From a virus: 28,291 nt of DNA. Where the stretch lies: IMG/VR virus record IMGVR_UViG_3300026201_000011, positions 1-28,291 of that record, one strand, 5' to 3'. This document shows positions 1 to 28,291 of this stretch, one piece after another (within the stretch, counting starts at the first letter, position 1; every line of letters begins with the position of its first letter). The translations under genes were made by a program, and so were the position numbers. Under the pieces are notes generated by a model, which ran no database searches, was not told the DNA's origin, and worked only from the letters and a program-made list of their open reading frames with translations.

Positions 1-141
1 CCTCTTTAGAGTACGCTTCATAGCAAGGCATCCCGGTAGCCCCATCTCCACCCATTCTTTTACAACTGGGTCTTCCCAATAGGCCATGTGTTCTTTGGCG
101 ACTCCATTAATATAAAGAATCAATACAAATAAAGTTTCCAT
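1..141 (-). CDS. Partial hypothetical protein, cut by the left edge
   Basis: The frame reads leftward from an ATG at 139-141 and stays open to the window edge, giving the first 47 residues. The N-terminus (METLFVLILYINGVAKEH) is hydrophobic for about 14 residues, then becomes mixed and Trp-rich. The start lies directly next to the TGA (142-144) of the upstream gene, so it is part of the same tightly packed leftward operon. I do not recognise the family. With its membrane-anchored and signal-peptide-bearing neighbours it could belong to a lysis or envelope cassette, but that rests on position only. Confidence 0.6.
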   Translation of the reverse strand, partial: METLFVLILYINGVAKEHMAYWEDPVVKEWVEMGLPGCLAMKRTLKR

Positions 142-597
142 TCAATGCGCTCCATTACCGTTAGCCTTCATCTCTGCTAACTTATCCCGAAGGTTTTCGA
201 TTTTATCCTCAAGAGTGTTTACTCTATCACCTAAAAATTTGAGCGTAAGTTCTTGCTGTTTGTTTATGCTTACAGCCTTTCCGTCTGCTACTGATTTTTC
301 TAGTGCGCTAAGTTGTCTGCTGGTATGTTCAAGCAGTAGATACATCTCTTGAGAGGATGCTGTACTAATCTCGCCTCGTTGCAACTGTTGAGAGAATTCA
401 GAGTTACTATCCACCTCCGCTCTCATTAATTGAATACGCATATCATGCTGGTTTAGTTTCTCTTGAAGACCAAACCATGCCCATGTGCCAATTGCTACTG
501 CGGATGCTAGTCCGATTAGATTCCTTAATGGTAATCCAACATTAGTTTTGTCAGATAACTTAAACGAATCTTCTTTATCCTCTGCTCTTCTGCTCAT
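142..597 (-). CDS. Membrane-anchored coiled-coil protein, unknown function
   Basis: This 151-aa protein has a charged N-terminal tail (residues 1-20), one predicted transmembrane helix at about 26-44 (rich in Leu, Ala, Ile, Trp), and a long charged helical region that looks like a coiled coil, most regular at about 85-145. The layout is N-terminus inside, one helix, then a periplasmic or cytoplasmic helical rod. Phage i-spanins and some holin accessory proteins share it, but I see no diagnostic motif. The start overlaps the stop of the upstream signal-peptide protein by 4 bases (ATGA at 594-597), so the two are translationally coupled. A spanin-like role is possible; it is unproven. Confidence 0.75.
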   Translation of the reverse strand: MSRRAEDKEDSFKLSDKTNVGLPLRNLIGLASAVAIGTWAWFGLQEKLNQHDMRIQLMRAEVDSNSEFSQQLQRGEISTASSQEMYLLLEHTSRQLSALEKSVADGKAVSINKQQELTLKFLGDRVNTLEDKIENLRDKLAEMKANGNGAH

Positions 598-959
598 AGC
601 TCATCAGCAAACATAGGATTAGGATTGACAGAAAACACCATGCCGCTAGGAGATTTGCCTGACCAAATTATGCAGGCTTCTTCCGTGCCTGCATTTTTCT
701 TTGATACAACTAAAGTAGATGTGGTCATTTCTTTGTTTACAAAATAGACCAGAGTGTGTGCATTGTTAGGCTCTTCTTTAAGGTAGCCCATCATAATAGG
801 ATATTCTTTGAAGTCTGCCGCAAGCACATTCATAAGCAACTCAAATGAATCAGCGCAGAACAGCTGCATATTAACTATGACAGGTTTAATACCTATAGGT
901 GGATTCTGCGCCATTAGAGGAGCAGATATAAATGCTAGAGCTATAAGTAATTTTTTCAT
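594..959 (-). CDS. Small exported protein with signal peptide, unknown function
   Basis: The 121-aa product starts with a classic Sec signal peptide: MKKLL, a hydrophobic core, and a likely cleavage site after PLMA-Q near residue 18. The Cys nearest that site is about 15 residues further on, so there is no obvious lipobox. The mature part contains two Cys (about residues 34 and 95) that could form a disulfide in the periplasm. It overlaps the preceding 57-aa gene by ATGA (956-959) and the following membrane protein by ATGA. I do not recognise the family. Export is well supported; the function is not known. Confidence 0.75.
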   Translation of the reverse strand: MKKLLIALAFISAPLMAQNPPIGIKPVIVNMQLFCADSFELLMNVLAADFKEYPIMMGYLKEEPNNAHTLVYFVNKEMTTSTLVVSKKNAGTEEACIIWSGKSPSGMVFSVNPNPMFADEL

Positions 960-1129
960 AGTTCATTCTCGCAATATCCAGCAACCCAATATTCAGGTTG
1001 CACATATGGCAACGCCCCATAAGGAAATGCTCTTGGTTGCTTTTCGTAGAACTTTTTAGAGCTAGTCATTTGGTAGGCTACACGCCTAGGACGATATGTT
1101 TTTCTTCCTACTCTTCTAGTTCTTGCCAT
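956..1129 (-). CDS. 57-aa basic protein, unknown function
   Basis: An ATG at 1127-1129 shares one base with the TAA of the large terminase (TAATG). The frame encodes 57 residues ending in a TGA that overlaps the next ATG (ATGA, 956-959). The N-terminal third is very basic (MARTRRVGRKTYRPRRVAY). The C-terminal part is richer in aromatic and Pro residues (KQPRAFPYGALPY), with one Cys near the end. Tight coupling on both sides supports a real gene. The basic start suggests nucleic-acid or membrane contact, but no family is recognised. Confidence 0.65.
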   Translation of the reverse strand: MARTRRVGRKTYRPRRVAYQMTSSKKFYEKQPRAFPYGALPYVQPEYWVAGYCENEL

Positions 1130-2790
1130 TAATACACTGCCTCTGCTTCTGGTTCCAATTGTCTATAAGACCTTATAATTGGAGGAGTAGCATCTATATC
1201 ATATATTCTAGATAAAGCATCTAAAAAGTCTGGGTGAATGGTAGGAAAAAGATTGTATTCATTATCTTTTACCCACTTAGTTAGGTCATAAAGTCTATCA
1301 TTTTCATCTTTGCACATAATCTTTTTAGATATAAGAAACTCTTGTTTTCTATCAACAAGTTCCATTTGCAAAGATGTAAGCATCTTTTTGTCTGTTGGGT
1401 ATGGCCAAAAGAAAGAACCATCTTTTAAATCTGGTTCAAGCCTTTGTATTCTATCCTTCTTAGATTGTGATCCTCCCCCACCAACCCAGTTCAATTCATA
1501 TATCGGAAAGTTACTTCCCTCTATACGCATCATCTCTTGGAAATGTTCGATATCGCTTTGAGCGCCGTACCGTTCATAGCCAACTTTTACTTCCCTAACA
1601 CCAGGTGCTCTCTTCCATTTGGATCGTAACTTTTTTAGATGATCCCATCTTTCAGAAAGACTAAGTCTATGACAAACTCCATCAAGCAAAAACTTATTAT
1701 AGTTAGCATCTACGCCAACTACACACATCGCTGTTCTGTTAGACTCTTTCTTTTTAGAGCTGGCAGGATCGACCATAATATACACATTCATTGTGTAAGG
1801 CCTAACCTCCCATTCCCTCCACCATTCACTTTTAAATGCTACATCGCTACCAGCTATTGGATTTAAAAGTTGCTGACAAGCTACTGTATATGTAGAGGTT
1901 GTTTTTTTAATTTCTTCCCAGCGTTCCTCTTCAAGAAATACTGGTATGCCATCCATCTGACCATTGTGTGTAGCAGTATGTATTCTCGGCTTTACGGCTG
2001 CTCTTTGTAGTATAGTCCCATATGTGTCACCATAAGAATATCTAGTTCCAGCATACTGATACCTAGGGTTATGTGTGGAGCCAAGGTTAAGAGACAGCTC
2101 CCATTGTGTTGTAGTCTTTGCAATCTGTTCTGGAGTCGATACACTTTCCTGAACGACTACGTCATCATACACAATAAGACTAAAGTGCCTACCTGTAGGC
2201 TGACCGTCTACCAATCCATGAGCCTCTACTGTTTGCTCTTTTGGATTAGACTTTCTTTTTACACATAAGCCTTCGTTTTCGGCCCACTTGGGAGCGTATT
2301 GCTTTGGCTTCTCGTATAGTATGTCAGGATACAATCCCTGCAGTTTTTCGTTAGATTCAAGCTCCTGCATTATCTGCCTAAGAAATGGCTTTGCCTGCTT
2401 AGCAGAATAAGATAATATACCTATAGTTATATCTGGATTACATAATATTTCTTGTACGCATCCGAGAAAAGTTATTATAGTACTTTTATAGTGAAAACGT
2501 GCCCATAAATCGAGTCTTCTATCTCTTTCACTTTCGACATCGCGGCATCTTTCATACACCCACGGATGTAGCATATCGTGACGATTGCATAGAAAAACGC
2601 CAAGATAATACCTGTCAAGCTGCCCAAGAGTGCGAATAAAGGTATCATCAACATTAGGATCATCGTGACACTTAGCATATGCAGCAACAACTTGATCGTA
2701 GCTAGCAGTTTGCGCCCACTCAGCAAGAGCCATTGCCGCTTCTGCATTTTTAGTGTTCGCATATACATCTTTGGATATCTCTGGGATCAC
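1129..2790 (-). CDS. terL: Terminase large subunit (packaging ATPase-nuclease)
   Basis: This 553-aa protein packages phage DNA into proheads. An N-terminal ATPase drives translocation and a C-terminal RNase H-like nuclease cuts the concatemer. The variant Walker A is ARFHYKST at about 97-104, as in many phage terminases with HYKS. Walker B is SLIVYDD at about 204-210. The nuclease domain starts near YIMVDPASS (Asp 341), followed by a Thr/Cys-containing strand (NRTAMCVVGVD). A later acidic stretch, HPDFLDALSRIYDID near 525, likely gives another metal ligand. The start is GTG at 2788-2790, overlapping the upstream stop as GTGA. No strong Shine-Dalgarno is seen, so coupling probably matters. Length is normal for the family. 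Confidence 0.93.
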   Translation of the reverse strand: MIPEISKDVYANTKNAEAAMALAEWAQTASYDQVVAAYAKCHDDPNVDDTFIRTLGQLDRYYLGVFLCNRHDMLHPWVYERCRDVESERDRRLDLWARFHYKSTIITFLGCVQEILCNPDITIGILSYSAKQAKPFLRQIMQELESNEKLQGLYPDILYEKPKQYAPKWAENEGLCVKRKSNPKEQTVEAHGLVDGQPTGRHFSLIVYDDVVVQESVSTPEQIAKTTTQWELSLNLGSTHNPRYQYAGTRYSYGDTYGTILQRAAVKPRIHTATHNGQMDGIPVFLEEERWEEIKKTTSTYTVACQQLLNPIAGSDVAFKSEWWREWEVRPYTMNVYIMVDPASSKKKESNRTAMCVVGVDANYNKFLLDGVCHRLSLSERWDHLKKLRSKWKRAPGVREVKVGYERYGAQSDIEHFQEMMRIEGSNFPIYELNWVGGGGSQSKKDRIQRLEPDLKDGSFFWPYPTDKKMLTSLQMELVDRKQEFLISKKIMCKDENDRLYDLTKWVKDNEYNLFPTIHPDFLDALSRIYDIDATPPIIRSYRQLEPEAEAVY

Positions 2791-3068
2791 TTATCTTTTT
2801 TTACATCAGGCCCTTTAAGCTCATCAGAGAACTCGTTATCCGACACAACTTTGAACAGAATGGAACCATCCTCTTGAAGCTCTGTCCTATACTTCGTAGG
2901 GGTAAGCTTCCATACCGTGAATTGTTCACCATTAGTTGGAATCGAGCTAAGTGCCGATTCCATCCTGTCCATTGCTGATTCAACCATTGCAAGAGGGGAA
3001 CGGTGGCCCGTCATACCCATCATGCGCTCAAACATTCGGTCCATAGCCCGTAATTGATTTGTTACCAT
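2787..3068 (-). CDS. Small helical protein upstream of terL, unknown
   Basis: The frame is open from an ATG at 3078-3080, but a GGAG lies about 7 bases before a second in-frame ATG at 3066-3068. I therefore prefer the later start, giving 93 aa. The N-terminal half is Met/Arg-rich and helical (RAMDRMFERMMGM). The C-terminal half looks like beta strands with charged turns (FTVWKLTPTKYRTELQEDGS). The last codons overlap the GTG of the large terminase. It sits between a Gly-rich protein and TerL within the packaging operon. Family and function are not recognised. Confidence 0.7.
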   Translation of the reverse strand: MVTNQLRAMDRMFERMMGMTGHRSPLAMVESAMDRMESALSSIPTNGEQFTVWKLTPTKYRTELQEDGSILFKVVSDNEFSDELKGPDVKKDK

Positions 3069-3114
3069 TTTTTTCTCCATTGTTACACCGTTAGTACACC
3101 ATAAAAAATAAGGC

Positions 3115-4254
3115 TTATTGACCCATTCCTTCTGAAGGATTCATCTGGCTATAAAGATTACGAACCCATTCTAGTTCTGAAGGACGATCAAGATAGTATT
3201 GAATCTGTCTTTCGGTAAGGCCTTTCATCCAAGGTTCGTCAGCCGGAAGATTAGCAAGAAAGTTTTCTATAAAAGAATCATTCCTTGCTCCTACTGAAGT
3301 TCCGCCAGCACCTAAAGGTCCTTGCGTAGAAACCTCAAACGCATGTCTAGCAGCTTGCTCAACTTCATTTGGATTAACGTTAAATCCTAAGTGATCTAGC
3401 GCAGCCTTCACTGCTTTTCCAATATTATTTACAGTGCTAAAACCAAGAGCCGTTGAAAATGCTGCATGCACAGCTTTTCCAAAAGGAGTTTGCCTTTCTC
3501 TTGTTGCCTGCCTTATTTGATTTAATTTTCCATAAAAGTTTCTTCTTTCTTCCTGATCCATTTGGCTATATGGTAGAGCTGTTTTCTCTGTTTCTGTTAC
3601 AACCTCAAAACCCCTAGCTCCTTTAGGAACATTATGGACAACATCCGTTTCTCCATAAACTTGTTTGTTTACTTCTCTCTCATTATAGGAAGGATTAAAA
3701 TTGGCAGTGTTAGCTGCTATCGCGGCGTTAAGGCCTTCTTGGGTTCCTTGAGGATCATCTAGAGTTTGTGGCGCTCCATAAACTTGCCTATTTACAGCAT
3801 CTGGATCGTAGGCTGGAGAGTCGTCAGAATAATCAGTGTTAGATGGATCATCAAACATTCCTGCTGCTTCTAATGCATTTCTTACAGCATCTGTATCCAT
3901 ATCATGCGCTTCAAGAGCTGGTGACCCAGGTTGAGCTGGCGCTCCATATGTAACTTCACGATCTATCTGGCTCAGACCTAAAGCTCTAGCAATAGCAGAC
4001 CTAAATGCAGCTATTGATCTTTCAGCTTCGGCTTCACCTCCAGCTCCGCCGGCTGAAGCGCTACCAACGCTCTGCCCTAACCCGCTTCCTGCGCCTGGAC
4101 CTCCAGCAGCAGCTGCCAATCCTGGATCAACCTGGCCAGAACCATGCCCAACATCACCATGACCTATATCACCTCCAAAGCCAATACCTCCTGCGCTAAC
4201 ATTGGCTCCACCGCCACCTGGACCAGCAACATCGCCCATTCCGCCAAATGCCAT
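3115..4254 (-). CDS. Gly/Ala-rich 379-aa protein with a short internal repeat
   Basis: The first 75 residues are low complexity, dominated by Gly, Ala and Ser with a few His. The middle carries a short motif three times: DREVTYGAPA at 98-107, VNRQVYGAPQ at 154-163 and VNKQVYGET at 195-203. The last two sit in a longer similar context (PAYDPDAVNRQVYG and PSYNEREVNKQVYG). The C-terminal 180 residues look folded, with helices and a Trp/Tyr-rich end. An AAGGGG sequence precedes the ATG at a good distance. Location between TerS and TerL suggests a virion or morphogenesis role. No family is recognised. Confidence 0.8.
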   Translation of the reverse strand: MAFGGMGDVAGPGGGGANVSAGGIGFGGDIGHGDVGHGSGQVDPGLAAAAGGPGAGSGLGQSVGSASAGGAGGEAEAERSIAAFRSAIARALGLSQIDREVTYGAPAQPGSPALEAHDMDTDAVRNALEAAGMFDDPSNTDYSDDSPAYDPDAVNRQVYGAPQTLDDPQGTQEGLNAAIAANTANFNPSYNEREVNKQVYGETDVVHNVPKGARGFEVVTETEKTALPYSQMDQEERRNFYGKLNQIRQATRERQTPFGKAVHAAFSTALGFSTVNNIGKAVKAALDHLGFNVNPNEVEQAARHAFEVSTQGPLGAGGTSVGARNDSFIENFLANLPADEPWMKGLTERQIQYYLDRPSELEWVRNLYSQMNPSEGMGQ

Positions 4255-4255
4255 A

Positions 4256-4372
4256 TCAGTACCCCTTAGAAGGCTTCTTCTTTACTTTTTTGCCGGTTGA
4301 TTTAGCATAGACCTTAGCTTTTTTCATACCAGCTTTAGTGTAAGGAAATTTTTTAGTTCCGACTTTAGGCAT
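4256..4372 (-). CDS. 38-aa Lys-rich protein (MPKVG...FPYTKAG type)
   Basis: An ATG at 4370-4372 encodes 38 residues, starting MPKVGTKKFPYTKAGMKKAK and ending in a Lys-rich tail. The TGA lies 2 bases before the next ATG. From memory, short proteins of this kind with a KFPYTK-like core recur in marine phage genomes next to packaging genes; no function is known to me. Its charge suggests nucleic-acid or capsid contact. No clear Shine-Dalgarno is seen, so translation may depend on coupling to the upstream gene, which ends 1 base away. Confidence 0.65.
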   Translation of the reverse strand: MPKVGTKKFPYTKAGMKKAKVYAKSTGKKVKKKPSKGY

Positions 4373-4373
4373 A

Positions 4374-4832
4374 TTAATTTAGAAGCTCAGGCTTCTCCTC
4401 CATGCTTTCGTTTAGTTTATCAATGATAGACTCGACATCAACGGCCTTCTTGACTTCGACTGTGGTCTTCTTGGTTTCAGTTTTATCCACTTCCTGTTTG
4501 GAATAGGTGGAACGATAGTTAAACTTGTTGACCATCATAAAGGCATACAGTGAAGTATTAAAGGATTTGTTTTCTAGATTGTCTCTGCCGACCTGAATCC
4601 AATGTGCTTCTGATGCCTGGATACCCAGCTCAACAGTACGCTGGAAATCACTCTTGCGCTCATCCTTGAGCCACCGGTAGAACGTAGCTTTATGAATACC
4701 TAGGAACCTGCACACCTCAACAACAGTGGCACCTGTGGCAAACATATCAATAACTTTTTTCTTATTGGCGGTGTTCCATACACTTTTGTGTACTTCTTGG
4801 CCGCCCCTACGTTTAACCGGATTTGCAGCCAT
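4374..4832 (-). CDS. terS: Probable terminase small subunit (HTH DNA-binding)
   Basis: The 152-aa protein has a helix-turn-helix at about 35-57 (TVVEVCRFLGIHKATFYRWL), then a helical region with conserved-looking aromatic residues (SEAHWIQVGRDNL, SLYAFMMVNKFNYRSTY), and a charged C-terminal tail (Lys/Glu/Thr-rich). This arrangement of N-terminal HTH, central oligomerising helices and charged tail fits phage small terminases, which recognise packaging sites and load TerL. It lies in the same leftward operon as the large subunit, four genes upstream. A transposase-like HTH regulator is the main alternative, but context favours TerS. Confidence 0.72.
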   Translation of the reverse strand: MAANPVKRRGGQEVHKSVWNTANKKKVIDMFATGATVVEVCRFLGIHKATFYRWLKDERKSDFQRTVELGIQASEAHWIQVGRDNLENKSFNTSLYAFMMVNKFNYRSTYSKQEVDKTETKKTTVEVKKAVDVESIIDKLNESMEEKPELLN

Positions 4833-4835
4833 TAT

Positions 4836-5177
4836 CTAGCCTGACTTTCTATCAGCGCTACCAGCGCCTTCCCGACGAGGTCTTGCAACATCAGAACGAC
4901 TCTTGCCTGCCTTATATTTGGAATATGAGGTAGTGCCATATTGTTTCATACGCATACCCTTGGACATATTGTTCCAAGTGGACTCACGCATTACACTGCC
5001 TTTCTTCTGGGCGCTACTTGATTTTTTCTTCGGGCGTCCACCACCGCCACCAGACCTTTCTCCAAAATCTGCTGCGGGTCTACCACCCCATGATGTACTT
5101 CTTCCTCTGCTTTTAGCTCCACCCGATCCTCTATTTGCTGGACCAGCAGTACTTCTTTCTCTTCCGCCACTCATCAT
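4836..5177 (-). CDS. Basic Gly/Ser/Arg-rich protein, unknown
   Basis: This 113-aa protein is strongly biased: Gly, Ser, Arg and Lys make up most of the sequence. Only a short central segment (MRESTWNNMSKGMRMKQYGTT) resembles a folded or amphipathic piece. It starts with a double ATG at 5172-5177 behind AGGA, overlaps the 67-aa gene upstream by ATGA, and is followed by terS after 3 bases. It may bind nucleic acid or act as an unstructured virion component. No family is recognised. The same compositional style is seen in the 67-aa neighbour, so the two may have related roles. Confidence 0.65.
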   Translation of the reverse strand: MMSGGRERSTAGPANRGSGGAKSRGRSTSWGGRPAADFGERSGGGGGRPKKKSSSAQKKGSVMRESTWNNMSKGMRMKQYGTTSYSKYKAGKSRSDVARPRREGAGSADRKSG

Positions 5178-5377
5178 TTTGTCCTATTTTTTGATTTAGT
5201 TGATATCATTTTTGTTGGAGAAGGTTTCTTTCCCGCTGAAACCCTTCCAGAACCCTTACATGTAGGGCACATTTTTGTGCTGGTCGTAGGACCTCCACCG
5301 CCTCGTGACGGTGCGTTTCTACCGCCTCTACCTCTGCTTCCTGGGCCTGAAGGACCAACTCCATAACCTCTAGCCAT
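5174..5377 (-). CDS. 67-aa basic protein with half a DnaJ-type zinc finger
   Basis: First gene of the leftward operon. The N-terminal half is Gly/Arg/Pro-rich and disordered. The middle has CPTCKGSGRV (residues about 38-47), one CxxCxGxG unit of the DnaJ zinc-finger type. A lone unit can complete a zinc site only by pairing with another molecule or protein. The tail is Lys/Thr/Ser-rich. A GGAG lies 8 bases before the ATG at 5375-5377, itself just downstream of a large hairpin at 5395-5479 in the transcript. The TerS-proximal position suggests a packaging or late-gene role; function unknown. Confidence 0.68.
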   Translation of the reverse strand: MARGYGVGPSGPGSRGRGGRNAPSRGGGGPTTSTKMCPTCKGSGRVSAGKKPSPTKMISTKSKNRTK

Positions 5378-5394
5378 TTCTGTTCTCCATAGGT

Positions 5395-5479
5395 GTAAAG
5401 TGGGGCCGTGTCAGCAGAAAGGGAGAAGGGACCCTCTATCGAGGGGAGAGATGTGCCGACACGTGCCCCGAATCTTTAC
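5395..5479 (-). promoter_or_regulatory. 85-nt hairpin at the start of the leftward transcript
   Basis: Arms pair in order: 5395-5400 with 5474-5479 (GTAAAG/CTTTAC), 5402-5406 with 5465-5469 (GGGGC/GCCCC), 5408-5412 with 5458-5462 (GTGTC/GACAC), 5414-5416 with 5454-5456. An inner hairpin 5432-5436/5441-5445 (CCCTC/GAGGG) closes a 4-base loop. The predicted start of the leftward message (about 5477) falls at the outer end of this structure, and the Shine-Dalgarno of the first gene is about 6 bases beyond its other end. A structured 5' leader for stability, translation control or antitermination is the best reading. It contains the complement of a 12-base stretch found in the leader at 7603-7670. 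Confidence 0.6.
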
Positions 5480-5483
5480 TAAT

Positions 5484-5492
5484 ATTATATCA
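5484..5492 (-). promoter_or_regulatory. Extended -10 promoter for the leftward operon
   Basis: Read on the minus strand, 5492-5484 gives TGATATAAT, a perfect extended -10 (TGnTATAAT). No good TTGACA-like -35 is seen at the usual distance, which is common for extended -10 promoters. Transcription would start near 5477, right at the hairpin preceding the first leftward gene. This would be a host sigma-70-type promoter. Confidence 0.5.
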
Positions 5493-5575
5493 TATTGGGG
5501 GTGTTTCGTGGCAGATTTTTAAATAGATCAATCATTTAGCATATATTTTAGCATTCTTACACAATATTTTGCTAA

Positions 5576-5773
5576 ATGGAACTAGATATAGATAAAGAAA
5601 CAGATAAAGATATATTAATATTATATATATAATATATATTATATAGAAGTATTAATATATATATTATAATAAGGGAACCCCTTACCTGTGGATAACTTTC
5701 TGATTCCCCTTTATAATCATAGATTTAACCTAATATTTACCTGTGGATAAGTATGTGGATAACTTGTGTATAA
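5576..5773. other. Candidate replication origin: AT-rich block plus DnaA boxes
   Basis: Three perfect DnaA boxes (TGTGGATAA, the complement of TTATCCACA) lie at 5687-5695, 5742-5750 and 5754-5762, all in one orientation, plus a one-mismatch box (TGTGTATAA) at 5765-5773. The last three are 11-12 bases apart, about one helical turn. The first two sit in identical 14-base contexts (TTACCTGTGGATAA). Directly to the left, about 5588-5672 is almost pure A/T, with many TATATTA-type runs, as expected of a DNA unwinding element. It lies between divergent operons, where an origin is plausible. Known biology: bacterial DnaA binds this box. Phage origin function here is inferred. Confidence 0.65.
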
Positions 5774-6055
5774 AAATATACCCCCCAAAAAATTTTGGGA
5801 CCCCTATTTTCTGAATGGGACCCCTACGATTGGCCGCTAAGCCAACGGCTATTCCATTCCCTATATACCAAAACACCCTATACAGAGATACACATACCAT
5901 ATACCACGTATACAGATACCAAACTCTTAGCAAAACGCTAGTGTGTTGTTAATGTCGTTTTTTTATTATGTGTTATGGGGCTACGCATCAGGATTCCTGG
6001 ACCTGGATCGCCCCGATCGACCCCCCGGAGTACCTTCGAAACGCTAATATTTGAA
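5774..6055. other. Intergenic stretch without a convincing gene
   Basis: Apart from the GGGACCC repeats (5797-5826) the stretch holds repeated ATACCA-like units near 5895-5925, two of the four AAACGCT copies (5933-5940, 6039-6046), a T-rich run (5958-5964), and a short perfect hairpin GATCG-ccc-CGATC near 6006-6018. Open frames here lack start signals and run across obvious non-coding motifs, so I call no gene. Confidence 0.5.
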
Positions 6056-6061
6056 TATAAT
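6056..6061 (+). promoter_or_regulatory. Possible -10 box of the structured RNA
   Basis: TATAAT at 6056-6061 would place a start near 6068, three bases before the first helix of the structured RNA (6071-6076 with 6099-6104). The -35 region is poor, so this is a weak call made mainly from position. Confidence 0.3.
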
Positions 6062-6067
6062 AAAACG

Positions 6068-7310
6068 CTTATCCAGGGTGTCAAGTTGCAATCTGGGTCT
6101 GGATTTGCTAATATGTTGTCACTGGATCGAGAGACGATTCAGAAGGTGCATAAAGAGTCGCACCTACGGTCAGCCCACGCGCCAGAGCAAAAAGGCGGGG
6201 ATCATACCTCAAGGTTAGGTCACTGGTATGCCTTGCGCTAGTAAGTGCCAGAAATGAGTGTCGGCCCCATGACTCCCACGGGATAGGGCAAAACCACGAC
6301 AAACGCTTACGACGATGTTCAAGGGCGACGATACCACACCAAGCCGGAGTGATACAAGCGAAAGCAAGTATCGCGATGTTTCAGCGAAATGCTGGTGGCG
6401 ATTAGTGAGGGGTTCGATAAGACCGAATTGGGCGGTAATACGACTAAGCACCTAAAATGGCTTAGCCGGGCTTGGGCCAGAGTTCAAGAGCACCTTGATT
6501 CCCAGGCCAGTTCGTGACCCGAAAGGGAACTGGTAACGGTAAGGGATATGCGTTGATTGAGAGGATCACACTTCCGTGATCTACAACGAGACAAAGGGAG
6601 AACCGCAACGATGGAAATCATCAAAATCGGAAAAGACCTCGGCACGGCAATCAAACGGACTGCGACTAGCGGCCTGAAATGGCAGGACAAGGTGCACGCT
6701 TTGTTCATATCCGCGGCTTGGCACTACGCTGAGCATGGGGATAGCACCTATCTGTCAATGCTTTGTCGGGAGATCACCAAAGTCAACGGGGTTAATAAGA
6801 CCAAACTTATTGGCTTCGTGTCTGAGGTGTGCCAGGTCAACTGGGATTCTAAGAAATTGACCTTCAAGAAGGCCAAGAAATCAGAGTTCAAGTTCGACCA
6901 GGATGAACTGTTTGCGCGCAAATGGTACGACTTCGAGACCGATGAAGTCATGTCTGTCTGGATGATGAAAAAGGCATTCGAGAGCATGACTAAGGCGATC
7001 GAGAAGCATGAATCTGAAGCGCGGATTCAGTACGTCGATGCTCTGGATGCTTACAATGCACTCCAGAACAAGATGGCAGAAGTGGCACATTTGGAAGAAG
7101 TCACTATGTGGTCTGATTCTGAAGCAGCCTAGTCAGCGGGGTTCACACTAGAAATAGTGTGATCCTCTCAGTCAACTCTATAAGGTAGACTGGATGCCGC
7201 TACTGTACCAAGATGGTATTCTAAGAAAGGCCTTTTCCGGTACTTGCAAGTATTCGAGAAGGTTTACTTAAAACAAAGGGCAAGTAGCAATTTAACCTTA
7301 TTTTCAACCT
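6068..7310 (+). ncRNA. Large ornate structured RNA candidate with an embedded ORF
   Basis: A dense series of short perfect helices is seen: 6071-6076/6099-6104, 6144-6149/6160-6165, 6351-6372 (GATAC..GC-GAAA-GC..GTATC), 6382-6394 (CAGC-gaaat-GCTG), 6422-6436, 6444-6465 (CTAAGC/GCTTAG), 6484-6498, 6507-6533 (CCAGTT..CCC-GAAA-GGG..AACTGG), 6564-6581, 7144-7161 (CACACTA-GAAA-TAGTGTG), 7206-7218, 7241-7286 (TACTTGC..GCAAGTA with an inner AAGTA/TACTT). Arms 6553-6571 and 7157-7175 are complementary over 19 bases with one G-U, enclosing the ORF at 6611-7132. Without the ORF it is about 700 nt. Size, phage setting and GAAA loops recall giant phage RNAs such as GOLLD or ROOL, but I cannot align it to either. 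Ends are approximate. Confidence 0.6.
6611..7132 (+). CDS. 173-aa protein nested inside the structured RNA, unknown
   Basis: An in-frame TTG-ATT start further upstream is possible, but the ATG at 6611 has AAAGGGAGA about 9 bases before it and is preferred. The protein has a helical N-terminal region (LKWQDKVHALFISAAWHYAEHGDSTYLSMLCREI), a middle basic/aromatic segment (VNWDSKKLTFKKAKKSEFKF), and a C-terminal Glu/Ala-rich helix that could be a coiled coil. I see no homing endonuclease signature (no LAGLIDADG, GIY-YIG or HNH), no HTH and no signal peptide. It sits between two long complementary RNA arms, so its translation may depend on how that RNA folds. A partner protein of the RNA is an attractive guess only. 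Confidence 0.8.
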   Translation: MEIIKIGKDLGTAIKRTATSGLKWQDKVHALFISAAWHYAEHGDSTYLSMLCREITKVNGVNKTKLIGFVSEVCQVNWDSKKLTFKKAKKSEFKFDQDELFARKWYDFETDEVMSVWMMKKAFESMTKAIEKHESEARIQYVDALDAYNALQNKMAEVAHLEEVTMWSDSEAA

Positions 7311-7326
7311 TAATCCAGGAGGTGCA

Positions 7327-7473
7327 ATGAGATACTTTGATCATGATGTGTCGGCCTGGGTAGAAGTGTTGCCTGCTGTGCCTGCGCCCAGGCGGAAGTC
7401 AAATCCAAAGATTGGCAAGATCAGGCGTGGTGCTGAGAGGCCTCGCGTTGCCCGAATGAGGTACAAAAAATAA
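7327..7473 (+). CDS. 48-aa basic protein, unknown
   Basis: A strong AGGAGGT at 7317-7323 lies 3 bases before the ATG. The frame encodes 48 residues and stops with TAA at 7471-7473. The C-terminal 28 residues are very basic (PRRKSNPKIGKIRRGAERPR). The N-terminus is acidic and aromatic (MRYFDHDVSAWVEVL). The stop lies inside the left arm of the poly-G-loop hairpin. It directly follows the structured RNA and may be co-transcribed with it. The basic tail suggests RNA or DNA binding; no family is recognised. Confidence 0.65.
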   Translation: MRYFDHDVSAWVEVLPAVPAPRRKSNPKIGKIRRGAERPRVARMRYKK

Positions 7474-7507
7474 CATTATGGTGGGGGGGTACTATAATGT
7501 CATTTTT
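7466..7507 (+). terminator. Hairpin with a 7-G loop, copy 1 (terminator or control element)
   Basis: ACATTATGGT (7473-7482) pairs with ACTATAATGT (7491-7500), one G-U included, around a loop of seven Gs and a T. Outer A-rich and T-rich arms (7466-7471 with 7502-7507) extend it past one mismatch. The T-run at the 3' side fits an intrinsic terminator, but the stem is AT-rich. A second copy about 15 kb away (22482-22523) shares most of the primary sequence, so it is likely a dedicated element. Confidence 0.5.
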
Positions 7508-7540
7508 GGTCTATTTTTCCCCTTTAAAATCAATGAGTTA

Positions 7541-7572
7541 GAGAGGGCAAATTTCAGTTTGTCCCCCCTCTC
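7541..7572 (+). other. Hairpin GAGAGGGCAAA / TTTG..CCCTCTC in the intergenic stretch
   Basis: GAGAGGG (7541-7547) pairs with CCCTCTC (7566-7572), and CAAA (7548-7551) with TTTG (7558-7561), leaving TCCC (7562-7565) as a bulge. The six-C run at 7563-7568 is complementary to the G-loop of the hairpin at 7466-7507, so a loop-to-loop contact is possible. It lies in a gene-free stretch (7474-7694) that otherwise holds only the leader at 7595-7670. Confidence 0.4.
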
Positions 7573-7594
7573 GCTGGCACTACGGTCGGCAACA

Positions 7595-7670
7595 TATAAT
7601 TGAGGGTGTGCTCATTGAAATCGAGGGGAGAAGTCCTGAGCATGACTTCATCCGGTAAACTGCTCACCCT
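7595..7670 (+). promoter_or_regulatory. TATAAT box and structured leader before the early operon
   Basis: TATAAT at 7595-7600 predicts a start near 7607. The following RNA folds into an outer stem AGGGTG-T-GC (7603-7611) with GC-T-CACCCT (7662-7670) and an inner hairpin GAAGTC/GACTTC (7630-7635/7644-7649). TGCTCA/TGAGCA gives an alternative pairing. No good -35 is seen. The stretch 7620-7631 (ATCGAGGGGAGA) is the complement of a segment in the leftward leader RNA. The Shine-Dalgarno of the first early gene follows soon after. It may control entry into the rightward operon. Confidence 0.45.
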
Positions 7671-7694
7671 TTCACGTTAAACTATGGAGATATC

Positions 7695-7976
7695 ATGGAA
7701 AGAATGGAACTGTTGGTCGAGATGCTGGCTTGGGCTGATGTAAAGAACAAATTTCACAAGCGGATATATGACCGCGCAGTGGATGAGGACAGGGAGATAG
7801 ATGCGGAGGATCAGTCATGCAGGATGACTGTGTGGCATGACTTCAAGGTGGAATTGGAGGCTGAGATTCTAGCCGAGGCCAAGAGAACCAATGGATACCT
7901 AAGTGCTTGGGGTGAGGTGAAGAAGAGTCATAGACGAGAGGAGTATCCGTGGCTTAGAGACAGGGGGGAGGACTGA
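7695..7976 (+). CDS. 93-aa acidic/helical protein, first early gene
   Basis: The ATG at 7695 follows TGGAGAT at good spacing. The product is 93 aa, highly charged and helical, with regular Glu/Lys/Arg and several Trp (MLAWADVKNKFHKRIYDRAV; LSAWGEVKKSHRREEYPWLRD). Its TGA shares a base with the next ATG (TGATG). Being first in the long rightward operon it could be a host-takeover protein, but no family is recognised and no motif points to a function. Confidence 0.72.
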   Translation: MERMELLVEMLAWADVKNKFHKRIYDRAVDEDREIDAEDQSCRMTVWHDFKVELEAEILAEAKRTNGYLSAWGEVKKSHRREEYPWLRDRGED

Positions 7977-8179
7977 TGGAATTTACTTTTGAGGTGAGAA
8001 GATCAGAGATTGTTGACAAACTTGTGGGCAGCTGGACTGCAAGTGAGTTGAGGCGTGTCGCTGAGAAGATGGGTATGTCAGGCGACCTGGATACACTGAG
8101 GCGTCATGTAAAGTTTGCTTTAAAGATGCCGACGATCGAATGGAGAGAGGATGATGGTCGAGATCAGGCAGAATCTTGA
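7976..8179 (+). CDS. 67-aa protein, unknown
   Basis: The start codon overlaps the preceding stop by one base. The protein is 67 aa and mostly helical, with a segment that could form a small DNA-binding fold (ASELRRVAEKMGMSGDLDTLRRHVKFAL, about residues 22-49), reminiscent of SAP- or HeH-like two-helix motifs. That similarity is weak and from memory. The C-terminal end overlaps the next small gene by 26 bases in another frame. Confidence 0.62.
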   Translation: MEFTFEVRRSEIVDKLVGSWTASELRRVAEKMGMSGDLDTLRRHVKFALKMPTIEWREDDGRDQAES

Positions 8180-8297
8180 TGGCAAGTATGTCATTTGGGT
8201 AACGGATCAGTTTGGTGAGAGGTCATTGGTGTATTTCTCAGACTATCAGACTGCGCTGTGTTACAAAAACCATTTACATTCAAGGGGATACGAGTGA
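8154..8297 (+). CDS. 47-aa protein, paralogue of the 8483-8794 product
   Basis: Two adjacent in-frame ATGs (8151, 8154) follow GGAGAGAGG; the second has better spacing. The 47-aa product (MVEIRQNLDGKYVIWVTDQF...) aligns with the middle of the 103-aa protein at 8483-8794: VEIR at the start, GKYV versus GRYV, and TALCYKNHL versus NAICYKNYL at the end. This similarity supports it as a real gene, and the pair as a small duplicated family. It looks like a compact beta-beta-alpha fold. Function is unknown. Confidence 0.65.
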   Translation: MVEIRQNLDGKYVIWVTDQFGERSLVYFSDYQTALCYKNHLHSRGYE

Positions 8298-8365
8298 TTC
8301 TACTAGCAATATCTGTTTTCCTGGTAGTCATTATGTTGTGGCTGATGACAGAAACAATTCTCTAA
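8294..8365 (+). CDS. Possible 23-aa single-helix membrane peptide
   Basis: A GTG at 8294 overlaps the preceding stop (GTGA), with AAGGGG about 8 bases before it. The 23 residues are almost all hydrophobic (ILLAISVFLVVIMLWLM), forming one transmembrane helix, and end TETIL. The frame stops just before the strong GGAGGG of the next gene. The coupling and clean composition make it plausible, but a peptide this short could occur by chance. Confidence 0.4.
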   Translation: MILLAISVFLVVIMLWLMTETIL

Positions 8366-8376
8366 ACGGAGGGCTT

Positions 8377-8532
8377 ATGAGCAGGACAGTGAGGCGTAAT
8401 CCAGTAGCAAAGAACGCGGGCCAGAACAAGGCCGGGACACACAAGCCTGCCAAAGGTAAGGGATCATACCGAAGGAGGGACAATGACCGAGATATCCGAG
8501 AGCAGCAAACTGAAAGAGTTTGCTATGAATAG
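8377..8532 (+). CDS. 51-aa very basic protein, unknown
   Basis: GGAGGG at 8369-8373 precedes the ATG at 8377. The product is 51 aa, rich in Arg, Lys and Asn (MSRTVRRNPVAKNAGQNKAG; GSYRRRDNDRDIRE), probably disordered, suggestive of nucleic-acid binding. It overlaps the following gene by 50 bases in another frame, which is more than typical here and lowers confidence slightly. The frame is open further upstream, but the strong ribosome site decides the start. Confidence 0.58.
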   Translation: MSRTVRRNPVAKNAGQNKAGTHKPAKGKGSYRRRDNDRDIREQQTERVCYE

Positions 8533-8794
8533 TCAGGTTGAGATCAGGGATGGGGAGGGTTGGTTTAAGGGTAGGTACGTGGTAGTGCGTATAAATGCTG
8601 ATGGTTCCGAGCGTGAGATGGTCCATTGTGCTGACAAAAAGAACGCAATATGTTATAAGAACTACCTGCTAAGTAAGATGCAGTCAGATTTGTACTGGTA
8701 TCTTGCTAATAATATGGGTAAGGGGGTGAGGCCAGTTGGTCAGTCGCTGCCTTCCATGTTTAGAGAGATTAAATTCCGCGCCCCTCGCGGATAG
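8483..8794 (+). CDS. 103-aa protein, larger member of the VEIR/CYKN pair
   Basis: The ATG at 8483 has GGAGGG directly upstream. Residues about 18-55 (VEIRDGEGWFKGRYVVVRIN...NAICYKNYL) match the 47-aa product at 8154-8297. The C-terminal part is an extra extension with aromatic and basic residues (SDLYWYLANNMGKGVRPVG) ending FRAPRG. Roughly 38 bases follow before the next gene. The family is not recognised; the duplicated core suggests a small binding domain. Confidence 0.7.
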   Translation: MTEISESSKLKEFAMNSQVEIRDGEGWFKGRYVVVRINADGSEREMVHCADKKNAICYKNYLLSKMQSDLYWYLANNMGKGVRPVGQSLPSMFREIKFRAPRG

Positions 8795-8832
8795 GTAACG
8801 CGCCAACCTTATGGTGCAAACGAGGAACTGTA

Positions 8833-9054
8833 ATGGTATTTACTTTTCAAAACAAGGTGTTTCATGGGCGTAATGCCGAGGTAATCAAGAAGTTTGCCGA
8901 GGTAGTAAAGGAAATGGATGAGAAAGATGCAATCAAATCCAAGTACGCCAGGAAAAGAGAAGTGCTTATGACTCATGAACAGTTAGAAGAACAAGCACAG
9001 TATCTTGTAGATACAAACAAGACTTGGGAGGACATCAAGAATGAGTGCGTATGA
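8833..9054 (+). CDS. 73-aa helical protein, unknown
   Basis: The ATG at 8833 follows GAGGAAC. The 73-aa product begins with a short beta-like segment (MVFTFQNKVFHG) and continues as charged helices (EVIKKFAEVVKEMDEKDAIKSKYARKREVL; THEQLEEQAQYLVD). It overlaps the next gene by 14 bases. No family is recognised. Confidence 0.68.
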   Translation: MVFTFQNKVFHGRNAEVIKKFAEVVKEMDEKDAIKSKYARKREVLMTHEQLEEQAQYLVDTNKTWEDIKNECV

Positions 9055-9256
9055 TGATGAAGATATTGTCATCTCATTTGATGACCTTATAAGTAGTGCT
9101 ATGCCAATGAAAGAGATGCATGATGGGAAAGAGGTTACAGTCTATAGACTAGGCCCTGATGATAGTAGCCCCCATATATCATGCAACGTAGCGAAGGATA
9201 AGTGTGCTTCATTGCTTGTCATCGCATCCTATGGGCCTTCACTTTCAATTCATTGA
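9041..9256 (+). CDS. 71-aa acidic protein, unknown
   Basis: GGGAGG lies 9 bases before the ATG at 9041, inside the end of the previous gene. The product is acidic at the N-terminus (MSAYDDEDIVISFDDLI) and has a segment EVTVYRLGPDDSSPHISC with two Cys nearby. It ends 10 bases before the start of the MoxR-like gene. Function is not recognised. Confidence 0.65.
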   Translation: MSAYDDEDIVISFDDLISSAMPMKEMHDGKEVTVYRLGPDDSSPHISCNVAKDKCASLLVIASYGPSLSIH

Positions 9257-9266
9257 GGATAATGTT

Positions 9267-10283
9267 ATGTCCGAAGTTACTATTACACCTAGTCAGATAC
9301 CAGAGTTCTTAAAAGAATCAATCAAGCATAGGTTTACTTGCTTGTTTACTGGATTGCCAGGGATAGGCAAGACAGAGATTGTTAATGCAGTTGGGCGAGA
9401 ACTTCTAGGTAATACGAAAGAGGCCAGAACATCTCAACTTGATCCGGTAGATGTGATGGGTGTTCCTTCTGTGATTGATGGGTTCACTCGCTTTGCTATT
9501 CCAGAATTGCTGCCGAATGTAGAAAGGGATGGAAAGACAGGGCTGTTTATTCTAGATGAGGTTCTTGACGGTACAACAGCGGTACTGACTGCCATTCAAC
9601 AGCTTATTCTTGAACATAGGGTTGGTTCTTATGTCTTGCCAGAGGGATGGCACATCGTAGCGATGGGTAATAAGAAGGAGCATGGTGGTATTAATCGTGG
9701 TCTGTCTGAGCCTCTCAAGGATAGGTTTGCCCATGCAGAGGTGATTGTTGATGCTGCGGAGACCATAAGCCATCTTGTTAGCAAGGGTGTAGACTCTATG
9801 GTTACGTCCTTTCTTAAAACTCATACCCATTTGATACATAAAATGCCAGAGAAAGGTGGGTCGTGGGCTTTCCCAACGCCTAGATCGTGGGAGAAACTTG
9901 CTCAAGTAAGGAAAGGTGATCCAGGTAATTCGATAAGGTTCCAGTTGTATGCTTCATTAGTTGGAGAGGGTGTTGCTGCTGAGTTCGTTAGCCATGAGGA
10001 GGTAGCGGACCAAGTGCCTGATCCAGAACAGGTAATCAAAGAGCCTAAGAAAGCAATGGTTCCTGAGAATCCTAGTGCTCAGTATGCTGTCGCTTACTCT
10101 CTTGCTTACTGGATGAAGCCTGATAACATGAAGAACATCATGACTTATCTTGATAGGTTGCCTGCTGAGTATGCTGTAACAAGTGTGACCGAAGCCAGGA
10201 AGATTACTCCTGAGATTGAGGAAGCACCTGAGTTTGTAGAGTGGGCAGTTGATAACCTGGATGTACTTGGACTTGATTCATAG
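9267..10283 (+). CDS. MoxR-like AAA+ ATPase
   Basis: The protein is 338 aa from the ATG at 9267 (GAGG 8 bases upstream). Walker A is GLPGIGKT at 29-36, Walker B LFILDE at 93-98, sensor-1 Asn in VAMGNK near 135, and a likely arginine finger in EPLKDRFAH near 153. This is the MoxR/AAA_5 group of hexameric ATPases, which remodel or activate protein partners, often proteins with VWA domains. Such a partner is encoded two genes downstream (11211-12335). A further in-frame upstream start would add about 20 residues but lacks a ribosome site. Target and role in infection are unknown. Confidence 0.88.
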   Translation: MSEVTITPSQIPEFLKESIKHRFTCLFTGLPGIGKTEIVNAVGRELLGNTKEARTSQLDPVDVMGVPSVIDGFTRFAIPELLPNVERDGKTGLFILDEVLDGTTAVLTAIQQLILEHRVGSYVLPEGWHIVAMGNKKEHGGINRGLSEPLKDRFAHAEVIVDAAETISHLVSKGVDSMVTSFLKTHTHLIHKMPEKGGSWAFPTPRSWEKLAQVRKGDPGNSIRFQLYASLVGEGVAAEFVSHEEVADQVPDPEQVIKEPKKAMVPENPSAQYAVAYSLAYWMKPDNMKNIMTYLDRLPAEYAVTSVTEARKITPEIEEAPEFVEWAVDNLDVLGLDS

Positions 10284-10291
10284 GAGATACA

Positions 10292-11221
10292 ATGCCATTA
10301 TCTAAGAAAGGTATGCTGTTAAGTGTGTCCTTGTCTATCCCTTCCGGGCGTAAGGTAGACAGAGATATATCGGAGAAGGTTGCTAGTGATTACAATGTGA
10401 AGGGAGGTAGTCGTGACTCTGGTAACTTTAATAAGATCACAATCTCATCTAAATATCTTCAACCATTTAGGAATATCAAATCCAAGATGGTTGAAGCACC
10501 AAACTCAACAATTAAAACCATGACGTTACCCTGGTTGCATGAGAGTGGTGGTGTATTTATCTTACCTAACAAGAAAATCCTAGAGTTTTCAAAGGTTTGG
10601 CGCAAGCAGAAAGCCTTGTGGGATTCTGAGATACAAGCCTTAAAGAATGGTAAGTATCAGGAGGCTCTTGATGAGGCAGAGATCAGGCTCAACAAGAAGG
10701 GTGGTATGTTCGATGCATCAGACTACCCAACAGTTGAGGAGTTCACTGATAGATTCAAGATGGAGCAGTACCTCAGACCTATTCCAGAGGAACACAACAT
10801 GGATTTGAGGGCTTCGGTTGGTGAACTTGAGGCTGAGCGGATACGCAAAGAGGTGCACGATAGCGTAGCCAAGAGCATGGAAAAGATGAAAGAGCTGTTG
10901 ACTAATAGGATTGAGAGTGAGATGCATGGCCTTAAAAATATACTATCATCTGATAGGGTGACAGTGTATGAGACCAGGATGGAATCGCTTAGGAATCTAA
11001 TCGACTCAATTAGTGGATTGAATTTTACTGATGACACTTTTTTGACAGACTTAGAAACCTATATGAAAGAGAATCTGTATCTCTATGCTCATGACTTGAG
11101 AGGTAATGAGACAAAACAGAAGGAGGCTTATCGACATATCAATAAGGTGATAGGTTATATTTGTAGCGAAGAAACCTTTGATCAAACGATGTCTAAACTG
11201 GATGGAACATATGGATATTGA
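10292..11221 (+). CDS. 309-aa protein between MoxR and VWA genes, DUF3150-like
   Basis: AGGAG precedes the ATG at 10292. The N-terminal part is beta-like (MLLSVSLSIPSGRKVDRDIS), with a conserved-looking core (TLPWLHESGGVFILP at about 78-92). The rest is long charged helices likely forming a coiled coil (about 105-250). From memory this resembles the phage DUF3150 family, found beside MoxR/VWA genes; I cannot verify this by search. It is tightly packed with both partners and overlaps the VWA gene by 11 bases. An adaptor between ATPase and VWA protein is a reasonable inference. Confidence 0.72.
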   Translation: MPLSKKGMLLSVSLSIPSGRKVDRDISEKVASDYNVKGGSRDSGNFNKITISSKYLQPFRNIKSKMVEAPNSTIKTMTLPWLHESGGVFILPNKKILEFSKVWRKQKALWDSEIQALKNGKYQEALDEAEIRLNKKGGMFDASDYPTVEEFTDRFKMEQYLRPIPEEHNMDLRASVGELEAERIRKEVHDSVAKSMEKMKELLTNRIESEMHGLKNILSSDRVTVYETRMESLRNLIDSISGLNFTDDTFLTDLETYMKENLYLYAHDLRGNETKQKEAYRHINKVIGYICSEETFDQTMSKLDGTYGY

Positions 11222-12335
11222 ACGTAAGTTACAGATAGCAAGAGCACAATGCTTGATGGACTTCCCTTTCTTTGGGCATTTGCTTTTGTCTATGCCAATC
11301 AAAGAGAACAATAGTATTCCTACGTTTGCTGTTGATGGTAAGTTTATTTATTACAACGGTGAGTTTATCCAGACGTTAGGAATGGATGACCTCAAGTTTG
11401 TTTTAATGCATGAGACTATGCACCCTGCTTTCTTTCATCTAACAAGACGAGGCGCTCGTGACCATACCATATGGAATATGGCTGGTGATTATGTTATCAA
11501 TCGGTTGCTTGTTGATGAGGGAATGAAACCCCCTGCTGATGTTCTTCTTGATCAGAAGTATGACAAGACCTGGAATACTGACATGGTGTATGATGATCTG
11601 ATTAAGAACGCAAAGCATATTAAGATTAAGGGTCTTGGTGATATGCCATGCACTGGACACTTCGAAGATGGTGAGGGTCAGAGCGAGGCAGACAAGTCAG
11701 AGACTGAGAACAAGTGGAAGACTAAAATTATTGCAGCATCAAATGCTTGCAGTAAAAACAGAGGCACTATCCCAGGTCATTTCAAAGAACTAATCAATGA
11801 GATACGCAATCCAAAGGTAGACTGGAGAGATAAGTTATATGCTCTTGCTACTGAACCAATGAGGGATGAACATTCATGGAGACGCCCCAATCGTAGGTTC
11901 ATAGGCAAGGAATTATATCTTCCATCCATAACAAAGATTGATGGACTGCGGAAAATTATCTTTGCGGTTGACACAAGTGGATCAATGAATACTGATCTAT
12001 TGATTGAGGCTTGGTCTGAGATAGTATCAGTAGTGGAGGACTGTGATGTCGATGAGCTTATCATTATGGATGTGGATACTGACGTTAATCATATACGAAG
12101 GTTCTCAAAGGATGATCTACCTGATGCACTAGAGGTAGTTGGCAGAGGTGGCACAGCCTTTGAGCCTGCGTTTGATTGGGTCGTTGAGAACGATGAGGAC
12201 CCAGCCGTGCTAATATATTTCACAGATTTGTACGGTTCGTTTCCTCAGTATGAACCAGATTACCCAGTGATATGGGTAAACTATGGCGCGAAGGATACTC
12301 TGTGTCCTTTCGGTGAAGTAATAACTATTGAATAG
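11211..12335 (+). CDS. Metallopeptidase-like plus VWA domain protein (DUF2201-like)
   Basis: The protein is 374 aa from the ATG at 11211; an in-frame ATG at 11202 is the alternative. The N-terminal region has FVLMHETMHPAFFH, an HExxH zinc motif at 67-71, as in DUF2201-type putative metallopeptidases. The C-terminal region is a VWA fold with a complete-looking MIDAS: DTSGS at 253-257, Thr 315 in GGTAF, and Asp 339 in YFTDLYG. Proteins of this kind pair with MoxR ATPases, and one is encoded just upstream. The three genes form a cassette likely to assemble or activate a metal-binding complex. The substrate is unknown. Confidence 0.85.
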   Translation: MDIERKLQIARAQCLMDFPFFGHLLLSMPIKENNSIPTFAVDGKFIYYNGEFIQTLGMDDLKFVLMHETMHPAFFHLTRRGARDHTIWNMAGDYVINRLLVDEGMKPPADVLLDQKYDKTWNTDMVYDDLIKNAKHIKIKGLGDMPCTGHFEDGEGQSEADKSETENKWKTKIIAASNACSKNRGTIPGHFKELINEIRNPKVDWRDKLYALATEPMRDEHSWRRPNRRFIGKELYLPSITKIDGLRKIIFAVDTSGSMNTDLLIEAWSEIVSVVEDCDVDELIIMDVDTDVNHIRRFSKDDLPDALEVVGRGGTAFEPAFDWVVENDEDPAVLIYFTDLYGSFPQYEPDYPVIWVNYGAKDTLCPFGEVITIE

Positions 12336-12344
12336 GAGAATAAG

Positions 12345-13223
12345 ATGTCTTTAATGCATGATGATTATAGGTTTTCTAGTTTTAACAATGGCCTGGATGC
12401 TGTCAAGAAGCACTATGATTATGAGATTCAAATAGCCAGGCTTGAGCATGAGAACTTCTTTATCGTTAGAGAGGATGATGGGTACGCTTTCAAGGCTGAT
12501 ATGAAGAGCAGGCATTACAGCGATGACATTCCAGAAGAAGATAATCCAAGATCAGCGCAGACTCAGATAAAATACTATGATGATGGGGATATTGAGGTAG
12601 ATTTTTCTGTGTCTAGAGGTGGAAGACATTGGGTATATAACCTGGATCAGCAGATTCTATCTGTGCTGCCGCCTAACATTCACTATTATGATTGCCGAGA
12701 TAAAAGATATTTTATCTACGATAAGAATGAGTCTGATGTTAGACGCACTCATTATGAAGTGAGTAAAGTGTTTGAAAAGAAAGATGATATCATTAGGTTC
12801 TGCAAGAATGGTGATGTCAAGGGCGCTAAAGAGATCAAGCGAGGTGGGAAAAAGTTCGCTGAAGATAAGCCACTTAAGGATCAGTTGGAGTCAAAGCACG
12901 TTAAAGAGATGACTAAAGCCAGGTTGGATAGTGATTTTCTGATTGAGTATAACCAATTATATGCTACCTTTAGGGGTATAAAAACAGGACTTTACCATAT
13001 GGCTTTAGAGATGTTTAAACCATCTGAGTTGCATGCTTATGGCGCTGCTCCAAACTCTGGTATGATCCGCAGGCTTCACGTTGCCCGGTTTATTAGAAGC
13101 ACAGAAGAATTGGCTAAAGCAGAGAAGTTAGCACTAAGTATTGTTGGTGATATTCCAGCCAGTTGTTTTGGACCTAGCCTAACAAGGATGAAAGAGAGAC
13201 ATGACACAAACGCAAATGTTTGA
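12345..13223 (+). CDS. 292-aa protein, unknown
   Basis: TAGGAGA precedes the ATG at 12345. The protein is rich in Tyr, Asp and Lys. The first 140 residues look like beta strands (VREDDGYAFKADMK; IKYYDDGDIEVDFSVSRGGRHWVYNL), and the second half is helical and basic. It follows the MoxR/VWA cassette after 9 bases and may belong to it functionally. No motif or family is recognised. Confidence 0.78.
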   Translation: MSLMHDDYRFSSFNNGLDAVKKHYDYEIQIARLEHENFFIVREDDGYAFKADMKSRHYSDDIPEEDNPRSAQTQIKYYDDGDIEVDFSVSRGGRHWVYNLDQQILSVLPPNIHYYDCRDKRYFIYDKNESDVRRTHYEVSKVFEKKDDIIRFCKNGDVKGAKEIKRGGKKFAEDKPLKDQLESKHVKEMTKARLDSDFLIEYNQLYATFRGIKTGLYHMALEMFKPSELHAYGAAPNSGMIRRLHVARFIRSTEELAKAEKLALSIVGDIPASCFGPSLTRMKERHDTNANV

Positions 13224-13422
13224 TAACTCAGCAGAACTTACTGAAGAGGATCATGATATACTTATGTTCTTACTAGATGAAACATCATGCAGTGTTGATG
13301 ATGGTAAGGATGATACGATCATGACTGATATGACACGCCTAAGAATGAGAGGGTTCGATGTGATCCAGTGTTATGATATAATGGATAGCACTGATAACAA
13401 TCCTTTCGGTTATGTAATATGA
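13201..13422 (+). CDS. 73-aa acidic protein, unknown
   Basis: The ATG at 13201 overlaps the preceding gene by 23 bases, with AAAGAGAGA just upstream. The product is acidic (TEEDHDILMFLLDETSCSVDDGKDD) and ends DNNPFGYVI. A similar DDNPFGS occurs in the 75-aa product at 14010-14237. Its TGA overlaps the methyltransferase ATG (ATGA). Function is unknown. Confidence 0.65.
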   Translation: MTQTQMFDNSAELTEEDHDILMFLLDETSCSVDDGKDDTIMTDMTRLRMRGFDVIQCYDIMDSTDNNPFGYVI

Positions 13423-13979
13423 AAACAATTTTATCTTTGTTTGATTACTCTGGCTCCTGGTCTAAACCTTATAAAGATGCAGGATATGATGTAGTTCAAA
13501 TGGATATAAAACATGGGCAGGATATAAGATGGACTTATCATTTAGATAAAGAGGTTCATGGTATTCTTATGGCTCCTCCATGTACTGCGTTTGCTGTGAG
13601 CGGTGCTCAGTACTGGAACGCTAAAGATCAGGATGGAAGGACTGTTGATGCTGTAGCATTAGTGGATGCAGCCCTAAGATTTGTTGCTTTGTATGATCCA
13701 GAATGGTGGGTGCTAGAGAATCCTGTTGGTAGATTAAGAAGATGGCTTGGACCTCCGACTCATATGTTTAATCCATGTGATTACGGTGACCCATACACTA
13801 AAAAGACTCTCTTGTGGGGTAAGTTTAATATCCCAAAAGAGAATCCAGTACCACCCCAAAAGGTATGCAAGCAGGGAAGTTGGATACAAAAGTTAGGTGG
13901 CAGTTCAGAGAGGACAAAAGAGTTAAGGAGTATGACACCACCTGGATTTGCTCAGGCATTTTTCGATGCCAACCCTTGA
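13419..13979 (+). CDS. Short DNA cytosine-C5 methyltransferase-like protein
   Basis: The 186-aa protein shows the core of C5-cytosine methyltransferases in order: a motif I-like start (LSLFDYSGSWSKPYKDAGYDVVQMDI), motif IV APPCTAF with the catalytic Cys at residue 55, and motif VI VLENPVG at 98-104. TKKTLLWG may stand for motif VIII. There is little room for a target recognition domain and no clear motif IX/X, so it is about half the usual size. It may methylate with relaxed specificity, need a partner, or be a degenerate relative. Coupled by ATGA to the upstream gene. Confidence 0.75.
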   Translation: MKTILSLFDYSGSWSKPYKDAGYDVVQMDIKHGQDIRWTYHLDKEVHGILMAPPCTAFAVSGAQYWNAKDQDGRTVDAVALVDAALRFVALYDPEWWVLENPVGRLRRWLGPPTHMFNPCDYGDPYTKKTLLWGKFNIPKENPVPPQKVCKQGSWIQKLGGSSERTKELRSMTPPGFAQAFFDANP

Positions 13980-13982
13980 GTA

Positions 13983-13991
13983 TGTTATAAT
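13983..13991 (+). promoter_or_regulatory. Extended -10 promoter candidate
   Basis: TGTTATAAT is a perfect extended -10 (TGnTATAAT), lying 19 bases before the ATG at 14010. The predicted start near 13998 leaves a leader of about 12 bases, containing AGGAGA. No strong -35 is seen. It could boost expression of the primase-helicase part of the operon. Confidence 0.45.
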
Positions 13992-14009
13992 ATATATAGG
14001 AGAAATTAA

Positions 14010-14237
14010 ATGTCTTTAAGATTAGAATACTTTAATAAAGATAATCTATCTGAAGGTTTATTGTTATTTGTTGATGACAATGATGATAATCCTTTCGGTA
14101 GTCCATACCATTTTACTTGGGAAGAAGCCAATGCATTGGTCTCTGTTATAATTGCTCACAGAGAAATGATGGATGCTAAGGAAAGGTTAGGAAGGCTTCC
14201 TGATTTAACTCCACCTGGAGTAGAGGAGTGGTCATAA
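14010..14237 (+). CDS. 75-aa protein, unknown
   Basis: AGGAGAA precedes the ATG. The product has a beta-like start (MSLRLEYFNKDNLSEGLLLFVDD), an acidic DNDDNPFGS turn shared with the 73-aa protein at 13201-13422, and a helix (TWEEANALVSVIIAHREMMDAKERL). Function is unrecognised. Confidence 0.65.
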   Translation: MSLRLEYFNKDNLSEGLLLFVDDNDDNPFGSPYHFTWEEANALVSVIIAHREMMDAKERLGRLPDLTPPGVEEWS

Positions 14238-14449
14238 ACTGGGGCAAGGGATCAGCATTTATGTTTGGTAGAATAGAAGGGGATGACACTCATAGAGTAG
14301 AGAGAAACCGTACCGCTGATGGTAAGAGATGGAAGTTTATGATATCAGATAACATTACATATAGATATGTGGATGATAGAGAATTCCATACCAAAGAAGA
14401 ACTTGAATCAGCAGTATTTGAATGGATAAGAAACAGGAAAAAGAAATGA
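14228..14449 (+). CDS. 73-aa protein, unknown (GTG start)
   Basis: A GTG at 14228 follows GGAG by 7 bases and overlaps the previous gene by 10 bases. An internal ATG at 14261 is the alternative. The protein is Arg/Asp-rich with beta-like stretches (RWKFMISDNITYRYVDD), then a helix with basic end (EWIRNRKKK). The TGA overlaps the primase ATG. No family is recognised. Confidence 0.6.
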   Translation: MVINWGKGSAFMFGRIEGDDTHRVERNRTADGKRWKFMISDNITYRYVDDREFHTKEELESAVFEWIRNRKKK

Positions 14450-16209
14450 AAACATTTAGTGATTTTGGTATAAAGATACCGGCTCGCAGTTCAGCTGGCC
14501 AGGTAAATACACAATGTCCAGAATGTTCTTCTCAACGTAGGAAGAAGAAAGCACCTTGCTTGTCTGTAAATGTAGATGAAGGTGTGTGGCTATGCCATCA
14601 CTGTGGCTGGGCGGGAACGCTAAGCAATGGAACCAATGGTAACAATGTGTCACTGCATTGGAGGAAGCCTAAGTTTACCAAGCCTGAGCCACTGCCTGTT
14701 ACTGCGCTTAGTCCTGAAGTTGTTAAATGGTTTGCCGATAGAGGCATAAGTGAAACAACTCTAGAAGAAACTAAGATCAATGAGCGCAAGGTTTATATGC
14801 CGCAGATAGAGGCTCTGTCTAACTCTATTGCTTTTCCATACTACAAGAATGGAGAGTTAATCAATGTAAAGTACAGAGATGCAAAGAAGAACTTTCGTTT
14901 AGAGGCGGGAGCACAGCGTGGATTCTATGGCATTGATGACATTGAAGGTGATGATATACATTGTGTTATTGTTGAGGGAGAGATAGATAAGTTGTCGTTA
15001 TGGGAGGCAGGGATTAGAACTTGTGTGAGTGTGCCAGATGGAGCACCACCTGTTAATAGTTCTGATTACTCCTCTAAGTTTGATTACTTAAATGATCCGT
15101 GGCTACACTCAGAGAAGTTTAATAATGTTTCTAGGTTTGTTATCGCTGTTGATAACGATGAACCTGGTGCAAAACTAGAGAATGAATTATCCCGCAGACT
15201 AGGCAAGGATAGATGTTATAGAGTAGTGTGGCCTGAAGGATGTAAAGATGCTAACGATGTCTTGGTTAAGTATGGTAAGACTGTATTGTCTGAGTGTATC
15301 GAACACGCTAAACCATACCCAATCATGGGTACTTACGATGCTACCCATATGTCAGACTCTATTGATAGGCTCTATGAGGGAGACATTGAGAAGGGTGTAA
15401 GTACAGGTTGGGAGACTATTGACCCATACTATTTAGTTAGACCAGGAGCATTCACAGTAGTAACAGGTATACCCAGTAGTGGTAAATCAAATTGGTTAGA
15501 TGCAATGATGGTAAATGTAGCAAAGAATCAGGGTTGGAACTTCGCTATCTTTTCTCCAGAGAATCAACCACTTGAGGATCATATGGCTAGGGTGCTAGAG
15601 AAATATGTTGGTCATCCTTTCTTCGATGGGCCTACTCCATGTATGACTAAGGAAGAACTAGAAGATGGCAAGCAGTGGCTGACCAAACACTTCACTTGGA
15701 TTCTACCTGACGATGATAAGGAGTGGTCTATTGATGTTATTCTAGATGCTGCAAAAAGGTTGGTGCTTACTAAGGGTATCCGCGGTCTTGTTATTGACCC
15801 GTGGAATGAGCTTGAACACTTGCGTAGAGATGGTCAGTCTGAGACAGAATATATTTCTGTGGCACTAAAGAGGGTACGTCAATTTGCTAGAAAGTATGGT
15901 ATACATTTGTGGATTGTTGCACATCCTGCCAAGTTATATCGTGATAAGAATGGAAAGATTCCTATCCCAACTCCATATGATATCAGTGGCTCTGCTAGAT
16001 GGAGGGATAAGTCTGATAACTGTATCACCGTATGGCGTGACCTATCTACTGAGGGAGGCAGTATCATTGAGGTTCATGTCCAAAAGGTTAGATTCAAGCA
16101 GGATGGTAAGATAGGTGTTGGGGAATTAACTTATAACTGGAGAACTGGAACATATCATTTGCCATACAATGCCGCAAGAGAAGTTCCGCCAATAGTATTA
16201 AATGGATAA
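14446..16209 (+). CDS. Primase-helicase (T7 gp4-like layout)
   Basis: The product is 587 aa from the ATG at 14446 (ATGA overlap, AGGAAA upstream). An N-terminal zinc site has CPEC at 24-27 and CHHC at 50-53. The TOPRIM primase core has IVEGEID near 175-181 and AVDNDEPG at 234-241. The C-terminal RecA/DnaB-type helicase has Walker A GIPSSGKS at 341-348, Walker B GLVIDP with Asp at 451, and a His-containing motif IVAHPAK. It unwinds the fork and lays RNA primers. All key elements look intact and length is close to T7 gp4. It is central to the early replication block. Confidence 0.92.
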   Translation: MKTFSDFGIKIPARSSAGQVNTQCPECSSQRRKKKAPCLSVNVDEGVWLCHHCGWAGTLSNGTNGNNVSLHWRKPKFTKPEPLPVTALSPEVVKWFADRGISETTLEETKINERKVYMPQIEALSNSIAFPYYKNGELINVKYRDAKKNFRLEAGAQRGFYGIDDIEGDDIHCVIVEGEIDKLSLWEAGIRTCVSVPDGAPPVNSSDYSSKFDYLNDPWLHSEKFNNVSRFVIAVDNDEPGAKLENELSRRLGKDRCYRVVWPEGCKDANDVLVKYGKTVLSECIEHAKPYPIMGTYDATHMSDSIDRLYEGDIEKGVSTGWETIDPYYLVRPGAFTVVTGIPSSGKSNWLDAMMVNVAKNQGWNFAIFSPENQPLEDHMARVLEKYVGHPFFDGPTPCMTKEELEDGKQWLTKHFTWILPDDDKEWSIDVILDAAKRLVLTKGIRGLVIDPWNELEHLRRDGQSETEYISVALKRVRQFARKYGIHLWIVAHPAKLYRDKNGKIPIPTPYDISGSARWRDKSDNCITVWRDLSTEGGSIIEVHVQKVRFKQDGKIGVGELTYNWRTGTYHLPYNAAREVPPIVLNG

Positions 16210-16513
16210 GACATGGAAAAAGTTTGAGCGTTGGGTAGGTGAATTCCTTACTGAGTTAGGGGATAAATCTAATAGGGTTCCAATAACAGGTAGATCAAGA
16301 GGTAGTGCGCCAGATGTTACAAGCGATCGTCTATCTATTGAATGTAAGTATCGTAAGTCAATACCTGGATGGATCAAGGAAGCAATGGAGCAAGCGGTAG
16401 CATCATCCAGGGATGGTAAAGTTCCTGTAGTTTTTATAAAGGAGAACGGTGCACCGTTTGATGATACACTTATAGTCTTTAGGGCTAAGGATTTTAGGGA
16501 GAAATTAAAATGA
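16202..16513 (+). CDS. PD-(D/E)xK nuclease, resolvase-like
   Basis: This 103-aa protein has the small PD-(D/E)xK layout: Glu in FERWVGEFL, PDV with Asp 38, and IECKY with Glu 47 and Lys 49, then helix and strand (KVPVVFIKENG). Archaeal Hjc and phage Holliday-junction-resolvase-like enzymes share it. It overlaps the primase-helicase end by 8 bases. A role in resolving branched DNA before packaging fits the recombination genes nearby; a VRR-type nuclease is the alternative. Confidence 0.75.
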   Translation: MDKTWKKFERWVGEFLTELGDKSNRVPITGRSRGSAPDVTSDRLSIECKYRKSIPGWIKEAMEQAVASSRDGKVPVVFIKENGAPFDDTLIVFRAKDFREKLK

Positions 16514-16719
16514 AACGTGAATACTTTAATCTGGCAAGAGCGATAGCGAGTGAGGACCCTCCATGTACTCCTTGTGTTGAATACAAAAGGTGTGCCGAGA
16601 ACAAACTTGCATGCGAATCATATGAAAACTATTACGCAACTGGAGAAATAATGGGTAGCAGGAAACCAAACAAAGTAATCTATAGGGATATATTTGATGT
16701 CGGGTTTGGAAGCACTTAA
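16510..16719 (+). CDS. 69-aa small zinc-binding-like protein
   Basis: The protein has four Cys in a compact patch: PPCTPCVEYKRCAENKLAC (Cys at about 19, 22, 28 and 35), followed by an aromatic helix (ESYENYYATG). This spacing suggests a zinc knuckle. From memory similar short proteins are common in phage replication regions, with no known function. It is coupled by ATGA to the nuclease gene and overlaps the next gene by 23 bases. Confidence 0.65.
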   Translation: MKREYFNLARAIASEDPPCTPCVEYKRCAENKLACESYENYYATGEIMGSRKPNKVIYRDIFDVGFGST

Positions 16720-17227
16720 ATACTTAACAATTAAATCTAGCTCTGTTCTTGAGCCTAGAGGTGGCCCACCTTGGGAGGATATTGCGGCAACTCTAGCAAG
16801 AGCAAGCGACATAGCAGCATCTTATGGTAGGTACAAGTATTGTCTTGAAAAGAAATGGCGCAACAAATTATTGAGGCCGTTGTTTGATGAGGCAATGAAA
16901 CTTAAATGGCATAAATCAATAACACCAGAAGATATATTTAACGTAGTTGGTTTAGCATTAGATGAATCTGTTAATCCATCTATATGTCCCAAGTGTAACG
17001 GAAGGAAGGAAGTTATAATCTTAGATAAACTGTACACTTGTGACTTATGTCTTGGAGTAGGGAGAAAATCTATGTCAGATAGAACTAGATCATCTTATTT
17101 AAATAAAGGTAGACATATATTTAATACTCATATTAAATATAATTATTTTAATAGAATAATACCTATAATAGAAGAATGGGAACTAGAACTACAAAGAGTA
17201 TTTAATCCATACCGGAGAGTGAAGTGA
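16697..17227 (+). CDS. Zinc-finger protein, possibly Q-like antiterminator
   Basis: ATG at 16697 (a TTG lies directly before it) gives 176 aa. The N-terminal 90 residues are helical with an HTH-like stretch (KSITPEDIFNVVGLALDES). The C-terminal part has CPKC at 97-100 and CDLCLGVGRK at 115-124, a DnaJ-type four-Cys zinc finger. Helical DNA-binding plus CxxCxGxG finger resembles lambdoid phage Q-type antitermination proteins; I give that as a possibility only. The end overlaps the HNH gene (GTGA). Confidence 0.65.
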   Translation: MSGLEALKYLTIKSSSVLEPRGGPPWEDIAATLARASDIAASYGRYKYCLEKKWRNKLLRPLFDEAMKLKWHKSITPEDIFNVVGLALDESVNPSICPKCNGRKEVIILDKLYTCDLCLGVGRKSMSDRTRSSYLNKGRHIFNTHIKYNYFNRIIPIIEEWELELQRVFNPYRRVK

Positions 17228-17490
17228 AGAATAAGAAGTATCTTAAATGGGTAGCGGAACAACCATGTATATACTGTGCCAAAGAATCCCAGGCTCACCA
17301 TCTTAGAGTCAATACCTTGGGCGCAGGAATGGGAAAGAAAGTTCCAGACTATTTCACATTACCGGTATGCTATAATTGTCATGCTGATTGTCACAATGGT
17401 ACGATTGATAAAGAAACTCAGATGAGGTGGTGCTTACAGACAATAGGCAGGGCATTCGAATATGGTATAATAGAATGGAGGGATAAATGA
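17224..17490 (+). CDS. HNH-type / DUF968-like nuclease
   Basis: A GTG start gives 88 aa. The sequence has CIYC at 15-18, AHHLR at 24-28, and CYNCHADCH at 49-57, the usual Cys pair, His pair and second Cys/His cluster of small HNH or DUF968-like recombination nucleases (lambda NinG/Rap neighbours). It lies directly before ninB, as recombination genes do in lambdoid nin regions. Likely cuts branched DNA; substrate not shown. Confidence 0.75.
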   Translation: MKNKKYLKWVAEQPCIYCAKESQAHHLRVNTLGAGMGKKVPDYFTLPVCYNCHADCHNGTIDKETQMRWCLQTIGRAFEYGIIEWRDK

Positions 17491-17897
17491 AAACGCAACG
17501 GTTCAAGTTATATGATTTACACCAGAAAAATAGATGCGTTGATTATGTAAAGGCGTTAAAGAATAGTTCTAAGGAACCTTATGAAGTTATCATAAGACCA
17601 TATAACAAAAAGAACCAAAGGTCTATTGACCAGAACAACAGGTACTGGCACATTATTAGAGCAGCTGCAAACGAAATCGGATATACTGCTAACGAGTTGC
17701 ACTCAATCATGTGTGTTCAAATCCTGGGGACTAACACAGTAACCAACCTAGAAGGGGAGCCGGTTGAAGTAGCAGTACAAACATCAGGGCTTAGCGTTGA
17801 ACAGTTCGCTGAGTATATGGAAAGAGTTGAATCTGTTTTGATTGAGGCTGGATTCTATAACCCAACAACCATGAGCAGGGAGATCAATCAGTTATGA
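17487..17897 (+). CDS. ninB: NinB-family recombination protein
   Basis: The 136-aa protein carries the NinB hallmark: RSIDQNNRYWHIIRAAANEI at about 48-67, then a helical core and SGLSVEQFAEYMERVE near 108-123. NinB (lambda Orf) binds single-stranded DNA and acts like a recombination mediator, helping strand-annealing proteins load. It overlaps the HNH gene by ATGA and is close to the Rad52-type annealing protein. Length matches the family. Confidence 0.87.
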   Translation: MKTQRFKLYDLHQKNRCVDYVKALKNSSKEPYEVIIRPYNKKNQRSIDQNNRYWHIIRAAANEIGYTANELHSIMCVQILGTNTVTNLEGEPVEVAVQTSGLSVEQFAEYMERVESVLIEAGFYNPTTMSREINQL

Positions 17898-18043
17898 GTT
17901 GGAGACAGCAGCAAGTAACAGAAGAAGAACAGTTCAAGGAGGAATATGAAGAGTGGTTAGATAAGATGCAAAAGGAAGATGAAGAAGATCATTACCTGGA
18001 GTATCTAGATTCACTTAAAAAAGAAAGGGATAAGCATGAATAA
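17894..18043 (+). CDS. 49-aa acidic helical protein, unknown
   Basis: An ATG at 17894 overlaps the ninB stop (ATGA). The 49-residue product is nearly all Glu, Asp, Lys and Gln with aromatic residues (MSWRQQQVTEEEQFKEEYEE), a likely single helix. It overlaps the following annealing-protein gene by 8 bases. The internal AAGGAGGAATATG is a chance match within coding sequence. No family recognised. Confidence 0.6.
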   Translation: MSWRQQQVTEEEQFKEEYEEWLDKMQKEDEEDHYLEYLDSLKKERDKHE

Positions 18044-18461
18044 GATAGAGATGGCATTGAAGAGACCGTTCCCTGAGTCGAAGATTCGTTGGCGCAAGGG
18101 CGGAGGTGGCGCTGAGTTAGCGTACATCACTGCTCGAGATGTAATGGACAGGTTCGATGAAACAGTTGGCGTTGCTAACTGGCAGACCAAGTACCAGTGG
18201 ATTGGTGATCGTATGATCTGTGAGTTATCAGTTAAGATTGATGGTGAATGGATTACCAAGTCAGATGGTGCCGATGATTCTAATATCGAAGGTGCAAAGG
18301 GAGGTATCTCAGACGCTCTCAAACGAGCAGCAGTGCTCTTTGGAATAGGCAGATATCTGTACCACCCCAATGCTTTTGATCGTAATAAGAAGGCTGCTGC
18401 GTGGGCTACGCCGGAAGGTTTCGATGAACTAATGGAGAAGAGAAATGAAACCAAGAAGTAA
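18036..18461 (+). CDS. Rad52-type single-strand annealing protein
   Basis: The 141-aa protein matches the core of Rad52/Rad22-like phage annealing proteins: YITARDVMDRFDETVGVANWQ, a beta-sheet segment (TKYQWIGDRMICELSVKIDG), and the conserved helix region GGISDALKRAAVLFGIGRYLY near 95-117. It anneals complementary single strands. Its exonuclease partner is encoded two genes downstream (18714-19475), and NinB just upstream. Confidence 0.88.
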   Translation: MNKIEMALKRPFPESKIRWRKGGGGAELAYITARDVMDRFDETVGVANWQTKYQWIGDRMICELSVKIDGEWITKSDGADDSNIEGAKGGISDALKRAAVLFGIGRYLYHPNAFDRNKKAAAWATPEGFDELMEKRNETKK

Positions 18462-18714
18462 GAATAAAAAAGAAAAACAGTATGACAACCTGCAAGTAGA
18501 GAAGGCTAAAAACAGGCTAATCAAAGAAGCAATTGCATTTGAGAATATGTTTACAGAATGCGATGGTGATATATACTACAGCATGTATAAAGATTTCAAT
18601 CATGCAGTGTTATATTATGAGAGAGAAAAAGAGATAGCAGATATGCCAAAGGTTTCAAAAGAATGGGACTGGAGCGAAGGAGTAGTTGGAGAGTTTAGAT
18701 ATAGGGGTATCTGA
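18445..18714 (+). CDS. 89-aa protein, unknown
   Basis: GGAGAAGAG precedes the ATG at 18445, which overlaps the annealing-protein gene by 17 bases. The product is basic at the N-terminus (MKPRSKNKKEKQ), then helical and Tyr-rich (GDIYYSMYKDFNHAVLYYEREKEI), ending EFRYRGI. It sits between annealing protein and exonuclease and may be part of that complex, but no motif shows it. Confidence 0.65.
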   Translation: MKPRSKNKKEKQYDNLQVEKAKNRLIKEAIAFENMFTECDGDIYYSMYKDFNHAVLYYEREKEIADMPKVSKEWDWSEGVVGEFRYRGI

Positions 18715-19475
18715 TGCATTGGTATAACAGAGAAGGTGAGCCTTGTCATTTCGTTAAAGGAAAGAACGGAAAGACTAGAGCAACAACACTGAGAGATGCT
18801 AGGAAACATGGATGGATGCCATCTGTTACATCTGTCCTAGATATTTTAGCAAAGCCAGGGCTTGACAATTGGAAGATCAACAAAACTATTGAGGCTGCTG
18901 CTACAGTAGATAGAAGTTTTGCTGATGTTGACGTATGGAAAGCCAAGGTTATTGAGGAGAGTAAGCGTGAAACAATAGAGGCATCTGAAAGAGGTAGCAG
19001 GATACATGATATGTTAGAGTCCTGTTTCAAGAAAGAGTTAGAGCCTACAGGAGATGACGCTGACATCTTTCATGCAGTAGATGCATTGCTAAAAGTAAAC
19101 TGCGGTGAACAGAACTGGAGATCAGAAGAAGTAGTATGTAATATTCAGAAAGGTTATGGTGGTATGATTGATTTGGTATCAGATGAATGGGTCATTGACT
19201 TCAAGACCAAAGAGTTCACTACTGGTAGCAAACAATTGGCATATGAATCAATGGCTTACCAATTGATCGCTTATGAAAGAGCATTGCCTGCACCACCTAA
19301 ACGAATTGCTAATGTATTTATTAGCGCAAACAATCCTGGAGTAGTAGTATTTCACGAGTGGGATAAGGATGACTTCAATAGGTACTGGACTATATTTGAA
19401 TCATCTTTAATCCTTTGGAAAAATGTAAAGAAGTATTGGCCCGAAAGACACGGAGAAAACAATGAAGGGAATTAA
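18714..19475 (+). CDS. RecB/Cas4-like PD-(D/E)xK exonuclease
   Basis: The 253-aa protein has the RecB-family nuclease motifs in order: GSRIHDML (motif I, His 98), GMIDL (Asp 153), IDFKTK (Asp 162, Lys 164), and QLIAYERA (Gln 183, Tyr 187). It likely resects double-strand ends to feed single strands to the Rad52-type annealing protein, as in lambda exo/beta pairs. It starts on the stop of the previous gene (TGATG) and overlaps SSB by 14 bases. Confidence 0.85.
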   Translation: MHWYNREGEPCHFVKGKNGKTRATTLRDARKHGWMPSVTSVLDILAKPGLDNWKINKTIEAAATVDRSFADVDVWKAKVIEESKRETIEASERGSRIHDMLESCFKKELEPTGDDADIFHAVDALLKVNCGEQNWRSEEVVCNIQKGYGGMIDLVSDEWVIDFKTKEFTTGSKQLAYESMAYQLIAYERALPAPPKRIANVFISANNPGVVVFHEWDKDDFNRYWTIFESSLILWKNVKKYWPERHGENNEGN

Positions 19476-19896
19476 CAAAGCAATCATCCTTGGTAATGTC
19501 TGGAAAGACCCAGTCATTCGTACCACTAAGAACGATAGTAAGATTGCTCAGGTTTCTATGGTTACCGAATCAGGATACGGAGAATATAAGAAAGCCGACT
19601 GGCACAATGTAGTATTCTTTGGCAAGCAAGCCGAGGTAGTAGATAACTACGTAACCAAAGGTACAAATCTGTACGTTGAAGGATCAATTGATTATCGTAA
19701 GTATACTGATAAGAGTGGTGTAGAAAAATACACAACTGACATTAAAGGTTATCAGTTACAGATGATTAATAGTCCTGATGCATACAAGGAAGTAGAAGGG
19801 TCAGCACCAGAAGGTAAGCGAGAGGTTTCAGCTTCTGCTAAAGCAGAGATGGCATCTATTAGCGACCAGGTAGCTGCCGATGACATACCGTTCTAA
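19462..19896 (+). CDS. ssb: Single-stranded DNA-binding protein
   Basis: The 144-aa protein has the bacterial SSB OB-fold: NKAIILGNVWKDPVIRTTKN, WHNVVFFGKQAEVV, and YVEGSIDYRKYTDKSGVEKYTTDI. A spacer rich in Ala, Ser and Glu leads to the C-terminal acidic tip DDIPF, which docks SSB partners including host replication proteins. CGGAGA precedes the ATG. The tip ends exactly like host SSBs, so it may recruit host enzymes. Confidence 0.95.
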   Translation: MKGINKAIILGNVWKDPVIRTTKNDSKIAQVSMVTESGYGEYKKADWHNVVFFGKQAEVVDNYVTKGTNLYVEGSIDYRKYTDKSGVEKYTTDIKGYQLQMINSPDAYKEVEGSAPEGKREVSASAKAEMASISDQVAADDIPF

Positions 19897-20095
19897 GGGT
19901 GAGCCAAGAGATGAGATCATCTATTTCCTTGCAAGACATATCTATGCTAACCCAAAAGAAAAATCTGTTAAGTTTAGTTCTTGGGCTGAATGTTTCAGAC
20001 ACCATGCAGGATGTACTTTGCAGGAATACATGGAGTATGCTAAAGAAAATAACCTAAAGGAAAAGTATATACATGAGCGACAAAATAGAAGTTGA
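19880..20095 (+). CDS. 71-aa protein, unknown
   Basis: The frame overlaps the SSB gene by 17 bases and the dUTPase gene by 23. The 71-aa product is basic and aromatic with one Cys pair (WAECFRHHAGCTLQEYMEYA), helical at the end. Ribosome binding signals are weak, so coupling to ssb is likely. No family is recognised. Confidence 0.6.
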   Translation: MTYRSKGEPRDEIIYFLARHIYANPKEKSVKFSSWAECFRHHAGCTLQEYMEYAKENNLKEKYIHERQNRS

Positions 20096-20537
20096 CTTGA
20101 TGGACATCGCTTATTCCGCACCGGAAAGAGCAACCGAGTTCTCTGTTGGGTATGATATTTACTCAGCAGAGGACCAGTGCATTAGACCATTGGATAGAAA
20201 ACTTATCCGTACAGGATTTAAGTTACACCTTCCAGTAGGGATTGAAGCGCAGATAAGAACCCGTAGCGGATTAGCAAACAAACATGGAGTATTTGTTTTA
20301 AACTCTCCTGGAACTATTGACCCTGACTATAGGGGAGAGGTAAAGGTATTGTTGTTTAACTCGGGACCTACTCCATTTGATATTGAGAGAGGAGATAGAA
20401 TTGCTCAGATGGTATTCGCTTATTACTTGTCACCAGTTATTAGCGAAGGGGCCGCTGTAAGTTACATAAGAGGTGAAGGAGGTTTCGGTAGTACAGGTAT
20501 TAATGATATTAAATTGGATAAAGTGAATGAAATTTAA
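20073..20537 (+). CDS. dut: dUTPase
   Basis: The 154-aa protein carries the trimeric dUTPase motifs: FSVGYDIYS (motif I), RTRSGLANKHG (II), GTIDPDYRGEV (III, with catalytic Asp), RIAQMVF (IV), and EGGFGSTG (V, the P-loop-like tail). It hydrolyses dUTP to dUMP, keeping uracil out of DNA and feeding thymidylate synthesis. It is coupled to RNR. AAGGAA lies before the ATG at 20073. Confidence 0.95.
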   Translation: MSDKIEVDLMDIAYSAPERATEFSVGYDIYSAEDQCIRPLDRKLIRTGFKLHLPVGIEAQIRTRSGLANKHGVFVLNSPGTIDPDYRGEVKVLLFNSGPTPFDIERGDRIAQMVFAYYLSPVISEGAAVSYIRGEGGFGSTGINDIKLDKVNEI

Positions 20538-22164
20538 AACACAACTTGGTGAAGATATATTTAAAAATAAATATGCATCAACTGAATACGAGACATGGAG
20601 TGATAAGGCTCATGCCGTAGTCAACAGTGTATGCGGTGACTTCAATGGAACCAAGAACAACCTAATGGAAAAGACTGACAGGGATCAGCTTGCTCAGTAC
20701 ATTGCTGAGTTTAAGTTTATTCCTGGTGGTCGCTATCTCTGGTACGCAGGAAGGGATGCAAGGTTCTATAACAACTGCTACCTTCTGAGATTGGAAGAGG
20801 ACACCAGAGAAGAGTGGGCTGGTGTTACACAGAGAGCAATGTCCTGCCTTATGACAGGCGGTGGTATTGGGGTTGATATCTCCAGAGCCAGGCCATCTGG
20901 TCGCCGTCTCAAGCGAACTGGTGGAGTTGCATCAGGTCCTATTCCACTGTTGTATACTCTCAATGAGGTTGGTCGTAATGTCATGCAAGGCGGGAGCCGT
21001 CGTTCTGCGCTATACGGTAGCATGAACTGGCAGCATGAAGATGCAACCCAACTACTCAAGGCAAAGAACTGGCATGATATAACTGTCGGTGACACTACAC
21101 TAGCTAACTTGAAAAAGGCAGACTTTAACTTCCCTGCTCCATTAGATATGATGAACATCTCCCTTAACTATGATGATGCATGGTTAAAAGATCAGATGAA
21201 TCCTGTGTTCATTGAGAATGTTAAGCAGGCCATGATGACTGGAGAACCTGGGTTCTCATTTAACTTTGGAGACAAACAAAATGAAACGCTTAGAAATGCT
21301 TGCACTGAAATTACAAGCGAGGATGACAGTGACGTATGCAATCTTGGCTCTGTCAATCTGGCTAACATTGAGACGATTGATGAGTTCTCTGATGTGGTTA
21401 CACTCGCGAGTAAGTTCTTGGTATGCGGGCTTATCAGAGCGCAACTACCATACGAAAAAATAGCCAAGGTCAGGAGAGATAACAGCCGTATTGGCCTTGG
21501 TCTTATGGGAATGCATGAGTGGTTACTTAAACGTGACTCTCGGTATGAGATGACTGACGAACTTAAACAATGGATGAAGGTATATGAACGAGAAAGCAAA
21601 CGATCCGCTGACCAGCATTGCGACAGACTTTTTCTCAAACGTCCTAAAGGCTACAGAGCAATCGCTCCGACAGGGACTATTAGCATCCTCGCCGGGACGA
21701 CCTCTGGAGTGGAGCCAATCTACGCCGTGGCATACCGCAGACGCTACCTTACAGATGGAACACGATGGAAGCATCAGTTTGTCGTTGACGGTACGGCCCA
21801 AGCCTTAATCGACGGAGGTATTAATCCAGATAAGATTGAGTCTGCTGTTGACCTGGCATCTGATCCAGAGCGTAGGATTAAATTCCAGTACGAACTACAG
21901 AAGTACGTAGACCATGCTATTAGCAGCACCATTAACTTGCCAGCATGGGGAACTGAACTTAATGGAGAGCATACTGTGGATCAATATGCTACTACCATTG
22001 CCAAGTATGCTAGCGGACTACGTGGTCTAACAGTATATCCAGATGGAGCAAGAGGTGGACAGCCTATTACCTCAGTACCTTACGAAGAAGCTAACGCTAA
22101 GCGTGGTGTGATCTATGAGGATAACTCAGAAGAGCAATGCCTTAGTGGTGTCTGCGGGATATAA
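20527..22164 (+). CDS. nrdJ: Ribonucleotide reductase, class II (B12-dependent) type
   Basis: The 545-aa protein has all the catalytic Cys expected: Cys 84 in YNNCYLL, the thiyl Cys 259 in NACTEI, Cys 271 in VCNLGSVNLANI, and a C-terminal redox pair in QCLSGVCGI. GGIGVDISRARPSG, GGSRRSALYGSMN and APTGTISILAGTTSGVEP fit the class II (adenosylcobalamin) group. There is no small-subunit gene beside it, also favouring class II. It lacks an N-terminal ATP-cone, so it is compact. It reduces ribonucleotides to deoxyribonucleotides for phage DNA synthesis. Confidence 0.88.
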   Translation: MKFKTQLGEDIFKNKYASTEYETWSDKAHAVVNSVCGDFNGTKNNLMEKTDRDQLAQYIAEFKFIPGGRYLWYAGRDARFYNNCYLLRLEEDTREEWAGVTQRAMSCLMTGGGIGVDISRARPSGRRLKRTGGVASGPIPLLYTLNEVGRNVMQGGSRRSALYGSMNWQHEDATQLLKAKNWHDITVGDTTLANLKKADFNFPAPLDMMNISLNYDDAWLKDQMNPVFIENVKQAMMTGEPGFSFNFGDKQNETLRNACTEITSEDDSDVCNLGSVNLANIETIDEFSDVVTLASKFLVCGLIRAQLPYEKIAKVRRDNSRIGLGLMGMHEWLLKRDSRYEMTDELKQWMKVYERESKRSADQHCDRLFLKRPKGYRAIAPTGTISILAGTTSGVEPIYAVAYRRRYLTDGTRWKHQFVVDGTAQALIDGGINPDKIESAVDLASDPERRIKFQYELQKYVDHAISSTINLPAWGTELNGEHTVDQYATTIAKYASGLRGLTVYPDGARGGQPITSVPYEEANAKRGVIYEDNSEEQCLSGVCGI

Positions 22165-22167
22165 GCC

Positions 22168-22497
22168 ATGACCTTTTACAAAGATGACTTCTCTTTAGCA
22201 GAGTATAAAGAATCCTACGCTCACTGGTCTAAGGTAGCCAGGAATGAATTCACCTGGAATCAAATAGTCGAAACCGCTCATGAAAATATGAGCCTGTCCT
22301 CTCCAGTATGGCATGCCATGCAGGATGAGCTACTGTACAGGGATGAGTTAGATAGGAGAAAGGTACTAAGAAAGGAAGCGAAGATCATCCGAAATGGGGG
22401 GTCAGCATACGGTCTAAATCAAACGGACAAACCGAAAAAACGCACTCGTAAGTCATTGAAAACAAAGGAAAAAAAACAACGAAAAATGACATTATAG
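22168..22497 (+). CDS. 109-aa protein with a basic tail, unknown
   Basis: It starts 4 bases after the RNR stop. The N-terminal 75 residues are helical and acidic/aromatic (FYKDDFSLAEYKESYAHWSK; HENMSLSSPVWHAMQDELLY); the last 25 are Lys/Arg-rich (KPKKRTRKSLKTKEKKQRK). The stop TAG lies inside the poly-G-loop hairpin (copy 2), so its final codons are under RNA-structure constraint. Function unknown. Confidence 0.68.
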   Translation: MTFYKDDFSLAEYKESYAHWSKVARNEFTWNQIVETAHENMSLSSPVWHAMQDELLYRDELDRRKVLRKEAKIIRNGGSAYGLNQTDKPKKRTRKSLKTKEKKQRKMTL

Positions 22498-22523
22498 TAG
22501 GGGGGTACTAGACGGTCATTTTT
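22482..22523 (+). terminator. Hairpin with a 6-G loop, copy 2 (terminator or control element)
   Basis: AAAAATGAC (22482-22490) pairs perfectly with GTCATTTTT (22515-22523). An inner stem TAGTA/TACTA (22495-22499/22506-22510) closes a loop of six Gs. Primary sequence matches copy 1 (7473-7509) at about 30 of 37 positions, without gaps. It overlaps the end of the preceding gene and precedes the metallophosphatase gene by 12 bases. Confidence 0.5.
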
Positions 22524-22534
22524 AGGGAGATAAA

Positions 22535-23329
22535 ATGAAGGGAAAGAAAAATCTATTAGTCATACCTGACTGTCATGCAGCACCTGAGTATGACAATGAA
22601 AGGTTTACTGCTCTGGGTAACTTCATAGTTAAGGAGCAGCCTAATATTATCGTATGTCTGGGAGACTTCGCTGATATGCCTAGTCTCTCATCATATGATA
22701 AGGGAACCAAAGGCTTTGAGGGAAGGAGATACAAGAAGGATGTGAACTCAGTCCTTGATGCTCAGGAAAAACTGTTTGCTCCTATTAAGAAGTTCAACGA
22801 AAGAAAGAGGAAAAACAAGGAGAAGCAATACAAACCTAAGATGCATATGTGTTTAGGTAATCATGAGGATAGGATTGACAGGGCTATTAACTCAGCCCCG
22901 GAAATGGATGGTGCTATCTCAATGACAGATTTACAGTATGAGAAACATGGGTGGAAGATCACTCCGTTTAAGGGATGTCTATCCCTGGAGGGAATAAACT
23001 TCTCTCATTACTTTACATCTGGTGTAGCAGGAAGACCTATTAGTTCAGCACACATCGGTCATCAACTGGTTTCTAAACTGCACTGCTCAGCGGTGCAAGG
23101 ACATTCTCACTTGTATAATCACGCAGAACAAACACGACCAGACGGTCAAAAGATATTCGGGCTAAGCGCAGGATGCTTCTCACATCCACACTACTCAGAG
23201 AGTTGGTGTAGAGATACTGAATACAATTGGTGGAGGGGAGTTGTTACTTTAAATGGACTAGATGGGGAGGGGTATTACGATGACATACACGCTGTAACTC
23301 AGCGCAAACTACTGAGGGATTACACATGA
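22535..23329 (+). CDS. Calcineurin-like metallophosphatase
   Basis: The 264-aa protein has the metallophosphatase signature: DCH (Asp 12, His 14), GDF (Asp 44), GNHED (Asn 110, His 111), a later His (FSHYF near 159), and GHSH (190-193). Two metal ions would be bound. Substrate cannot be told: phosphoprotein, nucleotide or nucleic acid are all possible in phages. AGGGAGA precedes the ATG, just after the poly-G hairpin. Confidence 0.88.
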   Translation: MKGKKNLLVIPDCHAAPEYDNERFTALGNFIVKEQPNIIVCLGDFADMPSLSSYDKGTKGFEGRRYKKDVNSVLDAQEKLFAPIKKFNERKRKNKEKQYKPKMHMCLGNHEDRIDRAINSAPEMDGAISMTDLQYEKHGWKITPFKGCLSLEGINFSHYFTSGVAGRPISSAHIGHQLVSKLHCSAVQGHSHLYNHAEQTRPDGQKIFGLSAGCFSHPHYSESWCRDTEYNWWRGVVTLNGLDGEGYYDDIHAVTQRKLLRDYT

Positions 23330-23478
23330 AGCCTTGTCCTTTTTGTGGTGCAAATCCATCAATAGGCAAGTTCTTGCTAGGATGCGCAAAGTGTTCTATA
23401 TTCTTTAGCTTTCATCCCAAGGTAGAATCTCAAAAAGAATCCGCCATTAAGAAGTGGAATGCAAGATGGGCGACTTAA
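23326..23478 (+). CDS. 50-aa Lar-like zinc ribbon protein
   Basis: An ATG overlapping the previous stop (ATGA) encodes 50 residues: MKPCPFCGANPSIGKFLLGC, then AKCSIFFSF and a C-terminal AIKKWNARW. CPFCG plus a second CxxC, and the A-x-x-x-W-N-x-R end, match the Lar/restriction-alleviation small zinc-ribbon family. In Rac prophage Lar moderates type I restriction; most relatives are of unknown role. It is the last gene of the rightward block. Confidence 0.8.
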   Translation: MKPCPFCGANPSIGKFLLGCAKCSIFFSFHPKVESQKESAIKKWNARWAT

Positions 23479-23503
23479 CTTACCTTATTTGTTGGTACAC
23501 TAG

Positions 23504-23791
23504 TTATGTGTTTTTCTCTGCCTGTCTAATAATATTGTTTGTTTGACTTATATAGCCCCCCTTACCCAGGGGGGTTATTTTTTTTACACAACCAGATGGC
23601 ATTACAGTAAACCCATACCATTCCCCATCCTCATCTTTCGTGGTAGCTATACGAACCTCTTCATCATCATGATTAACCAAGTACCCATAAGACCAAAACG
23701 TTGGCATCTTGGTATCTTCAGATTTTTCCCACCCAGATGTAGATATAATATCTATCCATTCAACTTCAACATAAGGGCTATTAGAGGACAT
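23504..23791 (-). CDS. 95-aa protein, unknown
   Basis: The ATG at 23789-23791 (a GTG lies directly before it) overlaps the stop of the giant protein by 11 bases. The product is acidic and aromatic (VEVEWIDIISTSGWEKSED; SYGYLVNHDDEEVRIATT; DEDGEWYGFTVMP), probably an all-beta small fold. The final 30 codons contain the rightward terminator hairpin on the opposite strand. Family unknown; context suggests a virion or accessory protein. Confidence 0.7.
   Translation of the reverse strand: MSSNSPYVEVEWIDIISTSGWEKSEDTKMPTFWSYGYLVNHDDEEVRIATTKDEDGEWYGFTVMPSGCVKKITPLGKGGYISQTNNIIRQAEKNT
23552..23585 (+). terminator. Intrinsic terminator of the rightward operon
   Basis: CCCCCC (23556-23561) pairs with GGGGGG (23569-23574) around a 7-base loop. 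ATAG/TTAT (23552-23555/23575-23578) extends the stem with one G-U pair, and a run of eight Ts ends at 23585. It lies about 75 bases after the last rightward stop and inside the 3' part of the convergent leftward gene. Confidence 0.82.
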
Positions 23792-26700
23792 CACTCACTT
23801 GTGTGTATGCTTCTGAGTATTCACGATATTCATTAAGAGCATTTTTCTGGTGCATCCTATACTCGTCAATAAGTCTATTCCTATCTTCTTCACTTATATT
23901 AGGATCGTCAATTAATTTTAACAGTCTACTCTGTACACCTTTAGCATACCTACCTTTAAAGAACAACTTTCTTCCTGCTGTCTCTTTCGTTAGAGGGCTT
24001 GTATTAATACCAAGCCAACTAAGAAGAGAGCTAGGTATAGTATTTTTAGGAAGACCATCAACATCTATGTTGCCATCTAGAAAACCTATAGCCATCAATG
24101 TTTTAATTAACTGACCACCATTACCAATAACATCGCCAGATTTATTTCTAGGCCATAACATGGGAGGCATGGCATAGCTGGCCATAAACCCTAACATATC
24201 CTGGTACTGTTGTAATGGAGGATCATACTCATTCCAAATCTCTTGACCTGTAAATGGATCGACATTAGTTTTAATACCAGCAACAAGTTCAAAAGGCCCT
24301 CCAAAGAAACCTGGCGTCTTAGCTGCCTCACCAAACTCACCCTTCCACAAGTTCTGACCAAGGCTCAAGTGAGCACCCCACGGCAGGAAATATCCCATAT
24401 CAAATACTCTGTACCTACCTTCATCATCCTTCCAAGGAAGAATCATAGTGGTAAGGTTACCTTCCATATAGTCAGCAACAAGTTTCTGCATTGCTGGAAT
24501 ATCTTCTTCTTCAATGTCATCATTGTTATCAAGCAACATCTCAGAAATAATATAAGGTATAGCTGCATATTTAGCAACAGCAATAGGATGATTCCTAATA
24601 TTGCGAATCATCTGAGCGCCAGCCTTAAGGTTGAACGTAATAAACGGAGAGCCTAAAGGCATGGAACGAATAACCCTGACACCCTGCGATACGTTACTGT
24701 AGTCAAGCAATGCTTCGTTAGCAAGACGAGCCGCTTCAGCCTCGCTCTTGCCGTGGTTCTCCATGAGATCAATCATCTTGGCAACCTTAAACATCACCTC
24801 TGTTTTCTGGTAAGCCCTTCCACCTACATCAAGATAATCATTAAAGAATATCTTGCTCTTCGCCCACATACCACTCCAACTATCCTTCTCTGCTTTTAAC
24901 TTAAGAAGCTCCCTATCCATGTTCACTAATTCTTCTGACGCAAACGTAGTACTTTCAATACCATACTTCCTAGCTAATTGAGCATACTCACCATCTTTAA
25001 CGATGTCTGTAATAGCTCTGCTAATAAGTCCTGGAATTCTAAAGAAGTTTGTTCCAGACACGTCCATCAACACAACGTTAGATATGATGTTACGCGCCTG
25101 AGTTGGAATATTCATAGGTACCTTGGTATATTTAAATACTTTGGTAGCTTTAGATGCGTATGATAGAACATTGTTAAGAACTTCATTGTTAGTATAAAGA
25201 GATTCTAAACCCATTACATCATCAATGATTTCTTTTTTAACATAAAGTCCGCGCATAGCCCCATACCGCACATTATTTGGGACCTGCTTGTAGCCTTCTG
25301 CGCTTGGTATATCTCCAACGCTATCTATCTTTTTCTGAATAGCGTCAGCAATCTTCTCCATTTCCTTTGCTTTAGCAGGATTAAGCTCACGCATTTTGGT
25401 GATGTTGCTACGCATTTCATTAACGTATTCATTCCAGTATCCAACAGTACCATCCATACCTTCATAGTTTATGGTCTGGTTAGGAAGAACCCATCCATTC
25501 TTTCCTGTATCAGCAGCAAGGAATTTAAGATAGTTGATGGTAGATAGGTCAGCGCCTGCCATAGAGATGTATCTACCAGCCAGGAACGAAGGGTCTTCAA
25601 TCCTTCCCTTCATTACATCCTGAAGGAAGTTTTCATGAGCAGACCTAACCTTAGTGTAGGTCATTCTGCTAGTACCAATACCTCTGGCAATCCTATCCTT
25701 CTCAATATATTTTAAATAGGTTTTGGGGAGGTATTTCCCTTTCCATTTATTATACTGTTCATCAGTAATAAGGCCAGCCTTAACCAGGTTAGCTCCTAGT
25801 TCTTCAATCTCTCTTTTTGCCTGGACAGCAACATCCCTTATTGACCTGTTCTCAGCCATACTTCCTTTTGCTCTAGTACCTCTAGCAACAGTAGGCAACT
25901 TTGCAACAGGGACCTTCCTTGTGGGTAAGTCATCAGGTGATGCGCCTCTTGTCTCAAAGTATTTAAGTATAGCCTTCTTCTCTTTAGCGTTGGCTTGATA
26001 TAGTACATCGAATACTACCCTGCCATAGTTATGCCACTTACCAATCTCACCCTTTGCAAGCATACGCTGAGTTTCAAGTTCGTTGTATCCTTTAATAGTC
26101 ATCAAAGGTTCGATGGCTCTCTGAACTTTCTTAGCAGCCTGGAATATCATACCCTGAGCTTTGCGTGTAGTGCTATTCTGTTCGCGAGCTATAGCGTCTA
26201 CCTTTTTAGACTCAGCCACCTCTTTCTCTGGAGACGCAAAAGCAGAACGCCTATCCATAAATACATTAGTGCCTGAGCTAAACCTTAAAGATGCAGAATC
26301 TTTAAACTGATTGTCTTTAAGAAGAATATGGCTGGTAGTTTTATAGACTCTTCCTTTGCTGTTTCTATACTTTTCTGTAAAACGAATAGCATCATATCCT
26401 AAATCTATAAGCTTATTCCTCATTGCTTTCTGGAAATCTCTTTCTACTTTCCAGTCGTACCAGGTTTGTTTGTCGCCAGAATATTTAATTCTTTTATCAC
26501 TTTGCTTCTGATACTTTAATACTACATTCCTTAATTGCTGGAATTCTTTTTCTGTAATGTAGTCTGCACGAGCCATATCAAGTAAAGAGCCTTCCCATCC
26601 ATCCATATCTGAGAAGTCTATCTCCTCATTCATGACGAAAGGATTTTTAATCTTTACATAGCCATTAGTAATTTTCCAAGATTCAAATCCAGCCCTATAG

Positions 26701-28291
26701 TCAGCAGCGCTATAATTGCTAACACGTAATCCAATAGAGCCTCTGTCGTAGTCTAATACTGGAGCAGACCATTCTTTATCAGACTCCATGTATACTTTTT
26801 TCTTAACAACAGAATCTTCTGTGAATTTTTTTCTAGCATTAATCCTGTCTTTCTTAAGATTTGCGCTATCTTCAGAGCTTATAAAAGAAAGGTCTAAATC
26901 CTTTCCGGTCGCCTCTGTAAACATATCACTAATGTCGCGGAAATCTTCTTTTGCACCCATAGCTGCCGACTCAATATTACGCATTGAATGACCAACTACC
27001 AGATTAAATATATCATCAATGGTGGGATTGTCATAGACATTCCCCCGTTCGGTAGTCATGTCAGCGGCTACTGGTGCTTCAATCCTTTCGCCATCATCCC
27101 AAAAAGCTATATACCTAGAGAAAAACTTTTTAAATGCATTCTTAAGTTTATTAAAGAATGAAGGATTTATCTCTGGTATTGAATATGATTTCTCTTCGAT
27201 TACATGAGCAAGGACTTCTTCAAGAAATTCCCTTGTGCCATATTCCATATCCCTATAATTATTCTGCACTTCAATAACAGAAGGAAGGACCATTGCATCC
27301 TTGTTATTAATTAACTCTTGAAGCTCATCCAAGACAGTATCAAATTCGCTTCCGCTAAAAACAAGGTGTCCTCCTGCGTGAACACCAACCTCATGAATCA
27401 CTACAGCCCTGATAAATTTATCAAACTGTTTATTGGTTAGTCCCAACTGTTGGGCTTCAAACAATAATTGTTCGGGTCTAAATATAGCTTCTGCCGAAGA
27501 GGGTGAATAAACAGCTAGTGATGTTTCTGCAATCTTTCTTTCTTTTGCTTCAGCATTCCTAAGTATTCTTAGGAATCCGATTTTCTGCATATTTCTAGAA
27601 GCTTTTATACCAAAGGTGGTATCAAAAACTTTTCTAATGCGTTGCTCAACAGATTCAAGTTCTGCATTAGTATACTTAGGAACTTCTCTTTTTGCCCTAA
27701 GCCTTACAGCTTCTTTATATACAGGGTTAATTTCTAGAACATCATTTACATCATCATATGATTCTTCATAAAATTCTGATTCAGTTGGCTCATATTTCTG
27801 GTCAACACCAGAGCGCCATTCTATAATAGCGCTGGCAATATCAGCCTTATTCTTTCCTTCGTAACTAAAGTCCGGATCAACTTGCTTAATATTTTCAGCA
27901 AGATTAATAAGCATAGGTTTGGTGTACTCTCTGCTTCGACCAGAAAGAGCTTTCAATACCTTTTCAAAAGGCATTTCTTGTATATAAGAAGGCTGCTCTT
28001 TAAGCCTCTGCTTCTCAAGCCTGGATGCTTCCCTATCTTTAATCTCTTGTTGTCTTTCAGCAGCTTCTGCGGCTAAGAGTTCGTCATCAATATCCTCTAG
28101 CAAGCCAGCATCTTCTGCATTGGAGAAAGCAGATTCTATTTCTGATTCACTTAGGTCATCAATATTTCCAAGATCATCGTCAATAGATTGCTGTGCCAAA
28201 GCAGCATCCTTTTCTTTTCTCTCTCTGGATAACCTTTCAAGAAGAGTCTCTGGTACAATCTCTCCAGCTGCCTCTTGAACTTCCTCTGCTA
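23781..28291 (-). CDS. Giant polyvalent virion protein (zincin, ART-like, LPD38-like), 5' end outside window
   Basis: The frame stays open to the right edge with no good ATG, so the protein is over 1,500 aa and its start is missing. Residue numbers here count from the codon at 28199. The N-terminal region is acidic and coiled. FIRAVVIHEVGVHAGGH (HExxH at 269-274) with a following EEVLAHVIEE looks like a zinc peptidase. About 465-640 resembles the ADP-ribosyltransferase-like ART-PolyVal fold (NGYVKIKNPF ... LGYDAIRF ... HILLKDNQFKD). The C-terminal half has an LPD38-like part (MPLGSPFITFNLKAGAQMI). Such polyvalent proteins are thought to be ejected with DNA and to act in the host. Transferase activity is inferred. 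Confidence 0.8.
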   Translation of the reverse strand, partial: AEEVQEAAGEIVPETLLERLSRERKEKDAALAQQSIDDDLGNIDDLSESEIESAFSNAEDAGLLEDIDDELLAAEAAERQQEIKDREASRLEKQRLKEQPSYIQEMPFEKVLKALSGRSREYTKPMLINLAENIKQVDPDFSYEGKNKADIASAIIEWRSGVDQKYEPTESEFYEESYDDVNDVLEINPVYKEAVRLRAKREVPKYTNAELESVEQRIRKVFDTTFGIKASRNMQKIGFLRILRNAEAKERKIAETSLAVYSPSSAEAIFRPEQLLFEAQQLGLTNKQFDKFIRAVVIHEVGVHAGGHLVFSGSEFDTVLDELQELINNKDAMVLPSVIEVQNNYRDMEYGTREFLEEVLAHVIEEKSYSIPEINPSFFNKLKNAFKKFFSRYIAFWDDGERIEAPVAADMTTERGNVYDNPTIDDIFNLVVGHSMRNIESAAMGAKEDFRDISDMFTEATGKDLDLSFISSEDSANLKKDRINARKKFTEDSVVKKKVYMESDKEWSAPVLDYDRGSIGLRVSNYSAADYRAGFESWKITNGYVKIKNPFVMNEEIDFSDMDGWEGSLLDMARADYITEKEFQQLRNVVLKYQKQSDKRIKYSGDKQTWYDWKVERDFQKAMRNKLIDLGYDAIRFTEKYRNSKGRVYKTTSHILLKDNQFKDSASLRFSSGTNVFMDRRSAFASPEKEVAESKKVDAIAREQNSTTRKAQGMIFQAAKKVQRAIEPLMTIKGYNELETQRMLAKGEIGKWHNYGRVVFDVLYQANAKEKKAILKYFETRGASPDDLPTRKVPVAKLPTVARGTRAKGSMAENRSIRDVAVQAKREIEELGANLVKAGLITDEQYNKWKGKYLPKTYLKYIEKDRIARGIGTSRMTYTKVRSAHENFLQDVMKGRIEDPSFLAGRYISMAGADLSTINYLKFLAADTGKNGWVLPNQTINYEGMDGTVGYWNEYVNEMRSNITKMRELNPAKAKEMEKIADAIQKKIDSVGDIPSAEGYKQVPNNVRYGAMRGLYVKKEIIDDVMGLESLYTNNEVLNNVLSYASKATKVFKYTKVPMNIPTQARNIISNVVLMDVSGTNFFRIPGLISRAITDIVKDGEYAQLARKYGIESTTFASEELVNMDRELLKLKAEKDSWSGMWAKSKIFFNDYLDVGGRAYQKTEVMFKVAKMIDLMENHGKSEAEAARLANEALLDYSNVSQGVRVIRSMPLGSPFITFNLKAGAQMIRNIRNHPIAVAKYAAIPYIISEMLLDNNDDIEEEDIPAMQKLVADYMEGNLTTMILPWKDDEGRYRVFDMGYFLPWGAHLSLGQNLWKGEFGEAAKTPGFFGGPFELVAGIKTNVDPFTGQEIWNEYDPPLQQYQDMLGFMASYAMPPMLWPRNKSGDVIGNGGQLIKTLMAIGFLDGNIDVDGLPKNTIPSSLLSWLGINTSPLTKETAGRKLFFKGRYAKGVQSRLLKLIDDPNISEEDRNRLIDEYRMHQKNALNEYREYSEAYTQVSDVL

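Follow-up and report, generated by a model that had tools for sequence, protein, structure and literature searches.

The window, a 28,291-base stretch of DNA that constitutes the uncultured marine podophage record IMGVR_UViG_3300026201_000011, is organized into two divergent gene blocks. The late genes, including those for a terminase-large-like protein (TerL, 1129–2790) and the terminase small subunit (4374–4832), run leftward, and the early and replication genes run rightward, with an intergenic region of ∼5.4–6.1 kb separating the two. Among annotated phages, TerL has a single, weak relative. The GC-skew minimum of the window falls within this intergenic region, as do several copies of a DnaA-box-like repeat, TGTGGATAA; together, the skew minimum and the repeats place a likely replication origin here. 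To the right lie a promoter-like site, a noncoding structured leader (about 6115–6600), and an ORF of the phrog_1448 family flanked by the two arms of a predicted helix (Table 1).

Table 1. Features of the leader RNA, the enclosed gene, and their surroundings
Feature	Position	Strand	Remarks
DnaA-box-like repeats, TGTGGATAA, several copies	5687–5770		between divergent gene blocks, at GC-skew minimum
Sigma-70-type promoter, TTGCAA-N17-TAATAT, 8/12	6086–6114	+	best-scoring promoter-like site
Leader hairpin P1 (CTGGAT/ATTCAG)	6122–6142	+	3 double-compensatory changes vs L004/L005 (UGGGAA/UUCCCA)
Leader hairpin P2, loop AUAAAGAGUC	6144–6165	+	2 double changes; loop part of [AU]A[AG]G-N(0-3)-GUCGC motif
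Central leader domain	6201–6418	+	several double-compensatory pairs, window vs L004/L005
Central domain, closing helix	6201–6210/6409–6418	+	
Central domain, stems	6218–6238/6317–6340, 6241–6247/6304–6310, 6259–6264/6297–6301	+	
Central domain, hairpins	6266–6288, 6349–6374	+	first within 6259–6264/6297–6301 stem; second a GAAA hairpin
3′ leader domain	6441–6535	+	hairpins 6441–6468, 6469–6508, 6509–6531 (CCCGAAAGGG loop)
5′ arm of ORF-spanning helix	6552–6572	+	21 bp, 95% complementary to 7156–7176
5′ local hairpin (GGATCAC/GTGATCT)	6563–6582	+	rival partner of 5′ arm; predicted in nine of nine lineages folded
ORF, 522 bases, 173 aa, phrog_1448 (annotated unknown function)	6611–7132	+	profile match E 4e-17
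3′ local hairpin past stop codon	7140–7165	+	rival partner of 3′ arm; −17.6 to −19.6 kcal/mol, nine of nine lineages folded
3′ arm of ORF-spanning helix	7156–7176	+	start 24–28 nt past stop codon in every member

Relatives of the locus were identified through the ORF, the leader, TerL, and a hairpin. An ORF search returned six IMG/VR records (L001–L006), in which the ORF product is 62% identical to that of the window, and a search with a leader pattern returned the same records together with one phage contig from an uncultured Dokdonia bin (L014). This contig is about 99% identical to L001 and is either mis-binned or a hint of the host. The leaders of L001–L004 are about 74–76% identical to that of the window. 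A TerL search gave L021, L024, L031, and L046; at the corresponding place, these carry a leader that cannot be aligned and the gene for a divergent phrog_1448 protein (profile E-values of 8e-4, 8e-7, 2.5e-8, and 1.5e-14, respectively). The 3′ hairpin of L021, L024, and L031, used alone as a DNA pattern, yielded three new members, L073, L083, and L086, each of which carries the promoter, leader, ORF, and helix; L072 and other unrelated matches to the hairpin pattern contain no leader, ORF, or helix and were set aside. A DNA comparison of the region with cultured phages showed no similarity, and a tblastn search with the ORF gave no match.

Comparison of the window with L021 reveals that the RNA and the gene belong to an exchanged cassette. 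The two are 85–88% alike in DNA across the terminase region and as far as position 6036, and similarity resumes at 8521; the intervening segment (6037–8520), comprising the leader RNA, the phrog_1448 gene, and a few small ORFs, is replaced in L021. The TerL proteins of this pair are 95% identical, whereas the phrog_1448 proteins are 20% identical and the leaders are unrelated. TerL of the window is 89% identical to that of the L004-like records, yet the cassette is common to both. Since the cassette differs at 95% TerL identity and is shared at 89%, the RNA and the gene travel together. Most lineages, including those with a swapped cassette, retain the ∼100 bases directly upstream of the leader (5941–6040), which contain a T-run and GGAGTACCTTC and are a possible site of exchange or regulation.

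AlphaFold models of the ORF product have a mean pLDDT of ∼77 (77.5) and a pTM of 0.58. Fold searches with these models found no match in the PDB, and the BFVD matches were all uncharacterised podophage proteins. With a model of modest confidence that lacks a solved relative, any RNA-binding role is guesswork. The order of elements in the model, three helices and a β-hairpin, is apparently winged-helix-like; it has no significant structural match, and a winged-helix fold is not claimed. In most members, the folding of the coding sequence itself is stronger than that of dinucleotide shuffles (z of −1.1 to −5.1, mean of about −3).

A sigma-70-type site is located 516–698 nt upstream of the ATG in nearly every member. 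It matches the promoter consensus at 12/12 positions in L073, at 11/12 in L083 and L086, and at 8/12 in the window, where the forward promoter is weak, falling below the threshold of the promoter scan and not listed by it. From this site the RNA would start at about 6120. A strong leftward sigma-70-type promoter (TTGACA-16-TATTAT, 11/12; minus strand, 6084 to 6057), which the scan does list, adjoins the start of the leader. On the 3′ side of the rightward promoter, the motif [AU]A[AG]G-N(0-3)-GUCGC is found 449–613 nt upstream of the ATG in the window, L004–L006, L021, L024, L031, L046, L055, and L057. L083 and L086 contain a CATATAA variant, and the motif was not found in L073 or in the cultured phages tested. 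In L059, L060, L061, L066, L069, and L015 (cultured Autographiviridae, Vibrio phages), a noncoding gap of 500–1100 nt precedes phrog_1448; these gaps contain host-type promoters, at about −520 and −380 in most, and no helix.

A previous reading of this DNA, made from the sequence alone, had described short perfect helices, four GAAA-type loops, and a G+C content above that of the flanks, surrounding a 522-base ORF. The ORF is present, as are the loops (GCGAAAGC, 6358–6365; CAGCGAAATGCTG, 6382–6394; CCCGAAAGGG, 6518–6527; CACTAGAAATAGTG, 7146–7159), and the G+C content is 0.51–0.52 in the region compared with 0.32 upstream and 0.46 downstream. The short helices also exist, but they do not exceed chance by themselves: the folding energy of the leader gives z-scores of −1.0 (6115–6551) and −1.6 (6050–6611), coding controls span +0.35 to −2.5, matching the leader values, and the L024 leader stands at +1.3. 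With folding energy this ordinary, short helices alone prove nothing, and z-scores of this kind were dropped as uninformative about structure. No reading frame is conserved in 6115–6610, as 1- and 4-base indels separate the window from L004.

Covariation proved more informative. Double-compensatory pairs were counted with RNAalifold and compared with those in column-shuffled alignments (80 shuffles for the window and L004); the lineages do not fit one full-length leader alignment. For the window and L004, z is −6.05, with 19 double-compensatory pairs against 6.2 ± 2.2 expected and a maximum of 12 in the 80 shuffles, and for the window, L004, and L005, z is −7.1, with 30 pairs against 13.4 expected and a shuffle maximum of 20. 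Values of −4.9 and −2.8 were obtained for L031/L024 and L083/L086, respectively, and the L083/L073 pair, for which the alignment is too divergent, has fewer double-compensatory pairs than the shuffled mean. Control stretches, consisting of the ORF and eight other aligned stretches of the genome, range from +1.0 to −2.2. The leader scores more weakly on its reverse strand (z of −3.8), such that the forward strand is favoured. RNAalifold applied to the leaders of the window, L001, L003, L004, and L014 predicts 155 pairs, 18 of which are changed on both sides. As judged by these compensatory changes, the noncoding leader is a structured RNA. The sequence-only reading had held that its proposal would fall if homologues lacked covariation; covariation is found in them, with RNAalifold and shuffled alignments used in place of R-scape. 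Its other refuting condition was codon-level selection across 6068–6600, against which the frame-breaking indels between the window and L004 argue. One pairing predicted by RNAalifold, between 6068–6103 and about 6522–6545, was rejected: its 5′ side falls within the promoter region, and the local hairpin at 6509–6531 competes with it.

Part of the central domain of the leader is swapped for unalignable sequence in L005 and L006. The three hairpins of the 3′ domain contain 2, 5, and 1 double-compensatory pairs, and a covariance model built on 6440–6540, R1, matches L073 (E of 2e-4) and L083 (E of 0.014), in both cases where it would be expected, directly ahead of the 5′ arm. The E-value for L083 is near noise by itself, because a second match in L073, on the opposite strand, has an E of 0.013; it is the position of the L083 match that speaks for it.

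The strongest feature of the locus, absent from the sequence-only reading, is the helix that spans the ORF. Its arms form the longest inverted repeat of the region and lie 583 nt apart, with the whole 173-residue ORF between them. When the 155 nt before the start region were searched against the 110 nt after the stop codon, with 100 shuffles per member, a helix of 18–26 bp was found in all 12 members tested, the window included, and in each member none of the 100 shuffles was as good. The 5′ arm begins 49–70 nt upstream of the ATG in these 12 members. Across nine distinct sequences, 96.4% of the cells are paired and 14 of the 20 pairs are changed on both sides, and at most 1 in 500 shuffles is as high as the real helix on any measure. 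Sliding the arms by 1–3 columns lowers the pairing to 33–50%, with 1–5 pairs changed on both sides, a comparison that overstates the contrast because the arms were chosen for pairing; the fixed arm position and the 100-shuffle search are less exposed to this bias. A looser duplex score left L024 and L057 undistinguished from shuffles, and the stricter search separated both. L046, with the 3′ arm supplied by L090, is one further case, judged by eye. The helix is missing in 14 of 14 cultured phages that carry phrog_1448, in agreement with the earlier, looser duplex test.

Each arm of the helix also has a rival partner in a local hairpin (Table 1). Since the two local hairpins are alike in sequence, part of the long-range complementarity is automatic; the outer 10–12 bp of the helix extend beyond the hairpins. 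The long-range pairing is predicted to be 8–27 kcal/mol lower in energy than the local hairpins with the cost of the loop not counted, and closing a loop of about 560 nt could cancel this advantage in L004 and L005. The conserved 3′ end of the element is at about 7176–7180, and in L001–L006 the start of the next gene lies a short distance past the 3′ arm. The span of 6068–7310 given in the sequence-only reading is too wide at both ends, as 6068–6114 is promoter region and 7182–7310 is missing in L001–L006. The missing stretch, which runs from 7182 to about 7310–7320, contains a 19-nt overlapping palindrome at 7231–7262. With covariation in the leader and a covarying, gene-enclosing helix in nine distinct sequences, the central proposal of that reading, that a protein gene lies inside a large structured RNA, is supported. 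Comparative evidence of this kind makes it very probable that both the RNA and the gene-spanning helix, conserved and in a fixed position around the gene, are real.

These features suggest how the element may work. A host-type promoter, immediately to the right of the likely origin, would start a transcript, the first 430–590 nt of which would fold into a multi-helix RNA before the transcript runs on through the phrog_1448 gene. The long-range helix would join the stretch before the gene to the stretch past the stop codon, looping out the gene. Together with the two competing local hairpins, it could form an RNase III-type processing stalk or a closed mRNA loop, either of which would set both the stability of the looped gene and its translation. 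The folded leader may persist as a stable RNA, to which the encoded protein possibly binds. RNA and gene are inherited and exchanged together. In this scheme, it is the co-transcription, the processing or translational control, and the RNA–protein partnership that we infer. Action in cis is the simplest reading, because the helix is placed around the start and the stop; that the helix acts on the gene it loops out, through a processing stalk or closed loop, is a tentative proposal, with the balance leaning slightly against it. For the statement as a whole, namely a new RNA class with a gene-spanning helix that acts in cis as proposed, we regard the case as evenly poised. A further reading, which we consider unlikely, is that the cassette produces from one transcript both a large RNA and its partner protein, with the mRNA closed via the start and stop regions; the need for its two halves to match would have the cassette exchanged as a unit, and exposure to the host or to competing phages would make it vary fast.

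The element could instead be a trans-acting, ornate RNA of the GOLLD/ROOL type, possibly a multimer, in which the gene is a passenger inserted in the last hairpin loop. The similar size, the phage setting, the GAAA loops, and the variable domain are compatible with this idea, and the linkers of GOLLD sometimes hold tRNAs (PMC12286853). However, a search of the window and its relatives against Rfam 15, at gathering and at relaxed E-values, gave no credible family match, leaving GOLLD, ROOL, and group I and II introns unsupported. The sequence-only reading had also been unable to match the RNA to any of them. No tRNA was found in the window, the gene family is constant in the members tested, and the RNA and gene are exchanged together. 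A GOLLD/ROOL-type RNA is thus not expected, although it deserves some weight. A DNA-level element, with inverted repeats that form a cruciform or play a role in replication, packaging, or cassette exchange, would account for long inverted repeats that flank a gene inside an exchanged segment adjoining the likely origin. This explanation is improbable: the G-U pairs within the helix speak for RNA, the covariation is better on the transcribed strand, a structured leader lies upstream, and the repeats keep a fixed position with respect to the start and stop codons. Slightly less probable still is an ordinary 5′ leader in which the helices are mostly chance folds and the flanking helix is the sole real feature. 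The ordinary folding energies of the window and L024 leaders would fit such a leader, but the threefold excess of double-compensatory pairs between the window and L004, with control stretches at the null, and the detection of distant members at the right place by the R1 model argue against it. A structured RNA that holds an ORF in a loop recalls group I and II introns, for which this arrangement is typical, but a self-splicing intron or other ribozyme with the ORF in a peripheral loop is very improbable: the group I and II models gave no match even with relaxed E-values, the next gene begins shortly after the 3′ arm, no gene is split, and the ORF encodes a phrog_1448 protein rather than a homing endonuclease or reverse transcriptase.

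To our knowledge, only a few large structured RNAs have been described from phages, and GOLLD and ROOL are without a described function. A search of open-access papers found nothing on an element such as this one and, judged against Rfam 15 and that literature, the RNA appears to represent a new class of large structured RNA. Many GOLLD RNAs exceed 800 nt, a member is known from a marine metagenome, and the 5′ region is less conserved; ROOL is often found near tRNA islands (PMC12286853). Similar to GOLLD, the RNA of the window is a large structured phage RNA of marine occurrence with a gene enclosed, a tRNA in the linker in some GOLLD RNAs; in contrast to GOLLD, it has no covariance-model match and no tRNA array, encloses a protein gene of one family, and is variable throughout. 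ROOL is likewise a large ornate phage RNA of similar size, but the RNA of the window does not match it and is located near the likely origin, ahead of an early gene. Group I and II introns with ORFs share with it a structured RNA and a protein gene in a loop; here, the 5′ side is noncoding, a separate ORF follows the 3′ arm, and neither a split gene nor an intron-type protein is present. In the processing stalks of rRNA and the RNase III sites of T7 early mRNA, long-range or local helices enclose an RNA unit and serve as RNase III cleavage sites. A long, near-perfect helix that brackets a unit is likewise predicted by comparison in the 12 members, at 18–26 bp, but it brackets a single protein gene adjoining a large folded leader, and its cleavage is putative. 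The phrog_1448 genes of cultured Autographiviridae encode the same protein family in the same early position, with host-type promoters about 400–570 nt upstream in several; unlike the window, the 14 cultured phages tested have neither the ORF-spanning helix nor the leader motif. If the helix controls expression, the element would be a clear phage case of long-range pairing across a gene that is kept by compensatory mutation, and it offers handles that GOLLD and ROOL lack: a conserved RNA helix that spans the entire gene, a named partner gene, and the joint exchange of RNA and gene.
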